Origin: Runella slithyformis DSM 19594 | Lineage (GTDB): Bacteria; Bacteroidota; Bacteroidia; Cytophagales; Spirosomataceae | Assembly (NCBI RefSeq): GCF_000218895.1 | Contig: NC_015703.1 | Span: forward strand, 6,275,001-6,339,000 | DNA length: 64,000 nucleotides | Reading direction: 5' to 3' | Shown: positions 1-64,000 of the stretch, piece after piece | Position numbering within the stretch: the first letter of the stretch is position 1 | Layout of the letters: each line of letters starts with the position of its first letter | Program-made: the position numbers and the translations under genes | Notes under the pieces: model-generated | The model's input: the letters and a program-made list of their open reading frames with translations, nothing else | Databases searched by the model: none | Told to the model about the DNA's origin: nothing

Positions 1-549
1 CACGGGCGTTATGATACTACCACAGGCAAACGCGTAGCCAAAATGATGGAGCCGTTGAAATTATTATTTCTGGAAGAGCCGTTCCCGGCCGAAAATCCCG
101 AAGCTTATAAGATCGTGCGGGATTCTACCCAAACGCCCATTTGTGCGGGAGAGAACCACTACCTGGCGCACGGTTTCCGAAAACTGTTGGAATTAGGAGC
201 TGTGGATATCATCATGCCTGACCTACAAAAAGCCGGCGGCCTGGGGGAAGGACAGCGCATTGCTAACCTTGCCAATTTATATTATGTACCGTTTGCGCCT
301 CACATGGTCGCTTCATATCTCGGAGCCATGGCTTCCAGCCACGTGTGCGCTTCGGTACCCAACTTCCTGATCCTTGAATGGCAGATATACTTCCACGAAG
401 AGCCGATGTTTAAAGAGATCGTCACGTTTGATGGGCCGATGGTCAAAGACGGGTACATTCCGTTGTCCGAAAAACCGGGGATTGGTGTCGAAATCAACGA
501 AGAAGGAATGCGTAAATACGCACCGGCAGGTGTTCCTTTCTTTGAATAG
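1..549 (+). CDS. Mandelate racemase/muconate lactonizing enzyme family protein (5'-truncated)
   Basis: Open from base 1 in the same frame, so this is the C-terminal 182 residues of an enolase-superfamily enzyme cut by the window edge. Family members abstract a proton alpha to a carboxylate, often dehydrating or epimerising sugar acids. Visible landmarks are the Mg-ligand acids in LFLEEPFP and ICAGENHY, the barrel motif VDIIMPDLQKAGG, and a His in FAPHM that fits the catalytic His of the mandelate racemase subgroup. The ATG at 43 is internal, not the start. The substrate cannot be read from this part; a sugar-acid dehydratase such as a galactonate dehydratase is one possibility. A strong terminator follows. 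Confidence 0.85.
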   Translation, partial: HGRYDTTTGKRVAKMMEPLKLLFLEEPFPAENPEAYKIVRDSTQTPICAGENHYLAHGFRKLLELGAVDIIMPDLQKAGGLGEGQRIANLANLYYVPFAPHMVASYLGAMASSHVCASVPNFLILEWQIYFHEEPMFKEIVTFDGPMVKDGYIPLSEKPGIGVEINEEGMRKYAPAGVPFFE

Positions 550-562
550 AAAAAAACGTTTA

Positions 563-600
563 TCACCAACAAAGCCCCGATCACGGGGCTTTGTTGGTGA
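563..600. terminator. Bidirectional hairpin terminator
   Basis: A perfect 17-bp stem (563-579 with 584-600) around an ATCA loop lies between two convergent genes. The GC-rich core is GCCCCG/CGGGGC. It follows the stop at 549 and precedes the minus-strand stop at 612, so it probably serves both transcripts. Confidence 0.8.
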
Positions 601-611
601 ACAGCACTCCA

Positions 612-1148
612 TTAATCCAATTTGCCTTTATTGAACTCATCCTGCCATTTTTTCAATTCATCCCATTTACCGTCGCGGGCCAAAGCCGCCTGTTGAGGCC
701 ATGTACCGGGGTCATGAACCTGAAAGCGGGGTCCCGCAGCATCCAACAGTTCCTTTATCGAGTCAACAGACACCGCAGCCAGTTTCGCAAAGGTTGAAAT
801 GCCTTTTTCATTGAGTAATTCCCCAATTTTCGGTCCTATTCCCTCAATGATTTCTAAATCATCAGATACATCCGAGGCCAAAGGAATCTGCATTGAGGTT
901 GTGCCCTTTCCCTCAACGGACTCTATGGGAGTCAGTACAGGAACCGTTAAGGCAAGTTTGCTTTTATGGCAGTCATTAAGCTCTTTATGACACGTATGTA
1001 CGTCTGCTTCGAGTGCGGCCAATTGGACCGTAAAGGTTCGGCGGGCAATCCACCAACCAATCCAAGCCGCCAGTGCCACCAACAGGAGGGCTTCAATACC
1101 GGCGACCCAAAAATTCTGACTCAAAGGGGGAAGTTGTAGTATGATCAT
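612..1148 (-). CDS. Membrane-anchored helix-hairpin-helix protein (paralogue 2)
   Basis: 178 residues. Residues about 14-34 form one transmembrane helix, followed by a short coiled coil with two CHK motifs. From about residue 93 there is a helix-hairpin-helix-type domain (EGIGPKIGELLNEKGI) ending in a Trp-rich tail (DPGTWPQQAALARDGKW). Such HhH domains bind nucleic acid or protein; the annotation as a 5' nuclease sometimes given to this family is not supported by any catalytic residues here. It is a clear paralogue of the gene at 1179-1700 (same TM, linker, HhH, GTWP tail) and lies 30 nt downstream of it, in an apparent operon with the OmpA-like gene. Function unknown. Confidence 0.75.
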   Translation of the reverse strand: MIILQLPPLSQNFWVAGIEALLLVALAAWIGWWIARRTFTVQLAALEADVHTCHKELNDCHKSKLALTVPVLTPIESVEGKGTTSMQIPLASDVSDDLEIIEGIGPKIGELLNEKGISTFAKLAAVSVDSIKELLDAAGPRFQVHDPGTWPQQAALARDGKWDELKKWQDEFNKGKLD

Positions 1149-1178
1149 GGTGATTTATCAGTTTTAAAGAGTGAAAGA

Positions 1179-1700
1179 CTATTCGGTACGGCCTTTGTTG
1201 AGCTCTTCCTGCCACGCTTTTAACTCCTCCCACCGGCCGTCGCGGGCATAGGCTGATTGTGTGGGCCAAGTGCCCGGATTGTGCATCTGAAAACGCGGAC
1301 CGGCAGCCGACAGGATTTTTTTAATTCGCTCAGAAGATGTTTCGGCCAATTGAGCATACGTCAGAATCCCTTCTTTATGAAGCAATTTCTCTATTTTGGG
1401 CCCTATTCCCTCGACTATTTTCAAGTCATCGGGTGTTACCTCAGCTACGGGTGTCAGTACGGGAGCAATGTAGGTTACGGCTTTTACCGAAGAAGGCGGA
1501 GTTGGCGCAAGGGCCTTTTTACTTTGGTGACACTCATCAATGTCGATTTTAATCGCCTGAAGCTCCGTTTCCAGTTTTTCGGCTTTACTTTTAGCAGTTA
1601 TATAACCGATGATATAGCCTAAGACGGCCGCTACCACCAGCATCAACACATGCTGCCACCAAGCGTCTCCGGCGGCAAAAGGATTAAAATGTTGGTACAT
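1179..1700 (-). CDS. Membrane-anchored helix-hairpin-helix protein (paralogue 1)
   Basis: 173 residues with the same plan as its downstream neighbour: one N-terminal TM helix (about 16-35), a short coiled coil with an ECHQSKKAL segment, a linker, then an HhH domain (VEGIGPKIEKLLHKEGIL) and the tail NPGTWPTQSAYARDGRW. The HhH motif GIGPKI is nearly identical between the two copies while the linkers differ, which points to tandem duplication followed by divergence. It starts 44 nt after the end of the OmpA-like gene, so the three are probably cotranscribed. Role unknown; a scaffold between the envelope and a cytoplasmic partner is only inference. Confidence 0.75.
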   Translation of the reverse strand: MYQHFNPFAAGDAWWQHVLMLVVAAVLGYIIGYITAKSKAEKLETELQAIKIDIDECHQSKKALAPTPPSSVKAVTYIAPVLTPVAEVTPDDLKIVEGIGPKIEKLLHKEGILTYAQLAETSSERIKKILSAAGPRFQMHNPGTWPTQSAYARDGRWEELKAWQEELNKGRTE

Positions 1701-1744
1701 ATCAATGAAGAAGTTTTATAGTTATCAAACTGTAACTTACTGCT

Positions 1745-2638
1745 CTATTGCACGATGATGCTCACGCGCCGATTAGCTTTACGACCTTCGGGGGTATCAT
1801 TGGTCGCTTTGGGCTGTGACTCTCCTTTGGCATCTGTGACCAGTTGTGATTCGGCTATCCCTCTTTGTATCAACAATGCCTTTATACTATTAGCCCGATT
1901 TTTAGAAAGTTTGATGTTCGTAACATCCGTTCCGTCATTATCGGTATGCCCCGTCAGAGAGAGCTTTTTGTCTGTATTGGCGGTCAGGTATCTTACCGCT
2001 TCTGTGATGAATTTTTCATTTTCGGGCGTTTTGATGTAATCCGCTTTGGCCGTTTTAAAATACAGATCCATGGGTTTAAATAAATTCTCGTATTTCTCGG
2101 CGGCCGCAAGAGCTTCTTCCGTTTTTGGAATCAATAAACTGTCGAAGCCAAACTCCATGCCGTGTGTTGAATCCTCGGTACTGAAAATTAACTCTACAAG
2201 TTTACTTGCGGTAGTTAATTGACCGCCGGGAACACCTGCCTGAACGAGGTATTCCTTCAGTGCCTCCGCGCGGGCCAGGCCCAGATCAGCAAATGAACCG
2301 GTATTCTGTTCGATGGACGAATAAAGCCCCGTAATGGTAAGTTTACGGGTGGCATTTGCCTTCAAATACGCCGCCAATGAGTCGAGTTCTTTTTTAACAT
2401 TTGCATAATTAGGTTCGGGCATTGACTTTTTAAAGCCAAAATTCATCGCCGATGACAAATTCAGACTATTTCCATCTGCAATGTTGAGTGCAGGAATAGT
2501 ATAAGCGGCAGCAGTTGGAGGCCCTGCCTCCACAGGACCATCGCACAACAATTTGATTTTACAAACATGCCAGTAAGCAGATCCACCCATCCAGCCAACG
2601 AGCAAAATCCACGCAAGCATTTTGACACCTGAAGCCAT
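1745..2638 (-). CDS. Twin OmpA-domain membrane protein
   Basis: 297 residues. An N-terminal hydrophobic segment (about 6-22) anchors it. Two OmpA-like modules follow: a degenerate one at about 65-170 (NFGFKKSMPEPN, LARAEALKEYLVQAGV) and a canonical one at about 195-297 (LTGHTDNDGTD, LSKNRANSIKALL, RKANRRVSI). The canonical copy carries the Asp/Arg pattern that binds meso-diaminopimelate in peptidoglycan; the first copy lacks the Asp-containing motif and probably does not bind. It is the first gene of a three-gene minus-strand operon with the two HhH proteins. The likely role is linking a membrane complex to the cell wall. Confidence 0.8.
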   Translation of the reverse strand: MASGVKMLAWILLVGWMGGSAYWHVCKIKLLCDGPVEAGPPTAAAYTIPALNIADGNSLNLSSAMNFGFKKSMPEPNYANVKKELDSLAAYLKANATRKLTITGLYSSIEQNTGSFADLGLARAEALKEYLVQAGVPGGQLTTASKLVELIFSTEDSTHGMEFGFDSLLIPKTEEALAAAEKYENLFKPMDLYFKTAKADYIKTPENEKFITEAVRYLTANTDKKLSLTGHTDNDGTDVTNIKLSKNRANSIKALLIQRGIAESQLVTDAKGESQPKATNDTPEGRKANRRVSIIVQ

Positions 2639-3081
2639 AGAGATAAAAAGTTTAAGGGGAAGAATAGAGTAACAGCACTTATGACTGTGAAAATAGGTAT
2701 AGGTATCTCAAAAACAATGATTTTTACAAGAAAGAATGGGTAAAATCCTAAAAAATGCAAAAATGATAATTGAGACGAAATCAAGTTTCTTTTTGATTTA
2801 CTATTTATAAATCAAAAAAATATTGACAGAATAATATTTTGTTATATATATAACAAAAACAATTTTATATATAACTTTTTCGATAATTTTAACCTAAATA
2901 ACAAAATAATCAGAATATATTTCGGTTTAATGACTTTTTTCATACCATTCATACCTTAAAAACTCCCACTCATCCAATTTCACTTTCCGAAGTCGCGGCG
3001 GAGCTGCACCTTTGCAGTGTCAAAATGACATCACAGCCAATAACAAATGTTAAATCGTTAAATTTAAACAAAGTACCCATT
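2639..3081. other. AT-rich intergenic region with palindrome
   Basis: A 440-bp divergent intergenic region between the OmpA/HhH operon and the small secreted protein, very AT-rich from about 2700 to 2960. It holds no convincing gene. It contains the 22-bp palindrome listed separately and a weak -7-like CACCTTTG at 3007-3014 ahead of the plus-strand gene. Confidence 0.6.
2837..2858. promoter_or_regulatory. 22-bp perfect palindrome, possible operator
   Basis: The half-site TTTTGTTATAT (2837-2847) is followed directly by its exact reverse complement. A partial second copy (TTTATATATAAC) begins just downstream at about 2863. Its position between divergent genes fits an operator, but low sequence complexity makes chance possible. 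Confidence 0.35.
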
Positions 3082-3411
3082 ATGAAAACGTTCATTATCA
3101 CCGCCGCTTTAAGTGTTTTATCACTTGGAAATATTGCAGGAGCTCAAGATGGAAAGAGCATCCGTACACACTCTCAAATAGTAGAAGAAATGTTGGCTTC
3201 CTTACCAACGTACGATACATATACACCGTCAACTCCTGTATTTTCGCTTAGCGAACAACGCTTACTCTCTTTACTTCCCACCATAGATGTAAACGTAGAA
3301 ACACCCGGCGTGGTCGTTGACCAAACCTCCGTTGCCCAAAAGCCTTCGGATACTGTCAGCGCTCCGAAAACCGAAGTCAAAGCAGAAATTCGCCGTACTG
3401 CAGATAAGTAG
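3082..3411 (+). CDS. Small secreted protein of unknown function
   Basis: 109 residues from the ATG at 3082. An in-frame ATG at 3025 exists, but the start at 3082 puts a clean signal peptide (MKTFIITAALSVLSLGNIAG, cleavage near AGAQ) at the N-terminus. The mature part is about 88 residues, hydrophilic, Ser/Thr/Val-rich, with no Cys and no domain I recognise. It stands alone: divergent from the OmpA operon and followed by a strong bidirectional terminator shared with metF. Confidence 0.6.
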   Translation: MKTFIITAALSVLSLGNIAGAQDGKSIRTHSQIVEEMLASLPTYDTYTPSTPVFSLSEQRLLSLLPTIDVNVETPGVVVDQTSVAQKPSDTVSAPKTEVKAEIRRTADK

Positions 3412-3419
3412 CCATTGTT

Positions 3420-3472
3420 AGCGCCCAACTGAAAAAAGCCGCTCAGTAAGCGGCTTTTTTCAGTTGGGCGCT
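3420..3472. terminator. Bidirectional hairpin terminator
   Basis: A perfect 24-bp inverted repeat (3420-3443 with 3449-3472) and 5-nt loop, with an A-tract on one arm and a T-tract on the other. It therefore gives a U-rich hairpin on either strand. It separates the small secreted protein gene from metF, which are convergent. Confidence 0.85.
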
Positions 3473-3479
3473 ATTTTAT

Positions 3480-4439
3480 TTAATATAATTGTGAAGCAAT
3501 TTTGTAAATATTCTCCGACTTGCCCATCGTGTAAAAATGCAGCACCGGCACGCCGAAATCCATCAATTCTTTACATTGCTGTGTACACCATTCTATACCC
3601 ACCTGTTTGGCCTGCGTGTCATTTTCACAGGCTTCTACCGACTTTACAAACTCTTCCGGCATCTCCAAATAGAAGATACGCGGCAAGATACTCAATTGTT
3701 TTTTGGTCGACAGCGGCTTTAATCCCGGAATGATCGGAATCGTAATCCCCGCCTCGCGGCAACGCTTCACGAATTGAAAATATTTTTGATTATCAAAGAA
3801 CATCTGAGTAACCATGTAATCGGCCCCAAGCGCTATTTTTTGTTTTAAGTAGTCAAAATCAACGTCAAAATCAACGGCTTCAAAGTGCTTTTCAGGATAT
3901 GCAGCTACGCCGATACAGAAATCGGTAGGCTCCAAAGGGTCTACGCCTTCGTGGAGGTATTGCCCTTTATTCATGTTGGCAACCTGCTCCACCAATTGGC
4001 CGGCAAATTGGTGACCGTTTGTTTTGGGCTTAAATGTTTTGTAGGGCTTGGCAGGATCACCGCGCAACACCAATACATTATCAATCCCTAAATAGTGCAG
4101 ATCCATCAGAAAATCTTCGGTTTCTTCACGGGAAAATCCTCCGCAAAGCACGTGAGGGACTGCATCTACGCCAAATTTATGCATAATAGAACTGCAAATC
4201 CCCAATGTTCCGGGGCGCTTACGAGTGACGATCCGCTTAATGCTTCCATCGGGAAGGGCTTGCTCAATATACTCTTCACGATGATACGTAACATCAATGA
4301 AGGGAGGTTTAAAGTCCATCAGCGGCTCAATATTGGCCAATAGCTCTTTGATATTACTCCCTTTAAGGGGCGGAATGACTTCCAGCGAAAACAACGTTTT
4401 TCCGTTGGCCTGGCGAATGTAATCAGTAATCTTGGTCAT
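3480..4439 (-). CDS. metF: Methylenetetrahydrofolate reductase
   Basis: 319 residues, the normal length for bacterial MetF. It reduces 5,10-methylenetetrahydrofolate to 5-methyltetrahydrofolate with FAD, feeding methionine synthesis. The N-terminal SLEVIPP matches the FEFFPP-type motif with the catalytic Glu (E20 here). LVLRGDPAK, CIGVAAYPEKH and MVTQMFFDN are the usual TIM-barrel motifs for folate and FAD binding. It appears monocistronic, with a -7 element 22 nt upstream and a shared terminator after it. Confidence 0.95.
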   Translation of the reverse strand: MTKITDYIRQANGKTLFSLEVIPPLKGSNIKELLANIEPLMDFKPPFIDVTYHREEYIEQALPDGSIKRIVTRKRPGTLGICSSIMHKFGVDAVPHVLCGGFSREETEDFLMDLHYLGIDNVLVLRGDPAKPYKTFKPKTNGHQFAGQLVEQVANMNKGQYLHEGVDPLEPTDFCIGVAAYPEKHFEAVDFDVDFDYLKQKIALGADYMVTQMFFDNQKYFQFVKRCREAGITIPIIPGLKPLSTKKQLSILPRIFYLEMPEEFVKSVEACENDTQAKQVGIEWCTQQCKELMDFGVPVLHFYTMGKSENIYKIASQLY

Positions 4440-4460
4440 GCGTGCTGTTCATTTGGTGGG

Positions 4461-4468
4461 CAAAAATA
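4461..4468 (-). promoter_or_regulatory. Putative -7 element of metF
   Basis: On the minus strand this reads TATTTTTG, matching the Bacteroidota consensus TAnnTTTG, about 22 nt before the metF ATG. No good -33 TTG is seen at the expected distance. Confidence 0.45.
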
Positions 4469-4568
4469 CATAAGTATGGGTTTATCCGGTTTAAAAAGGC
4501 TCTGCGTCATTTTAATAACAATTCTGAAAAAAAAACATTCCCTCTTTTCAAAATCTCAAAACTTAGCG

Positions 4569-4599
4569 TTGCTTTTATCACTCAAAAACAGTACTTTTG
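4569..4599 (+). promoter_or_regulatory. Promoter of rplS (TTG-N20-TACTTTTG)
   Basis: TTG at 4569-4571 and TACTTTTG at 4592-4599 are 20 nt apart, the spacing typical of Bacteroidota primary-sigma promoters. The predicted leader to the rplS ATG at 4684 is roughly 80 nt. Confidence 0.7.
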
Positions 4600-4683
4600 C
4601 GGGCAATTTTTCTGATAAACTCGCTTTTTTGAATGAAGGCCGATACGCCGTCCGCTGGAAAAAGCTATAATTTTACTAAAACA

Positions 4684-5040
4684 ATGACGAATGAGTTAAT
4701 CAAGCTGGTAGATGCTGAGTTCGCCGGAAGACGCGACAGCCATCCTGCTTTCGGAGCGGGCGACACTATCAGTGTTCACCTCAAAATTATTGAAGGTGCC
4801 AAAGAACGTATTCAGGTATTTACCGGAACCGTTATCCAACGTCGTAACAACGGAGGAAACGGCGAAACCTTCACGGTTCGTAAAATTTCAAACGGTGTAG
4901 GCGTTGAGCGTATCATTCCTATTTTATCGCCAAGCATTGACAAGATCGAAGTCATTCGTCGCGGTAAAGTACGTCGTGCACGTTTGTTCTATCTTCGTGG
5001 TAAGCAGGGTAAAGCCGCTCGTGTGAAAGAAAAGAAATAG
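4684..5040 (+). CDS. rplS: 50S ribosomal protein L19
   Basis: 118 residues from ATG 4684 ([15 protein letters not shown]), the standard L19 length. The upstream in-frame ATG at 4633 would add 17 residues with no L19 counterpart. Typical L19 segments are [41 protein letters not shown] and [15 protein letters not shown]19 sits at the 30S-50S interface. The usual rpsP-rimM-trmD partners are not adjacent, so the gene is on its own transcript with its own promoter and terminator. Confidence 0.96.
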
Positions 5041-5061
5041 CCTTTTTCACGAACCGGTCAT

Positions 5062-5089
5062 AAAAAGCTGTCTTTAGAGGCGGCTTTTT
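5062..5089 (+). terminator. Terminator of rplS
   Basis: An 11-bp stem with G-U pairs (AAAAAGCTGTC with GGCGGCTTTTT) and a 6-nt loop, followed by a T-run, about 20 nt after the rplS stop. Confidence 0.6.
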
Positions 5090-5118
5090 TTATAGCCTAT
5101 TTTATTCCGACACATCCC

Positions 5119-5907
5119 ATGACGATTACATTTTCCAAATACCAGGGCACGGGCAATGATTTTATCATGATCGATGACCGTACCGAGCAATTTCCGGTCG
5201 ATAAGAACCTCATTGCTTTTTTGTGCCACCGCCGTTTTGGCATCGGTGCCGACGGGCTTATATTGCTACGCAATGCCGAAAATTACGATTTTCGTATGGT
5301 GTACTTCAATGCCGACGGCGGCGAAGGCAGCATGTGTGGCAACGGCGGCCGCTGTACCGTTCGTTTTGCGCAGGACTTAGGTCTTTTTGAAGAAAGTACC
5401 ACGTTCATTGCCGTAGACGGTGAGCACAAAGCCGTGGCCTGTGAAGAAGAAATCTTTCTGAATATGAGCGACGTATCAGGCATTCAACATGATGGCAACA
5501 ATGATTTTTTAAACACGGGTTCTCCTCACTTCGTGACCTTTGTCAATGATATTGAATCCGTTGAAGTGGTCAATGAAGGGAAAAATATTCGCTACGGCGA
5601 CGTATACGGACCCATCGGGGGCACAAACGTCAACTTTGTCGAAGTCCTGAACAACGATTCACTATACGTACGCACCTACGAGCGGGGCGTGGAAGACGAG
5701 ACCTATTCGTGCGGAACGGGCGTTACGGCCTGTGCCTTATCTGCGCATGACCGTTTGCAAATGGAGTCGCCCATCAATGTAAAAACCAGAGGCGGCAATC
5801 TGCGCGTTTCGTTTGCAGCACACGAACCGGGCAAGTTTGACAGCATTTACCTCATCGGCCCTGCCATCAAAGTCTTTGAAGGCGTATTTAAAGTGGATGA
5901 TTTATAG
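5119..5907 (+). CDS. dapF: Diaminopimelate epimerase
   Basis: 262 residues. It converts LL- to meso-diaminopimelate for lysine and peptidoglycan synthesis. The two catalytic cysteines are visible: C73 in SMCGNGGRC and C198 in YSCGTGVTAC. The N-terminal KYQGTGNDFIMID and the central GSPHFV and GGTNVNFVE motifs are standard. It stands alone, and its 3' end converges on a membrane-protein gene with an inverted repeat across the junction. Confidence 0.96.
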   Translation: MTITFSKYQGTGNDFIMIDDRTEQFPVDKNLIAFLCHRRFGIGADGLILLRNAENYDFRMVYFNADGGEGSMCGNGGRCTVRFAQDLGLFEESTTFIAVDGEHKAVACEEEIFLNMSDVSGIQHDGNNDFLNTGSPHFVTFVNDIESVEVVNEGKNIRYGDVYGPIGGTNVNFVEVLNNDSLYVRTYERGVEDETYSCGTGVTACALSAHDRLQMESPINVKTRGGNLRVSFAAHEPGKFDSIYLIGPAIKVFEGVFKVDDL

Positions 5908-5908
5908 G

Positions 5909-5954
5909 ATCACTTCTTCTGCCTCAGCGTGGAGCTGCCGTCAGAAGAAGTGAT
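5909..5954. terminator. Inverted repeat at the dapF / membrane-protein junction
   Basis: A perfect 13-bp repeat (ATCACTTCTTCTG at 5909-5921 and its complement at 5942-5954). The right arm and most of the loop lie inside the last codons of the minus-strand gene ending at 5924. It is probably a bidirectional terminator overlapping coding sequence. Confidence 0.5.
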
Positions 5955-7183
5955 TTTACCCAAATCATTCGTAAAAAATAAAGGGTGCACACAACGACCC
6001 CTATTTGAAGAACATAATCGAGTGCATAGCCCGGTTGCGCCAAGATGTCAGCGGGGGAATGATAATAAGGACTTTTGAGTCGCCACCATACCGACGGATG
6101 AACCACCGATAATATATTGAATATCAAAAATATAACCACCTCCCGTCGGTTTCTAAAATCAATCCAGGCAAACGTGAGAGGCAAAAGAAAAATAAAGATA
6201 TAACTGCTGTAAGCACTCTGCTGTATCACCATCATCGTACCGTATACTACCACAAAAACGGCCGAAAACGCCCGGATAAAATCCAGTTTTCGTAAACGAT
6301 ACGCCAGTAAGGCACCAACCCCTATCGTGATTATCAACCCTAACCAGTTCCACCCTTTGGCACCCGCATGCAATGTATCAAACGTAAGCGGCGTAAGCAC
6401 CGAAAGCCAATTGGGTGCCCGCAACGTAGCCGCCTCATACAGGGGCTGGTCCAACCATAACCATTCGGTAAAGTAATACAACCCTCCCAAACATACCGCT
6501 CCCGCGGCCATTGCGGCCGAAATCCACCGATACGGCTTGGGAACGAGGAATAAAAGGGCCGGTCCTACCAGAATAAAAACGGCTTTGGTAAACATAAACC
6601 CGATCACCAGCCCTACCCCAAACCATTCGACCCGTTGGGTGCGTTGCCATACCAAATACCCTCCGATGAGCAAAAACCACATCCATTCATCTTCCTGACC
6701 GCCAAAGACACAAAACACCAAAGACCCGGGTAACAGCAAATAGATCAAGCTTTTATAAATACGGTCAACGGCAGGAAGTAATGTTTGAAAGTATCGGTTG
6801 GTAGCCCACAAAGCACCTCCTTCGATAAAAATCATGATAAGGATAATGGCTTTTTTATCCATCCAAAACCACAATGCCGATGCATTTACATACGGAAAAA
6901 AAGGCGAATACATGCAGTAAAAATCACGGTAAACCATCTTGAACTGCACTGCCTCCCGCGCCTGATTATAGAAACCGTCGAGGTCAGAGAAGGGGGTAAA
7001 CCCCAAGAAAATAAAAATGACGATAAAGGGAAAAAGACGCGTGGCAGCCCAAACGCCTCCGAGCAATACACGTTCATTTTGCCGCGCAATCCACTTTTCT
7101 ATCTGAGTGCGATAGAGGAGTAATATACTCACTAAACCCACACAAATCAGTGATACAATGGCTTTTGCAACGATAACAAGCAT
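5924..7183 (-). CDS. Polytopic membrane protein, GT-C/mannosyltransferase-like (paralogue 2)
   Basis: 419 residues with roughly ten hydrophobic helices. The first periplasmic loop has acidic residues followed by YRDFYCMYSPFFPY, and a later loop has GGQEDEW. Both motifs recur in the neighbouring gene at 7253-8506 (YRDF, APLFSY, GGQEDEW), so the two are paralogues. An Asp-bearing first loop plus many TM helices fits lipid-phosphate-sugar dependent GT-C glycosyltransferases (DUF2029/GT87-like); that assignment is inference. It is the last gene of a three-gene minus-strand operon beginning with a methyltransferase. Likely role: assembly of a surface glycan or glycolipid. Confidence 0.6.
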   Translation of the reverse strand: MLVIVAKAIVSLICVGLVSILLLYRTQIEKWIARQNERVLLGGVWAATRLFPFIVIFIFLGFTPFSDLDGFYNQAREAVQFKMVYRDFYCMYSPFFPYVNASALWFWMDKKAIILIMIFIEGGALWATNRYFQTLLPAVDRIYKSLIYLLLPGSLVFCVFGGQEDEWMWFLLIGGYLVWQRTQRVEWFGVGLVIGFMFTKAVFILVGPALLFLVPKPYRWISAAMAAGAVCLGGLYYFTEWLWLDQPLYEAATLRAPNWLSVLTPLTFDTLHAGAKGWNWLGLIITIGVGALLAYRLRKLDFIRAFSAVFVVVYGTMMVIQQSAYSSYIFIFLLPLTFAWIDFRNRREVVIFLIFNILSVVHPSVWWRLKSPYYHSPADILAQPGYALDYVLQIGVVVCTLYFLRMIWVKSLLLTAAPR

Positions 7184-7252
7184 TTATTGAATGTTGGATT
7201 TACAATTTTAGATTTACGATTGATTCAAACAGGCGAGGTTCAATCATAAAAC

Positions 7253-8506
7253 TTATACCGAGTAGCGCGCTTTTTGATGGACTTTTCTAAAATACCACCC
7301 ATAACAGGCCACATTCAGGAATTGAAGTGTGTACTCCAATAAAAAAAGGGGATTGGCCAACACAGTGATATCATCATAGGTTGGGCTGTTTAAATGGGTA
7401 AAAAGAAAAGGCTGGACCACAAGCAAAGCATTGAATATTAACAATATAGCGGTATCTATGCTTTTCTTCCAATCCACCAACTCCATCACTAAAGGCAGCA
7501 TATAAGTAAATACATAATACCCCGGCGACGTTAGTTGGAAAATAGTCATGGCAATGTAGGTAGCCAAAAAGGCCAACGGCAACGTCTTGACCAAGGATTG
7601 ATGACGGGCGGGATATATGATCCATACCGCCGATGAAAGTGTGATGACCATTCCTATCCACGTAAATGTCGGCAGGTGGGGAGCATGCCCCAAAATAGCC
7701 GTAATCAACGGCCGTAGCACTGTAAATAAATTGGGCGTCAGCAGGTTGGTGGCCTGCTCTAAAGGCATTAAGAAATCCAACCCCATCAGCAGGTACAAAA
7801 TGACCAGTATCGGAATACCTATTAACAGCATACCAACCAAGAACGCCCCCTTTTTTTTGAGCAGAACCCATAACGGAAATAGCCAAAAACCCGCGGTAGC
7901 TTTGATGACAATCAAACCTGATGAAAAACGCAGACCAAGGCCAAGGCCATCATTCTTTGTACGGAGAAAATAATACAACATCCATACTGCAACACCCCAC
8001 AGCCATTCGTCTTCCTGTCCACCCAATAAAACCATTACGGCCGGTGCTGACAGAATGATGTATAGCATCACCGACTTAAACGCATCATTATGCAGCGATT
8101 TGTACGTACGATAGGTTCCCCAAATAATGCCCGCTTCCATCAATACCATCAACAGCACAATGGCTTTGGGTGTATACCACAATAGAATAGGCAGGGTAAT
8201 GATGTAAGAAAACAACGGTGCATGATACGATGCAAAGTCCCGATATACCCATCCGCCTTGATATGCCACGCTGGCCTTCCCCCAAAAAAAAGGCACATCA
8301 CCACGCGGTGAATAATCCAAAACGGCATAAACAAGAAGAAATGGCAGCAGTCTGAAAACAATGAGGCTGATTGCAAGAACACGGTTCTCCTGATTTCTTT
8401 GGTGAATTTGTTCCCATAATGCGCCTGTGCGTGTCCCTAACCAAACCGCAACTGAAGAAAATATAATCAGGACAGACTTTATGTAAAATACCGAAAGTGT
8501 CGACAT
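7253..8506 (-). CDS. Polytopic membrane protein, GT-C/mannosyltransferase-like (paralogue 1)
   Basis: 417 residues, about ten predicted TM helices. It shares with its downstream neighbour the loop motif YRDF followed by APLFSY, the GGQEDEW motif near residue 155, and a C-terminal hydrophobic pattern. It starts only 7 nt after the methyltransferase stop, so cotranscription is likely; 69 nt separate it from paralogue 2. GT-C-type glycosyltransferase is the best guess from topology and the conserved acids. No biochemical specificity can be read. Confidence 0.6.
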   Translation of the reverse strand: MSTLSVFYIKSVLIIFSSVAVWLGTRTGALWEQIHQRNQENRVLAISLIVFRLLPFLLVYAVLDYSPRGDVPFFWGKASVAYQGGWVYRDFASYHAPLFSYIITLPILLWYTPKAIVLLMVLMEAGIIWGTYRTYKSLHNDAFKSVMLYIILSAPAVMVLLGGQEDEWLWGVAVWMLYYFLRTKNDGLGLGLRFSSGLIVIKATAGFWLFPLWVLLKKKGAFLVGMLLIGIPILVILYLLMGLDFLMPLEQATNLLTPNLFTVLRPLITAILGHAPHLPTFTWIGMVITLSSAVWIIYPARHQSLVKTLPLAFLATYIAMTIFQLTSPGYYVFTYMLPLVMELVDWKKSIDTAILLIFNALLVVQPFLFTHLNSPTYDDITVLANPLFLLEYTLQFLNVACYGWYFRKVHQKARYSV

Positions 8507-8513
8507 AATAAAC

Positions 8514-9158
8514 TTATTTCTCGCCCACGATCAAAAACTGTTTACCTAATACCCACCACGTAAAGGGCATCGACAGGTAAAGTTTTACAAGCATTGGATG
8601 TACGGGCAAACCACCACGAAATGACAATGGCAGAAATCTAGCGTGAGATTCACTGATTTTAAAACCTGCTCCATACAAATGTTCTTCTACACCAAGCTCT
8701 GACAAAACCACCGTATGGTCCGCAAAATCAAAATATTGTTTGTAACAGTATTTAAAGTTAGGACCTATGATACCGATTTTGCCGCCCGGTTTGAGGGCTT
8801 TATACATACGTTCCAAAAAAAAAGCTACTTCTTCCTGCGTGTGCAGGTGTTCCAGAAAGTTGGAAATAAATACTGCGTCAAAATAATTTTCAGGCAGATC
8901 CACCTCCAGGATATCCCCAATGATCAGCTTGACATTCGGATCTGCGTAATTCTTAATGGCATCAACAATATCAACGGTCCATTTTTCAGGCGAAGGTACG
9001 GCATTAATAAACTCGCACATTCCCCCGGCCGAATCTAAAATACGGTGGGGTTTTCCAAGTTTATGATAGAAATATTCTGCGATAATTGTCCATATTACCT
9101 TCTTTTTTTCATGAGCTACCTGTTTGAAGCGGTATTCATAGATTCTTTCGTAATTCAT
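8514..9158 (-). CDS. Class I SAM-dependent methyltransferase
   Basis: 214 residues. Motif I is degenerate (ILDSAGGMCEF, about 40-50), followed by IIGDILEVDLPENYFDAVF (motifs II-III) and NFLEHLH, LKPGGKIGIIGPN, which are characteristic of Methyltransf_11/25-type enzymes. The C-terminus (LYLSMPFTWWVLGKQFLIVG) is hydrophobic and suggests a lipid-linked or membrane-near substrate. It leads an operon with two GT-C-like membrane proteins, so its target may be a lipid-linked sugar; this is inference. Confidence 0.8.
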   Translation of the reverse strand: MNYERIYEYRFKQVAHEKKKVIWTIIAEYFYHKLGKPHRILDSAGGMCEFINAVPSPEKWTVDIVDAIKNYADPNVKLIIGDILEVDLPENYFDAVFISNFLEHLHTQEEVAFFLERMYKALKPGGKIGIIGPNFKYCYKQYFDFADHTVVLSELGVEEHLYGAGFKISESHARFLPLSFRGGLPVHPMLVKLYLSMPFTWWVLGKQFLIVGEK

Positions 9159-9440
9159 CCGGCTTTTAGCGTTTTAAGTCGCAAAGAAACCACCCTTTGC
9201 AGCAATATACAAATAATGTCTGATACCCATCCGCCTTAATTCCATATTTTCGGGCTAAATGAACGTATTTCACTCGAAATTTTACCTCAAAATCAACGTT
9301 GCCTTAAATATGTTCTGTCAGGATCTTGGCCTGGGACTTCACCAATAGCCCACTGTGTATAGAAATGAAAAAAAACGTTAGACCTACCCTTTGGTGATCA
9401 GGCTGCATTGAAAATCGAACGAGAAAGGGGAATGATTATC

Positions 9441-9956
9441 CTAGACCGTTACCACTTCCTGTAATACATTCAGCAATTGTCTGATATTCAGGCTTTCTCC
9501 TTTCAGCGTAAAATCTGCCTGTGAGTAAAAGGGAAAACGGTCACGGTATCTTTGTTGTAAATTTTCCAAAAGTTGGGTATCCTGTTTCTGATACGTCGGA
9601 CGGTCGTTGGAAGAGTGCCGTTGAATTCGGTCCACGATCTCTTCGGGTGCCACATCCAGAAAAACACTGATGCCGTTTTCTTTGATATAAGCCATATTAT
9701 CATGGAAATAGGGAACTCCCCCCCCGGTGGCCACGATCAGTTTGGAATCGGGACGAATGGCCCGCAGAATTCTCGCCTCCGCTTCCCGGAAATAGGGTTC
9801 ACCCTTTTGGGCAAAAATAGCATTAATGCTCATCCCCTCTTCCTTCACAATCAATACATCCGTATCTACAAAACGATACCGAAGCTGCCGGGCTAATTGT
9901 TTGCCAAGCGTCGTTTTTCCCGATGACGGAAGACCTACCAAGAATATATTTTTCAT
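9441..9956 (-). CDS. aroK: Shikimate kinase
   Basis: 171 residues. It phosphorylates shikimate at the 3-OH in the chorismate pathway. The Walker A motif GLPSSGKTT spans residues 8-16. Shikimate-contacting D33 (FVDTD), R57 (EPYFREAE) and GGG 78-80 are present, along with lid Arg R119 (SSNDRPTY) and RDRFPFYSQAD. It is followed by no close downstream gene. Upstream lies a 15-bp inverted repeat and then the BT_3928-family gene. Confidence 0.93.
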   Translation of the reverse strand: MKNIFLVGLPSSGKTTLGKQLARQLRYRFVDTDVLIVKEEGMSINAIFAQKGEPYFREAEARILRAIRPDSKLIVATGGGVPYFHDNMAYIKENGISVFLDVAPEEIVDRIQRHSSNDRPTYQKQDTQLLENLQQRYRDRFPFYSQADFTLKGESLNIRQLLNVLQEVVTV

Positions 9957-9968
9957 AGAAGTGAGAAA

Positions 9969-10014
9969 TCAGGAGTGAGGAGTCAGAAAAAATCTTCTCA
10001 CTCCTCACTCCTGA
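9969..10014. repeat. Intergenic inverted repeat
   Basis: A perfect 15-bp inverted repeat (TCAGGAGTGAGGAGT and its complement) around a 16-nt loop fills the gap between the BT_3928-family gene and aroK. The arm is itself made of GGAGTGA words. There is no U-tract, so it may be a dispersed repeat rather than a terminator. Confidence 0.5.
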
Positions 10015-10023
10015 ACACTGATA

Positions 10024-11112
10024 TTACAATTTGCCGACAACTTCTTCTTTTTCAGGAGTTTGATTATAATGCCATTTTCCCTTTACGACACCGTTATTGA
10101 GCAACCAGACCCCCGGATTAGAGCGAGAAATGGTCTTCAGTACCGTACCGTCAGCGAAAAAATAAGGTATATCCAAGGCATAAGCTTTACGAATTTCCTG
10201 AATCTCGGCATCGCTGTCGGAGGTGAGTATCAGGGATTCAATGTCGGTGCCTTTCACTGAGTTTACTAATGAACGAATATGGGCCAAACTGGCCCCGTTG
10301 AGATCAGGTCCATTTTTAATGATAATGATGAGTTTTTTTCCTTTAAAGGTTTCCTGCGTAAAATCTCCCTCATTATTCCAGACCTTATAATCCGTAATTT
10401 TCGGCTTGGCGTTCTCATTAATGAGCACCATTTCTTTGTATTTATAAGCGGTATCGGTCGGAAATTTCTCAAATTCTTCCGTTTTTCCGTCTTTTTCCAT
10501 GATGTACTTGTAACGCAGGGGTTCTGAGGGCTGCATCAGTTGCGGAATATTGTTGCCGATCTTGTAAGGCAAAAAATCAACGGGCGGCAAATACCGAATG
10601 GCATAAATGGCCAACGCCAACGAAAAAATCGCTGAAAAACCCACCAAAGATCCGGTACGCAGATTCCGAAATACTTTTCGCTGCCAAATGAGAAAAATGA
10701 TCAGCACCAGCAGAACAATATCTTTGGTAAACGAGGTCCAGGGCTTGAGCTTGAGAAAATCACCGAAACAACCACAATCGGTCACTTTGTTGTAGTAAGC
10801 CGAATAAAACGTCAGAAACGTAAAGAACACGATCAGCAGCAACAGAATCCAATTGACCTGTTTAAGCCGCCACGACACCAGCAACGCCACCCCCAAAATA
10901 ACTTCGGCGGCGCACATCAACACCGAAAAATACAGGGCGTAGGGGACCAGCGCCATCCAAAAATCGTGCAGGGCCGGAAAATCAGCGGCAAACACTTCAA
11001 AATATTCTTCCAGTTTGATTTGCGTACCTACGGGGTCATTGAGTTTGACCAATCCCGAAAAAATAAAAATGCCCCCAACCAGGAAGCGAACAATATGGGC
11101 TACTATTTTCAT
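10024..11112 (-). CDS. BT_3928 family protein: DoxX/MauE-like membrane domain plus thioredoxin-like domain
   Basis: 362 residues. The N-terminal half has four or five TM helices with the DoxX-type start (VRFLVGGIFIFSGLVKLNDP) and a DCGCFGDFL motif like that of MauE-type proteins, which implies disulfide chemistry. The C-terminal half is a thioredoxin-like fold (KKLIIIIKNGPDL, ALDIPYFFADG, NPGVWLLNNG) without a CxxC. The family sits beside DUF1599 and folP in many Bacteroidota. Here its ATG shares one base with the stop of the upstream nucleotidyltransferase gene (TAATG), suggesting translational coupling. Function unproven; a quinone- or thiol-linked redox partner is inference. Confidence 0.75.
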   Translation of the reverse strand: MKIVAHIVRFLVGGIFIFSGLVKLNDPVGTQIKLEEYFEVFAADFPALHDFWMALVPYALYFSVLMCAAEVILGVALLVSWRLKQVNWILLLLIVFFTFLTFYSAYYNKVTDCGCFGDFLKLKPWTSFTKDIVLLVLIIFLIWQRKVFRNLRTGSLVGFSAIFSLALAIYAIRYLPPVDFLPYKIGNNIPQLMQPSEPLRYKYIMEKDGKTEEFEKFPTDTAYKYKEMVLINENAKPKITDYKVWNNEGDFTQETFKGKKLIIIIKNGPDLNGASLAHIRSLVNSVKGTDIESLILTSDSDAEIQEIRKAYALDIPYFFADGTVLKTISRSNPGVWLLNNGVVKGKWHYNQTPEKEEVVGKL

Positions 11113-11600
11113 TAATCAGTGGGTTCGTTGTTTATCTTTTGAAACTTTAAAAAATCATCAATCATAATCACATCTCTCAAGTCCTGAGGTCTTTGTGCAA
11201 TAACTTTTAAATCCCGTAAATCATTCAGGTGCAAAAAATAAAGCGTCTGTCCCTGTCCGTTTTTACAACTTCTAGCCCTCAGGAAACATTCATCAAAATC
11301 AAAACGGTAATGTACCTGAGTAAGAATGTCAAGTTCATCATTGATTCCGAATATTTGGGGTTGTCTAAAATCAAGCATTGACAAACCATCCAGCTCTTCG
11401 GTAGAATAACCCATACAGATCAATACATTTATTAATTTTTCTCCATTTTCAACCGTTGGCTTAATCCAAATATCTACGTCATTTGTTGCTCTATTCAATC
11501 CATTCAGGTACATCGCAAAACCGCCAATTATTAAATATTTTAATTGGAGTTGTTCAGCACATGCTGTGAAAAGCAAAAATTCATTGTTTTCTAAATCCAT
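11112..11600 (-). CDS. Small nucleotidyltransferase-like protein
   Basis: 162 residues. The N-terminus has LIIGGFAMYLNGLNRATND then VDIWI, the GG...DxD arrangement of AbiEii/DUF6036-like nucleotidyltransferases. The 63-residue gene upstream overlaps it by 10 nt, and its stop overlaps the start of the BT_3928-family gene. This small protein plus nucleotidyltransferase pairing recurs in many bacteria and looks like a toxin-antitoxin or regulatory pair, but no activity can be assigned. Its position splits an otherwise conserved housekeeping cluster, which suggests insertion. Confidence 0.65.
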   Translation of the reverse strand: MDLENNEFLLFTACAEQLQLKYLIIGGFAMYLNGLNRATNDVDIWIKPTVENGEKLINVLICMGYSTEELDGLSMLDFRQPQIFGINDELDILTQVHYRFDFDECFLRARSCKNGQGQTLYFLHLNDLRDLKVIAQRPQDLRDVIMIDDFLKFQKINNEPTD

Positions 11601-11782
11601 GAAACTTTGCGAATGACAATCTCCCTTTTAAGCATTTTTTTAATCCCCATAAACGCCCTGAATTTAGCTCTTTCTGCAAAAAAACGCACAAAACGTTCAT
11701 CCGGTGTTTCCTGTATACCCCGTTGAAGCATCGCTTCATAAGGTTCATTCAGATTTTTATAGATGGTTATTTTACGCTTCAT
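11591..11782 (-). CDS. Small partner protein of the nucleotidyltransferase
   Basis: 63 residues, basic, starting MKRKITIYKNLNEPYEAML. The pattern (basic N-terminus, TIYK, acidic helix, TPDERF) resembles the short genes found directly before nucleotidyltransferases of this class. It overlaps the next gene by 10 nt, a layout typical of coupled pairs. No DNA-binding motif is obvious. Real gene likely on position and coding character; function unknown. Confidence 0.55.
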   Translation of the reverse strand: MKRKITIYKNLNEPYEAMLQRGIQETPDERFVRFFAERAKFRAFMGIKKMLKREIVIRKVSWI

Positions 11783-11840
11783 ATACGTCTTATGATTTGT
11801 TAAATCGCTTAAATTTCAAAAATCAGGCCAAAGTAAAATC

Positions 11841-12392
11841 TTACTCCGCCACGCCGAGCTTTATCAGGCAAAAAACCGAATAATTGATGATGTCCTGATA
11901 GCCTGATTTTACACCCTCGGAGATGATGGTTACGCCTTCGTTATCTTCAATCTGCTTGATTCTAAACAACTTCATCAAAATAATATCTGTCATGCTGCTT
12001 ACCCGCATGTCGCGCCAAGCTTCACCGTAATCGTGATTTTTATTAAACAACAGTTCGTAGACTTCGCTCATTTGCGCGTCATACATGTCGGTCAGTTCGG
12101 CCGCCGTAAAATCCGTTCGTTTGTTATCGCCCAATTGAATTTGAATCAGGGCCATGACACAATAATTAATGATTCCGACAAATTCCGGCACTTCCCCCTC
12201 GTCTACTTTCGAGAAGCCGTTTTCCTGCAACGTACGAATGCGCTGGGCTTTGATGAAAATTTGGTCAGTGATGGACGGCAATCGTAAAATTCGCCACGAA
12301 GGACCATAGTCTTGGTTTTTTTTCGTAAAAATATCTTTGCAACGAGTGATTACACTCCGATATTCGCGCTCGGTTTTACTTTGGTTAGTCAT
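11841..12392 (-). CDS. DUF1599 domain-containing protein
   Basis: 183 residues built from two similar halves: DYGPSWRILRLPSITDQIF near residue 35 and DYGEAWRDMRVSSMTDIIL near residue 123, each followed by R(I/T)...(Q/L) and a hydrophobic helix (ALIQIQLG, CLIKLGV). The internal duplication is characteristic of DUF1599, whose members neighbour folP in Bacteroidota. The all-alpha NNN(D/E)YG..W pattern resembles MazG/dUTPase-like folds, so a nucleotide role is possible but unproven. It is divergent from folP with about 127 bp between the starts. Confidence 0.8.
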   Translation of the reverse strand: MTNQSKTEREYRSVITRCKDIFTKKNQDYGPSWRILRLPSITDQIFIKAQRIRTLQENGFSKVDEGEVPEFVGIINYCVMALIQIQLGDNKRTDFTAAELTDMYDAQMSEVYELLFNKNHDYGEAWRDMRVSSMTDIILMKLFRIKQIEDNEGVTIISEGVKSGYQDIINYSVFCLIKLGVAE

Positions 12393-12519
12393 AGTTATTG
12401 GCTTCGAGTCAGGAAGTGAGCATGGGTGATTCGATGGCCATTCAATTGCTTTTTATCCAATTTCATGACTTTACGTTGACAACAAATGACAATTCGTGAC
12501 TTTTTTTCGCCGCTAAATT

Positions 12520-13356
12520 ATGAAAAAAACGCTGAACATTGGCGGTAAATTACTGGACTTGTCTACGCCGCAGGTCATGGGAATCCTCAACATTACCCCC
12601 GATTCTTTTTATTCCGAGAGCCGCGTCACTCAATTGGAAGAAGCATATAAGAAAGCGGAACGTATGCTGTCCGAAGGTGCCTCCATTCTGGATTTGGGCG
12701 GACATTCCACCCGCCCGGGGGCCGATGCGGTGAGCGAAGAAGAGGAAACCGGGCGTATTCTGCCCGTGGTGGAGATGCTGCGTAAACACTTCCCCAACGC
12801 GGTACTTTCCATTGACACCTTCAGAGCTTCAGTAGCGCGTAAAGCGGTAAAAGCCGGGGCTCATATCATCAATGACATTGCCGGCGGAAACCTTGATTCC
12901 CGGATGTTTGAAACAGTAGCTTTTCTGAAGGTACCTTACATTCTGATGCACAGTCGCGGTACGCCCCAAACCATGAAAGACCTGAATCAATACGATGATC
13001 TGGTGACGGATGTACTGCGGGAATTACAGGCTAAAATAGACCAACTCCAACAACTCGGCGTCAAAGATATTGTGGCCGACATGGGGTTTGGATTTGCTAA
13101 AAATGCGGACCAAAACTACGTTCTGCTGAATGCTCTGCAATCTTTTCAGGTACTGAATGTCCCTATTCTGGCAGGCGTGTCTCGAAAATCCATGATCTGG
13201 CGCAAACTTGACATTACCCCCGATAAATCCCTCAACGGAACAACGGTTTTGAATACCGTGGCGTTACTCAACGGCGCAGGTATCCTGCGCGTTCACGATG
13301 TAAAAGAAGCGGTGGAAGCGGTCAAATTGGTGGGATTGCTTCGGCGCGAATGCTAA
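12520..13356 (+). CDS. folP: Dihydropteroate synthase
   Basis: 278 residues. It condenses p-aminobenzoate with dihydropterin pyrophosphate to give dihydropteroate. The family motifs are present in order: MGILNITPDSFY, LDLGGHSTRPGA, LSIDTFRASVA, INDIAGG, LMHSRGTPQTM, DMGFGFAKN, GVSRKS and RVHDVKEA. It is divergent from the DUF1599 gene. A long inverted repeat after the stop separates it from a convergent DoxX gene. Confidence 0.95.
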   Translation: MKKTLNIGGKLLDLSTPQVMGILNITPDSFYSESRVTQLEEAYKKAERMLSEGASILDLGGHSTRPGADAVSEEEETGRILPVVEMLRKHFPNAVLSIDTFRASVARKAVKAGAHIINDIAGGNLDSRMFETVAFLKVPYILMHSRGTPQTMKDLNQYDDLVTDVLRELQAKIDQLQQLGVKDIVADMGFGFAKNADQNYVLLNALQSFQVLNVPILAGVSRKSMIWRKLDITPDKSLNGTTVLNTVALLNGAGILRVHDVKEAVEAVKLVGLLRREC

Positions 13357-13359
13357 AGA

Positions 13360-13402
13360 TATATAGACTTGCCAAGTTTTAAAAACTTGGCAAGTCTATA
13401 TA
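13360..13402. terminator. Long inverted repeat, bidirectional terminator
   Basis: A 21-bp perfect inverted repeat (TATATAGACTTGCCAAGTTT plus one T, and its complement) with almost no loop lies exactly between convergent folP and the DoxX gene. It would work as a terminator in both directions. The GACTTGCCAAG core looks like a dispersed intergenic repeat, which a genome search would show. Confidence 0.65.
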
Positions 13403-13408
13403 ATTACA

Positions 13409-13828
13409 TCAGAATCTTCTTTTTTGATACAGCGATCTGTCAAGAGAATACTTTCCTGCACCTATCAACAGTATTGTAACATAAGCAATCAAAAACAGCA
13501 AACCGTGTTCTTTTTCACCCAACGGTTCGCCGGCATGCATTATAAATGCCACGACTAAAAAGTGAATGATTTCGATGACCGCCGCTACCCGCGTCCACAA
13601 TCCTATTATAACTAACAAAGGTGCTATGACCTCACCGATAACGGCCAGCGCATGAGAGATTCGAGGGCCCACGTGCAGTGGGTCAGGAAAATCGGCGGCA
13701 CCGTTTAAAAAACTCAATAATTTATCATATCCGTGTGTAAGCAGCAACAGCGGAACACATACACGCAGCACCAAAATCCCCCAATCCGTGTAAGCAACTT
13801 TTGAACTTGGTTTAAAAAAATCAAACAT
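13409..13828 (-). CDS. DoxX family membrane protein
   Basis: 139 residues from the internal ATG at 13828 (MFDFFKPSSKVAYTDWG); an upstream ATG at 13855 would add nine residues. Four TM helices and the DoxX features GILVLRVCVPLLLLTHGYDKL, split by a loop, IGEVIAPLLVIIGLWTRVAA and a C-terminal LDRSLYQKRR tail. DoxX proteins are quinone-linked or of unknown redox function. There is no thiosulfate-oxidising partner nearby, so no substrate is implied. Confidence 0.8.
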   Translation of the reverse strand: MFDFFKPSSKVAYTDWGILVLRVCVPLLLLTHGYDKLLSFLNGAADFPDPLHVGPRISHALAVIGEVIAPLLVIIGLWTRVAAVIEIIHFLVVAFIMHAGEPLGEKEHGLLFLIAYVTILLIGAGKYSLDRSLYQKRRF

Positions 13829-13956
13829 AGCCGGATACTTTTTTAAGTGAAACAATAGAAACGCTAAGTGCTTTGTTTACGGCCTGCCCTTTTGCAACAA
13901 AAGCCCAAAGCACCGAAAAATAGCCATTTTCCCGTTTTATGTAAAATTTCCGTTCT

Positions 13957-16464
13957 TTAATTCCCTTCCAAAATATATATCTTATTCTTTTCGGTCGTCA
14001 AATCGTACACAAAACCGCTTGATTCGGGGGTTGTGGTCTGATATTTATTTTCAAACACCGCATAAAAGGAATTGGGGTTTTTACCCTTGGCGGGCTGAAG
14101 CTTGGCACCGGGCAGGGCATTGGGCAGTTTCAACCGGCAATTTCCGCCTAACAATGATTTTATGATCACGCGGGTAATCTTTCCGTCTTTCCACGTCATG
14201 TCGATTTCAAATCCCCCGCGTGCTTTCAAACCTTTGATATTACCCGTAGCCCACGCATCGGGCAGCGCCGGCAAAAGATTTACGAGTCCATCCTGACTTT
14301 GAATCAACATTTCGGCGATGCCTGAGGTGCCGCCAAAATTTCCGTCGATCTGAAAGGGCGGGTGCGCACAAAACAAATTCAAATACGTACCGCCCCCCTT
14401 CGCATAATCGGTCCCTTCTACGCCTGTCAATTTGAGCAGTTCCTGCAAAAGTTTGTGGGCGTGATTGCCGTCATGAAGTCTTGCCCAAAAATTGATTTTC
14501 CACGATTTGCTCCAACCCGTACCGCCATCGCCTCTGATTTCGAGGGTTTTTCGCGCCGCGTCAGTGTATTTGGGCGTACGAAGCGGAGAAATATAACGCC
14601 CCGGGTGCACGGCAAACAAATGCGATACGTGGCGATGTTGCGGATCTTGGTCTTCCCAATCTTTGTACCATTCCTGAAGATTCCCTTTTTTCCCGATCTG
14701 CAACGGAAACAGGTGTTGTACTCTATCTTCCAGGGTTTTGCGTAATTCAGCGTCGACTTTGAGGTGTTCGGAGGCATGAATCACGTTTGTAAACACATCA
14801 TAGACCAAGGCCATATCCATCGTTGTGGCCACCGAAACAGCCTGTGTTATTCCTTTTTCGGTTATAAAAACGTTCTCAGGGGAAGTGGAAGGCGAAGTGA
14901 TCCAATTTCCGCCGGCATCTTTGACCAGCCAATCCAGGCAAAACTGCGCGGCATCCCGCATAAGTGGATAGGCGTAGTTTTTCAGGTATTTTTCATCGCC
15001 CGAATACACATAATGTTCCCATAAATGCTGACTCAACCAAGCACCGCCCATCGCCCAGTTGGCCCACGACGGACTGCCTTTGCCTTTATCACCTACGGGA
15101 TTGGAGGCACCCCAAATATCAGAATTGTGATGGACCGTCCAGCCCTTCATTCCGTAAAAATTCTTGGCGGTTTCACGTCCTGTGGCCGCAGCACCTGCTA
15201 TCCAATCGGTAAAAGTGGTGTGCAATTCCGATAGATTCGCCACTTCGGCGGGCCAATAGTTCATTTCTGCGTTGATGTTGGTGGTATAATTGCTACTCCA
15301 CGGCGGACGCGTCATGGGGTTCCAGATTCCCTGTAAATTGGCGGGAATGCCGCCGGGCCGTGAGGAGGAGATCAATAGATAACGGCCAAAATCAAAATAC
15401 AAAGCCTCCAGCTCGGGGTCATTGCCCAGTTGCGCATAGCGCGCCAAGCGCGCATCCATGGGCAGATGTGCCGCTTCACCAGATTGGCCGAGGGTCAGCT
15501 TTACCCGATCAAAATACTTTCGATAATCAGCGATGTGGGCTTTTCGAATCAAATCCATGGATTTGGCCGAGGCCCTTTTCAAATAGGCTTCGACCAAGGC
15601 TTTTTCATCCCGCCCCTGACTGTCGGGGCATTTATCAAAGCCGTTGAAACTGGTAGCAGCAGTCACGAGCAAAATCGCTTCCGTAGCGTTGCTGATGCTG
15701 ATGCCTGATGTATCGGCCGTTACTTTTCCATCGGTGGTTTGTACCTTGACACGCCAGTCAAACCGCATTCCTTTACAGCCGGAAGGATCTTCGTAATAAA
15801 CAGGTTTGGCATTATAATTCACATAATTCGGGTCGGCGTGAGCAGGGGCTTTGCCGCGCATGCTCAATTCATTTTTGCCCGTTATTTGTTTTAGAAACGG
15901 ATGCGGACTACGGGTCGAAGCCGAGAAATTCAATTTTCCTTTTTGCGAAGCCGTCAATCGAAGCACAATCACTTGGTCAGGGGCCGATACAAACAGTTCT
16001 CGGCTGTACGTGACGCCCTCAATCGTAAATTGGGTATGTGCCGTGGCATTTTGCAGGTCCAAATCACGAAAATAGGCAGTAGGTTGAGCCTCAAAAGGCT
16101 GTTTGATGAGTACATCGCCCAAGGGCTGATAGGCTTCGGTATACAGTCCCTGTATCTTTTGCAGTTCTTTGGAAGCCATTTCGTAGTCTTCCCGATTCAA
16201 TGCCTCTCGCACTGCCGGCAAATGTTTGAGGGCATCAGGGTTAGGATTTTTCTCCACGGGTCCACCCGACCACAACGTCTCTTCATTCAATTGCAGCAAT
16301 TCTTCATTGACTCGCCCAAAGGTCATCACTCCCAACCGCCCGTTGCCTACGGGCAGGGCCTCGTTCCAGTTGCGGGCGGGCTGTTTGTAATGAATGGGAG
16401 CTTGGGCAAAAGCGTTGATAAAAAAACACAGATAAACAACAATTGGGAAAAGGCTTTTTTTCAT
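13957..16464 (-). CDS. Secreted glycoside hydrolase family 95 (alpha-L-fucosidase-like)
   Basis: 835 residues with a signal peptide (MKKSLFPIVVYLCFFINAFA). GH95 enzymes remove alpha-1,2-linked fucose (some act on galactose) by inversion. Family motifs are present: NEALPVGNGRLGVMTFG at the N-terminal domain; TTNINAEMNYWPAEVANLSE with the Asn pair that activates water; SPSTSPEN containing the likely acid Glu; DPQHRHVSHLFAVHPG; GTGWSKSWKINFWARL; and QIDGNFGGTSGIAEM with the conserved Asp. It appears monocistronic and has no SusCD genes next to it. The substrate is probably plant or algal fucosylated glycan, which is inference. Confidence 0.92.
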   Translation of the reverse strand: MKKSLFPIVVYLCFFINAFAQAPIHYKQPARNWNEALPVGNGRLGVMTFGRVNEELLQLNEETLWSGGPVEKNPNPDALKHLPAVREALNREDYEMASKELQKIQGLYTEAYQPLGDVLIKQPFEAQPTAYFRDLDLQNATAHTQFTIEGVTYSRELFVSAPDQVIVLRLTASQKGKLNFSASTRSPHPFLKQITGKNELSMRGKAPAHADPNYVNYNAKPVYYEDPSGCKGMRFDWRVKVQTTDGKVTADTSGISISNATEAILLVTAATSFNGFDKCPDSQGRDEKALVEAYLKRASAKSMDLIRKAHIADYRKYFDRVKLTLGQSGEAAHLPMDARLARYAQLGNDPELEALYFDFGRYLLISSSRPGGIPANLQGIWNPMTRPPWSSNYTTNINAEMNYWPAEVANLSELHTTFTDWIAGAAATGRETAKNFYGMKGWTVHHNSDIWGASNPVGDKGKGSPSWANWAMGGAWLSQHLWEHYVYSGDEKYLKNYAYPLMRDAAQFCLDWLVKDAGGNWITSPSTSPENVFITEKGITQAVSVATTMDMALVYDVFTNVIHASEHLKVDAELRKTLEDRVQHLFPLQIGKKGNLQEWYKDWEDQDPQHRHVSHLFAVHPGRYISPLRTPKYTDAARKTLEIRGDGGTGWSKSWKINFWARLHDGNHAHKLLQELLKLTGVEGTDYAKGGGTYLNLFCAHPPFQIDGNFGGTSGIAEMLIQSQDGLVNLLPALPDAWATGNIKGLKARGGFEIDMTWKDGKITRVIIKSLLGGNCRLKLPNALPGAKLQPAKGKNPNSFYAVFENKYQTTTPESSGFVYDLTTEKNKIYILEGN

Positions 16465-16513
16465 GAAGTTTATATAGTTAAATGAGGATACAGCGGCACC
16501 CTGAGTGACTTAG

Positions 16514-16565
16514 CTCCTCAATTCTCCGAGAAACTCCCTTTTTCACTCCGTGAAACTCCGTGTCC
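16514..16565 (+). repeat. Decamer-phased intergenic repeat (copy 1)
   Basis: Five consecutive units beginning CTCC: CTCCTCAATT, CTCCGAGAAA, a 12-nt unit CTCCCTTTTTCA, CTCCGTGAAA and CTCCGTGTCC. The same order of unit lengths (10, 12, 10, 10, ending CTCYGTGTCC) occurs at 63154-63195, so the two are related copies of one element. There is no open reading frame. Confidence 0.6.
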
Positions 16566-16821
16566 ATTTAGAATACGGATGGAATTTCCGAATGGGGGTT
16601 GTCTTTGGGAATAAAGAATTGAGTCTTTACTATCTCCTCTTCCATAACTTCCCGGAGCAGCAAGATAATTCCGAATAAATCAATGCAATATATCTGTTTC
16701 CCAAAGTGATAACGCATGCGCAATAGATAACAACCCGTTGATAATCAATCCAAAACCACCAAAAATCAATAACGATTAACGATTAACAGGCACGTAAATA
16801 CATAAAAGCGAGAAGATTGTG

Positions 16822-16829
16822 TAATTTTG
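16822..16829 (+). promoter_or_regulatory. Putative -7 element of dxr
   Basis: TAATTTTG, a match to TAnnTTTG, 22 nt before the dxr ATG. No clear -33 motif is seen. Confidence 0.45.
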
Positions 16830-16851
16830 CTCGTGAATAGTTGCCTACTGC

Positions 16852-18018
16852 ATGAAGTTCCCTCAAAAACATTTAGCCATTCTCGGCTCCACGGGTTCCA
16901 TCGGAACCCAAGCCCTCGACGTCATAGCCGCCAATCCCGACTCCTTCAGCGTTGAGATATTGACCGCCCAAAACAACGCAGAACTGTTGATCCGGCAGGC
17001 CGCACAATTTCGGCCCAACGTGGTCGTCATTGGCAATGAAGCCCTATATGATAAAGTTTTCGATGCGCTCGACCCGCTCGGGATTCAGGTCTACGCCGGC
17101 GCAAAAGCCATTGCGGATGTGGTCCAAATGGATTCCATCGATACCGTTTTAACCTCAATGGTGGGCTATTCGGGCCTGATTCCTACCCTGAAAGCCATTG
17201 AAGCCGGAAAACAGATCGCCCTTGCCAACAAAGAAACGCTCGTGGTGGCAGGGGAGTTGGTAACCGCTATGGCGCAAAAAAAAGGCGTCAGCATCTATCC
17301 CGTTGACTCGGAGCATTCGGCCATTTTTCAATGCCTGGTCGGAGAATTCCACAATCCGGTTGAAAAGATTTTTCTGACGGCTTCGGGCGGTCCGTTTCGC
17401 GGAAAAACGCGGGATGAACTACTCAATGTCACGAAAGCGCAGGCGCTTAAACACCCCAATTGGAGCATGGGTGCCAAAATCACCATCGACTCGGCTTCAT
17501 TGATGAACAAAGGGCTGGAAGTGATCGAGGCTAAATGGCTGTTTGGTTTGGATGTTTCTCAAATTGACGTAGTAGTTCATCCTCAAAGTATTATTCACTC
17601 TATGGTGCAGTTTGAAGACGGCAGTATCAAAGCCCAAATGGGGCTGCCGGATATGCGCCTGCCCATTCAATTTGCCCTGACGTTCCCGCACCGATTGCCG
17701 GCTGATTTTCCCCGGTTCAACTTTGCCAATTATCCGGCGCTGACCTTTGAACAGCCCGATCTGAAAACTTTTCGTAATTTGCAATTCGCATTCGACGCCA
17801 TTGCCCGGGGCGGCAACATGGCCTGCATCGTCAACGCCGCCAATGAAATAGCCGTAGCGGCTTTCCTGCGCAACGAGATCGGTTTTCTGGAAATGTCGGA
17901 CCTTATCGAAACTTGTATGCAACGCGTCACGTTTATACAACAGCCAACGCTCGATGATTATATCGAAACCGATGCCGAGACGCGGAGAATAGCGGAGCAG
18001 CTTGTTATTTCGGCATAG
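16852..18018 (+). CDS. dxr: 1-deoxy-D-xylulose 5-phosphate reductoisomerase
   Basis: 388 residues. It catalyses the NADPH-dependent second step of the MEP isoprenoid pathway. The N-terminal ILGSTGSIGTQALDVI binds NADPH. ALANKETLVVAGELV, PVDSEHSAIFQCL (metal ligands Asp and Glu), TASGGPFRG, HPNWSMGAKITIDSAS and MNKGLEVIEAKWLF are the standard active-site segments. The length is normal for the family. Next downstream is a short remnant and then rseP, so the common dxr-rseP order is preserved. Confidence 0.96.
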   Translation: MKFPQKHLAILGSTGSIGTQALDVIAANPDSFSVEILTAQNNAELLIRQAAQFRPNVVVIGNEALYDKVFDALDPLGIQVYAGAKAIADVVQMDSIDTVLTSMVGYSGLIPTLKAIEAGKQIALANKETLVVAGELVTAMAQKKGVSIYPVDSEHSAIFQCLVGEFHNPVEKIFLTASGGPFRGKTRDELLNVTKAQALKHPNWSMGAKITIDSASLMNKGLEVIEAKWLFGLDVSQIDVVVHPQSIIHSMVQFEDGSIKAQMGLPDMRLPIQFALTFPHRLPADFPRFNFANYPALTFEQPDLKTFRNLQFAFDAIARGGNMACIVNAANEIAVAAFLRNEIGFLEMSDLIETCMQRVTFIQQPTLDDYIETDAETRRIAEQLVISA

Positions 18019-18039
18019 CAATTTAAAATACAACAGCAT

Positions 18040-18201
18040 GTGTCTTATCCCCGGGCTCTGAAAATTTCAATCGACAGACATAAGGTTTTTACCCCTCAAT
18101 ATACCAATCCCGAAAAACAACCGTTTGGAATTATCAATGGCGGCGAAGTGTTAGAAGGATTAGAAATTGATTTGAGCACCGTTTTTGAAGATATAGGATA
18201 A
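18040..18201 (+). pseudogene. Short reading frame, possible gene remnant
   Basis: 53 codons from a GTG at 18040 to TAA at 18199-18201, without a good start. The translation includes ISIDRHKVFTPQY, GIINGGEVLEGLEI and DLSTVFEDIG. The gene-like end (G-E-x-L-x-x-LEIDLSxVFEDI) resembles the C-terminal strand-helix of Uma2-type nuclease-fold proteins, so it may be the tail of a deleted gene lodged between dxr and rseP. Assignment is tentative. Confidence 0.3.
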
Positions 18202-18264
18202 AAATGACGTCAGACCGTGGAGGTTCACCAATAAAATAATTAAACAAATACACAAAAGCACAGA

Positions 18265-19572
18265 ATGGAAATTTTAGTAATGGTTGGACAGTTGATTTTA
18301 GGACTGTCGATTTTAGTAGGACTACACGAATGGGGGCACCTCATCACGGCCAAGATATTCGGAATGCGCGTCGAAAAATATTTTATCGGGTTTCCACCCA
18401 AAATATGGTCTATTCAGCGCGGCGAAACGGAGTACGGCGTAGGTGCCGTTCCCTTGGGCGGATTTGTGAAAATTTCAGGAATGGTAGATGAATCGTTGGA
18501 CACTAAAAACCTGTCGGCTGAGCCTCAACCCTGGGAGTTCCGGGCCAAACCCGCCTGGCAGCGTCTGATCGTGATGCTCGGCGGCATCATTGTCAATGTC
18601 ATTACGGGTGTCATTATTTTTGTAGCCATTACGTATTACGAAGGTCACGACTATATTGCCACAAAAGATGTTAAGTACGGCATCGTAGCCCATAAATTAG
18701 GTCAGGAGATAGGGCTGCGTACCGGCGATAAGATCGTTGCCATCAATGGAAAGCCGTTTGAGGATTTCTCGGAAGTGCGTAAGGTATTTCTGGAATCAAA
18801 CAGCTACTATACGGTTGACCGAGGCGGTGAAAAATTGGATGTATATGTTCCAAACAATTTCATTGAAAAAGTAAGCGATAAGAAAAATGCGAAGGAGTTT
18901 ATTGACCCAATCTTTCCGTTTACCGTGAGAGAATTGGTACCGGGTATGCCTGCCGATAAGGCCGGGCTAAAGCCTGGAGACAAAATCGTAAAGCTCAATG
19001 AAACACCTATTAATTATTACCACGAAATTCAGGAGGCATTGGATAAAACCAAAGGTCAAACCGTTACGCTTAGTGTTGTACGCGGCAGTCAGACGGTTCC
19101 ATTGTCGGTAAAGGTTTCTCCCGAAGGCACCATTGGTTTTTATCCCGAACAAATCCTTAAGATCACGCACATTGATTACTCTTTCGGAGAATCCATCGCG
19201 GTGGGCACGGGTAAAGCTTTCAGCGTAGTAACTGATAACATCCGGGGATTCGGTAAAATTTTCCGTGGCGAAGTTTCCGCATCCAAAGCATTGAGTGGTC
19301 CCATCGGCATTGCACAAATGTTTGGCGGCATCTGGGATTGGGGACGGTTTTGGTTCCTGACCGGCCTTTTGTCAATGGTATTGGCTTTCATGAATATCCT
19401 GCCTATTCCGGCCCTTGACGGTGGGCATTCGGTTTTGTTGATCTATGAAATGGTGACGGGCCACAAGCCTTCCGACCGTTTTCTGGAAGGGGCTCAAAAA
19501 GTGGGCATGGTCATTTTGCTGGGCCTTATGGTATTTGCCTTCGGCAATGATATTTTCAAATTATTCCGTTAG
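18265..19572 (+). CDS. rseP: RIP site-2 metalloprotease RseP
   Basis: 435 residues. An inner-membrane zinc protease that cleaves transmembrane segments of regulators such as anti-sigma factors. Zinc ligands H21, E22 and H25 form HEWGH in the first TM helix, and the second site is NILPIPALDGGH near the C-terminus. Two PDZ domains lie between (KLGQEIGLRTGDKIVAINGK and AGLKPGDKIVKLNE). A VPLGGFVKISGM segment follows the first TM, as expected. It sits after dxr as in many Bacteroidota. Confidence 0.95.
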   Translation: MEILVMVGQLILGLSILVGLHEWGHLITAKIFGMRVEKYFIGFPPKIWSIQRGETEYGVGAVPLGGFVKISGMVDESLDTKNLSAEPQPWEFRAKPAWQRLIVMLGGIIVNVITGVIIFVAITYYEGHDYIATKDVKYGIVAHKLGQEIGLRTGDKIVAINGKPFEDFSEVRKVFLESNSYYTVDRGGEKLDVYVPNNFIEKVSDKKNAKEFIDPIFPFTVRELVPGMPADKAGLKPGDKIVKLNETPINYYHEIQEALDKTKGQTVTLSVVRGSQTVPLSVKVSPEGTIGFYPEQILKITHIDYSFGESIAVGTGKAFSVVTDNIRGFGKIFRGEVSASKALSGPIGIAQMFGGIWDWGRFWFLTGLLSMVLAFMNILPIPALDGGHSVLLIYEMVTGHKPSDRFLEGAQKVGMVILLGLMVFAFGNDIFKLFR

Positions 19573-19604
19573 TAAAGTGACAAATTCTCACAATTTAAAA
19601 ATTA

Positions 19605-19677
19605 ACGCAGCGGCGCAAAGAAGCAAAAAATCAGAAGGTGTAGCGACTCTTTTCTTTGCCCCTTTGCGCCGCTGCGT
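19605..19677. repeat. 16-bp inverted repeat at the 5' end of the DUF6702 gene
   Basis: ACGCAGCGGCGCAAAG (19605-19620) and its exact complement CTTTGCGCCGCTGCGT (19662-19677) with a 41-nt loop. The right arm overlaps the region encoding the apparent signal peptide start of the next gene. It is GC-rich in an AT-rich surrounding, like a dispersed intergenic element. Confidence 0.6.
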
Positions 19678-20167
19678 AATTAAATTTGCTCCCTTTTTTG
19701 CCCTTATATTATCATTGCCGGCCTTTCGTTCCCACGATTTCCATACCAGCATTACCCGGATGGACTACAATGCGAAGGACAGAGCCTTTGAAATAAGCAT
19801 TCGCGTCTTTACAGACGATTTGGAAAAAGCCCTTTCAAAAGACAACAACGGACAAAAGATTGTTGTGGTCAACAACGACAAAAACGACCCGTTGGTAGAA
19901 AAGTACATCCGAAAACATTTTGCGCTGATCACTGCCCAAAAACAAAAAAAGGCCTATTCGTATGTAGGCAAAGAGCAGGAAGCTGACGCCACGTGGATCT
20001 ATATTGAAATTCCGTCTCAGGAGGCTGTTTCGGGACTTTCCCTGCAAAATACCATCATGCATGACCTGTTTGACGACCAGATCAATCTGGTCAATCTCAA
20101 TTATCAGGGACAAAAAAAATCGTACATCTTCAAAAAGGACGAAGCTACGCTGGCTCTGGGGCTTTAG
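19664..20167 (+). CDS. DUF6702 family secreted protein
   Basis: About 167 residues if started at TTG 19664, which gives a signal-peptide-like N-terminus (RRCVIKFAPFFALILSLPAF). The only in-frame ATG upstream is at 19535, inside rseP, and would bury this segment 50 residues in. Core features are SHDFHTSITRMDYNAKDRAFEISI split by turns, RVFTDDLEKAL, and a C-terminal beta-rich part ending NLNYQGQKKSYIFKKDEA. DUF6702 proteins are exported and of unknown function, often beside M1-type peptidase genes. The start codon is uncertain because an inverted repeat covers it. Confidence 0.65.
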   Translation: MRRCVIKFAPFFALILSLPAFRSHDFHTSITRMDYNAKDRAFEISIRVFTDDLEKALSKDNNGQKIVVVNNDKNDPLVEKYIRKHFALITAQKQKKAYSYVGKEQEADATWIYIEIPSQEAVSGLSLQNTIMHDLFDDQINLVNLNYQGQKKSYIFKKDEATLALGL

Positions 20168-20213
20168 TACAGAAAGTTGCTTCTGCGCTGACCGCTTAAA
20201 ATCAAATGATTGG

Positions 20214-20244
20214 TTGTATTTATTGCGACAAATCACTACCTTTG
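20214..20244 (+). promoter_or_regulatory. Promoter of rpmI-rplT (TTG-N20-TACCTTTG)
   Basis: TTG at 20214-20216 and TACCTTTG at 20237-20244, 20 nt apart. It places the rpmI transcript start about 40 nt before the ATG, separate from the DUF6702 gene. Confidence 0.75.
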
Positions 20245-20289
20245 CGCCCCAAAACTTTACTTTTTTAGTATCTTAAACGATTCAGTATC

Positions 20290-20484
20290 ATGCCTAAAGT
20301 AAAAACACACTCAAGTGCCAAGAAGCGTTTTAAGCTTACCGGCACCGGGAAAATCAAGCGTAAACACGCTTTTCACAGTCACATTTTGACTAAAAAATCA
20401 ACGAAACGTAAGCGCAATTTAGTTGGCTTTACCATCGCTGATGACACAAACCTTGACCGTATCAAATTGATGCTCAAGATCTGA
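20290..20484 (+). CDS. rpmI: 50S ribosomal protein L35
   Basis: 64 residues, very basic, with the L35 signature [20 protein letters not shown], then [20 protein letters not shown] and a C-terminal DRIKLMLKI. It is 157 nt upstream of rplT, in the usual rpmI-rplT order, but infC is not present before it. It has its own strong promoter. Confidence 0.96.
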
Positions 20485-20641
20485 GTTGTTCGTTGCGGAT
20501 TGTCTGATAAACCGTTTTTCGGATAACAGATATACAAAATACGAATAACAGTGCGAAAGCACAGGTTCATTGTTTCACCCGATTGTTGGTCTGACAAGTG
20601 CTTCAGCAGAAGCCACCAACCGTCAAAAAACGTTTAAAATT
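20485..20641 (+). ncRNA. Structured rpmI-rplT spacer, candidate L20 regulatory RNA
   Basis: The 157-nt spacer folds into several local stems: CTGATAAACCG-TTTTT-CGGATAACAG at about 20503-20530; a GNRA-capped stem GTGC-GAAA-GCAC at 20551-20562; and a larger stem with GTTGGT 20585-20590 pairing with ACCAAC 20615-20620 and inner GCTTC-AGCA-GAAGC at 20600-20613. L20 is known to repress its own operon in other phyla by binding such leaders. Whether this spacer does so is inference. Confidence 0.4.
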
Positions 20642-20986
20642 ATGCCACGTTCGGTAAATCACGTCGCTTCGCGGGCTCGCCGCAAAAAAATCTTAAAACT
20701 GGCCAAAGGGTACTATGGCCGTCGTAAAAATGTTTGGACCGTAGCCAAAAACGCCGTTGAAAAAGGGCTTGTTTATGCGTATACCGGTCGTAAACACAAG
20801 AAAAGAAATTTCCGTGCGTTGTGGATCCAGCGTATCAACGCTGCCGCTCGTCAGGAAGGGTTATCCTATTCCGCTCTGATGGGTAAAGTTCACGCCGCAG
20901 GTATTGAACTGAACCGTAAAGTACTTGCGGACCTTGCTATGAATCATCCTGAGGCATTCAAGGCCGTAGTCGAAAAAGTAAAGTAG
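20642..20986 (+). CDS. rplT: 50S ribosomal protein L20
   Basis: 114 residues from ATG 20642 ([19 protein letters not shown]), the normal L20 length; the 24 extra residues reachable from 20570 are part of the structured spacer. [39 protein letters not shown] and [19 protein letters not shown] are typical. L20 is an early 50S assembly protein and a known autoregulator of its operon. Confidence 0.96.
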
Positions 20987-20991
20987 TATAT

Positions 20992-21019
20992 AAAAAGCGG
21001 AACTGACGTTCCGCTTTTT
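20992..21019 (+). terminator. Terminator of rplT
   Basis: A 12-bp stem (AAAAAGCGGAAC with GTTCCGCTTTTT) and TGAC loop, followed by a T-run, immediately after rplT. Confidence 0.85.
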
Positions 21020-21106
21020 TTTTGAACAAAATTCTCGCTTCCGACGTTTGAATGTAAAAACCGCTTATCTTTACTTCGTTTTTCAGCACGCATCGGTTAG
21101 AAACCA

Positions 21107-21550
21107 ATGAGAACTTTCCTCCGCAGATCGCTTACTTTACTCATGGCCCTCGTTGTATTGACAGCGAGTATGGGCTTTGGTGTAGTAGAGCACCACTGCA
21201 TTATGCGTGGAAAATCGCTTCACTTAGCGGCATTACAAAAAGAAGGAGTTCCGGGCTGCCAACAGGACAGTGCCAAAATTCCTGTTTCCGACAAAACATC
21301 TTTCCAAAAACAAAATTGCTGCGATGACCAACAAAGCTACGAAAACGTAGATGTGTCTTCGTCTGTCACTCAATGGGTGGCAAAATTTCTGCAAATTATC
21401 AGTGATGCCGTCATTGGCGCCCTGACCGCCGTTTTTAAATCAATCATTGCACTCTTTGTTTCAGGTGCTGATTCTTCCGCTCATTTTTCCTTTACCTCGC
21501 TGTTTCACGGGCGCAGTTTACTGTCTTTTGTCCAATCCTTTTTGATTTAG
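21107..21550 (+). CDS. HYC_CC_PP family protein
   Basis: 147 residues. It has an N-terminal TM or signal segment (LTLLMALVVLTASMGFGV), then EHHCIMRGKS with C31, a GCQQ with C51, and a CC pair at 71-72 (QNCCDDQ). This Cys spacing is the signature of the HYC_CC_PP family common in Bacteroidota. A second hydrophobic stretch lies near the C-terminus. The function is unknown; the cysteines and His suggest metal contact. It is followed by an HMA-AraC regulator, a TonB-dependent receptor and a secreted HMA protein, so it is probably part of one metal-handling module. Confidence 0.75.
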   Translation: MRTFLRRSLTLLMALVVLTASMGFGVVEHHCIMRGKSLHLAALQKEGVPGCQQDSAKIPVSDKTSFQKQNCCDDQQSYENVDVSSSVTQWVAKFLQIISDAVIGALTAVFKSIIALFVSGADSSAHFSFTSLFHGRSLLSFVQSFLI

Positions 21551-21633
21551 AATCTTTTTGACACTGTTTTTCCGTAGGAGGTTTTCTTACGGCAAGTTTT
21601 GTCTATGGTTTTAAATTCAAAAAGTACCTGCCA

Positions 21634-22200
21634 ATGTCTACAGTATTTCATGTTAAAAATATGGTTTGCGACCGCTGTAAGCTGGTGGTTAAAGATATCT
21701 TTGAAAAAGCCGGAGCCCATGTGATAACGGTTGAACTGGGCATAGTTGAAATTGACGAAAACCCAAACCCTGAACAACTGCAAAGTATCCAAAAAATGTT
21801 CAGTGAAGTAGGCTTTGAGTTGATAGACGACAAACAAAGTCGCATGGTCGAAAAAATCAAAACGTTATTGGTAGAACTGATTCACAGTGATTTCCCACAC
21901 CTGAAAGGCAATTATTCAGACTACTTATCGGAAAAATTAAACCGTGAATACAGCGGTTTGAGCACGTTATTTTCCCTGCATGAAGGAATCACCATTGAGC
22001 AGTATATAATTCGTCAAAAGATCGAACGGGTCAAAGAACTTTTGCTGTATGATGAATTGAATTTAAGCCAAATTTCGGATGAACTGCACTACAGCAGTGT
22101 CGCGCATCTTTCCAATCAATTCAAAAAAGTAACGGGTCTGACTCCCGGTCAATACAGGCTCTCTTCAAACAAACACCGTCAATCACTGGATAAAGTATGA
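21634..22200 (+). CDS. AraC family regulator with N-terminal HMA metal-binding domain
   Basis: 188 residues. The N-terminus is an HMA-like fold with the metal motif NMVCDRC (C12, C15) followed by a ferredoxin-like pattern up to about residue 70 (KIVVKDIFEKAG region, EQLQSIQKMFSEVGFEL). Residues about 80-188 are an AraC-type DNA-binding domain: YIIRQKIERVKELLLYDELN, then ISDELHYSSVAHLSNQFKK and TGLTPGQYR. This suggests direct metal sensing, most likely copper, by analogy with HMA domains. Its stop overlaps an ATG by 4 nt (ATGA), but the receptor's true start is further down. Confidence 0.85.
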   Translation: MSTVFHVKNMVCDRCKLVVKDIFEKAGAHVITVELGIVEIDENPNPEQLQSIQKMFSEVGFELIDDKQSRMVEKIKTLLVELIHSDFPHLKGNYSDYLSEKLNREYSGLSTLFSLHEGITIEQYIIRQKIERVKELLLYDELNLSQISDELHYSSVAHLSNQFKKVTGLTPGQYRLSSNKHRQSLDKV

Positions 22201-22258
22201 GCCAAAATGATGTAAAACCCGGCAAGGATTGTGTAATGCCTGACAAAATGGACAGTAC

Positions 22259-22266
22259 TACCTTTG
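22259..22266 (+). promoter_or_regulatory. Putative -7 element of the TonB receptor gene
   Basis: TACCTTTG, an exact TAnnTTTG match, 23 nt before the receptor ATG at 22290, lying after the regulator stop. It suggests that the receptor can be transcribed separately from the regulator. No convincing -33 at the usual distance. Confidence 0.5.
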
Positions 22267-22289
22267 CAGAGGATAATCACAGCATAATC

Positions 22290-24542
22290 ATGATCAAATA
22301 CGCTTTTCTGATCGCCTTCATTTTTACGTCTTCTCTGTTTACCGCGCTCCATGCCCAGCGCGTAACGGGAACGGTCTTTGAGAAAAATGAGGCAGGAAAA
22401 AAAACGCCGCTGGTCGGAGTAAATGTCTTTTGGGCAGAAACTTCCCTGGGGGCCGCAACCGATTCTTTAGGAAAATTTGACATTGCCCGTTCTGCAAGAT
22501 CAAACCGTTTGGTGGTGAGCTATGTCGGTTTCAGGACTGATACCATCAAAGTTACCTCTGAAAGTAACTTTGAGATCGTGATGAAATCCGAAGGACAACT
22601 CGGAGAGGTAGTAGTACGGGCCACTTCGTCCCAAATTGATCGATTGAACCCCATCCAAACCGAGATCATTACCACGAAAGCACTCGCGAAAGCGGCCTGT
22701 TGTAATCTATCTGAAAGTTTTGAAACCAACGCCTCCGTATCGGTAAGCTACAGTGATGCCGTAACGGGGGCCAAACAGATTCAGTTTCTGGGACTGGGCG
22801 GGCAATACGTACAGACCAACGTCGAAAATGTCCCCACCATCCGTGGATTGGCGTCGACTTTTGGTATGAATTATATTCCGGGGACATGGATTCAGTCCAT
22901 TGACGTAGCCAAAGGGGCCGGCTCAGTGGTCAACGGATATGAGAGCCTGACGGGAGCGATCAATGTGGAGTTGGTGAAACCCGATGCCCGCGAAAAACTG
23001 TACTTTAACGCTTACGTCAATCATTTGGGGCGTGGCGAGGTCAATCTAAATATCAATCGGAAGCTATCCGAAAAATGGTCGACGGGCTTTCTGACTCACG
23101 CCAGTACCCTGCAAAATCGCGTTGACAACAACGGGGACGGCTTCATGGACCTGCCCCTCTATACCCAATTTAACGGCGTAAATCGTTGGCAGTATAAAAG
23201 CGATAAAATGATGGCCCAATTTGGGATAAAAGCATTGACCGAAAAACGGATTGGCGGACAAATGGGATTTGAGCCTTCAGCGCATCGCGGTACGGCCAAA
23301 TTTTACGGATTCGGTAATCAAACCAACCGTTTTGAATTGTTTTCAAAAACGGCGAAGTTGTACCAGGACAAACCGTACAAAGGGTTAGGACTGATCTTAA
23401 ATGCCTCACAGCATAACACCGACTCCTATTTTGGTTTTGCCAATTACGACGGACGTCAGCGGACGCTCTACGGAAATCTGATTTATCAATCCATCATTAA
23501 TAATACCAATCACCAGTTTAAAACAGGATTGAGCTATCTGTTGGATGATTATCGCGAAGCCTACAAGGATAGTTTGATGACCCGCACCGAGTCCGTACCC
23601 GGCGCTTTTTTTGAGTATACGTACAATCATTTAGAGAAATTTACACTCGTAGCCGGCTTACGTGCCGATTATCATAATTTGTTCGGGGCATTCGTTACGC
23701 CACGCCTGCACGCACGCTGGCAACCTTTGGAACATACGACCCTGCGTGTTTCGGCAGGTCGAGGCCAACGTACCCCCAATGCTTTTGCCGAATATTACGG
23801 TTATCTGGTCAGCGGGCGTACCGTTCGTTTCTGGGGATCGAAAATTCAGCCGGAAGTTTCGTGGAATTATGGTATCAGCCTCACCCAAACGTTTCATTGG
23901 TTGGATAAGCATTGGGATTTGGTATTGGATTATTACCGTACTGATTTTCAAAGTCAGTTGATCGTTGACACCGACCATGCCACCCCATTGGCCTCTCATC
24001 TGTATTTCTATAACCTGAAAGGCAAGTCTTTTTCCAACAGTTTTCAGATTGAACTGAATACGCTGTTATCCAAACGCACCGAGGTAAAATTGGCATACCG
24101 TTTGTTTGATGTATGGCAAACCATGGGTCAACCCTTTGGCAATACTATTTTGCAACAACGCATGATGGTACCACGCGACCGCGTGCTGTTCAATATTGGA
24201 TACAACCTTCCATACGACAAATGGAAGTTAGATTTGACCATTCAGTGGAATGGAAAAGCGCGTATCACCGACCCGATGCAATCGTTGCAGGCAACGATTG
24301 ACCGCAAGCCCATGCCGATTTTATATTCGCAATCGTTTATGAATTTAAATGCACAGGCATCACGGGCATTCAAAAAATTTGAAGTGTATTTGGGTGGTGA
24401 AAACCTGACAAATTTCAGGCAGGCCAACCCAATCATTCATCCGGAAGATCCTTTCAATAAATATTTTGATGCCGGCCAAACCTGGGGTCCGGTGGTGGGA
24501 AGAGTCATTTATGCGGGCATACGAATCAAAGTTAAAGAATAG
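22290..24542 (+). CDS. TonB-dependent receptor of the metal module
   Basis: 750 residues from ATG 22290, which places the signal peptide (MIKYAFLIAFIFTSSLFTAL) at the N-terminus; the longer frame from 22197 overlaps the regulator gene. A CarboxypepD_reg-like domain (RVTGTVFEKNEAG, VSYVGFRTDTI) precedes the plug (AACCNLSESFETNASVSVSY, GVVNGYESLTGAINVEL region) and a C-terminal beta barrel ending in an aromatic-poor strand (GRVIYAGIRIKV). The AACCNLSE plug motif has two cysteines, unusual for sugar receptors and in keeping with a metal substrate. Flanking HMA genes support copper or a similar metal; inference. Confidence 0.9.
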   Translation: MIKYAFLIAFIFTSSLFTALHAQRVTGTVFEKNEAGKKTPLVGVNVFWAETSLGAATDSLGKFDIARSARSNRLVVSYVGFRTDTIKVTSESNFEIVMKSEGQLGEVVVRATSSQIDRLNPIQTEIITTKALAKAACCNLSESFETNASVSVSYSDAVTGAKQIQFLGLGGQYVQTNVENVPTIRGLASTFGMNYIPGTWIQSIDVAKGAGSVVNGYESLTGAINVELVKPDAREKLYFNAYVNHLGRGEVNLNINRKLSEKWSTGFLTHASTLQNRVDNNGDGFMDLPLYTQFNGVNRWQYKSDKMMAQFGIKALTEKRIGGQMGFEPSAHRGTAKFYGFGNQTNRFELFSKTAKLYQDKPYKGLGLILNASQHNTDSYFGFANYDGRQRTLYGNLIYQSIINNTNHQFKTGLSYLLDDYREAYKDSLMTRTESVPGAFFEYTYNHLEKFTLVAGLRADYHNLFGAFVTPRLHARWQPLEHTTLRVSAGRGQRTPNAFAEYYGYLVSGRTVRFWGSKIQPEVSWNYGISLTQTFHWLDKHWDLVLDYYRTDFQSQLIVDTDHATPLASHLYFYNLKGKSFSNSFQIELNTLLSKRTEVKLAYRLFDVWQTMGQPFGNTILQQRMMVPRDRVLFNIGYNLPYDKWKLDLTIQWNGKARITDPMQSLQATIDRKPMPILYSQSFMNLNAQASRAFKKFEVYLGGENLTNFRQANPIIHPEDPFNKYFDAGQTWGPVVGRVIYAGIRIKVKE

Positions 24543-24602
24543 GTACTCTACTCAACCTAAATATTAGTAGCAGAACAACTTTTTAAATTCATTTATTTTC
24601 AA

Positions 24603-24633
24603 AACCGTACATCCCTAACGCTAATGTACGTTT
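24603..24633. promoter_or_regulatory. Inverted repeat before the secreted HMA gene
   Basis: CGTACAT at 24606-24612 and ATGTACG at 24624-24630, with 11 nt between and partial extension outwards (AACCGTACAT against AAACGTACAT). It lies in the leader of the secreted HMA gene and could be a regulator-binding site; no second copy was found in the module. Confidence 0.3.
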
Positions 24634-24690
24634 AACCATCAAAACTCCCCTTTGGGACGGTTCGCCGCAGCGGCCGGGGGCTTTAAACCA

Positions 24691-25044
24691 ATGAAAAAGT
24701 TAACATTTGTATTCACCCTGATTTTGGGAGTGGCCGTCAGTTCAATCGCCAACGGGCCAAGCAAAGACAAAGAGGTAAAAATCAAAACCTCTGCCGTGTG
24801 TGAAATGTGCAAAGAGCGCATTGAAAAGAACCTGACCCTCAGCAAGGGTATTTCAGAGGCGGTATTGAATCTGGAAGACAAAGTCGTAACCGTCAAGTAC
24901 AACCCTAAAAAAACGGACGAAGCCCAAATCCGTAAAGTGATCACCGAAACAGGCTACGATGCCGACAATCTGGTATGCAGCCAAAAAGCGCATGATAAAC
25001 TCCCCGAATGCTGCCAAAAAACATCTGTATCACATGCTCATTAA
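24691..25044 (+). CDS. Secreted heavy-metal-associated (HMA) domain protein
   Basis: 117 residues from ATG 24691, giving a signal peptide (MKKLTFVFTLILGVAVSSIA). An upstream in-frame ATG at 24652 would precede it with a GC-rich stretch. The mature protein is one HMA domain: AVCEMCKERIEKN with C37 and C40, then ISEAVLNLEDKVVTVKYNP and ETGYDADNLV. A Cys/His-rich tail follows (CSQKAHDKLPECCQKT, then SHAH), adding possible metal ligands. It is probably a periplasmic metallochaperone, most likely for copper, linked to the receptor upstream. Confidence 0.88.
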   Translation: MKKLTFVFTLILGVAVSSIANGPSKDKEVKIKTSAVCEMCKERIEKNLTLSKGISEAVLNLEDKVVTVKYNPKKTDEAQIRKVITETGYDADNLVCSQKAHDKLPECCQKTSVSHAH

Positions 25045-25053
25045 TAAACCGAT

Positions 25054-25097
25054 AACAAAAGAGCCCTTTCAACAAAGTCTGAAAGGGCTCTTTTGTT
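25054..25097. terminator. Bidirectional hairpin terminator
   Basis: A perfect 18-bp stem (AACAAAAGAGCCCTTTCA with its complement) around an 8-nt loop between convergent genes. Confidence 0.85.
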
Positions 25098-25113
25098 TAT
25101 AATAATCTTAAAC

Positions 25114-27573
25114 TCATTGCGCTTTCACAACACTTGCTTTCGAGACCTTCCAGTCATTATCAAAAAAGCCCGCCATTTTCACTCCTTTTGTGCCATCTTT
25201 CAGCATATCTGCTCCGAAGATAAAATAGTCCGGAAAACCACTGCCACCGGTAAAGTATTGATTAGACTCTGTCGCCATCATTCCTGTCAAACCCGAACCG
25301 GAAACTACAGCCACCGAAGCAAAAGGGCTGTCAGGACGAGGGTAAGTAAAATAAGCACCCATATCATCTCCTGTCAGTTGCTCCTCTCCTACTTTGATAC
25401 TACCTCGTTGAATTTGAATCGGACTTTGACTCAATACTAAGGGCCATGCCGCATTGGTAGCGGCATTTCCATATAATACAACACCCCGATCAGGATAACC
25501 GGCAAGGGTAAATTCCCGGTCAGTAATAATGTCCACCGCCCCATTACCCCGATAATACCAGGTTTCGGCATCATAACGGGCTTTGTTGTAAGCCCATTCA
25601 TTTTCTTCTTTTGTTCCTGCTGTACCGTACACAAACACCATTTTGTGATTAAAAGCAGCTTTAAATGTCCCGTTTCGATGCGCCCCTTTTTGGGTAACCG
25701 CAGGTTTTTCGGCTACGGTCCACCTACCGTTCTTCGTAAAATAAAGAGGTTTATCGTCAACCATACAGGAAGTACAGACCTCCATGTCATCAATCTTCAC
25801 CGTAAAGGGTCGACCTTTTTCAAACGCCCCCGGCCAAAGAGTAACCGTGTGTACATTATCCGTTGTGATAGATATCAATTTTTTAGTTGCGTTTCGTTTT
25901 GCCTGAATTCGGCTATAGTTCAGGGGCATTTCCTGTTGCTCGATGCCTGCCCAAAGGTATACCGACGAAATGCCGGGGTTGGCCGTCGTAAAATCAATCA
26001 CTTCGGTCTCTTCGGCCTTTTTGCTGCGGTGCCATTTAAAAAAGTCAAACAGTGCCGGCCAATCCACGCTGTGATCACCGTACCAATGCGAACCATTAGG
26101 ATATTCGTAATACGAAAAATCATTGTGAAAAGCCCCTAATGTGTTACGCATCGTGCGGGCATATTCGACAGAAACCGTCCGATCGGCATCACCGTGCAAG
26201 ATATAAATACCGCTTGCCTTATAATTGGAGGCCAGAGCCATTACATTGCTGGGATTACTGGCCCGAAGCAGCATTTTTTCTACCGGATCCGTGCTGTTTT
26301 CAGGAATTTTTCCGTCGGCAGAGCCATAGCCCATCAGTGTTGGATACCCTGCGCAGGGCGCTACGCCTGCCCACATACCCGGATAGGTTGCTCCTAAGTA
26401 CCACGAACCGTGCCCCCCCATGGAATGTCCCGTCAAAAAAATCTTTTGGGGATGCGGATTAAATTTCTTTTTGGCAATTCCCAATACTTCCAGGGCATCC
26501 AGTCGGCCCCAATCTTCCCAGTTAAAACCCCGGGGACGTCGATTTGTGGGAGCAACCAATGTTCCCCAATCTTTTGATTTATAAGCCCTTGCCTGCCCAA
26601 TCGCCTCTACACCGGCTCCGTGTACCGACAAAAACAGTGCCGCCGTGTCGGTTTGCCCGCCTTTTTGGGGAGCAACCCCAAAATACTGAACACTGCCATC
26701 TATGGCGCTGATAAACGTATTGCTGTAATGTTCATTGGATTCAACAGCCTGCATCATAATTGTCTTTTGATCCATTGCCTTGCCATTTTGCAGTAACGTA
26801 AGCTCACAAGGTACCTCACCTTTTTGGTGAACGGCACTCACATCCATTCTAAAACCTACTTTTCGAGAGTTCAGGGCTGTGATGACGGGTACGTCGCTGA
26901 TGATTTCTTTGCCCTGTATCACCGCACGAAGCTGTACATTTACCAGTGGTTTTTCAGTCAAATTGAACAGCACAATTCCTCCCCAAACAGGCTCGGTGTT
27001 TTCTCTAAAAACGATGTGGGGCAAGGTTATATCGGGGATGCTTAACAGGACTTTTTTATCCGGAAAAATCAAATTTGCGATAATGCCCTGAAATCGTCCG
27101 CCCATACCTACCCGAACCAAAATCTCATTTAGGCCTTTTTTGAGTTTCACGGGGCTATACATGTAGCCATATTGGTTGGCGTCGCCTCCGCGAGGTATAC
27201 CATTAAAATACAATCCTGCATGACCTGCCACCTGCAATAACGCCAACATTTCTTTGGGAGCGGTATAGGTCAAATACAGATAGCCGTTGCTCAATGCCGT
27301 ATGGCGAAATCGTTTGGCTGTATCGGCCATTACCCGCTGCCATTTCAGTTCTTTCCCTTGCGCATCAGTAAAAAACAGTTTTCCTTCGGCAGGAACCGCC
27401 AATGTTTTATGAATCACTTGATACGTTAATTGGTCTTTGTATATAGCCTCGCGCCCATATTGATGACAAGGCCCTACCACAAGTCCTTCCGTAAATGTGT
27501 GAGTTGTTTGGGCGCAGCTTATATCAGCACAGAATAACCCGACTATAATCAACAAGTAAAAGGTGGATTTCAT
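25114..27573 (-). CDS. Secreted prolyl oligopeptidase-like serine hydrolase
   Basis: 819 residues with an N-terminal signal peptide (MKSTFYLLIIVGLFCADISC). The alpha/beta-hydrolase core is central: oxyanion region LFLSVHGAG, nucleophile in TGHSMGGHGSWYLG, acid in LHGDADRTVS and base in YPNGSHWYGDHS. N-terminal and C-terminal beta-rich parts flank it. The Ser-Asp-His set matches PF00326-like peptidases/esterases. Substrate unknown; a carbohydrate ester or a peptide are both possible. On the minus strand, convergent with the HMA gene. Confidence 0.85.
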   Translation of the reverse strand: MKSTFYLLIIVGLFCADISCAQTTHTFTEGLVVGPCHQYGREAIYKDQLTYQVIHKTLAVPAEGKLFFTDAQGKELKWQRVMADTAKRFRHTALSNGYLYLTYTAPKEMLALLQVAGHAGLYFNGIPRGGDANQYGYMYSPVKLKKGLNEILVRVGMGGRFQGIIANLIFPDKKVLLSIPDITLPHIVFRENTEPVWGGIVLFNLTEKPLVNVQLRAVIQGKEIISDVPVITALNSRKVGFRMDVSAVHQKGEVPCELTLLQNGKAMDQKTIMMQAVESNEHYSNTFISAIDGSVQYFGVAPQKGGQTDTAALFLSVHGAGVEAIGQARAYKSKDWGTLVAPTNRRPRGFNWEDWGRLDALEVLGIAKKKFNPHPQKIFLTGHSMGGHGSWYLGATYPGMWAGVAPCAGYPTLMGYGSADGKIPENSTDPVEKMLLRASNPSNVMALASNYKASGIYILHGDADRTVSVEYARTMRNTLGAFHNDFSYYEYPNGSHWYGDHSVDWPALFDFFKWHRSKKAEETEVIDFTTANPGISSVYLWAGIEQQEMPLNYSRIQAKRNATKKLISITTDNVHTVTLWPGAFEKGRPFTVKIDDMEVCTSCMVDDKPLYFTKNGRWTVAEKPAVTQKGAHRNGTFKAAFNHKMVFVYGTAGTKEENEWAYNKARYDAETWYYRGNGAVDIITDREFTLAGYPDRGVVLYGNAATNAAWPLVLSQSPIQIQRGSIKVGEEQLTGDDMGAYFTYPRPDSPFASVAVVSGSGLTGMMATESNQYFTGGSGFPDYFIFGADMLKDGTKGVKMAGFFDNDWKVSKASVVKAQ

Positions 27574-27610
27574 ACGAATGGGTGGTTTTTAATTTTTTTT
27601 AAAATATAGA

Positions 27611-27618
27611 CAAATATA
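27611..27618 (-). promoter_or_regulatory. Putative -7 element of the serine hydrolase gene
   Basis: Minus-strand TATATTTG, matching TAnnTTTG, about 38 nt before the ATG at 27573. Confidence 0.4.
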
Positions 27619-27702
27619 GTTTTTTTGCGCCAATTCTTAATAGCTATGCAGTAGCTTCCTAAAATAAACTAATGCAAATTAGGTATTACCAATATTTTAT
27701 CA

Positions 27703-27710
27703 TACCTTTG
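27703..27710 (+). promoter_or_regulatory. Putative -7 element of the cold-shock gene
   Basis: TACCTTTG, an exact consensus match. A TTAG at 27679-27682 is at about the -33 distance. The leader to the ATG at 27740 would be about 23 nt. Confidence 0.55.
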
Positions 27711-27739
27711 AATCTCAATACTTAATAAAGAATAATAGA

Positions 27740-27931
27740 ATGCAAGAAGGAACAGTAAAATTTTTTAATGACACCAAAGGATTTGGTTTTATTACTCCAT
27801 CTAATGGTGGCGCAGACATTTTTGTACACGTAACAGGTCTTAATGAAGACATTCGTGAAAATGACAATGTGTCTTTCGACGTAGAAAACGGTAAGAAAGG
27901 TCTAAACGCGGTTAACGTAAAAGTTATCTAA
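27740..27931 (+). CDS. Cold-shock domain protein
   Basis: 63 residues forming one cold-shock (CspA-like) domain. RNP1 is KGFGFITP and RNP2 is DIFVHVTGL; the start GTVKFFNDTKGFGF is typical. It binds single-stranded nucleic acid and acts as an RNA chaperone. Bacteroidota usually have several copies, so the specific paralogue cannot be named. A strong terminator follows, so it is monocistronic. Confidence 0.95.
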   Translation: MQEGTVKFFNDTKGFGFITPSNGGADIFVHVTGLNEDIRENDNVSFDVENGKKGLNAVNVKVI

Positions 27932-27956
27932 CTTTATTCATAAAAATCATTCTGTA

Positions 27957-27990
27957 AGAAAGCCGCTTCCAATGATGGAAGCGGCTTTCT
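27957..27990 (+). terminator. Terminator of the cold-shock gene
   Basis: A 15-bp perfect stem (AGAAAGCCGCTTCCA with its complement), ATGA loop, then a T-run. Confidence 0.85.
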
Positions 27991-28541
27991 TTTTTTAGGT
28001 TTCTGCATGTTGTTCACTCTTTCCAACTATATACTTAGCTCTGACTTACTTTATCAAAAAGTTGATAAATGACAATTTACCCAAAAAAGAGATTACATAT
28101 TTTGTTTTGCAACAGTAACTTTAATCTTACTATTAAACGAATGGACCCAGTAAGTAAATTATAAGTACTTACAATAGTACACTCCGCGTGCTGATTCGTA
28201 GATCTACCGGAGGCTTACTGTTTTATATGAAATAAGCCTATTCATTGAAATTACTGATAAGGGTCAAAACTAAAGCGGCCGGTGTTGCTCACTGTAAAAT
28301 TATAGTTAGTGATAAAAGCCATAAATTACTGCCGAAATGTAAAGGCATCTTTTGATTTATTTATTAAAAAAACAGACCTCAAAATACAAATTGTATGGCC
28401 TTACTTTGCATTCGGAAATTTTAAGCACCTGATTCCGTGAGTTGTAGAGCAATAAATTCAAATCAAAGACCGGACCCTTAAAAAAAATACTTTTTATTTT
28501 CCAAAGTTATATCTCAACATATTATTTAACATTTATGCCCC
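27991..28541. other. AT-rich region without recognised genes
   Basis: About 550 bp with no supportable reading frame on either strand and no recognisable RNA gene. It starts a low-GC stretch that continues, with a few genes, to about 31.9 kb. Confidence 0.5.
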
Positions 28542-28802
28542 ATGAATACTGCTATGACTTGGGTTAAAGTATCTGATCTTGTTAAAAGCAACAAGAGCTT
28601 TCAAATAATTCATAAAGCAAAAAACGATATATTAATGTGGTGCTTAGTAAGAAACTCCAATCCTGTAATGTACCAGGAAATCGTATCAGACACTCAACCA
28701 TTTGTTAATGTTTATTGCCTTGTTGAAGAACGTAAAACCAAATCTGCAACTATAAATAAATCTAAAATTAAGGCTGTTGTAATAGGCACCTCTCATTCAT
28801 AA
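28542..28802 (+). CDS. Small protein of unknown function
   Basis: 86 residues, beginning MNTAMTWVKVSDLVKSNKS. There is no signal peptide or TM helix. Composition is balanced, with many Lys/Val/Ser and a beta-rich look (FQIIHKAKNDILMWCLVRN, FVNVYCLVEE). No family recognised. It stands alone in an AT-rich, gene-poor stretch, and could be a recently acquired or fast-evolving gene. A hairpin lies about 100 nt downstream. Confidence 0.45.
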   Translation: MNTAMTWVKVSDLVKSNKSFQIIHKAKNDILMWCLVRNSNPVMYQEIVSDTQPFVNVYCLVEERKTKSATINKSKIKAVVIGTSHS

Positions 28803-29413
28803 AAAAGACAGATACAGCTTTCTCATTGCTTCAAAATATTCATTTGCTATCAGTACTATTTACTACTCAACGTTATTTAATTATTTTAAGTAGGGTAAAG
28901 TGAAAACAATACTTCCTCCAATGGAGGAAGTATTATACTTATTTAATACCTACCGTATACTTTTCTAACACTTCAATTTGTAATACTTTTATAAAGATCG
29001 TTACTGCATTTTAAAATTGTTAGCTATACAATACACCCCTGATTGAGAAAGAATGTGCGGTACCTTTTTATTTAGTCGAAAACCCGGCTTTCTGAAGGCG
29101 GAAAGCAATCCAATTCATTGACTATCACAAAGGCCTGAAAATCAGGCTTAGGAATGCAGAAGAAGTTTAGAATTGGCCGCTCCCACAATTAATAACTGTT
29201 CGGTAAAAATTACGTATAAAATGACATACATTCATACAAGACTGCCTATTAATTTGGTATATTGAAAACAAAAATGACAATAATCTTATTTTTGTGATGC
29301 ATTTAATACGTTTTTTAAGCAAAATTATACTACTTGTTAAAGAGTAACTTTTAATTCTTAACGGATCAAGGAGTCTTTTCAATGCCAATACTATCAAAAA
29401 TACCGATAATATC
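28803..29413. other. AT-rich intergenic region
   Basis: About 610 bp without a supportable gene. A hairpin is listed separately. A short frame from about 29053 (MCGTFLFSRKPGFLK) ends after 22 codons and is not supported as a gene. Confidence 0.5.
28908..28934. terminator. Possible hairpin terminator
   Basis: AATACTTCCTCCA (28908-28920) and its complement at 28922-28934, so the stem is 10 bp or more around a short loop. There is no strong T-run, so terminator function is uncertain. Confidence 0.35.
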
Positions 29414-30520
29414 ATGATTATCAAGGTTTTAATTATTGAGGATGAGGATGCTATCCGTGAAAATATAGCCGAAATGCTGTCTATTTCCGGATTTAAAGTA
29501 GAGACGGCCGCTAATGGCCGAGAGGGACTCTCACAAACCCTTGTTTTTAAGCCGGATGTAATCATTTGTGATATCATGATGCCCCTTATGAATGGCTATC
29601 AGGTACTTGAAACCCTGCGCAGTTCAAACTCACAGGCTAATACCCCATTCATTTTTTTAACTTCCATGGCTAATCCTGCGGAAATAAGGGAAGGGATGTT
29701 GATAGGTGCTGATGATTATTTGACAAAACCCTTTAATTTTTCCGATCTGATAGCCGCTATTGAAAGTAGGCTGAAACGGGAAAAACTACGCAAAGAAGAG
29801 CTGAATACACAAATAAAAGAATACCAATACAATCTTAACAAGGTCTCTACCCATGAATACAATACACCGTTAAGCAGTATGTTGGGATTTTTAAATTTAT
29901 TGTCAAATCATTATTCTTCATTTGATAAAGAGGAAACGCTTTCAATGCTTGAATTAATTACACTTTCATGCACCAGATTAAAAAAGACATTGGATAACAG
30001 CCATTTACATTTACTTTTACAAAAACTCGAACCTACCCATGATTGGTACAAACAGTATACTACCGGGTGTACTGTTATTGACGAAAAAAGTCTTAAAGAA
30101 ATGGCATCATCATTGGCACATCAATACGAAACCGCTTTTGTACGTAAGACTTCTTTCCGTGCTTCTATTGAAACTGCCACTATTTCTATTTCAGAGGCAA
30201 ACCTAAAAAAAGCCGTGGAGGAGTTAATTGAAAACGCTTTTAAATTCTCAGATGATAACAGTTGCGTGGAAATCACGGGAAAACGGCTTCAAGATAACTA
30301 TCAACTGACCATTATAAACCAAGGCAGAGAATTCCACCCTGATCATATCCGACAAATAGGCCCTTATCTTCAATTTGAAAGAGAAAAGTATGAGCAACAG
30401 GGCCTTGGTCTTGGATTATGGATTGCCCAAAAGTTAATTACCTTAAACAAAGGCCAATTAACTATAGGCAGTCATAATGGACATACATGCATAACCGTTT
30501 TATTTGGAATAATGGAATAG
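29414..30520 (+). CDS. Soluble receiver-histidine kinase hybrid
   Basis: 368 residues with no TM helix or sensor domain. Residues 1-120 are a CheY-like receiver (acidic pocket IIEDEDA, D53 in ICDIMMP, K105 in YLTKPF). A coiled coil (about 120-145) leads to a HisKA dimerisation domain with H147 in STHEYNTPLSSMLGF. The HATPase part has the N-box ELIENAFKFSDD and G-box QGLGLGLWIAQK. Such REC-HK proteins receive phosphate from another kinase or act as phosphorelay nodes. The nearest partner is the REC-AraC gene 540 nt downstream. Confidence 0.88.
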   Translation: MIIKVLIIEDEDAIRENIAEMLSISGFKVETAANGREGLSQTLVFKPDVIICDIMMPLMNGYQVLETLRSSNSQANTPFIFLTSMANPAEIREGMLIGADDYLTKPFNFSDLIAAIESRLKREKLRKEELNTQIKEYQYNLNKVSTHEYNTPLSSMLGFLNLLSNHYSSFDKEETLSMLELITLSCTRLKKTLDNSHLHLLLQKLEPTHDWYKQYTTGCTVIDEKSLKEMASSLAHQYETAFVRKTSFRASIETATISISEANLKKAVEELIENAFKFSDDNSCVEITGKRLQDNYQLTIINQGREFHPDHIRQIGPYLQFEREKYEQQGLGLGLWIAQKLITLNKGQLTIGSHNGHTCITVLFGIME

Positions 30521-31059
30521 GGATGATAGTTTAGAACAATCAATCTTTACACTATATACGTTACCTTCTCAGTTTATTAATACCAAACCCCTATTCAGGA
30601 GTTTCTTATTTTGCAAAAAACTATGTTTAATAAGAAAAGCAACATTTAACATAAAGATACCAAATCAGTACGTCTTACTTTATGGTCAGTTTGTACTTCA
30701 TGCTCCGACAACACCCTTTTGATTATGTCTTTCCCTAAAACTCAGAGAATAATCTACAAATATTATATGCTGATCGTTAAGCATATATAACTACAAGCCC
30801 AGAATAGATAATTTCATAAAATAAGGCTAAACAACTACCGTATATTTGTTTTTCATAATCTAAATCAACTGATAGAATCTTTGAGAACATCTTTTTTTAA
30901 TTTTCACATTAAATATGCCTTTTATTCAAAAAAATATACTGTTTTTTTGAAAACATCTAAAGGTTTATTATGTTTTATGGCCAACTTTAAGAGTCATTTC
31001 TATTCTCAGGGGTTGCCGGCCCCTGCATTTGGAATTACAAAGAAAAACTCGCAGCAGGT
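30521..31059. other. AT-rich intergenic region
   Basis: About 540 bp between the REC-HK and REC-AraC genes with no supportable gene or clear terminator. The distance suggests separate promoters. Confidence 0.5.
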
Positions 31060-31803
31060 ATGGCAAAAATTTTAGTAGTAGAAGATGATGATGCACTGAG
31101 AACTAATATTCTGGAACATTTAACCATTGCAGGTCATCAAATTCATGGTTCTCTGAATGGCATTGATGCTTTAGAGACATTACATACCTTTACCCCTGAT
31201 ATCATTATATGTGACATCCAAATGCCGATAATGGATGGGATCGAATTTCTTAAAGAAAAACAAAAAGATAAGCTTTACCAATCTATTCCGCTTATCTTTT
31301 TGACTTCCAATGTATCCACCAATCAGAAATTGATGGGTTTGGAAGTTGGAGCAATTGATTATATTACTAAGCCTTTTCAAATTAAAGAGCTGATTTTTAA
31401 AATTGATAATATAACAGCCCTGCGCTCCAACCTTATGATGTTGCCTCCTCCTGCGGAGCCTTTGGAAGATAAAGAAACTATCCGTTTTAAAACTAATCTT
31501 GAAGAAATATTACTGTCTTTACATTCAAATCAGGACTTTTCCATTAGCGAAGCCGCTTTCCAACTGAATATGAGTGTCTCGACGTTTCAACGGCATTTGA
31601 ATCGTTATTATGGGAGTAATTTCAGCGATTTATTAAAGCTATACCGTCTTACAAAAGCAGCAATGATGTTATTAAAAACGGATAAAAGTATTGAAGAGAT
31701 TGCTTTTCAGTCCGGATTCAACAGCCTTTCATACTTTTCAAGAAGTTTTAAAGAAGTTTATAAAATTCCCCCTATCAAGTATCGCCTGACAAACCTTCAT
31801 TAA
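31060..31803 (+). CDS. Response regulator, receiver plus AraC-type DNA-binding domain
   Basis: 247 residues. Receiver domain 1-120: acidic pocket VVEDDD, D52 in ICDIQMP, K104 in YITKPF. The C-terminal half (about 147-247) is an AraC helix-turn-helix domain (SISEAAFQLNMSVSTFQRHL, then IEEIAFQSGFNSLSYFSRSF and IPPIKYR). It is the same order as the response regulator part of Bacteroidota hybrid two-component systems, but free-standing. The REC-HK upstream is its likely upstream partner. Confidence 0.9.
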   Translation: MAKILVVEDDDALRTNILEHLTIAGHQIHGSLNGIDALETLHTFTPDIIICDIQMPIMDGIEFLKEKQKDKLYQSIPLIFLTSNVSTNQKLMGLEVGAIDYITKPFQIKELIFKIDNITALRSNLMMLPPPAEPLEDKETIRFKTNLEEILLSLHSNQDFSISEAAFQLNMSVSTFQRHLNRYYGSNFSDLLKLYRLTKAAMMLLKTDKSIEEIAFQSGFNSLSYFSRSFKEVYKIPPIKYRLTNLH

Positions 31804-31871
31804 ACCCCGGGTCTTAATAGGCATGTTCAGCAAAATTAAATTTTACATTCAATAGAGAAAACGAAAGCAAT

Positions 31872-32534
31872 TCACTCTTTCAACATCCCCCATACAATCA
31901 GCCACTGCGCAGCTGCATAGGTAGTCATGATAATAAGTGATGAAGCCTCGAAAGGCTGTAGAAATTTATTGCCCGCAATGCTTGAATCGGAGATGATAAA
32001 CAACACCGCTCCCATAATTACCCATCTATAACTCATTCGACTCACTGAACCTTTTCGCAGCGCCGCCGCCGCTCCCATACTGCATAAACATACAGCATAA
32101 GCCACTACGGGTATCCACAAGCCCGCGGTAGCCGGGTTTTGAGTCAAGGTTGGGTGCAACACTGCCAAAAAAGCGGCCGCATAAAGAATAAACGGTACAA
32201 TGTACCACCACCGAACAGGGTTAAACTGCGTTTTTTTCAAACGGGTAATGGTTTGTAGAAACGCTGAAATATAGAAAATCTGCATGACCAAAAAAGAGCT
32301 TAATCCGGCTATAAAAAGATCTTTTCCGCGAATCATTAAGAATACATCTCCCCCCAATCCAAACCACATACCTATCCACAATAACGAATGTGAAGTACGA
32401 TAGCCAAATGTCCAAAACAGAAGCGAAAGCATAATGAGCGGTTTTAAGAGGTATACTCCCTGCCAAAAACCGGCATAGCCGCAAGCGATTTCGGCAAGGA
32501 CAATAACCGTGTAAATAAGTAATTTTAGACGCAT
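31872..32534 (-). CDS. YhhN family lysoplasmalogenase-like membrane protein
   Basis: 220 residues from the ATG at 32534 (MRLKLLIYTVIVLAEIACGY). A longer frame to 32687 would overlap the epimerase gene and lacks a sensible N-terminus. About eight TM helices. YhhN-family features: LKPLIMLSLLFWTFGY, LWIGMWFGLGGDVFLM, FIAGLSSFLVMQIFYISAF, VMGAVLFIISDSSIAGNKF in sections. Members hydrolyse lysoplasmalogens (TMEM86 homologues) though bacterial roles are mostly untested. A 12-bp inverted repeat separates it from the upstream epimerase gene. Confidence 0.8.
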   Translation of the reverse strand: MRLKLLIYTVIVLAEIACGYAGFWQGVYLLKPLIMLSLLFWTFGYRTSHSLLWIGMWFGLGGDVFLMIRGKDLFIAGLSSFLVMQIFYISAFLQTITRLKKTQFNPVRWWYIVPFILYAAAFLAVLHPTLTQNPATAGLWIPVVAYAVCLCSMGAAAALRKGSVSRMSYRWVIMGAVLFIISDSSIAGNKFLQPFEASSLIIMTTYAAAQWLIVWGMLKE

Positions 32535-32573
32535 AAAATCAGTCAGACAGGTTAGGTTTGGGAATTTGCAAGG

Positions 32574-32621
32574 GCTGGGTTTACCCCTTCCTGATGTCAC
32601 AAGGGCAAAGGTAAACCCAGC
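32574..32621. repeat. Intergenic inverted repeat between the epimerase and YhhN genes
   Basis: GCTGGGTTTACC (32574-32585) and its exact complement (32610-32621) with a 24-nt loop, just after the epimerase stop on the minus strand. There is no U-tract; it may be an attenuator or dispersed repeat. Confidence 0.5.
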
Positions 32622-32623
32622 TC

Positions 32624-33028
32624 CTACGGTTTTTCCTGGCAAAGTTCTATCAACACTCCATTGGTACCTTTGGGGTGCAGAAAACACACCAGTTTATTAT
32701 CAGCACCACGTTTGGGGGTTTCATTCAACAGTGTAAATCCTTCGTTTTTGAGACGCTGCATTTCGGCCCAAATATCATCCACTTCAAACGCGATATGGTG
32801 AATTCCTTCGCCTTTTTTCTCAATAAATTTCGCTATCGGACTGTCGGGGTCAGTAGCTTCAAGCAGCTCTATTTTGGTTTGATTGATTATGAAAAAAGAG
32901 GTCGTTACTCCTTCCGATTCAACAGATTCGTGTTTATAAGACGACGTATTAAAAAGTTTGGAAAACAGTTCGTCGGAAGCAGCGATATTTTTGACTGCAA
33001 TTCCAAGATGTTCGACGTTGGTAAGCAT
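32624..33028 (-). CDS. mce: Methylmalonyl-CoA epimerase
   Basis: 134 residues with the VOC (glyoxalase) fold. It interconverts (2R)- and (2S)-methylmalonyl-CoA in propionate metabolism. Metal ligands are seen in MLTNVEHLGIAV (His), GEGIHHIAFEVDD (His) and GVLIELCQE (Glu), with KIELLEATDPDSPI in the middle, as in the family. The gene is alone; the mutase subunits are not in the window. Confidence 0.92.
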   Translation of the reverse strand: MLTNVEHLGIAVKNIAASDELFSKLFNTSSYKHESVESEGVTTSFFIINQTKIELLEATDPDSPIAKFIEKKGEGIHHIAFEVDDIWAEMQRLKNEGFTLLNETPKRGADNKLVCFLHPKGTNGVLIELCQEKP

Positions 33029-33365
33029 CTGATGAAGAAGATTTTTAACTTAGTATTAGGCAAAAGTGAACAACTTAGCGATAATAAACAAAAGTTTTCG
33101 ACCAAGCTTTTTAAATCGCTTAGTTCTTAATGCGAGAGTGAAAATTTAGCTCATCCTGTGGATAAATGAAGTGAACCGGAGAATGCTTAAAGGAGTTACT
33201 GCCCAATGCTATCCACCAATTTACTACAGAAAAGAGGTTTTTCACTACGCTGCATTTTTTTCAAACGTTTGCAATAGGTTTTCTCTTTGAAGGCTTACTC
33301 CTTCAAAAGTTAATACTGTATATTTGCTCAGTCATACGAACGTAATCCTGTATATCAATATCATC
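33029..33365. other. Intergenic region upstream of the inositol oxygenase gene
   Basis: About 340 bp between divergent genes with no coding capacity. A -7 element is listed separately; nothing else recognised. Confidence 0.5.
33319..33326 (+). promoter_or_regulatory. Putative -7 element of the inositol oxygenase gene
   Basis: TATATTTG, matching TAnnTTTG, 40 nt before the ATG at 33366. No clear -33. Confidence 0.45.
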
Positions 33366-34250
33366 ATGAATTCTACGCAATACACCGACGCCGAAATCGC
33401 TCCATTAGCCAGTTTGGACGAGTGGGAAGACGACCTTATTCTACGTTATCCCGATCCCGACAGCCTCGCACAAGCCAAGGCCAAAGAAGAGTTTCGTAAT
33501 TACGACGATCCTGCCCGTGATACCGTAAAAGAGTTTTATCGTCTTAATCACAAGTATCAGACGTACGATTTTGTGATGGAAAAACGTCAGGATTTTCTCA
33601 AGTTTAACAAGAAAGAAATGACCCTGTGGGATTCCTTTGAGTTTCTGAATACCCTGGTGGATGATTCTGACCCGGATATTGCTCTGGACCAACTCCAACA
33701 CCTGTTACAAACTTCGGAAGCTATCCGTGCCGATGGCCACCCTGATTGGTTTGTGTTAACGGGTTTGCTGCACGACATGGGAAAAGTACTTTGCCTGTTT
33801 GGTGAGCCCCAATGGGCCGTAGTGGGCGATACTTTTCCGGTAGGTTGCCAACATTCTGACAAAATCGTTTATCCCGAATTTTTTGCGGCCAATCCTGATT
33901 CTACCGACGAGCGTTTCAACACGAAATACGGTGTTTACGAGCCAAACTGCGGCTTGCGCAACGTCCACATGTCATGGGGTCACGACGAGTATTTGTACCA
34001 AATGACTAAAAATTATTTGCCTGAGTCAGCTTTGTACATGATTCGTTATCACTCTTTTTATGCACAACACCGTGAAAATGCGTACACACACCTGATGGAT
34101 GAGCACGACCACGAATATTTCAAATGGGTGAAAGTTTTCAATCCGTATGATTTGTACACAAAATCGCCTAAAGTTCCTGATTGGAACGAGCTTAGACCTT
34201 ATTATGAAGACTTAGCCGCGAAATATTTGCCTTCCACATTAAAATTTTAA
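33366..34250 (+). CDS. Inositol oxygenase (MIOX family)
   Basis: 294 residues from ATG 33366. MIOX uses a mixed-valent di-iron site to cleave myo-inositol to D-glucuronate with O2. All expected ligands are present in the HD-type fold: H125 (RADGHPDW), H136 and D137 (GLLHDMGKV), H206 (HMSWGHDEYL), H229 (IRYHSFYAQH) and D262 (KVFNPYDLYTK). The protein closely resembles the eukaryotic enzyme in length and order. A terminator follows and a LacI regulator lies 125 nt downstream; there are no other inositol genes here. It is unusual in bacteria, which mainly use inositol dehydrogenase. Confidence 0.92.
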   Translation: MNSTQYTDAEIAPLASLDEWEDDLILRYPDPDSLAQAKAKEEFRNYDDPARDTVKEFYRLNHKYQTYDFVMEKRQDFLKFNKKEMTLWDSFEFLNTLVDDSDPDIALDQLQHLLQTSEAIRADGHPDWFVLTGLLHDMGKVLCLFGEPQWAVVGDTFPVGCQHSDKIVYPEFFAANPDSTDERFNTKYGVYEPNCGLRNVHMSWGHDEYLYQMTKNYLPESALYMIRYHSFYAQHRENAYTHLMDEHDHEYFKWVKVFNPYDLYTKSPKVPDWNELRPYYEDLAAKYLPSTLKF

Positions 34251-34253
34251 TCT

Positions 34254-34280
34254 AAAAAGCGGTTCTCAGAGCCGCTTTTT
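34254..34280 (+). terminator. Terminator of the inositol oxygenase gene
   Basis: A 13-bp stem with one G-U pair (AAAAAGCGGTTCT with AGAGCCGCTTTTT), followed by a T-run. Confidence 0.8.
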
Positions 34281-34332
34281 TTTTATCTTCCCGTGACAAA
34301 TAAGGGCAGAACAAGAAAAGCGGAACAAGAAA

Positions 34333-34358
34333 TAGGGCAGAGGCAAGCCCTGCCCCTA
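34333..34358. repeat. GC-rich hairpin before the LacI gene
   Basis: TAGGGCAG pairs with CTGCCCCTA around GGC-AA-GCC. It is GC-rich in AT-rich surroundings and lies 17 nt before the LacI gene start. Likely a dispersed intergenic repeat; it could affect translation of the regulator. Confidence 0.45.
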
Positions 34359-34375
34359 CTACTGTCTACTGAACT

Positions 34376-35404
34376 ATGGCATCTGACCGACCCGTTACCA
34401 TTAAAGACATCGCCCGCAAATTCAAGTGTTCCCCTTCTACCGTATCCAGGGCCTTGAACAATCATCCCTTAATTAATGAGGATACTCGCAAAAATTTACA
34501 GGAATACGCCCAAAAAGTAGGTTATCAGCGCAATTCGGTATCGTTGAGCTTGCTTAACAAACGCACCGGGACATTGGGCGTTATTGTCCCTTCCCTCAAT
34601 CATCAACATGAAACGGCTATCATTGACGGGCTTCAGTCAGTGCTGCAACCGCAGGGTTATTTAATGAATATTTGCGTAAGCAATGAGAGTTATCTACTTG
34701 AAAAAGAATACGTAGAAAAATTATTAGCCAACCGGGTAGAAGGGATTTTCTTGTCTATATCACAGGAAACATACGATTCAGGCCATTATGAACACCTCGA
34801 AAGTATAATACAACGCAAAGTACCTCTAATTTTTATTGACCGCGAATACGAAGGTTTTGAAGCAAGTCGTGTTACAATAGATGATTATTACGGAGCTTTT
34901 GCGGCAACCGAGCATTTAATCAAAATGGGCTGTCAGCGCATTGCGCATTTAAAAGGGCCCCAGGGTTTATCCATTACCGAGCAGCGATTTCATGGCTACA
35001 TAGACTGCCTCAGGAAATATCAATTCCCCATTGAAGAAGAGTTAATTGTCAGCACCAATTTTCAGGTTGAAAGCGCGATTATCCCCACGCAGCGTCTTAT
35101 GGAACTTCCGCAACCTCCGGATGGCATTTTTGGAGTAAATGATCAGGTAGCCATCGGAGCGATGAATGTGGTACGGGAGAAAAGTTTTCAAGTACCCGGC
35201 CAAGTAGCCATAGTAGGGTTTGACGATTCGCCTATTTCAGCTTATATTTCTCCACCGCTTACAACTGTCAGGCGCCCGGGCAAGCAAATCGGAGCGGAAG
35301 CTTCCCGTATTTTTTTAAATCAGACCAAAGAAAACCCTGTAACTCTTGAAAATCTTGTGTTGCCGGCAGCTTTGGTTATTCGTGAATCATCGCTTCGGGG
35401 TTGA
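34376..35404 (+). CDS. LacI family transcriptional regulator
   Basis: 342 residues. The N-terminal HTH is TIKDIARKFKCSPSTVSRAL followed by the hinge helix KVGYQRNSVSLSLLNK. A periplasmic-binding-protein-like effector domain follows (IGVIVPSLNHQHETAIIDGL region, VPLIFIDREYEG, FGVNDQVAIGAMNV, IVGFDDSPIS, PPLTTVRRPG). The effector is not known. It follows the inositol oxygenase gene, so an inositol or sugar-acid signal is possible. Its 3' end overlaps the convergent sterol desaturase-like gene by 29 nt. Confidence 0.92.
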   Translation: MASDRPVTIKDIARKFKCSPSTVSRALNNHPLINEDTRKNLQEYAQKVGYQRNSVSLSLLNKRTGTLGVIVPSLNHQHETAIIDGLQSVLQPQGYLMNICVSNESYLLEKEYVEKLLANRVEGIFLSISQETYDSGHYEHLESIIQRKVPLIFIDREYEGFEASRVTIDDYYGAFAATEHLIKMGCQRIAHLKGPQGLSITEQRFHGYIDCLRKYQFPIEEELIVSTNFQVESAIIPTQRLMELPQPPDGIFGVNDQVAIGAMNVVREKSFQVPGQVAIVGFDDSPISAYISPPLTTVRRPGKQIGAEASRIFLNQTKENPVTLENLVLPAALVIRESSLRG

Positions 35405-36284
35405 GATTCTTTGCCTCTATTTCTCTCAACTCATTACTCGTCTGCGAACTTCCATCGTGTGACCAACCCGGTGGATTCACAACGTATTTTACTTTTGTCT
35501 TCCAGTCCACTTCGCGCTTCAAATCCTCGGCAATGGCTTTCCATTCGTGAAAGACGGTATTGGTTAAGCTTTTATCTTCCAATGATTTCGTCAAGCCATA
35601 GCGAACGGGTTCTTCCTCCAGTTCTTCCTGAAAAGTACCGAAAATCCGATCCCAGATAATGAGGCACATTCCCATGTTTTTATCCAAATAGACTATGTTG
35701 GAAGCATGGTGTACACGATGATGCGATGGGGTCACGAATACATACCCAAGCCAGCCTGATTTTCCGACGTAGTTGGTATGAACAATGATTCCGTACGTCT
35801 GTGTGATTGAATACATTAACACAATATCGGCAGGCTTGAAGCCAACCAATACCAAGGGGATAAAATAGATAAACCGATACAAGGGCTGAAACACCGAAGA
35901 GCGAAAACCCGTGGTGAGATTGAAGTATTCGGATGAATGATGCGTTACGTGGACTGCCCAAAATAAACGGCTGTAATGATCCACTACATGCAAAACATAA
36001 AACATAAAATCTTCGGCAAAAAACAGCACTATCCAATAGGCGTAGACGTTACTGATCTCAGTAACACGGTATTGATAAAATGCCACTAAAATTACGACAT
36101 AGACGGCCCGAAATGCTAAATCCAGCCCTCCGTTAAAAAGCATCAACATGAGGTTGGTCAGGGTATCCCGCCAAGTATAATACTTACGATGCTGCCAATG
36201 ACTTATAAAAGCCTCAAACCCAATCAGTAAGATATAAAAAGGCGTTGTAAGTTGAATAATGGTTTGTTCTAATTCGTTAGTCAT
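35376..36284 (-). CDS. Sterol desaturase/fatty acid hydroxylase family membrane protein
   Basis: 302 residues from ATG 36284 (MTNELEQTIIQLTTPFYILL); the longer frame adds 14 residues beginning MFLRKLPRKN. Di-iron His clusters of the family are present: FYVLHVVDHYSR (HVVDH), VHVTHHSSEYFN (HxxHH), THVNYVGKSGW region and PSHHRVHHASNI (HHRVHH). TM helices flank them. Substrate unknown; bacterial members act on lipids. Its end overlaps the LacI gene on the other strand. Confidence 0.85.
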   Translation of the reverse strand: MTNELEQTIIQLTTPFYILLIGFEAFISHWQHRKYYTWRDTLTNLMLMLFNGGLDLAFRAVYVVILVAFYQYRVTEISNVYAYWIVLFFAEDFMFYVLHVVDHYSRLFWAVHVTHHSSEYFNLTTGFRSSVFQPLYRFIYFIPLVLVGFKPADIVLMYSITQTYGIIVHTNYVGKSGWLGYVFVTPSHHRVHHASNIVYLDKNMGMCLIIWDRIFGTFQEELEEEPVRYGLTKSLEDKSLTNTVFHEWKAIAEDLKREVDWKTKVKYVVNPPGWSHDGSSQTSNELREIEAKNLNPEAMIHE

Positions 36285-36295
36285 TGGAAAAATAC

Positions 36296-36303
36296 TATTT
36301 TTG
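36296..36303 (+). promoter_or_regulatory. Putative -7 element of purE
   Basis: TATTTTTG, matching TAnnTTTG, about 100 nt before purE and overlapping the 5' region of the divergent gene. TTCG at 36273-36276 is at about the -33 distance. Confidence 0.4.
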
Positions 36304-36400
36304 CGAGGCAATTTACGCAAAAACAAAACATTTTAGATACGGGAGCGTTGACAAACCAAACGAATCACCGTATGAAAGCACAAATCCTGACGAGAATCAC

Positions 36401-36895
36401 ATGGTAGGAATTATAATGGGCAGCATTTCGGATTTGAAAGTAATGCAGGAGGCAGCCGATATGTTAAAAGAATTTGGGATTGGTTACGAAATAGATATTG
36501 TCTCCGCCCATCGCACTCCTGAAAAAATGGTGGAATACGGAAAAAGCGCCCGCTCCCGAGGCCTGAAAGTAATCATTGCAGGAGCAGGAGGAGCTGCACA
36601 CCTACCCGGTATGATCGCCTCATTGACTTCATTGCCGGTGATAGGCGTTCCGGTAAAGAGCAGTAACTCTATTGATGGCTGGGATTCTGTTCTTTCGATT
36701 TTGCAAATGCCTTCGGGGGTGCCTGTAGCTACGGTAGCTTTAAACGGGGCACGCAACGCGGGCATATTAGCCGCTCAAATAATTGGTACCTCAAATGAAA
36801 CAATGGGCACTATACTTGACCGGTATAAAGAAGAACTCAAAGACAAAGTGGCGGAAATGAGTCTGGAAGCACAAAAAATAAACGCGCAGAAATGA
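36401..36895 (+). CDS. purE: N5-carboxyaminoimidazole ribonucleotide mutase
   Basis: 164 residues from ATG 36401 (MVGIIMGSISDLKVMQEAAD), the standard PurE start; the frame to 36284 adds 39 residues without PurE similarity. It converts N5-CAIR to CAIR in purine synthesis. Motifs: GSISDLKVM, SAHRTPEKMVEY, AGAGGAAHLPGMIASLTSLP and PVATVALNGARNAGILA. purK is not adjacent. Confidence 0.94.
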   Translation: MVGIIMGSISDLKVMQEAADMLKEFGIGYEIDIVSAHRTPEKMVEYGKSARSRGLKVIIAGAGGAAHLPGMIASLTSLPVIGVPVKSSNSIDGWDSVLSILQMPSGVPVATVALNGARNAGILAAQIIGTSNETMGTILDRYKEELKDKVAEMSLEAQKINAQK

Positions 36896-37024
36896 CAGTA
36901 TGAGCGACCTTTTTCTGCACCCAATTTACGCTGATTTTAAATAAGATTTTACTAAATCAGGGTTTTACGGCAATAATGTACAACCTTTACGCTTGCTAAA
37001 TCGACTAAAACACCTCTTAATCAA

Positions 37025-37753
37025 ATGTCAGAAAACGAAAATAGAAATCGTCGCCCCGAAGAATCATCAAAGCTGCCTTATCTTTCGTTAGGAGTTCTGG
37101 TTTTGATGATTGCAGGGCTATTATACGTTGGTTACGAATACATTGCCGACGATGCCGCCGATGTGGATCAACTCTTGAATACACCTCTGGATACCACCGG
37201 CAGGGAACTACAGCCGATTCCTTACGAAAACAATCAGCTAACAACAACCTCTCCCACAACGAAAGATAACACCGAAACTGAGGCAAAAGAAGATAAAGTA
37301 ACCGCTGCCACTCAGGAAGAAGACCTCCTTGCTAGTCCTACCCCTCGGCCTGCCGACGAAGAAGAGCCTAAAAAGGCTGAAGAAAAAGTCCCTGAAAAGC
37401 CCAAAGAAACCGCTAAGCCGGTCGCCGTCAATCCGGGAGGTATCGAAATTACCCATACGGTTCAGAGTGGTGAGACCTTTTATGGTATTGCTAACCGTTA
37501 CAACCTGAAAAGCGGAACGTTGAAAGGGATCAATCCCGATATAAAAGATGAGAACACCGATGTAAAATCGGGGGTGACGCGCATTAAAGTTCGCGTCCAG
37601 GCCGTCCATACGGTTGGCCCTGGCGATATTTTGCGGGTAGTGGCAGAAAAGTACGGTATAACCGTTCAGCAATTGATGGCTGCCAACAAGAAGACAAAAA
37701 ATTTTACCGAACGCGGAGAAAAGCTGATCATTCCTTTTCCGGAGAAAAAGTAA
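37025..37753 (+). CDS. Membrane-anchored twin LysM protein
   Basis: 242 residues. One TM helix near residues 19-40 (YLSLGVLVLMIAGLLYVGYE), an acidic/Lys/Pro-rich linker (about 80-140), then two LysM domains: HTVQSGETFYGIANRYNL (about 143-160) and HTVGPGDILRVVAEKYGI (about 197-214), each ending with IP-type strands. LysM binds peptidoglycan. With the anchor in the inner membrane it probably reaches the cell wall; the role is unknown. It follows purE by about 130 nt and converges with the LpxH-like gene after 3 nt. Confidence 0.8.
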   Translation: MSENENRNRRPEESSKLPYLSLGVLVLMIAGLLYVGYEYIADDAADVDQLLNTPLDTTGRELQPIPYENNQLTTTSPTTKDNTETEAKEDKVTAATQEEDLLASPTPRPADEEEPKKAEEKVPEKPKETAKPVAVNPGGIEITHTVQSGETFYGIANRYNLKSGTLKGINPDIKDENTDVKSGVTRIKVRVQAVHTVGPGDILRVVAEKYGITVQQLMAANKKTKNFTERGEKLIIPFPEKK

Positions 37754-37756
37754 GCC

Positions 37757-38575
37757 TTAACTTACCTTTGCCAAACGCTCTTTCCTTCCAAAAAACTCAG
37801 AAATCGTTGGCTCTGCCGAGGGCTTCACTTCCTGCTCGTTGTAGTAGATTAAACTCCAATTGCCGGTGTGATCTTCCACCAATGCACTCAATGACTCCAC
37901 CCAATCGCCTGAGTTCATGTATACCACCCCGTCCATCTGTCGGATAGCCGGTTGATGAATATGGCCGCAGATAATTCCATCACAGTTTCGGGAACGGGCC
38001 ATTTCGGTGAGTTTTTCCTCAAAATCAGAAATATAGCTTACGGCAGCTTTGACACGCTGCTTTATGACCTGTGACAACGAATAGTAAGGAAGCCCCTGCC
38101 AGGCACGATAATGATTGTACAATTTATTGACCCACAACAATAACGTATAGCCAACATCGCCGAGGTAAGCTAACCATTTCAGATTGGTTGTGATGCTGTC
38201 AAACACATCTCCGTGGGTGACATAATACCGCTTAGACCCCGATTTAAGAATATAATCCTTACGGATCTGGAACTGCTTCCCCAAGCGAAGCGGCATAATC
38301 CGGTCCAAAAAATCATCATGGTTGCCGCGCAGATAGATTACCTTCATATTATGCTCGTCCATCATTTTCAGCACTGTTTTGAAAAAAGCGGTATGTTTTT
38401 TCTTCCATTCACCGTATTTTCTCAGTTGCCATCCATCAATGATATCCCCGTTGAGAATCAATTTTTGGCATTTGTATTGCTTTAAGAAGTTTGTGACTTC
38501 TTTGGCTTTGGAACCTTTGGTTCCTAAGTGAAGGTCAGAGATGACAATCGTACGAAATTGGAGGTTGCTTTTCAT
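37757..38575 (-). CDS. UDP-2,3-diacylglucosamine diphosphatase family metallophosphoesterase
   Basis: 272 residues with calcineurin-like metal motifs: ISDLHLGT, LNGDIIDGWQ, LRGNHDDFLDR, THGDVFDS and CGHIHQPA. The QLRKYGEWKKKH segment after motif 2 resembles LpxH-type hydrolases of lipid A synthesis, but several Bacteroidota paralogues of this type are of unknown substrate. A hydrophobic stretch (LAYLGDVGYTLLLWVNKL) suggests membrane contact. It is divergent from the acetyltransferase gene with about 170 bp between starts. Confidence 0.85.
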   Translation of the reverse strand: MKSNLQFRTIVISDLHLGTKGSKAKEVTNFLKQYKCQKLILNGDIIDGWQLRKYGEWKKKHTAFFKTVLKMMDEHNMKVIYLRGNHDDFLDRIMPLRLGKQFQIRKDYILKSGSKRYYVTHGDVFDSITTNLKWLAYLGDVGYTLLLWVNKLYNHYRAWQGLPYYSLSQVIKQRVKAAVSYISDFEEKLTEMARSRNCDGIICGHIHQPAIRQMDGVVYMNSGDWVESLSALVEDHTGNWSLIYYNEQEVKPSAEPTISEFFGRKERLAKVS

Positions 38576-38749
38576 ATCTTCAAAAAAAGCATATTTCTTT
38601 TACTTATTCGTTATCAGTATTTTACATTATTAATAACTTTTATTTCCTCCGTTAATACGTCGGTAACAAAGAAATTTTACGGAACTTTACCCGCAAAATT
38701 ATCATTACAGGTAAATCAAAAAAAGAATCTGCAAACTGCACTTAGACAG

Positions 38750-39382
38750 ATGGAGAACCCGGTATTAATTTTTGGCGCTAAAGGCTTAGGCTTGGTAGCA
38801 TTAGATATTTTTCAGCGCAACAACGTAGTCGTTTATGGTCTCTTGGATGATGACCCCAATTTGCACCATACCCAAATCGGAGAGTACACTGTTTTAGGAA
38901 ATACGGACGACGATGGGTTTTTAAAATTAATCGGAAAAAAATGCGAAGCTTTTGTAGCCATAGAAGCGCGCACCGAACGGAAAGACCTGGTCGAAATGCT
39001 AAATGAGCGCCGCAGTGTCATGCCCGTGAATGCCATTCATGATACGGCGGTCATATCTTCCTTTGCGGAGATCGGTCACGGCAATTTGATCGGTGCCCGC
39101 GTAACGTTCAGCCCAAAGGCCGTGTTGGGTCACCATTCCATTTTGCATACGGGCGTATCGGTAGAGCATGATGCCATTGTAGGGAATTACGTCAACATCG
39201 GAGCCGGCAGTGTTATCGGAAGCGGTGCCGTCATTGAACATGACGTTTTTGTCGGCTCAGGTGCAACCATTGTATCAGGTGTAAAAATCGGCAAAGGAGC
39301 CAGCATTGGAGCCGGCTCAGTGGTCGTTGAAAATGTTCCGGCGGGTAGCCGGGTGTTTGGCAATCCGGCGAAGAAGGTCTGA
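38750..39382 (+). CDS. NeuD/PglD-like acetyltransferase with left-handed beta-helix
   Basis: 210 residues from ATG 38750 (MENPVLIFGAKGLGLVALDI); the longer frame from 38528 overlaps the divergent gene and has no homologous start. The N-terminal Rossmann-like part (FGAKGLGLV, YGLLDDDPN) and the hexapeptide repeats (IGHGNLIGARV, GNYVNIGAGSVIGSG, VGSGATIVSG, IGKGASIGAGSVV) form the NeuD/PglD-type sugar O- or N-acetyltransferase. Nucleotide-sugar substrate is likely. No neighbouring sugar genes identify it. Confidence 0.85.
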   Translation: MENPVLIFGAKGLGLVALDIFQRNNVVVYGLLDDDPNLHHTQIGEYTVLGNTDDDGFLKLIGKKCEAFVAIEARTERKDLVEMLNERRSVMPVNAIHDTAVISSFAEIGHGNLIGARVTFSPKAVLGHHSILHTGVSVEHDAIVGNYVNIGAGSVIGSGAVIEHDVFVGSGATIVSGVKIGKGASIGAGSVVVENVPAGSRVFGNPAKKV

Positions 39383-39383
39383 T

Positions 39384-39446
39384 TTAATTCTATGTGATAA
39401 CCTCAATGACCACTGAGAGAAGACAGAGGTTATCCTTCAGAATTAA
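39384..39446. terminator. Two-part inverted repeat at the acetyltransferase/recF junction
   Basis: Inner arms GATAACCTC (39396-39404) and GAGGTTATC (39426-39434); outer arms TTAATTCT (39384-39391) and AGAATTAA (39439-39446), separated by 4-nt mismatches. The right arm covers the last codons of recF. It is probably a bidirectional terminator. Confidence 0.55.
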
Positions 39447-40530
39447 TCTCAAAAAACTTTACCTCCGCTTTGATATCTCTCAACAAATCCCGCGTTCGCT
39501 CGGGGCGGGCATCGGTTAGGAATACCTGACCGAAGGTACCGTTTTCAATGAGTTCAATGAGTTTTTGGATGCGACGGTCATCCAACTTATCGAAGATATC
39601 GTCCAACAGCAACAATGGCTTCAACTCTTTTTCGACCGATAACAACTCAAACTGGGCCAATTTGAGCGCCAGCACAAACGACTTCTGTTGTCCCTGCGAA
39701 CCGAATTTTTTCAGGGCAACCTCTCCCATTTCAAACCGAAAATCATCTTTGTGCGCACCCATGTAGGTACGTTGCGTTTGCAGATCACGTGGCCGATGGC
39801 GACGGAAATGTTCCCTGAATTGCAAGTCTTCCATTTCAGATTCATACAGCACAGCTACCGCTTCCCGGCTCTCCCCCAAAAAACCGTAATACTGCTGCAC
39901 CAAAGGTTCAAATTCGAGCAAAAATCGCTGTCTTCGGTCAAAGATACGGTTGGCCAGCGCAATGAGTGATTCGTCATACGTGTCCAATAGCACATCATCA
40001 ACGTAATGACGCTCGTAAAAAATCTTCAGAAGGCTGTTGCGCTGCGCCAGCAGTTTATTGTATTGAAGCAGATCCTGCAAATACAATTGGTCCAGTTGGG
40101 ACAGTACGCCGTCAAAAAAGCGCCGACGCTCTTCACTGCCTTCCCGCACCAGATCGGTGTCGTTGGGTGCCACCAGTACGATCGGAAATTCTCCGATGTG
40201 ATCACTGATGCGCTCGTACGGTTTTTTGTCAGACAGCATCACTTTTCGCTGGCCGCGTTGCAGGCTGCAGGTGATCTGTATCTCCCGGAAATTTTTGCGA
40301 AAAACTCCGTCAATAAGCATAAAATCAGCCTCGTGCCGGATACTGAACGCATCCTGCACCTGAAACGCGCTCTTGGTCAGCCCCAGCCAGTAAATAGCAT
40401 CCAGCAGGTTGGTTTTTCCGGATCCATTCTCCCCCACGATGCAATTGAGCCCGGGACTAAACTCAAAACGCCCCTCTTCATAATTCCTGAAGTACGTCAA
40501 ATGGAGTTTTTCTAAGTATAGCTGTGGCAT
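39430..40530 (-). CDS. recF: DNA replication and repair protein RecF
   Basis: 366 residues. RecF, an SMC-like ATPase, loads RecA at gaps with RecO and RecR. Walker A GENGSGKT spans residues 33-40. The signature FGSQGQQKSFVLALKLAQ and Walker B LLLLDDIFDKLDD are present, as is LTYFRNYEEG near the N-terminus. The dnaA-dnaN neighbours found in many bacteria are absent. Confidence 0.94.
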   Translation of the reverse strand: MPQLYLEKLHLTYFRNYEEGRFEFSPGLNCIVGENGSGKTNLLDAIYWLGLTKSAFQVQDAFSIRHEADFMLIDGVFRKNFREIQITCSLQRGQRKVMLSDKKPYERISDHIGEFPIVLVAPNDTDLVREGSEERRRFFDGVLSQLDQLYLQDLLQYNKLLAQRNSLLKIFYERHYVDDVLLDTYDESLIALANRIFDRRQRFLLEFEPLVQQYYGFLGESREAVAVLYESEMEDLQFREHFRRHRPRDLQTQRTYMGAHKDDFRFEMGEVALKKFGSQGQQKSFVLALKLAQFELLSVEKELKPLLLLDDIFDKLDDRRIQKLIELIENGTFGQVFLTDARPERTRDLLRDIKAEVKFFEINSEG

Positions 40531-40559
40531 TAATTGGTTTTATGCTTATTTTCGCGGGG

Positions 40560-40567
40560 CAAAGATA
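40560..40567 (-). promoter_or_regulatory. Putative -7 element of recF
   Basis: Minus-strand TATCTTTG, an exact TAnnTTTG match, about 30 nt before the recF ATG. Confidence 0.5.
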
Positions 40568-40663
40568 AAACTAAGACTTTGGATAACGGACTTTAGATGC
40601 CAGAATCTCGTAGAATTATAGTCCATTGTCCCAATTCCTGCGTCTAACATCTAACTTAACATT

Positions 40664-41683
40664 ATGGCAACCAAAACCAAAGCGGCACCCGCAAAAACTA
40701 CCCACCCCAAAGAACGATATATGTACTGGTATGAGTCAATGCTGCTTCAGCGTAAGTTTGAAGAGAAAGCAGGACAACTCTACGGTCAACAGAAAATACG
40801 CGGCTTCTGCCACCTGTACATCGGTCAGGAAGCATGCTCTTCGGGCGGTGTAAGTGCATTGACAAAAGATGACAAGTGGATAACCGCTTACCGCGACCAC
40901 GGTATTCCGTTGGCTTTGGGTACTGACCCTAAAGCCATCATGGCTGAATTGTACGGAAAAGCAACGGGAACCACCAAAGGAAAAGGCGGATCTATGCACA
41001 TTTTTGATAAAGAGCGCAATTTCGTGGGCGGTCACGGCATCGTAGGTGCGCAGATCCCTATGGGAGCGGGCATTGCCTTTGCCGAAAAATACAACAAAAC
41101 CACTAACCTCTGCATTTGTCTTTTTGGTGACGGCGCGGTACGCCAAGGGGCTTTGCATGAAGCCTTTAACATGGCTATGACGTGGAAACTGCCCGTTATT
41201 TTTGTCGTAGAAAACAACGGCTATGCCATGGGAACATCGGTCAACCGTACTTCCAACGTGACCGACCTTTATACCATTGGCGAGGCCTATGATATGCCTT
41301 CCGAGCCGGTGGATGGAATGGACGTAGAAGCGGTACATGAGGCTGTCAGCCGTGCAGCAGAGCGCGCCCGCAGCGGACAGGGCCCTACCTTTTTAGAATT
41401 CAAAACGTATCGTTACCGTGGGCACTCCATGTCTGACCCGCAGAAATACCGTACCAAAGAAGAAGTCGAGGAATACAAAAAGCGCGACCCGATCGAAATG
41501 GTCAAAGATAAAATCCTGAAAAACGGTATTGCCACCGAAGAAGACCTGGCTGCTATTGATGCCAAAATCAAGCAGCAGGTGGAAGAATCCGTAAAATTTG
41601 CCGAAGAATCTCCCTGGCCTGATGCCTCTGAAATTTTTACGGATATGTATCTACAGGAGGATTATCCTTTTATAATGGATTAA
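40664..41683 (+). CDS. pdhA: Pyruvate dehydrogenase E1 component, alpha subunit
   Basis: 339 residues. With the beta subunit it decarboxylates pyruvate using thiamine diphosphate. The TPP motif is GDGAVRQGALHEAF followed by VIFVVENNGYAMGT. The N-terminal MYWYESMLLQRKFEEKAGQL, GGSMHIFDKERNFVGGHGIV and the phospho-loop-like YRYRGHSMSDPQKYR are typical E1-alpha. The beta subunit and E2 genes are not adjacent; the next gene is an MlaE-like permease. Confidence 0.93.
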   Translation: MATKTKAAPAKTTHPKERYMYWYESMLLQRKFEEKAGQLYGQQKIRGFCHLYIGQEACSSGGVSALTKDDKWITAYRDHGIPLALGTDPKAIMAELYGKATGTTKGKGGSMHIFDKERNFVGGHGIVGAQIPMGAGIAFAEKYNKTTNLCICLFGDGAVRQGALHEAFNMAMTWKLPVIFVVENNGYAMGTSVNRTSNVTDLYTIGEAYDMPSEPVDGMDVEAVHEAVSRAAERARSGQGPTFLEFKTYRYRGHSMSDPQKYRTKEEVEEYKKRDPIEMVKDKILKNGIATEEDLAAIDAKIKQQVEESVKFAEESPWPDASEIFTDMYLQEDYPFIMD

Positions 41684-41771
41684 TTCATTTATACAGCAAC
41701 AGGCGTTGGCTCATAGGCCATGGAGTGATCCAAAGTTCTATGTCCGGCGTCTGTTGTCTACTTTTATAGCT

Positions 41772-42506
41772 ATGAAAACGTTAGGAAATTATTTTATTTT
41801 TCTGGGTAACTTATTCAGTAACCGCGAAAAATTTCGAGTCTATATCAAGTTGATTGTTGATGAGTGTTCGGAAATCGGCATCAATTCCGTTTTCATTGTT
41901 TCGATCGTTGCTACATTTCTGGGTGCGGTTACCTGCGTCCAAACGGCCGACAACCTGGTCAGCCCTTTTGTTCCCAACTACATCATTTCACTGATCGTGC
42001 GCGACAGCAGCATTCTGGAATTTGCGCCAACCATTACCTGCGTTGTGTTATCCGGCAAAGTAGGTTCGCACATTGCGGGCGGCTTAGGCACCATGCGCAT
42101 CACCGAACAAATTGATGCGCTCGAAGTAATGGGCATCAATTCGGTTTCTTATTTGGTTTTGCCAAAGATCATTGCCTCCATCATCACGTTTCCGATGTTG
42201 GTCATCCTTTCGGGCTTTCTATCCATTTTAGGCGGTTATTTGGCAGGAATTGCCACCAACGTGATTTCACCTGAAGATTATATACGCGGTCTTCGTTCGG
42301 ATTTTCGTCCGTTCAACATTCCTTTTGCCATCATTAAATCTGTCGTTTTTGCATTTTTGATCACCTCTATTTCTTCCTTCAAGGGATACTTTACCCGGGG
42401 CGGGGCATTGGAAGTAGGGCAGGCATCCACGGCGGCCGTTACCAATAGCTGTATAGCCGTGTTAGTTGCCGATTATCTTTTAGCACAATTGTTGCTCTTA
42501 GATTAA
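41772..42506 (+). CDS. MlaE-type ABC transporter permease
   Basis: 244 residues from ATG 41772 (MKTLGNYFIFLGNLFSNR); the frame from 41706 has a 22-residue extension from the upstream repeat-like spacer. Five or six TM helices with the MlaE family features SVFIVSIVATFLGAVTCVQT, TCVVLSGKVGSHIAGGLGTM, ITEQIDALEVMGINSVSYLV and FTRGGALEVGQASTAAV. MlaE works with an ATPase (MlaF) and an MCE protein (MlaD) in phospholipid transport across the envelope. Neither is next to it; a convergent ROK gene overlaps its stop by 4 nt. Confidence 0.88.
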   Translation: MKTLGNYFIFLGNLFSNREKFRVYIKLIVDECSEIGINSVFIVSIVATFLGAVTCVQTADNLVSPFVPNYIISLIVRDSSILEFAPTITCVVLSGKVGSHIAGGLGTMRITEQIDALEVMGINSVSYLVLPKIIASIITFPMLVILSGFLSILGGYLAGIATNVISPEDYIRGLRSDFRPFNIPFAIIKSVVFAFLITSISSFKGYFTRGGALEVGQASTAAVTNSCIAVLVADYLLAQLLLLD

Positions 42507-43729
42507 TTACTTTCTATTATTTTTTCTACCACATATGCTTGAGTACCAAGCCATTTGGCTTCCTGACCCAATTGTGAAATGACCACCGTCAGGTTATTCC
42601 GGAAATCGGTTAAGCAATATTTATTAATGGCCTGCTCAATGGGGTTAGTAATAAACGCCCCCGCTTTTGCCACAATACCATCGACGATGATAATCTCCGG
42701 ATTAAACAGGTGTATGGCAATGGATAATCCTTTTCCAAGCTCCATTCCTATCTCGTGAAGAATATCGATCGCGAATGAATCACCCTGCCAAGCGGCATCA
42801 ATGATGGTTTCAGCATCTATTTTTTCCACTTCAATGGCCGATAACCGCGAAATGCGTCCTTCAGCCAATCCTTTTTTGATACGGCGGATCAGCGAAGCCG
42901 CCGAGGTGATGGTGTCCAGGCAGCCTACTTTTCCGCAATGGCACAACTCGCCGTTGGGCACTACCTGAATATGACCCAGCTCGCCTGCAAAACCCGAAGC
43001 TCCCTGAAATACTTCACCGTTTAAGATCACCCCAAGCCCAACTCCCCAATCAATATAAATAGCCAACACATGATCTTTGCCCTGTGCCAACCCAAAACGG
43101 TGCTCGCCGAGGGTGGTGGCTTTGGTATCATTGATGACGTAGACGGGAAATTTAAAATAATTTTCTAAATACGCCCCAAATGACTCATTTTGGTTCAAAC
43201 TGCGATATGTAAAGTTGAACCCTTTGCGGGCATCGACCAATCCGGCCACCGAAACCCCCATGGCCATAAAATCATCGTAGCGGAGGTTTGACTCCCCCAA
43301 AACCTGCTCGGTGGCATCGACGAGGCTTTTCAAAAACTGAGAAGAATCTTCTAAGCGCAGATTAAAATCACGCCGTAAGATCACTTCATTTTTAAGATTA
43401 AGAATCAGGATTTTGGTGTCATGCGTATTCACATCCAACACAATGGAGTAATAGCGCTCTGTACTGAGGCTAAATAAGACAGGTTTACGCCCCTGCTTGG
43501 TTATTCCGGTCCCGACCGGCACGATCCATTTTTCCTCCACCATCTCTTCCACAATACCCGTCACTGACGGTACACTGCTGTGAATGACCCGGGCCATCTC
43601 AGCGATGGAGCAGGTTCCGGATCGGTATAATTCAGTAAGAATGCGACGACGGTGTTGACTTTTCTTGTAGTCAACGACAGAAGTTTTGGGCAGGATATCA
43701 ACCTCAGGCGAAGTAGTGGAATCAAACAT
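42503..43729 (-). CDS. ROK family transcriptional repressor (NagC/XylR-like)
   Basis: 408 residues. Winged-helix DNA-binding part about 20-80 (RRRILTELYRSGTCSIAEMA, IVEEMVEEKWI), then the ROK sugar-kinase fold: AIYIDWGVGLGVILNGEVF, GFAGELGHIQV and the zinc-type CHCGKVGCLDTI. The DxGxG-type ATP site is altered (YIDWGVGLG) as in non-kinase repressors. It is divergent from the SusC/SusD operon, 466 bp apart, and probably controls it. The effector would be a sugar or sugar phosphate. Confidence 0.92.
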   Translation of the reverse strand: MFDSTTSPEVDILPKTSVVDYKKSQHRRRILTELYRSGTCSIAEMARVIHSSVPSVTGIVEEMVEEKWIVPVGTGITKQGRKPVLFSLSTERYYSIVLDVNTHDTKILILNLKNEVILRRDFNLRLEDSSQFLKSLVDATEQVLGESNLRYDDFMAMGVSVAGLVDARKGFNFTYRSLNQNESFGAYLENYFKFPVYVINDTKATTLGEHRFGLAQGKDHVLAIYIDWGVGLGVILNGEVFQGASGFAGELGHIQVVPNGELCHCGKVGCLDTITSAASLIRRIKKGLAEGRISRLSAIEVEKIDAETIIDAAWQGDSFAIDILHEIGMELGKGLSIAIHLFNPEIIIVDGIVAKAGAFITNPIEQAINKYCLTDFRNNLTVVISQLGQEAKWLGTQAYVVEKIIESN

Positions 43730-44195
43730 AATAGCTATTAAGGTAAATCAACGGCTAAAATACTGTTATTTGTATATATAAATGTAATATTAATTTTTTT
43801 TAGTAATTAGCACAAGTTAAAATATTTTTTTATTAAATTAATTTGTAAAAATTAACTTTCTCTTTATTATTGTAAAATAATTCTATAAATGTGACTCTCC
43901 CGCCCTATTTTTTAATCTTAAATCTATATTTTTTTTATTAATCCATAACCCAATTATCTACTATGACAAAAAAGCTACTTTAGTAATCTTCTTCAAAAAG
44001 ATGTATTCCTTTTCAAAAGATACATTTCTGACCCACAATCATCCCATTTAGTCGAATTGCCCCTCGAAAATATCCCTAAAATACCTTACAATAGGTCATT
44101 TCTCACGAGAAATTCGTGTTTCGGGCAGTCAAATTTTCGAATAGTTTAAAGTCATTTACCCAATTTTATTTTTTTCACTCAAATCTATTCTATCA
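43730..44195. promoter_or_regulatory. Divergent control region between the ROK repressor and susC
   Basis: 466 bp, strongly AT-rich, no gene. It contains the palindrome TTAATTT GTAA AAATTAA (43838-43855), which resembles NagC/Mlc-type ROK operators (TT-A/T-rich inverted half-sites). No exact TAnnTTTG is found before susC. Confidence 0.45.
43838..43855. promoter_or_regulatory. Candidate ROK operator
   Basis: Inverted half-sites TTAATTT and AAATTAA with a GTAA centre, between the ROK gene and susC. Its shape fits TTATTT-spacer-AAATAA-like NagC/Mlc sites, but AT-richness raises the chance of coincidence. Confidence 0.35.
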
Positions 44196-47100
44196 ATGAA
44201 AAGAACGCTACTTATGCTTATTGCTATCCTGGCGATGATAAGCGATCCTGTCTTTGCCCAAACAATAACGGGTAAAGTCACCTCTCAACCGGACGGACAG
44301 CCCCTTCCGGGCGTGTCGATCGTGGTAAAAGGTACCCGTGGCGGTACGTCAACGGATGGTGCCGGAAAATTCAGTATTGCCGCTGTACCAAACGCCACGT
44401 TGGTTGTGTCTTACATTGGATACAAGACGCAGGAAATACTCATCGGCAACCGCTCCTCTATAGACGTAAGCCTCGAAGAAGATGCTTCGCAGTTGCAGGA
44501 GGTAGTCGTGACCGCTTTAGGGGTTTCCAAAGAGTCTAAAGCACTTGGCTATGCCACTACCACCATTAAATCGCAGGAGTTGGTAAGGGTAGCTTCTCCC
44601 AATATTGCCAATGCGCTTTATGGAAAGGCTCCCGGGGTGAGAATCGCGGCTGCTCCGGGCGGTGCCACGAGTGCAACAAATATCACCATCAGGGGGATCA
44701 ATTCAATTACCGGCAGAAGTCAGCCACTGATCATTATGGATGGTGTACCTATCCGTGACGGCGAAGTACGAAACAATGATTATTGGAGTGACCAACGTCA
44801 AAGAGGAAATGCCTTTAACGAAATCAACCCGGAAGACATTGAGTCAATCTCAATTTTGAAAGGTGCTTCAGCCGCGGCACTTTATGGATCTGAGGCCGTG
44901 AACGGCGTCGTGTTGATCACCACCAAATCAGGTAAAAATTCTAAGAAAGGCATGACCGTGGATTTTAATGCCAGTACTACCTTGGATAGGGTTGCCTATA
45001 CGCCAAGATACCAAAATGTGCGAGGCAACGGCGCCCCTATACACGTAAATAACTTTGGACAGGATGCCGAAGGCTTCATCTACTATGACACCAATGGTGA
45101 CGGGGTGAGAGAGACCCGTGGTGTGGTATCCACAAACCTTAACTACGGTCCTAAGTTTGACGGAAAGCCAACCATGACTTTTGATGGCAAGATCAGACCT
45201 TATGAAGCTCAGATCGGCAATTGGAACGGCCTCTTTCAGGATGCCATGAACTCGCACGTAAACGTGGCGGTGGCACAGGCAGGCGAAAAATCAAATATCC
45301 GTTTTTCGTTGACAAGACAGGACAATGAGGGCGTAAGCTTAAATTCTAAGTCCAACAGAAACATAGCTAATTTGAGTACTTCTTATACGTTTTCTAAGAA
45401 ATTTCGCACTGATTTGAAGGTCAATTACATCAATCAGAATGTCATGAACAGACCCTACTCCATTGACCGTTTGATGAATAATTTCACCGGTATGATGACG
45501 CGTTTTGAAAACAGCGAGTGGTATATGAATACCTACCAGACCAGCAGAGGCTATCGTTTTGTGACAGGAGCCAGTGGGCAAAGTTTAACTCCTCAAGAGA
45601 ATATCATCTATAATGGATTTAAGCCGGATGTGGCAGACTACGTATGGCGTGTAAACAGACACAATACCCGTGAGCAAAGCAACAGGGTAATGGGAAGTTT
45701 GACCAATTTCTTCCAGGTTACACCGGAATTTGATATTCGGGCTCGTATCTCTACAGACTTTACTTCTCTAAACACAGAAACTAAAATAGCCACTGAAAGA
45801 CCCCTTGCTTTTGGAAATTCAGGCTTTTTCGGACTGTCAAATGAGTTGTTTTCCATTGTTTATGGAGACCTTTTAGCTACTTATAGAAAAAAAATCAACG
45901 AAGATCTGACAGTGAGTGCCATGGCAGGCTATACGGCCAACCGCGAAACCTCCAATCTCACCGGCTTAGGAACAAACGGTGGCTTGAGTACTGAAAACCT
46001 TTTTGACATTGCAGCTTCCGTAAATAATCCAAACGTGAGTTATTATAGAAGAGCTCGCGTGATTGACGCTTTGCTTGGAACCGTAAATGTAGATTATAAA
46101 GGATTTTTGTATTTGGAAGGAACAGTTCGCAGAGACAGAACCTCAACGATGAATCCTAAAAATAATGCGTTCGTTTATCCATCTGTCAATTCAAGTTTTG
46201 TGTTTTCACAGGCAATGGATATGCCTACCTTCATTACGTACGGAAAGCTTCGGGCTTCATGGGGTATTGTAGGTAACTATCCGGATATTTACAGAGCAAA
46301 TATCGCTTATAACCAAGGCACATTGGGCACTCAGCAGACAGGCGGACAGTCGGTTATATTCACATCGATCCCCAACTCTTTTGGAAATGACGGTATCAGA
46401 CCTGAGCAAAAGCACGAATTTGAGGTTGGCTTGGAATTGAAGCTTTTTAAAAACAAAATCGGCTTGGACATTTCTTACTATAACGCACAAACAAGAGATC
46501 AGATCCTTCCGCTGTCATTGCCAACCACTGCCGGCGCAAGCTCCGTTTTGACCAACGTAGGTACCCTCCGAAACCGTGGAATAGAAGTAGGAATCAATGC
46601 AACACCGTTGGCCATAGGCTCGTTTAGATGGGAAACTACTCTGAACTATGCCTGGAACAGAAACACGGTTGAAAAACTTGCCAACAACGCCACCGAACTG
46701 TTACATGCCGATTATGATGGAAATGCCGCACAATTGAGATCCGTTGTGGGTCAGCCAATGGGTGATTTCTACGCACACCCCATCGAAAGGAACGCCAACG
46801 GACAGCAAATCGTGCAGCCAAACGGATTGTACAAATTGGATCCTTTAAACTGGATAAAAGTAGGTAACACCCAACCAAAAGGTATTGGAGGTTTTATCAA
46901 CAACTTCTCTTATAAAAACTTCAATTTAGATGTCGTAGTTGATTACAGAATTGGGGGCGTTGTAATGCCAACCGGGGTCAATTGGATGTTGGGAAGAGGT
47001 CTTTTGGAAGAAAGTACGCAGTTTATGGATAAAGAAAGTGGAGGTTTGTCGTACTATGTTGTGAATGGACGTGGAATTCAAACCACTGCGACACAAGGGC

Positions 47101-47513
47101 CTAATGGTGAAAGAGTCTTCAACGACGGTATGTTGTTGCCCGGTGTTACTGCCGATGGTACGCCAAATACAAATGTAATATCGCAGGCTTTCTATTTTTG
47201 GCAGTCTTATAACTGGGGAGGTCCCCAATACAGTGCTTCCCGCTATGACTTGTACATACAGGATGCTTCTTATGTTAAAATGAGAGAGTTGTCATTCGGG
47301 TATTCTCTTCCTACAAAATTGGCCGCTAAGATCGGTGCCACCAGAGTCAATATCTCTGTGTATGGTCGGAACCTGTTTTTCTTTCACAGAGTGCTTAAGC
47401 ACATCGATCCTGAAGTATTAACAGCAGGATCAAGATGGGACCAAACCGTATCGAATACAGGAACTAACCCGGCAACACGCTCTTTTGGTGTAATGTTGAG
47501 AACAAGTTTTTAA
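44196..47513 (+). CDS. SusC/RagA family TonB-linked outer membrane protein
   Basis: 1105 residues. Signal peptide MKRTLLMLIAILAMISDPVF (end at AQ, 22), then a CarboxypepD_reg-like domain (TITGKVTSQPDGQPLPGVSI, GAGKFSIAAVPNATLVVSYI), the LQEVVVTALG motif at the start of the plug, a GRSQPLIIMDGVPI plug motif, and a barrel to the C-terminus. It imports oligosaccharides or other nutrients with its SusD partner, 33 nt downstream. Substrate cannot be read. Probably repressed by the ROK protein on the left. Confidence 0.95.
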   Translation: MKRTLLMLIAILAMISDPVFAQTITGKVTSQPDGQPLPGVSIVVKGTRGGTSTDGAGKFSIAAVPNATLVVSYIGYKTQEILIGNRSSIDVSLEEDASQLQEVVVTALGVSKESKALGYATTTIKSQELVRVASPNIANALYGKAPGVRIAAAPGGATSATNITIRGINSITGRSQPLIIMDGVPIRDGEVRNNDYWSDQRQRGNAFNEINPEDIESISILKGASAAALYGSEAVNGVVLITTKSGKNSKKGMTVDFNASTTLDRVAYTPRYQNVRGNGAPIHVNNFGQDAEGFIYYDTNGDGVRETRGVVSTNLNYGPKFDGKPTMTFDGKIRPYEAQIGNWNGLFQDAMNSHVNVAVAQAGEKSNIRFSLTRQDNEGVSLNSKSNRNIANLSTSYTFSKKFRTDLKVNYINQNVMNRPYSIDRLMNNFTGMMTRFENSEWYMNTYQTSRGYRFVTGASGQSLTPQENIIYNGFKPDVADYVWRVNRHNTREQSNRVMGSLTNFFQVTPEFDIRARISTDFTSLNTETKIATERPLAFGNSGFFGLSNELFSIVYGDLLATYRKKINEDLTVSAMAGYTANRETSNLTGLGTNGGLSTENLFDIAASVNNPNVSYYRRARVIDALLGTVNVDYKGFLYLEGTVRRDRTSTMNPKNNAFVYPSVNSSFVFSQAMDMPTFITYGKLRASWGIVGNYPDIYRANIAYNQGTLGTQQTGGQSVIFTSIPNSFGNDGIRPEQKHEFEVGLELKLFKNKIGLDISYYNAQTRDQILPLSLPTTAGASSVLTNVGTLRNRGIEVGINATPLAIGSFRWETTLNYAWNRNTVEKLANNATELLHADYDGNAAQLRSVVGQPMGDFYAHPIERNANGQQIVQPNGLYKLDPLNWIKVGNTQPKGIGGFINNFSYKNFNLDVVVDYRIGGVVMPTGVNWMLGRGLLEESTQFMDKESGGLSYYVVNGRGIQTTATQGPNGERVFNDGMLLPGVTADGTPNTNVISQAFYFWQSYNWGGPQYSASRYDLYIQDASYVKMRELSFGYSLPTKLAAKIGATRVNISVYGRNLFFFHRVLKHIDPEVLTAGSRWDQTVSNTGTNPATRSFGVMLRTSF

Positions 47514-47546
47514 GTTGAAAAGCGTACCATTTTAAATCGAGAAAAA

Positions 47547-49121
47547 ATGAAAATCAAATATTTAATACTGACAGCATGTTTGGCATTGACTTTTGAGTCG
47601 TGTGAAACGGCAGATTTTGAAGCAGCATACACTGACCCCTCAAAAATTGCTAACTCTACCGTTGAAAAACAATTCAGTGGTTTTTTACAAACAAACCGCG
47701 ATTTTGTTTTGCCTGCCTATCGCAACTACTTCGTGGTTTTGCGCATCACCCTAAATAGATACACACAGTCTATCGGTTGGGTAAATGGGGAAAACCAATA
47801 CGTACCGGGATCATCTGCGATAGAAGATAAATGGAAAAACTATTACCAACTCCTGACGCAGTATAGAGAGTTGGAAAAAATCTACGCAAGTCTTGGTGAG
47901 GCCGATAAAGCCGACAGAAAAATATATATGTTGGCGGCAACCACTTATCTATATGACCATACGCAGGTAATGGTGGATTTGCATGGTGATATTCCTTTTT
48001 CGGAGGCTGCAAGATTGAGCCAAAACGGCGGCGACTACTCTGCTTCTTATCCAAAGTATGACAAGGCCGAAGATCTGTACAGGAAAATGTTGGATGATTT
48101 AAAGCAGTATGCCGACGAACTTAGTACCATTACGGTATCCAACGGTATTCAAGCGGGCTTTAGAACCCAGGATTTCTTACTCAAAGGGGATTTGACGGCT
48201 TGGAGAAGATATGTAAACTCACTTAGACTTCGTATGCTGACAAGGGTAAGCGGTACTGCCTCTTTGGGTGCAAGAGCCAAGACTGAAATGGCAGAAATCG
48301 TGGGCAATCCAACCAAGTTTCCGATTGTTACGTCTAATGCGCAGAATATTCAAATGACAGTTTTTGATTTGAATAGCCCGATAAACTCAAGAGGATTTCA
48401 GTCAGGCTTCGAAGATTGGAATGGTAATTTGGCTTCAAATGTGATTATTAATCACATGAAGACCAACAGAGACCCAAGACTACGATTTGTTTTCGAGCCC
48501 GGCACAGCCGCTGCCGGCGAATACAATGGATTGGACAATACATTAAATGCTGCGGTTCAAACCGAACAGATTGCAAGTAACAGATTGGCCATTTACAATC
48601 GTTCTACCCTTAGCAGGAATCAGTTTTTCCCCGGTATGCTCATCAGTGCCTCTGAAGTAAGTTTATACTTGGCAGAATATTACCTTTCTATAGGAAACGA
48701 TGCCCTGGCAAGAACAAACTACGAAAATTCAATCAGACAATCTATTGATTTTTATACGAGAGTACGTGATATCAGCAATGATAATACGACCCCCAAAGGT
48801 GCCGCTGTACTCCCTGCCGAAATTGATGCCTACCTGGCTTCTGAAGGTGTAAACTGGGCAAATGCAAAAGACAAACTGTTGATGATTGCAAGTCAAAAGT
48901 GGTTACACTTCAACGTCGTTCAGCCTTATCAAAATTGGGCAGAAATGAGAAGACTTGATGCGCCGACTTTCAGGTTTTGGGAAGATGCTTCGAACCCACA
49001 GCGCACCCCGCCTGTCAGATGGTTTTATGCAGACGAGGAGAAAAACTTCAATGCGCCAAACTACGAGTTAGTTAGATCAAGAGACAATTTGACGACCAGG
49101 ATCTTCTGGGACTTGAAATAA
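47547..49121 (+). CDS. SusD/RagB family nutrient-binding lipoprotein
   Basis: 524 residues. It begins MKIKYLILTACLALTFESC, so Cys19 is the likely lipid-modified residue, though the lipobox (FESC) is not canonical. SusD-like features: TTYLYDHTQVMVDLHGDIPF, RKMLDDLKQYADELS, LKGDLTAWRRYVNSLRLRML, and ASEVSLYLAEYYLSIGND with a C-terminal QPYQNWAEMRRLD. It is the surface lid of the SusC transporter. Cotranscribed with SusC. Confidence 0.94.
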   Translation: MKIKYLILTACLALTFESCETADFEAAYTDPSKIANSTVEKQFSGFLQTNRDFVLPAYRNYFVVLRITLNRYTQSIGWVNGENQYVPGSSAIEDKWKNYYQLLTQYRELEKIYASLGEADKADRKIYMLAATTYLYDHTQVMVDLHGDIPFSEAARLSQNGGDYSASYPKYDKAEDLYRKMLDDLKQYADELSTITVSNGIQAGFRTQDFLLKGDLTAWRRYVNSLRLRMLTRVSGTASLGARAKTEMAEIVGNPTKFPIVTSNAQNIQMTVFDLNSPINSRGFQSGFEDWNGNLASNVIINHMKTNRDPRLRFVFEPGTAAAGEYNGLDNTLNAAVQTEQIASNRLAIYNRSTLSRNQFFPGMLISASEVSLYLAEYYLSIGNDALARTNYENSIRQSIDFYTRVRDISNDNTTPKGAAVLPAEIDAYLASEGVNWANAKDKLLMIASQKWLHFNVVQPYQNWAEMRRLDAPTFRFWEDASNPQRTPPVRWFYADEEKNFNAPNYELVRSRDNLTTRIFWDLK

Positions 49122-49226
49122 TGCGGTACGTTCCTACAATACAAAACAGCGGTTTCTCTGACGATAAGAGCAGATGAACCCAAAGACAGTTGACTATTTA
49201 GAGTTGAACTTTGGTAAATAAGTTGA

Positions 49227-49254
49227 AAGTCCGGGATAGCTTTATCCCGGACTT
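49227..49254 (+). terminator. Terminator of the susC-susD operon
   Basis: A 12-bp perfect stem (AAGTCCGGGATA with TATCCCGGACTT) and GCTT loop, followed by a T-run at about 49253-49258. It lies about 105 nt after susD, where the RES gene fragment begins. Confidence 0.8.
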
Positions 49255-49258
49255 TTTT

Positions 49259-49687
49259 ATGAAATGCAAAACAAAAGATGCTCGAAAGTGGACAGTGAGG
49301 AGGGGACGGAATTCTGCCGACCGCATGGTGATTTATACAGTCTCTTCGCGCGCATTGGCCTGTTTGGAGAACGTCGTCCACCGCTCCGGGCGAGGCTTAC
49401 AGGAAGCTTTCAGAACCATCGTTATTGATATTCCCGACACGCTTTCGATTACCGAGATTTCTTTCGAGTCGTTGCCTGCACACTGGACCGAGTTTACCCA
49501 CTACACCGACTGTCAGCAGCTTGGCGATGAATGGCTCCGTAAAAATCAATCGCCGGTGACGAAGGTCCCTTCGGCGATCATACCGCAGGAACACAACTTT
49601 CTTCTCAACCCCTATCACCCCGATTTTTCCAAAATTCACCTTCTCCGCGTCGAGCCCTTTGTCTTTGACAGCCGAATAAAACAGTAA
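49259..49687 (+). pseudogene. RES domain fragment (5' part lost)
   Basis: The recognisable part starts around residues GRNSADRMVIYTVSSRALAC and continues through LENVVHRSG, TIVIDIPDTLSITEI and the QLGDEWLRKNQSPVTKVPSA helix to HLLRVEPFVFDSRI. RES toxins hydrolyse NAD+ and are about 150-160 residues, normally starting with an Arg-bearing VYRI-type segment. Here that segment is missing and the GRWNS motif has lost its Trp. The in-frame ATGs at 49211 and 49259 lie in or next to the susCD terminator. No Xre antitoxin gene lies before it. Probably a decayed toxin gene; expression is doubtful. Confidence 0.6.
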
Positions 49688-49870
49688 AAAAACAAATCTA
49701 ACTTAATAGCCAACCCTTCCTGAAACGGTATCATATGCAATAAGGAATTGTTTCTTTTCTCCAGCTTACTGACAGGAAAAAACAACCTTCTTAACGAGGT
49801 AAAAAATAAGGGCTTTTATATCAAAAAAATCAATGCCAGCGTTTAATTTGAAACGCCTAAACGCTGCGAA

Positions 49871-51295
49871 ATGAGAAATCTCTTCCCTTTTCTACTTCTC
49901 TTCTTATGCCTTGAGAGCATTGGTCAAAACAAAAATATCAAGATCACGATTAAAGCCCTTGGCAGTGCGAATGATAAAGTAGCCATAACTTCCTCAAATC
50001 TGCTTTCCGGTAATGATACCCTTGCGAAAACTACCTTAGATGCCGAAGGAAAGGCCGTTGTAGAAATTCATCTTTCGAAGCCTACTTTTGTTGGGATAAC
50101 AATAGGAAATAAAGGAGGAACGGGCTACCTCATGCCGAATGACAATGTAGCGCTTTCCATTGATCTAACAGATGAAAAGTCCATTTATACGTTTACCGGA
50201 AAAGGAGCAGAGTCCAATAATTATTTAGCGCAATCCGGTGCTGTTTTTTCTGAATATCTCCGATTCAATGGCAAACAAATCAACGAATGGGAGCCGGAAA
50301 TCTTTGCAAGCCGCTTGGCTGTTATGGAAAAAGCCTTCGCTGATTTTCACCAAAATTACATGAGTAAGAGCTCGCTACCTCAAAACACAAGTAACTTATT
50401 AAAAATCAGCACATCTATAATCCCACTTTTTTTCAAAAAGAATTATATCATGGCCTATTTCAATACGCCCGAAGAAAAAGAGAAAATGCCTGAAATGCTT
50501 AAAAAGGTGTATGGCGAAATCCCATTTAGCGACGAACTGTTAAATGCAAAATATAGTGAGTATGCCAGTGTTTTGACGTATCATTTTTATGATTTAGCCG
50601 ATCCTTTCTTTAAAGGAAAAACCCCGGAAGAGAAAAGAGTCATTTATCCTCAATTTCCCAACTATGCGGAGCGAATAATCAAAAAAGGAGATTATTCAGC
50701 TACTGTGAAAGAATATCTGTTGGCATTAAACGTCTACGAAGCTTTCCGAGACGGTATCAATGAAAGCGCTACCGCTGTGTACAACGACTTTGTAAACAGT
50801 TATCCTTCTTCATTTTATTTGGCAAGCATTGATCGTAAATACCAAAAGTGGTTGACACTCTCAAAAGGTAATCCTGCTCCTGACTTTACGGGCTTAACAC
50901 CCGATGGCAAAAAGATAGCACTAAGTGATCTGAAGGGGAAAATAGTCTATGTTGATATATGGGCTACTTGGTGCGCTCCCTGTCGGGAAGAATTACCCAA
51001 AGCCAAAGAAATTCATAACCGGTTTTCAACCAATGAAAAGGTTGCTTTCCTGTATGTTTCTATTGATGCTGAAACCGACAAATGGAAAAATTTCCTAAAA
51101 GCCGACCCCAATTTTAAAGGTCTTCATATCAATATTTCCAATCAAGAGCAGGTTGGGAACTTGTACAAATCCTACCAAATGGCAGGCGTTCCTACTTATT
51201 TACTGATTGATCAAGATGGTAAAATTGCCACGGCTCCCGCGCCTCGACCCTCTTCGGGTAAAGTGCAGGATGAAATACGGGCTTTGTTGAAATAA
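49871..51295 (+). CDS. TlpA-like thioredoxin family protein with N-terminal extension
   Basis: 474 residues with a signal peptide (MRNLFPFLLLFLCLESIG). The N-terminal about 120 residues are beta-rich (DUF4369-like), a helical middle follows, and the C-terminal domain (about 335-474) is a thioredoxin fold with the redox motif TWCAPCREELP near residue 370 and the cis-Pro loop AGVPTYLLID. It acts in the periplasm as a thiol-disulfide reductase. It often accompanies SusCD loci in Bacteroidota, but here the RES fragment lies between. It has its own leader; regulation unknown. Confidence 0.88.
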   Translation: MRNLFPFLLLFLCLESIGQNKNIKITIKALGSANDKVAITSSNLLSGNDTLAKTTLDAEGKAVVEIHLSKPTFVGITIGNKGGTGYLMPNDNVALSIDLTDEKSIYTFTGKGAESNNYLAQSGAVFSEYLRFNGKQINEWEPEIFASRLAVMEKAFADFHQNYMSKSSLPQNTSNLLKISTSIIPLFFKKNYIMAYFNTPEEKEKMPEMLKKVYGEIPFSDELLNAKYSEYASVLTYHFYDLADPFFKGKTPEEKRVIYPQFPNYAERIIKKGDYSATVKEYLLALNVYEAFRDGINESATAVYNDFVNSYPSSFYLASIDRKYQKWLTLSKGNPAPDFTGLTPDGKKIALSDLKGKIVYVDIWATWCAPCREELPKAKEIHNRFSTNEKVAFLYVSIDAETDKWKNFLKADPNFKGLHINISNQEQVGNLYKSYQMAGVPTYLLIDQDGKIATAPAPRPSSGKVQDEIRALLK

Positions 51296-51712
51296 TTACA
51301 AGTTGCTGTTTCTTATCAAATTTTGGAGGTAGTCAGATGAAGCCTTATAGAAATCGTGCGCATTTTGAAGGAGTAGTTTTGCCTCTTCTTCTGAGATACT
51401 TACTTCAATATCATAATCAACAGATTGGCGGTACTCAAAAGCATTACGGAAATTAACCGAATGAATAATGGAGATACGATTGGTTTTGATAAACAGCTCA
51501 CTAAATTTATTGATAACGCCACTGTGAGATTTTGCCACTACACCTTCCGACCTTAATAGAGCTGTGGAACAGTAAAACATCGAATAATAGACCCGATTAA
51601 TGGCCGTCAGCAAAAGTTCATGCTTCAAGTTTATGTCAGAAGCGTGAATAGTGTCTTTGGCTCTTTCAAGCCACAATTGGGCTTCGTACAAATGGCTAAA
51701 TTCGGACTCCAT
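51296..51712 (-). CDS. HEPN domain protein
   Basis: 138 residues, all-helical. The helix HELLLTAINRVYYSMFYCST, then LLRSEG, SHSGVINKFSEL and FRNAFEYRQSVDYD fit the UPF0332-type HEPN family. The classic Rx4-6H ribonuclease motif is not obvious, so it may not cleave RNA. It overlaps the upstream MNT gene by 17 nt. Such HEPN/MNT pairs act as toxin-antitoxin modules in which MNT AMPylates or blocks the HEPN partner; this is family knowledge, not shown here. Confidence 0.8.
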   Translation of the reverse strand: MESEFSHLYEAQLWLERAKDTIHASDINLKHELLLTAINRVYYSMFYCSTALLRSEGVVAKSHSGVINKFSELFIKTNRISIIHSVNFRNAFEYRQSVDYDIEVSISEEEAKLLLQNAHDFYKASSDYLQNLIRNSNL

Positions 51713-52040
51713 ATTTTCTTATCTCTTGATAAAGCCCTAACAGCGAATGTCTTAATTTATATTCAGGCATTCCAATATACGTTATAAATTGGCCATATTT
51801 GAGACTTAAATCATTGCCAACAGTGGCTATTTTGAAAATTTCCGAGGTCGAAGTCGTTGCGGAATTCTTTAACACTACGGCAAAATCAATATCAGATTCG
51901 TCATGAAAATCTCCTCTTGCGTGCGAGCCAAATAAAATTAATTCAGCAAATTCTTCCCCGTAAAGCCGCTGAAGTTCGCTCTTGAATTCCTCTGCTATTT
52001 GTTTTACAATCGGTAACATAGTACTGAAAGATTTCAACAA
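51696..52040 (-). CDS. Minimal nucleotidyltransferase (MNT) of a HEPN/MNT pair
   Basis: 114 residues. The nucleotidyltransferase motif FGSHARGDFHDESDID (about 38-52) has the GSxARG and DxD acids intact. ATG at 52040; an internal ATG at residue 8 is an alternative. It precedes the HEPN gene and overlaps it by 17 nt. The pair lies next to the ABC transporter permease, a spot otherwise made of housekeeping genes. Confidence 0.82.
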   Translation of the reverse strand: MLKSFSTMLPIVKQIAEEFKSELQRLYGEEFAELILFGSHARGDFHDESDIDFAVVLKNSATTSTSEIFKIATVGNDLSLKYGQFITYIGMPEYKLRHSLLGLYQEIRKYGVRI

Positions 52041-52070
52041 AAATACTGAAATTTTAAATGTAAAAACATC

Positions 52071-54608
52071 TTATACCTCCTGCCGCAATACCTCCAGCGG
52101 CGAGCGCGACAGAAGGCCCCAGCTGTTGACCAAGCCGATGAACACCGTGATCACGGGCACCACCAAAAACACCAACAGCACCGGCAGGAATTGAGGGTTG
52201 AAATCGGTTTCAAAACTGAAACGCGCCAACGCCCAACCGCCGCCTACGGCCAGCAAGACGCCCGTAGCGGAAGCAAGTGTTCCCAGAAAGAAGTATTCCA
52301 ACGCCGTAATCACCAAAATCTGCCGGCGGCTTGCGCCCAAGGTGCGCAGCAATACACTTTCCTGAATGCGTTGATACTTGGAGATCAACACCGACGCAAT
52401 GAGCACGATCAGGCCCGTCAGGATGCTGAAGCCCGCCATGAAGCGAATTACAAAACCGATTTTGGTGGAAATATCGTCTAACACCGTAAGGACCAGGCCC
52501 AGATCAATCATTGAGATATTGGGAAATTGCTGCACGACCGACTGTTGAAATTGGGCCGAAACTTCATTATTGGGCACATGCGTCAGCAGTACGTGAAACT
52601 GCGGAGCTTCTTCCAACACACCTTTCGGAAAAACGACCAAAAAGTTGGTTTGTACCCCCGCCCAATCCACATCACGCAAACTCGACACCACCGTGGTCAG
52701 CATCGTTCCCTGCACGTTGAAGGTCAGCGTGTCGCCGATTTTAATGGAGTTGCGCTCGGCATAGCCATCTTCCAGCGAAATGGGCACGGCATTGAGGTCT
52801 TTGGCTTGGCCCTGCCATTTGCCTTTCACTATTTTTTCACTGGAGATCAGGGAGTCACGAAAAGTAACCCGATACTCCCGGCTGAACAGGCCGCGCCAGC
52901 GTTTATTGGTCGTATCTTTCAGCGCTTCCGTTGAGCTTTGTCCGTTCAATTGTTCCAAACGCATCGTCACGATGGGCACCGACTGTAAGACGGGCAGTTT
53001 TTGTTGCGTCAACAGCTGCGTCACGGGAGCCTTTTGAGAAGTTTGAATGTCAAAAAGTACCATGTTGGGCTGATCGCCGTCGGTCGAGAGTTTGATACGG
53101 TCGAGCAACAGATTCTGCACAAAAAGCAGGGTACAGATAAACATGGTTCCCAGTCCGATAGACACCATCAGAATGGCCGTTTGGTTGTTGGGGCGGTATA
53201 AATTAGCCAAGCCCTGTCGACCCAAATAGCCCCACGAAGACGGGAAAAAGCGTCGCACCAACCACATCAGCAACGAAGCCATGCCTAACAGCAGCAAAAA
53301 CGCCACGGTTACCCCCACCGTAAAGGCTATCGCGTCGGTCCATTTCTTCATTTGCAGCCACGTAAACCCAAACACAAACAGCAGGATCAAACCATACACC
53401 AGCCATTTCAGCGGATCTTTGGTGATCTGCCCCTGTTCGTACGAAGCCCGCAACACATTGAGCGGCGATATTTTACGAATGGAAATCAGTGACAATAGGG
53501 CAAATAGGTTGGAAATAATTACCCCCAATACAATTCCCTGACCGATGGCCGAAAACGACAGGTCGGTGGCCAGTTCGAACGGCAGAAAATCTTTCAGCAC
53601 GGCGGGCAGGAATTGCTGGATCACCGCCCCCAGCCCTGCCCCCAGCAGTGAGCCGATGAGGCCAATGCCCGAGATTTGAATCAGGTAAATCAAAAATGCC
53701 TGCGAGGCTTTTACACCCAAACAGCGCAGGATGGCAATGGAATTGAGTTTTTCCCGGATGTAAATATGGATCGCACTCGCCACACCCACGCAGCCGAGCA
53801 GCAACGCAATGAAGCCCACCAAACTTAAAAAACGCGTCAAATCGCGAAACGTACGGCCCGTATCTTCCTTCTGACTTTCCACGGTGCGGTAGTTATAATC
53901 TTCCGCCTCTACCGTGGGTTCAATCTTCTTGACCAGCAGCGGCATATTTACCTTGGGCCCAAATTTAAAATAATAGCGATAGGTGATCCGACTGCCCTTC
54001 TGCGCCAAATTGGTTTGTTTCAAATACGACAGCGGAATATACACCGACGGCGCGACCGTGGCCGCGATGCCCGTTTGGCCGGGCGCTTTTTTGAGAATAC
54101 CCGCAATCAGAAATGTCACCTCTCCTACCTTGAGCGAATCGCCTACCTTGGCTTGGTATTGCAGCATGAGGGTTTGATCCACCAATACCTCTTTTTTGTT
54201 ACGGAAACTTCTTCCTGCCGAAGCCGGCTCGGTTTCCAACTCCCCGTAATACGGAAAATCGCCTTCCAACGCCCGTATCTGCGCCAGACGGGTACCGTTA
54301 CTTTTGGAAAAATAGATCATGGACGCAAAACTCCGCTCTTCCGACTGTTGGCCTTTGAGCGAGTCCATCAGATTTTTGATTTTAGGACTTGGCGGTAAAT
54401 TGTCCGAAAGCTCTAAATCAGCTCCCAACAGCGAAGCGGCCTGGGTATCGATATTTTGCTGAAGGTTATAGCCCAACGAATAAATAGCCACCAAGGCCGC
54501 AATGCCCAAGACAATGGAAGAAACAAAAAGCAACAAACGCGAATAATTGCGCCGACTGTCGCGCCAAGCCATTGTGACCAGCCACGCAAAATTTATCTTT
54601 GAATTCAT
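52071..54608 (-). CDS. YbbP-like ABC transporter permease (FtsX family)
   Basis: 845 residues. An N-terminal TM helix (NYSRLLLFVSSIVLGIAALV) is followed by a periplasmic MacB-like domain, then three TM helices of the first FtsX unit (about 260-370), a middle segment, and a second FtsX unit at the C-terminus (IRFMAGFSILTGLIVLIASV, TALEYFFLGTLASATGVLLA). This length and double-FtsX layout match YbbP rather than MacB or LolCE. It forms a transporter with the ATPase gene upstream on the same strand (92-nt gap). Confidence 0.88.
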   Translation of the reverse strand: MNSKINFAWLVTMAWRDSRRNYSRLLLFVSSIVLGIAALVAIYSLGYNLQQNIDTQAASLLGADLELSDNLPPSPKIKNLMDSLKGQQSEERSFASMIYFSKSNGTRLAQIRALEGDFPYYGELETEPASAGRSFRNKKEVLVDQTLMLQYQAKVGDSLKVGEVTFLIAGILKKAPGQTGIAATVAPSVYIPLSYLKQTNLAQKGSRITYRYYFKFGPKVNMPLLVKKIEPTVEAEDYNYRTVESQKEDTGRTFRDLTRFLSLVGFIALLLGCVGVASAIHIYIREKLNSIAILRCLGVKASQAFLIYLIQISGIGLIGSLLGAGLGAVIQQFLPAVLKDFLPFELATDLSFSAIGQGIVLGVIISNLFALLSLISIRKISPLNVLRASYEQGQITKDPLKWLVYGLILLFVFGFTWLQMKKWTDAIAFTVGVTVAFLLLLGMASLLMWLVRRFFPSSWGYLGRQGLANLYRPNNQTAILMVSIGLGTMFICTLLFVQNLLLDRIKLSTDGDQPNMVLFDIQTSQKAPVTQLLTQQKLPVLQSVPIVTMRLEQLNGQSSTEALKDTTNKRWRGLFSREYRVTFRDSLISSEKIVKGKWQGQAKDLNAVPISLEDGYAERNSIKIGDTLTFNVQGTMLTTVVSSLRDVDWAGVQTNFLVVFPKGVLEEAPQFHVLLTHVPNNEVSAQFQQSVVQQFPNISMIDLGLVLTVLDDISTKIGFVIRFMAGFSILTGLIVLIASVLISKYQRIQESVLLRTLGASRRQILVITALEYFFLGTLASATGVLLAVGGGWALARFSFETDFNPQFLPVLLVFLVVPVITVFIGLVNSWGLLSRSPLEVLRQEV

Positions 54609-54700
54609 ACTATGTGGTTGAATACTTAAATCGTCAGGAGATTGTCATAAAATTGTCACGTATTTTACGATAAATGACCACCTTATAGCGCTTTCTGATT

Positions 54701-55384
54701 TCAGGCAGTGAGGGTATCTGAAAGAATTTTTCCGCCTTTGATTTGAATAATCCGTTGGGTTTTGGCGGCCAATTCAAGGTTGTGCGTCACGAGAATGAGC
54801 GTAGTGCCGGATTCTTTGTTCAGATCAAACAGCAGTTTTTCTACCTTCACACCCGTTTCCGCGTCGAGGTTTCCGGTGGGTTCATCGGCAAAAAGAATTT
54901 GGGGTTGATTGGAAAACGCCCGCGCCAGCGATACGCGCTGCTGTTCGCCTCCACTCAATTGGGTAGGATAATGGTGTCCACGGTCGGCCAAGCCCACTTT
55001 ATCAAGCAAGTCCAGGGAACGGGTCCGTACATTTTTTTCACCGCGCAGCTCCAGCGGCACCATCACGTTTTCGAGCGCCGTGAGGGTAGGCATCAGCTGA
55101 AAGTTTTGAAAGATAAACCCAATGTAACGATTCCTAACCGAAGCCAATTCGTCTTCGTTGAGCTTATTCAGGCCAATGCCATTGAGTTCTACCTGTCCGG
55201 TTGAGGCTCGGTCCAAACCCGCACACAGTCCCAGCAGGGTTGTTTTTCCGCTGCCCGACGGCCCCACGATTGAGAGCGTAGCGCCGGCTTCCACCGAGAA
55301 GCTGACGTCGTCCAATACTTTTAACTCCCGACTCCCACTGCGATAAACCTTTCCGACTTGATTAAGATGAAGTATATTTGCCAT
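54701..55384 (-). CDS. YbbA-like ABC transporter ATP-binding protein
   Basis: 227 residues with Walker A GPSGSGKTT, Q-loop FIFQNFQLMPTLTALENVM, signature LSGGEQQR, Walker B ILFADEPTG and H-loop LVTHN. Highest resemblance is to the LolD/YbbA group. With YbbP it forms an exporter-like transporter of unknown substrate. Divergent from the arylesterase gene (TesA type); tesA-ybbA-ybbP is also grouped in E. coli. Confidence 0.92.
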   Translation of the reverse strand: MANILHLNQVGKVYRSGSRELKVLDDVSFSVEAGATLSIVGPSGSGKTTLLGLCAGLDRASTGQVELNGIGLNKLNEDELASVRNRYIGFIFQNFQLMPTLTALENVMVPLELRGEKNVRTRSLDLLDKVGLADRGHHYPTQLSGGEQQRVSLARAFSNQPQILFADEPTGNLDAETGVKVEKLLFDLNKESGTTLILVTHNLELAAKTQRIIQIKGGKILSDTLTA

Positions 55385-55400
55385 AGTCTATGTTTAGAAT

Positions 55401-55457
55401 TCACGCCAAGCGGCAAAGAAACGACAGTGTTTCAGAAACTTATACGTCTTAGCGTGA
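55401..55457. repeat. Imperfect inverted repeat in the tesA/ybbA divergent region
   Basis: TCACGCCAAG (55401-55410) pairs at 9 of 10 positions with CTTAGCGTGA (55448-55457). The interior has GGCAAAG-type words like those near 19605-19677. Position is between divergent starts, so a regulatory role is possible. Confidence 0.35.
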
Positions 55458-55493
55458 GTTTGTTTTGTATCAGTATTCTAATCAAAATACAAT

Positions 55494-56186
55494 ATGCCTA
55501 AAATAGTTTCAATCTTTCTGCTTTATTTTTTGATGGTTATGTTTGTTGCCTGTACCAATGACCAAAAAGCATCGACGGAGAAAACCGACACTCCCAAAAG
55601 CAGCACAGCCACACCCGTAAAAACGGCAAAGAACATTCTCATTTTCGGCAACAGCCTCACCGCCGGCTACGGCCTGGAGCCCGCTGAATCTTATCCCGCT
55701 CAATTGCAAAATCGGTTGGATTCGCTCAACTTACCCTATAAAATCATCAACGCGGGCGTCAGCGGCGAGACCACTTCGGGCGGCAACAGTCGGTTGGATT
55801 GGGTCTTGAAAAACCCCGTCGATATCTTCATTTTGGAATTGGGCGGCAACGATGGTCTGCGCGGTATTCCCGCTACCGAAACCCGCAAAAACCTCCAATC
55901 CATGATCGACAAAGTGAAAGCCAAATACCCCGACGCCAAGATCATTTTGGCCGGTATGCAGGTGCCGCCGAGCATGGGCAAAAAATATGCCGACGAGTTC
56001 CGTGTCATATATCCTGAATTGGCCGAAAAAAACAACGTAGAGCTGATTCCTTTTCTGCTCGAAAATGTGGGCGGCGAAGTAAAACTCAATCAAAAAGACG
56101 GCATCCACCCCAACGCCGTCGGGGCCAAGATTGTGGCCGAAAATGTGTGGAAGGTGCTGGAAGGCATGTTGGAGAAGCCGGCATAA
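55494..56186 (+). CDS. GDSL/SGNH arylesterase, TesA-like lipoprotein
   Basis: 230 residues. MPKIVSIFLLYFLMVMFVAC gives a lipoprotein-type signal with Cys20. SGNH blocks: FGNSLTAGYGL (Ser), GVSGETTSGG (Gly), GGNDGLRGIP (Asn) and DGIHPNAVGA (Asp-His). It resembles E. coli TesA, a periplasmic thioesterase/protease/lysophospholipase. It stands divergent from ybbA-ybbP, the same set as in E. coli. Confidence 0.92.
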   Translation: MPKIVSIFLLYFLMVMFVACTNDQKASTEKTDTPKSSTATPVKTAKNILIFGNSLTAGYGLEPAESYPAQLQNRLDSLNLPYKIINAGVSGETTSGGNSRLDWVLKNPVDIFILELGGNDGLRGIPATETRKNLQSMIDKVKAKYPDAKIILAGMQVPPSMGKKYADEFRVIYPELAEKNNVELIPFLLENVGGEVKLNQKDGIHPNAVGAKIVAENVWKVLEGMLEKPA

Positions 56187-56310
56187 ACGGTAAACCAGAC
56201 ACTCAAAGCAGGCAAAAGGCCATTTTTTGGCGCTATGGCTGATGGATTGATGGGTTCTTTCTTTTTCCTTCCTATCTTTAAACCCACTTCCAATCAACCT
56301 TTTTTACTTT

Positions 56311-59300
56311 ATGATCAAACACTTCTGCTTCATTACTGTTTTGGGGCTTCTGTTCGTCGGAACAGGAATGGCCCAAAAGAAAAAAACCAAAGCCCCTGAA
56401 TCGGCCGCTCAGGCCACAAAAATCACTGATCCCAATTTATTCAATGCACTCCGTTACCGCAATATCGGTCCCTTTGTCGGAGGGCGTTCACTGGCGGTGA
56501 GCGGCGTAGTCGGCCAACCGTTGGTCTACTATTTCGGTGCTACAGGCGGAGGCATTTGGAAAACGATCGATGGGGGAAATAAATGGTTTCCCATATCAGA
56601 CAGTACGTTTCAATCCAGCTCAGTGGGTGCCATTGCCGTGGCCGCCACCGACCCCAACATCATATACGCAGGCATGGGCGAAACCGATATTCGGGGAAAT
56701 ATCTCCTACGGCGACGGTGTCTATAAGTCGACCGATGCCGGCAAAAGTTGGAAACACATCGGCCTCAAGGAAACGTACTCCGTATCGCACATTGCGGTTC
56801 ACCCCAAAAACCCAGACATCCTTTTCGTAGCTGCCTCGGGCAATATCTGGGGTCCTAACAAAGAGCGCGGGGTCTATCGCTCCAAAGATGGCGGCAAGAC
56901 CTGGGAACAGGTGCTCACCAAAAATGACAGCACCGGTGCCGTAGACGTAGTCTTTGACCCTTCCAATCCGCAAATTCTTTACGCGGCCCTTTGGCAGTGC
57001 TTCCGCAACCATCACATGATGAGCAGCGGAGGCCCCGGCAGCGGTCTGTACAAATCCGTCGACGGCGGCACTACCTGGCAATCCATTTCTCAAAAACCCG
57101 GCATGCCCAAAGGGCTGTTGGGAAAAATCGGAATTGCCGTAGCCCCTACCAATGGCAACCGTTTATGGGCCATGATCGAAAATCAGGAAAAAGGCGGACT
57201 TTATCGTTCGGACGATGCCGGTGAAACCTGGAACCACATTACCGATAATCCCAACCTCAAACAACGCCCGTGGTATTATATGAACCTGGCGGTCAGTCCC
57301 AAAGATGAAAACCACTTGGTCATTCTCAACGTAAACGCGTTTAAATCCAAAGACGGCGGCAAAACGTTTCAGCGCATCAATGTTCACCACGGCGATACGC
57401 ACGATGTGTGGATCAACCCCAATAACCCCGATAACTACATCATCGGCGACGATGGCGGCGGTGAAGTGACCTTCAACGACGGTGAAACTTTCACCGACCT
57501 CGACCTGCCGACCTCGCAATTTTACCATGTCTCGACTGACAACGACTTTCCTTATAATGTCTACGGTGCTCAGCAGGACAACTCTGCCAAACGTATTGCC
57601 AGCCGCTCAGACGACGCCACCATCGGCATTCGGGATTGGTATACCGTAGCCGGCGGCGAATCGGGCTATATCGTAGCCGATCCACTCGACCCAACCGTTA
57701 CCTTTGGCGGCAGCTACGACGGACTCATTACGCGATTGGATAAGAAAACCAATCAGGAACAAACCATCAACGTATACCCTGAATACTTTATGGGCTCCCC
57801 TTCCGGAGACCGTACCTATCGTTTTCAGTGGACCTACCCGATCGTATTCAGTCCCCATGACCCCAAAACACTTTTTGCCACCTCCCAGTACGTGCATAAA
57901 ACCACCGATTACGGCCACAGCTGGGAAACCATTAGTCCAGACCTCACCCGCCACGACCCGGCCACCCTCGGACCTACCGGCGGACCCATCAGCAAAGACA
58001 TGACCGGTGCCGAGACGTACGCCACGGTCTTTACCTTTGCCGAATGTGAGCACGAAAAAGGAGTTTACTGGACGGGTTCTGACGATGGCCTCATACACGT
58101 AAGCCGGGATGCGGGCAAAACCTGGAGCAATGTAACCCCACCCAAAGAAATGCTCGGTGATTTTGCCCTGATGAGCCTGATCGAAACCTCCCGCTTTGAT
58201 AAAGGCAAAGCCTATCTGGCCGCCACTCGCTACAAACTCAATGACCGGAAGCCGTACCTGTTAAAAACCACTGATTACGGCAAAACCTGGACGGCTATCA
58301 CTAACGGCATTCCTGCCGATGAATATACCCGCGTAGTACGCGAAGACCCGCACCGCAAAGGACTGCTGTATGCCGGCACCGAGCGCGGAGTATGGGTCTC
58401 ATTTGATGACGGAGTTAATTGGCAAAAAATGCAGCTCAATCTGCCGCTTACGCCCATCCATGATTTAGTGATTCAGAAACGCGAAAAAGACCTGGTCGTG
58501 GCTACCCACGGCCGGTCGTTCTGGATTCTGGACGATTTGACGCCCTTGCACGAAATCATGGACAAAGCCGTTACGGCCGATGCCCACCTCTATAAACCGC
58601 GTCCTTCGTATCGTTTTCAGGGCGGCGGACGCTTCACCACGGATGAGTTTGTGGAAGAAGGCGAAAATGCCCCCAACGGCGTAATGGTGCGGTATTATTT
58701 TAAAGAAACCCCCAAAGAAGAAGTGAAGCTGCAATTCCTGACCGCCACCGGGGATACCATCATTGGCTATTCGAGCAAAAAAGACCGCAAGGGAGAAGAA
58801 GTGAAAGACTCCAAAGACTTCTATGCCAACCCCAAACAGCGGAGACCGGACGTATTGGCGACCAAAGCCGGCATGAATGCTTTCCTTTGGAACATGCGCT
58901 ATCCAAACGCTACCGAAGTAGACGGCATCAACGTAATGTGGTCGGGAAGTACCATCGGTCCTAAGGCCATACCGGGCAAATACAAAGTGCAGTTGATCGT
59001 GGGCAAAAACCTCATTAAAGAACAGGAATTTGACATTCTGAAAGACCCGCGCGTCAAAACCACCGACGCTGAGTTTAAAGAGCAGTTTGCCCTTTTAATG
59101 AAGATCAACAACAAACTCTCCGAAACTCACAAAGGCATCAATCAGATCCGAAAAGTACGCGAAGATGTGAAATCGTATCAAAAAGCCGTAAAAGATACGG
59201 CCATAGCCACCAAGCTCAAAAAGCAGGTCAAACCGCTGATGGACGAATTGGATGCCATCGAAAGTCTGCTGATGCAGCCCAAGTCAAAAGCCGGGCAGGA

Positions 59301-59529
59301 TGCGCTCAATTTTGCCATTCAGCTCAATGATAAATTGGCGGGGGTTGGCTCGGTAGTATCTTCCGCTGATACCAAACCGACCAAGTCTTCGTACGAAGCC
59401 TACAACGATTTGTCGGGTAAGATTGACAAACAACTGGACCGTCTCAAAACAGTCCTTCAAAAAGAAGTTCCGGCCTTCAACGACGCCGTACGACAGGCCG
59501 ACGTAAAAGCGATCAATCTCAATAATTAG
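56311..59529 (+). CDS. Secreted BNR/sortilin-type beta-propeller protein
   Basis: 1072 residues with signal peptide (MIKHFCFITVLGLLFVGTGM). Many BNR-type repeats follow: GGIWKTIDGGNKW, GVYKSTDAGKSW, GVYRSKDGGKTW, GLYKSVDGGTTW, GLYRSDDAGETW, HVSRDAGKTW, GVWVSFDDGVNW. These are the Asp-box turns of VPS10/sortilin and sialidase-like propellers; two propellers fit the length. A C-terminal helical, Lys-rich region starts near residue 900. No glycosidase active site is evident, so the annotation glycosyl hydrolase often used is not supported. Family members are common in Bacteroidota; function unknown. Confidence 0.85.
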   Translation: MIKHFCFITVLGLLFVGTGMAQKKKTKAPESAAQATKITDPNLFNALRYRNIGPFVGGRSLAVSGVVGQPLVYYFGATGGGIWKTIDGGNKWFPISDSTFQSSSVGAIAVAATDPNIIYAGMGETDIRGNISYGDGVYKSTDAGKSWKHIGLKETYSVSHIAVHPKNPDILFVAASGNIWGPNKERGVYRSKDGGKTWEQVLTKNDSTGAVDVVFDPSNPQILYAALWQCFRNHHMMSSGGPGSGLYKSVDGGTTWQSISQKPGMPKGLLGKIGIAVAPTNGNRLWAMIENQEKGGLYRSDDAGETWNHITDNPNLKQRPWYYMNLAVSPKDENHLVILNVNAFKSKDGGKTFQRINVHHGDTHDVWINPNNPDNYIIGDDGGGEVTFNDGETFTDLDLPTSQFYHVSTDNDFPYNVYGAQQDNSAKRIASRSDDATIGIRDWYTVAGGESGYIVADPLDPTVTFGGSYDGLITRLDKKTNQEQTINVYPEYFMGSPSGDRTYRFQWTYPIVFSPHDPKTLFATSQYVHKTTDYGHSWETISPDLTRHDPATLGPTGGPISKDMTGAETYATVFTFAECEHEKGVYWTGSDDGLIHVSRDAGKTWSNVTPPKEMLGDFALMSLIETSRFDKGKAYLAATRYKLNDRKPYLLKTTDYGKTWTAITNGIPADEYTRVVREDPHRKGLLYAGTERGVWVSFDDGVNWQKMQLNLPLTPIHDLVIQKREKDLVVATHGRSFWILDDLTPLHEIMDKAVTADAHLYKPRPSYRFQGGGRFTTDEFVEEGENAPNGVMVRYYFKETPKEEVKLQFLTATGDTIIGYSSKKDRKGEEVKDSKDFYANPKQRRPDVLATKAGMNAFLWNMRYPNATEVDGINVMWSGSTIGPKAIPGKYKVQLIVGKNLIKEQEFDILKDPRVKTTDAEFKEQFALLMKINNKLSETHKGINQIRKVREDVKSYQKAVKDTAIATKLKKQVKPLMDELDAIESLLMQPKSKAGQDALNFAIQLNDKLAGVGSVVSSADTKPTKSSYEAYNDLSGKIDKQLDRLKTVLQKEVPAFNDAVRQADVKAINLNN

Positions 59530-59559
59530 ACGATCGAAAAAAACCGTTTTATCGGTTGC

Positions 59560-59612
59560 AACAATAAGCGTGTTGGGTTGGCAGCTTTTCGCCAATCGAC
59601 ACGCTTATTGTT
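59560..59612. terminator. Terminator hairpin after the BNR gene
   Basis: Arms AACAATAAGCGTGT (59560-59573) and ACACGCTTATTGTT (59599-59612) with extra pairing GTTGGC/GCCAA inside and a T-run after. Stands about 30 nt after the stop at 59529. Confidence 0.7.
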
Positions 59613-59698
59613 TTCAGTTGTTCCAATGCACTTGGCACGACTATTTTGGGGTTGGCAGCACACGTCGCTTGCTTTAATGTCTCACCAATGCATATTGT

Positions 59699-60082
59699 AT
59701 GGAAATCTACCTCCAAATCCAATGGCTTTTTCTGTTGGCATTGCCCATTGCCTGCATATCCTGGACGGTCACCCACGAAGAAGTTTTTCGTGAACCTCGC
59801 GAATATTGCGTAAATCGAAGTCTGTATGACAGGAGCATCGCCCGTCGCAAGTTCTTTTATCTTTTTACCTGCGAGTATTGCTTCAGTCATTACATCACGG
59901 TTTTCGTTCTTTTCCTGACCGGCTTTAAATTACTGATGCCCGATTGGCGTGGCTACCTGTTGGCGGGGTTTGCCTTGGTGTGGCTTGCCAATCTTTACAT
60001 GAATATCTACGCCCTGATTCGTCAGGCCATTAAAAAAGAAAAAACGGAAATCAAAATATTAGAAAAAAAAACGGAGCAATAG
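59699..60082 (+). CDS. Small membrane protein with a CxxC motif
   Basis: 127 residues with three predicted TM helices (about 8-22, 60-80, 85-105). Between the first and second lies LFTCEYCFSHYITV, with a CxxC-plus-His pattern that could bind metal. The C-terminus is Lys/Glu-rich (KKEKTEIKILEKKTEQ) and cytoplasmic. I do not recognise a family; a DUF1360-like theme (Cys pair between TMs) is faint. It converges with the aldose epimerase-like gene. Confidence 0.6.
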   Translation: MEIYLQIQWLFLLALPIACISWTVTHEEVFREPREYCVNRSLYDRSIARRKFFYLFTCEYCFSHYITVFVLFLTGFKLLMPDWRGYLLAGFALVWLANLYMNIYALIRQAIKKEKTEIKILEKKTEQ

Positions 60083-60094
60083 TTGAGTTCTTTC

Positions 60095-60964
60095 TTACCC
60101 CAACGTCACCGTCCACGTGCGTTCAAAATGTTCTTTTGTGGCCAATGAAATAATACCCTCTTTTTGGGTAATGTCTTGGGTATGGTCCACAGAATCCGCG
60201 ATGCCGCACCAGGGTTCGATGCATACAAAATCAGCGTTTTTGGCGGCCCAAATGCCCAGATACGGAAAACCGGGAAAATCAAATCGAAGCGAATGCGGCG
60301 ATTTTGGTGTGTGCAACACCACGCTGTCGGAGCGATAATTTTTGAAGACGAGCGCATCTTCGTAAAATAACTCCTTGGAAAGCGGCAAGTCCGTTGCCTG
60401 TTTAACTAGAACCACGGGCATTTTTTCAACCATTCCTTCGGGCGTCAATGGCCACCGAGCCCAATCTTCCGACTGATTAAAACTCAATACATAATCGTTG
60501 TACTGCGTTCCTTCCAACAACGGTACCTTAAACGCCGGATGCGCTCCTACCGAAAACCACAATGTATCGCTGCCCGGGTTTTCCACCATATAACTAACCT
60601 GTAACTGATTGTTCAGCAACGCATACCGAACGCGAAAGGCAAATTCAAAAGGATATACCGACAGTGTACTTTCATCATGCGTCAGCAAAAACGTGACCGA
60701 ATCGCTTTGTTGCTGCTCTACTGCAAAGGTTTTTTCACGGGCAAATCCGTGCCGGGGAAGGTGATACGCTTTATCGTTGCAGTAATATGTATTGTCTTTC
60801 AAACCGCCCACGATCGGAAACAGCACGGGCGAATGTTTGCTCCAAAAAGCAGGATCTCCCTGCCACATAAATTCAAGTTCAGAGGCAAGTAATATCAAAC
60901 TTACGAGCTCGGCTCCTTTGGGATGGATGGTAGCTTGTATATCGGCGTTTTGGAGGGTTATCAT
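60095..60964 (-). CDS. Aldose 1-epimerase family protein
   Basis: 289 residues from ATG 60964 (MITLQNADIQATIHPKGAEL); the frame to 61078 adds 38 residues overlapping the Kunitz gene on the same strand and lacking homology. Galactose mutarotase-like fold: GAELVSLILLASELEFMWQG, FPIVGGL, LPRHGFARE, WFSVGAHPAF (the conserved His region) and IEPWCG. Members interconvert anomers or act as glucose-6-phosphate epimerases. It is the last gene of the minus-strand run from the phytanoyl-like gene. Confidence 0.88.
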   Translation of the reverse strand: MITLQNADIQATIHPKGAELVSLILLASELEFMWQGDPAFWSKHSPVLFPIVGGLKDNTYYCNDKAYHLPRHGFAREKTFAVEQQQSDSVTFLLTHDESTLSVYPFEFAFRVRYALLNNQLQVSYMVENPGSDTLWFSVGAHPAFKVPLLEGTQYNDYVLSFNQSEDWARWPLTPEGMVEKMPVVLVKQATDLPLSKELFYEDALVFKNYRSDSVVLHTPKSPHSLRFDFPGFPYLGIWAAKNADFVCIEPWCGIADSVDHTQDITQKEGIISLATKEHFERTWTVTLG

Positions 60965-60997
60965 GGAAAGATGGTTATTTTGAAATAAACGAATGGA

Positions 60998-61005
60998 CAA
61001 ATTTA
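60998..61005 (-). promoter_or_regulatory. Putative -7 element of the aldose epimerase gene
   Basis: Minus-strand TAAATTTG, matching TAnnTTTG, about 34 nt before the ATG. It falls in the gap after the Kunitz gene stop. Confidence 0.4.
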
Positions 61006-61034
61006 ACGAATAAATGCCGGTTGACCCGTTATCA

Positions 61035-61289
61035 TTACCTTCTGCACTCACAATCTCGGCAGGCTTCCAAGGTCTCAAACGGTACTACGCCTCCACATCC
61101 GCCCCACGTAAATTCCTTACATTTCTTTTCTCTTTTATCGTAATAATATCTTTTAAAGGCCGCAAAACATACTCCACTCTCGGGTTCTAAAGAGCAATTA
61201 GGCGGTACCGGGCAGGAGCCTTCGCAACTCAACAGGCATACAATAGTGGCAGTCCATGACAAAGCAGTATAGAATGAGCGCATTTTCAT
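61035..61289 (-). CDS. Lipoprotein with a Kunitz/BPTI domain
   Basis: 84 residues. The N-terminal segment ends at a lipobox (LLSC, Cys22). The Kunitz domain runs from about C32. Cysteines follow BPTI: C32-x8-C41-x15-C57-x7-C65 exactly, then C77 (one residue fewer than BPTI) and C80/C82. Conserved Kunitz residues: KRYYY (48-50 equals BPTI Tyr21-Phe22-Tyr23 type), EFTWGGC with Phe60 (BPTI Phe33) and Gly63-Gly64. The residue after C41 is Phe42 at P1, followed by Ala43 at P1'. Kunitz domains are mainly animal serine-protease inhibitors. Located 70 nt upstream of the aldose epimerase gene; there are no protease genes nearby. Substrate protease unknown; Phe at P1 suggests chymotrypsin-like targets. 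Extra Cys26 is unpaired in BPTI. Confidence 0.88.
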   Translation of the reverse strand: MKMRSFYTALSWTATIVCLLSCEGSCPVPPNCSLEPESGVCFAAFKRYYYDKREKKCKEFTWGGCGGVVPFETLEACRDCECRR

Positions 61290-61397
61290 CGTTTATTGTT
61301 TGCTCCAAAGACTCCGAAAGATTTAAAAGGGTTGGAATTTCGCGGTGTTTCCTGAATCAATGTTGTCTCACCTGCAATACCCATTTCAGTTTAAAAC

Positions 61398-61982
61398 TCA
61401 TAGTGGATGCGCCTGCCATATAGACTCCGTCAAACGAAAATCGGTAAAAACCGCCTCGAAACTTGACTCCAGCGGACTACAGGCATACACGCCAAAATAC
61501 ACTTCGAGCAATGGCCGGTGCAAATGAAAAATACGCATTTGACTGAAATCTTCTCCATCCTCCGAATTTTCGATCAGAAAATCCGAACCGCGCCGCGACA
61601 GTCGATACCACATGGTGCGCACCTCAGCCGAAATGTCGGTCGTAGCCCAATCTGAATACCCTAAGTTGGTGACGACGCTGCCCAACCGGGCTATGTGTTC
61701 ATTTTCATATTCAATAGATGCCTTAAACCAATTATCGCTGTCTTGGTAAATGATGACGCCGCATTGGTCAAATTGGGTGTGTGAATCGAAGGTGGTTTTG
61801 ACCGTAAACGTAAAATCCTCAGCAATGCTCCGCAAAAACGCCGGTGCATTGTCATTTTGAAATCCGTAATAGGTTCGTTGCCAAAAATCGGTTTTCGGCT
61901 CGGTTCTGATGCTGACGCGGTCGTCTTCGATCTGAAAATGTTGCGGCGGGTACAGCCAACGAAATATAGAAAAATCGATCAT
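61398..61982 (-). CDS. DUF1349 family concanavalin-like protein
   Basis: 194 residues, no signal peptide, one beta-sandwich. Features: RTEPKTDFWQRTYYGFQND, FTFTVKTTFDSHTQFDQCGV, IIYQDSDNWFKASIEYEN, YRLSRRGSDFLIENSEDG and LEVYFGVYACSPLESSFEAV. This is the DUF1349 (regulation of enolase-1-like) family; possible carbohydrate-related role, not known. It follows the Ldh-family gene on the minus strand with 13 nt between, so they are probably cotranscribed. Confidence 0.85.
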   Translation of the reverse strand: MIDFSIFRWLYPPQHFQIEDDRVSIRTEPKTDFWQRTYYGFQNDNAPAFLRSIAEDFTFTVKTTFDSHTQFDQCGVIIYQDSDNWFKASIEYENEHIARLGSVVTNLGYSDWATTDISAEVRTMWYRLSRRGSDFLIENSEDGEDFSQMRIFHLHRPLLEVYFGVYACSPLESSFEAVFTDFRLTESIWQAHPL

Positions 61983-61995
61983 AATCAGTTAGATA

Positions 61996-63018
61996 TCATG
62001 CTAAAAAGCCTAAAACTTCCTGCCAAACACTTTCCAATACAGGAATACCTGCTTCACTGTTTTTGAGTCGTGTGGCCAAAACCCGCTCGCTTGGGTAGCT
62101 TATTTTCCCCTGCGCTTTGATGGGAACGGATGTTTTATAATCCTGTATGATAGCGTCAATCGTGGATGAAATACTTGAAAAATTGGCTAATTTTGACATA
62201 TCAATCGCAATGAATACCTGCGAACAGGCCATTTCGGCGGGTTTTTGGCTGATTTCGTGCGTGGCCAATCCATTGGACAGAATAGCCGCTAAGACATCCA
62301 ATAAAAACGAAAGCCCCGCCCCTTTCCAAAAGCCCACCGGCAACGACCGCCACGATTCCAGGATCAAACCGGGCTCATCGGTCAAATTCCCTTCCTTGTC
62401 GTAGCCTCCGACGACTGACAGCTTTTCATTTTTCAGCACCGCCAATTCCATCGCACCAAATGAATACTGCGACATCGCCATGTCCAACACCAGGGCTTCA
62501 TCGCCGTAAGGTGCCGCAAAAACAAGGGGATTATTGCCCAATTTCGGATTGGTAGCTCCCCAGGCGGGCATATTCGCGGTGGTATTGGTCCAACCGATAA
62601 ACGTAAAACCCGCTTTGGCCGCTTGCCACCCGTACGCTCCGCCCCTCATCCAGTGATTGGTATTGGCCAGCGCAACGCAGCCGATGCCGTATTTTTGAGC
62701 CAATTTCATGGCTCGCTCCGTGGCAAAAATGGCGTTGGAAGGCCCCGGCGCCAAATTACCGTTCCATTGTTCAATGCCTCCAAAGCGGTGAATGCGGGTA
62801 GGCTTGGCATCGGGGATGACGTAGCCTTTTTGAATGTATTGCACAAAGCGCGGAAAGCGATTGATGCCGTGGGTATAGATACCGTCGATGCTGTTTTGTG
62901 TAAAAACAGCGGCGCATTCTTCGGCTCTCTTTTTCGAAAAATGATGCTTTAAAAGAATCTTTTTCAAGGTTTTCTGCATTTTATCGGCAGAAATTGTGAG
63001 GGGTTGGGTATTTGGCAT
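61996..63018 (-). CDS. Ldh family oxidoreductase
   Basis: 340 residues from ATG 63018 (MPNTQPLTISADKMQKTL); the frame to 63093 adds 25 residues overlapping the repeat element. NAD(P)-dependent malate/L-lactate/sulfolactate dehydrogenase fold (YbiC/YlbC type): HGINRFPRFVQYI, LANTNHWMRGGAYGW with the catalytic His, WTNTTANMPAWGA, NNPLVFAAPYG and LPVGFWKGAGLSFLLD. Substrate could be a 2-oxo sugar acid, given the mandelate-racemase-type enzyme elsewhere in the window. Directly upstream of the DUF1349 gene. Confidence 0.92.
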   Translation of the reverse strand: MPNTQPLTISADKMQKTLKKILLKHHFSKKRAEECAAVFTQNSIDGIYTHGINRFPRFVQYIQKGYVIPDAKPTRIHRFGGIEQWNGNLAPGPSNAIFATERAMKLAQKYGIGCVALANTNHWMRGGAYGWQAAKAGFTFIGWTNTTANMPAWGATNPKLGNNPLVFAAPYGDEALVLDMAMSQYSFGAMELAVLKNEKLSVVGGYDKEGNLTDEPGLILESWRSLPVGFWKGAGLSFLLDVLAAILSNGLATHEISQKPAEMACSQVFIAIDMSKLANFSSISSTIDAIIQDYKTSVPIKAQGKISYPSERVLATRLKNSEAGIPVLESVWQEVLGFLA

Positions 63019-63060
63019 TATATTTTGTGATTCTTTGACAATTTTGGGTATAAAATTTTT

Positions 63061-63195
63061 GACACAGAGTTTCTCAGGTTTTACACAGGACATTGTACCG
63101 CAGAGTATCCCAGAGATTCATTTACTGATTATCAAGACAAAAAGTATTATTAACTCTGTGATAATCTGTGTAGTACTCCGTGACACTCTGTGTCC
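63061..63195. repeat. Decamer-phased inverted repeat (copy 2)
   Basis: Left arm 63061-63115 (ACACAGAGT, TACACAGGAC, CGCAGAG, CCCAGAG words) and right arm 63154-63195 in units CTCTGTGATA, ATCTGTGTAGTA, CTCCGTGACA, CTCTGTGTCC. The left arm is an imperfect complement of the right, so it can fold into a long hairpin. The right arm repeats the unit spacing of the 16514-16565 copy. It lies between the Ldh-family gene and the phytanoyl-like gene. Confidence 0.65.
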
Positions 63196-63201
63196 AGATG
63201 C

Positions 63202-63939
63202 CTAAACATCCAAAATACGCTTCCCTTTTTCGCCTACGCACTGTAAAGTTTCCTGAGTGATGTACTTCTTTTGGTCAATTTGCTGCGGTTGGTCTCTGGT
63301 ACAAAAATAACTGTGAATGCTGCGTCGGTCGCGGTCGGTATGATTGGTGGTACCGCCGTGCCATACGTGCGAATTAAAAATAAACACCGACCCGGCCGGT
63401 GCAATGATACGAATTTCGTCCGGATGTTTTTCATTTGCATCGGCCATCGCTTCGTCGGGCAAAAGGCTCAATTTATGCGTTGTAGGCACTATCCGGGTCG
63501 AGCCGTTGTGTTCCGTAAAATCGTCCAAAAGCCAAATACTGTTGCAGACTTTATAGGTGCCGTTCACCGCCGCATTTTTCCAATCGACATGCAGTTTTTG
63601 ATGTCCTTTCCCGGGTTTTGCCGCCCGATAATTGAGTGAAGATAACTTGTACTGCTGTCCCAAAACGGCTTCAATACCCGCCAAAACGCGCGGATGCGTG
63701 TAAAAAACATCAAAGACAGGTCCTTTATTGACCAAATCGGCCAAACGGTCGGCTCCTTCTTCTTTCGGGTGACGGATGTATTTGGACTCCGCCAATTCCG
63801 CACCGGCATTCTCCCCTTCCGAATCCATCAGTTCGGCTAAGCGATCATTGATTTGTTTTACCTGTTCGGGCGTCAGCAATTGCCCTAAATTGAGATAACC
63901 GTTGATGTCTAAAAATTCAATTTCTTCTTTGGTAAGCAT
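63202..63939 (-). CDS. Phytanoyl-CoA dioxygenase (PhyH) family protein
   Basis: 245 residues. Fe(II)/2-oxoglutarate-dependent oxygenase fold: facial triad KLHVDWKN (His, Asp) and SHVWHGGTTNHTDRDRR (His, with Arg for the oxoglutarate). FIFNSHVWHGG, IVPTTHKLSLL and YFCTRDQPQQID are family-like. It hydroxylates an unknown substrate, often a sugar acid or osmolyte in Bacteroidota. The stop at 63202 abuts the decamer repeat. Confidence 0.9.
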   Translation of the reverse strand: MLTKEEIEFLDINGYLNLGQLLTPEQVKQINDRLAELMDSEGENAGAELAESKYIRHPKEEGADRLADLVNKGPVFDVFYTHPRVLAGIEAVLGQQYKLSSLNYRAAKPGKGHQKLHVDWKNAAVNGTYKVCNSIWLLDDFTEHNGSTRIVPTTHKLSLLPDEAMADANEKHPDEIRIIAPAGSVFIFNSHVWHGGTTNHTDRDRRSIHSYFCTRDQPQQIDQKKYITQETLQCVGEKGKRILDV

Positions 63940-64000
63940 GGTAAAAAGTGATAAGAGATAAGCTATGAGAAATGAGTTTTATGATAGACAAAGGTAGAAA

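Follow-up and report, generated by a model that had tools for sequence, protein, structure and literature searches.

The closest described counterparts of the small lipoprotein reported here belong to the BPTI/Kunitz family (PF00014; MEROPS I2) and include BPTI, TFPI Kunitz-2, APPI, textilinin-1 and boophilin. In snake-venom Kunitz/BPTI inhibitors the canonical loop with its P1 residue changes rapidly, as it does in the proteins described below, and this change has been reported as positive selection on the basis of codon models (PMC5107962). Ecotin, a periplasmic bacterial inhibitor of S1 proteases, indicates that bacteria can successfully block foreign serine proteases at the envelope (PMC7773321). 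Kunitz domains have likewise been described in a bacterium, in protein F6W77 of Acinetobacter baumannii; PMC11511053 models this five-domain protein on tick boophilin and does not contain the word "contamination". Here we examined a Kunitz gene in a 64,000-nucleotide stretch of the Runella slithyformis DSM 19594 genome (the window), together with its prokaryotic relatives.

The Runella Kunitz gene, its protein and predicted fold

The gene occupies positions 61035..61289 of the window. A sequence-only reading of this DNA had given these coordinates correctly and had left out the strand, which is minus, as it is for the parts of the gene and the two flanking genes given below (the plus-strand reading has stops). 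The open reading frame, 61289..61035, comprises 84 codons plus stop and encodes the residues that had been named from it, namely C22, C26, C32, C41, F42, A43, C57, C77, C80 and C82, as well as RYYY at 47-50, F60 and GGC at 63-65. A hydrophobic signal peptide (residues 1-21, 61227..61289; helix 3-19 in the model) ends in the lipobox LLS-C22, which we judged by eye, and Cys22 (61224..61226) is the predicted lipidated residue. A nine-residue linker containing an extra Cys26 (61212..61214) leads to the Kunitz domain (residues 32-80, 61050..61196) with its cysteines C32, C41, C57, C65, C77 and C80, and a second extra Cys82 (61044..61046) follows. Searches at E <= 1e-3 returned 169 homologous proteins, 120 of which we aligned with the window protein (alignment A1, 121 rows); a Cys stands at the lipobox column in 119 of its 120 non-gap rows.

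The similarity of this protein to Kunitz domains is far beyond chance. It matches the PF00014 profile with an E value of 2.4e-11 and 44.1 bits, against a curated cut-off of 21, and PF00014 was the only family reported by a Pfam scan to E 1; an NCBIfam search assigned it to no family. It is related to 95 distinct PDB sequences (E <= 1e-3). The predicted structure has a BPTI-like fold, in which model residues 27-80 (ORF 28-81) all align end to end with residues 1-56 of BPTI (6pti, 54 aligned). The model side of this alignment has no gaps, and its two ends place C32 at Cys5 and C80, not C82, at Cys55, so that C32, C41, C57, C65, C77 and C80 take BPTI positions 5, 14, 30, 38, 51 and 55. The sequence-only reading had left the Cys55 role to either C80 or C82, and the predicted structure favours the former over the latter.

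The same reading had held that the first four cysteine spacings equal those of BPTI (x8, x15, x7) and that C77 comes one residue early, and we find both to be so: Cys38 and Cys51 are separated by x11 here versus x12 in BPTI, and Cys51 and Cys55 by x2 versus x3. The protein thus departs from the classical animal spacing C-x8-C-x15-C-x7-C-x12-C-x3-C in its C-terminal half, which reads x11 and x2, and a one-residue gap after Cys38 was needed in all seven Kunitz-domain alignments to animal chains (from three of the 95 PDB sequences). The loop that follows Cys38 has thus lost one residue relative to animal inhibitors and is close to the secondary contact region, a point against inhibition. The initial view of a BPTI-type domain in a bacterial lipoprotein is supported by the profile match, the predicted fold and orthologues in which the cysteines are kept.

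A prokaryotic subfamily and its genomic setting

The named homologues among the matches listed are bacterial, and most of the list consists of unnamed metagenome proteins. All 121 rows of A1 have C32, P36, G39, C57, F60, G64, C65, P70, F71 and C77, while C41 is found in 119 rows and C80 in 120. The Cys38-Cys51 spacing is x11 in 115 rows and x10 in three, with three rows that match no pattern; that between Cys51 and Cys55 is x2 in 89 rows, x3 in 31 and absent in one. A second branch with weaker matches (L089 and L090, 31 and 30.7 bits) has a loop that is shorter yet, but it keeps CxxCxC and a Cys ahead of the domain. The sequence-only reading had called Kunitz domains rare outside animals; the domain is, however, not peculiar to this genome, and the protein is one of a fairly large prokaryotic subfamily with a patchy distribution. 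As public annotation already names some members BPTI/Kunitz domain-containing protein, a Kunitz domain in Bacteroidota is not new. Judged by title and the start of the abstract, which is a thin basis, we found no paper dealing with this subfamily, and Kantyka et al. 2010 may mention it. Four features seem to be new: the family's own spacing, an extra cysteine pair that is loosely coupled, the turnover of P1 between syntenic loci, and the forms found in archaea or fused to a serpin.

The two extra cysteines tend to occur together. When a Cys between lipobox and domain (mid) was scored against one after the sixth domain cysteine (tail) in 120 rows of A1, 70 had both, 33 neither, 12 the tail Cys only and five the mid Cys only (odds ratio 38.5, p 2e-14, without correction for relatedness). 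In P0062, P0070 and P0100, which are three of the 12 tail-only rows, position 55 is occupied by a different Cys. A second sample of 71, which omits 20 entries (19 with no recognised lipobox and one multi-domain protein) as well as duplicate domains and those that do not fit the Cys pattern, pointed the same way but more weakly: both cysteines were present in 23, neither in 27, the tail Cys alone in 17 and the mid Cys alone in four (Fisher p 1.7e-4). Restricting it to the 65 members outside A1 gave 21, 24, 16 and 4 in the same order (odds ratio 7.9, p 7e-4). These counts depend on which Cys is taken as lipidated: under an alternative rule, by which a signal-peptide Cys was taken in several rows, 31 had both, 18 had neither, and 11 each had the mid or the tail Cys alone, and the rule used for the second sample may err in the opposite way by taking a second Cys as lipidated in L036, L074 and the "CC" loci L024, L030 and L120. 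On a tree, only two independent pairs lie on supported branches, too few to weigh the coupling, the core being too short for a resolved tree. Sequence comparison thus points to a coupling that is present but loose, for which an optional fourth disulfide, C26-C82, would be the natural reading.

The three nearest named loci are from Runella species, at 75-90% identity to the window gene. Both the reading frame and the cysteines are kept in all six genus copies, the window's included, and the gene is under purifying selection, with dN below dS in Runella-group copies (dN 0.027 and dS 0.177 for the mature part between G000 and G004; dS is saturated for pairs spanning the two Runella groups). We identified PF00014 in 6 of 13 genus genomes (6 of 12 at 90% completeness), and in 13/200, 24/390 and 6/395 of the genomes sampled from the family, order and phylum, respectively, these samples overlapping; none of 14 control genomes had a match. 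Each positive sampled genome has one match, as does the window's own genome (6.9 Mb).

In the window the Kunitz gene lies between an upstream DUF1349 gene (61398..61982; PF07081) and a downstream aldose 1-epimerase gene (60095..60967, using a chosen ATG start, a longer ORF with a TTG start being present; PF01263), which appear to flank an insertion site. This arrangement is seen in G000, G004 and G006, while in G009 and G012 the two flanking genes are about 100 and 75 bp apart with no Kunitz gene between them. The epimerase occurs without DUF1349 in G001 and G011, and the Kunitz gene is located elsewhere in G002, G003 and G005. The named loci of R. limosa and R. defluvii have one neighbour in common, by our reading a sugar-isomerase-like protein, and differ in the other. 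Among the loci compared, the DUF1349 and epimerase genes adjoin the Kunitz gene only in G000, G004, G006 and the named locus L002; with the flavobacterial and Hymenobacter neighbourhoods described below, this led us to reject an assignment of function from neighbours. In G004 and G006 (L101 and L099) about 570 bp with apparent remnants of other genes separate the Kunitz and epimerase genes, which suggests a site of gene turnover. A 1072-residue protein is encoded at 56311-59529 of the window, 1.5 kb from the Kunitz gene, and relatives of it adjoin the Kunitz gene at L075:3516-6596 and L087:1770-3143; this recurrence may be chance.

The flavobacterial and Hymenobacter loci have constant neighbourhoods of seemingly unrelated genes. 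An LVIVD-repeat gene precedes and topA follows the Kunitz gene in 12 of 12 flavobacterial loci (in L075, topA lies 3.5 kb further on), with a PF03781 gene, taken for gldK, in 11 and a GldL gene (PF22827) in 10. The Kunitz gene behaves as an accessory single gene. Carriage by mobile elements was considered and rejected, since TBLASTN searches (E <= 1e-3) of 72,556 plasmid and 50,697 phage records gave no match, and three pattern stretches in viral contigs yielded no confirmed relative.

These data also bear on whether the gene could have been introduced into the assembly from an animal genome. PF00014 is known mainly from animals, and the A. baumannii protein (PMC11511053) has the classical animal pattern. 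The Runella gene, however, sits between bacterial genes in a 6.9-Mb, 6-contig genome, with copies in 6 of 13 genus genomes and relatives at 12 syntenic flavobacterial loci, and has its own spacing and lipobox. Synteny, orthologues and this signature led us to reject contamination, to which we attach next to no probability. When a Kunitz gene turns up in a bacterial assembly, the x11 spacing, along with the GVVPF signature, may help to decide whether it is prokaryotic or an animal contaminant.

P1 turnover and fused forms

Alignment to BPTI-type chains confirmed that the inhibitory loop (61161..61166) has Phe42 at P1 and Ala43 at P1', as first read. While Cys41 and Ala43 hardly vary (P1' is Ala in 120 of 121 rows), P1 was found to be F in 36, L in 18, K in 16, Y in 11, N in 10, E in 7, D in 6, Q in 5, M in 4, R in 4 and T in 1 of the 118 sequences scored. 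Among 58 dereplicated sequences and 46 columns, P1 ranked first by chemical-class entropy but only fourth by residue entropy, P3 being second by the latter. By class, 33 of these P1 residues were hydrophobic, 11 amide, 7 basic and 7 acidic. Asn, Gln, Asp and Glu are poor P1 residues for trypsin or chymotrypsin. That about a third of the sequences (18/58) carry one of these four counts against the inhibitor reading, since such members may act on different enzymes or lack inhibitory activity. The 12 syntenic flavobacterial orthologues share a mean core identity of 70%, and their P1 residues (L, F, E, D, N) agree in only 13 of 66 pairs; six Hymenobacter loci with common neighbours have Y, M, L or N, and metagenome protein P0003, 77% identical to the window protein, has Leu. 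Three loci have separate Kunitz genes side by side, and at each of them the P1 residues differ (E, R and L at L016; M and D at L052; E and K at L061). On these sequence measures, entropy and pairwise agreement, the pattern at P1 is one of variability.

This turnover bears on a self-protective role, in which the protein would hold in check serine proteases that the bacterium itself secretes or keeps in its periplasm. Trypsin-fold (PF00089) matches, one to four per genome, are present in all 13 genus genomes, and the flavobacterial Kunitz gene lies a few genes from that for GldL, part of the gliding/T9SS machinery. The inhibitor, in contrast, is found in only 6 of the 13, and PF00089 counts are 3, 3, 3, 3, 3 and 4 in genomes with it and 3, 1, 1, 3, 2, 4 and 4 in those without it, although these genomes are few. 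A shift of P1 chemistry between syntenic orthologues is unlike what a partner of a conserved enzyme would show, and the analogous inhibitor ecotin can spare DegP/HtrA, on which it did not act (PMC7773321). We consider self-protection unlikely. Counting against foreign targets, P1 is constant within the genus (Phe in 6/6 copies).

A scan of reference genomes gave 133 encoding stretches, from which we retained 80 loci for reading. P0129 combines a Kazal domain (Kazal_1, 29.1 bits, cut-off 21) with a Kunitz domain; the Kazal match of P0110, at 17.5 bits, falls below threshold. P0121 has four Kunitz domains, and a Saprospiraceae MAG encodes six in tandem (L042:5419-6552) with P1 residues K, E, K, E, K and R. 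A Woesearchaeota MAG (L060) has one with Glu at P1. L069 comes from a Nitrosopumilaceae MAG, and of 151 genomes sampled from the family of this MAG four had Kunitz proteins (L069:5788-7308; L132-L135), with R, K, K and K at P1; one is a Kunitz-serpin fusion (serpin 404.7 bits), and another (L133) has DUF6438 and DUF4377 beside the Kunitz domain. By eye, all four contain a P(A/N)CV...L(I/M/V)(E/Q)R(G/N)W stretch, which our script caught in two. Because an ordinary neighbour gene on the L069 contig also has it, these genes are probably native to archaea. DUF4377 also lies beside the Kunitz domain in P0132 and P0136, and P0132 shows by eye a Kazal-like Cys stretch that Pfam did not report. In L031, L040 and L053, which represent the same flavobacterial locus, long extensions of two kinds precede the Kunitz domain at the N terminus; those of the L031 type (scanned in L088's protein) and of L040 gave no further Pfam match.

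Some animal Kunitz proteins have lost inhibition, and the fold might here belong to a lipoprotein with a binding or structural role, or to a ligand of channels or receptors. The nearest folds and PDB matches of the window protein include dendrotoxin and mambaquaretin, which counts against an inhibitor, as Kunitz folds can be non-inhibitory, and some copies lie within large proteins with kelch, dockerin or T9SS-tail domains (L079 has the sorting tail PF18962). On the other hand, the loop frame of G39, C41, A43 and C65 is almost invariant, P1 and P3 rank with the columns that vary most, and the fusions with Kazal and serpin domains speak against a non-inhibitory role, which we regard as quite improbable.

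Proposed function and known systems

We propose that the protein is probably a Kunitz (BPTI-type) inhibitor that is anchored by a lipid and acts on serine proteases of the S1 family, most likely those of other organisms. Following export and lipidation on Cys22, the nine-residue linker would hold it at the envelope, where the disulfide-tied head would present the C41-F42-A43 region in a rigid loop that resembles a substrate. As in the BPTI family, Phe42 would enter the S1 pocket of a chymotrypsin-like protease, whose grip on the scissile bond, tight and with hardly any cleavage, would block the enzyme. The likeliest use would be to protect the cell from proteases of predators, competitors or hosts, rather than to regulate a single endogenous protease. 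Foreign over own targets are favoured by the variable P1 in a fixed frame, the patchy presence and the fusions with other inhibitors. The sequence-only reading had placed the protein at the surface or in the periplasm; it has a lipobox, but it lacks the export signal (LES) of Bacteroidota surface lipoproteins, C-X-K-(D/E)2-X after the lipidated Cys (PMC5080379), which counts against outward exposure. The window protein reads C-E-G-S-C at this place, and C-x-K-(D/E) occurs in 10 of 71 relatives. Since PMC5080379 gives other signals for other genera, the protein may still be exposed at the surface.

If inhibition is real, a fold regarded as an animal speciality would also serve prokaryotic cell-envelope defence, the family would offer natural variants at the residue that sets target choice and a compact, different disulfide frame for inhibitor work, and it would become testable which proteases attack free-living bacteria and archaea. 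More tentatively, and with the odds somewhat against it, prokaryotes including ammonia-oxidising archaea may have their own Kunitz lineage, used as modular anti-protease armour that ranges from single lipoproteins to tandem arrays of up to six domains and Kazal or serpin fusions, with P1 turning over between orthologues in an arms race against proteases of predators and competitors and with an optional fourth disulfide, C26-C82, that stiffens the head.

Compared with the BPTI/Kunitz family, the prokaryotic proteins have one residue fewer between Cys38 and Cys51 and, in 89 of 121 rows, one fewer between Cys51 and Cys55, GVVPF replaces the animal loop, and an extra Cys pair is frequent, as is an N-terminal lipobox. 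In snake-venom inhibitors the scaffold varies too and change was assessed with codon models, whereas we measured entropy; they form a venom multigene family (PMC5107962), unlike the usually single-copy lipoprotein here. F6W77 (PMC11511053) is a secreted protein of five domains with the classical six-Cys framework, whereas the present family consists mostly of single-domain lipoproteins with their own spacing. Ecotin would do the same job, inhibiting foreign serine proteases at the envelope (PMC7773321), but has no sequence relation to the window protein, whose Pfam scan to E 1 gave no match to the ecotin profile.
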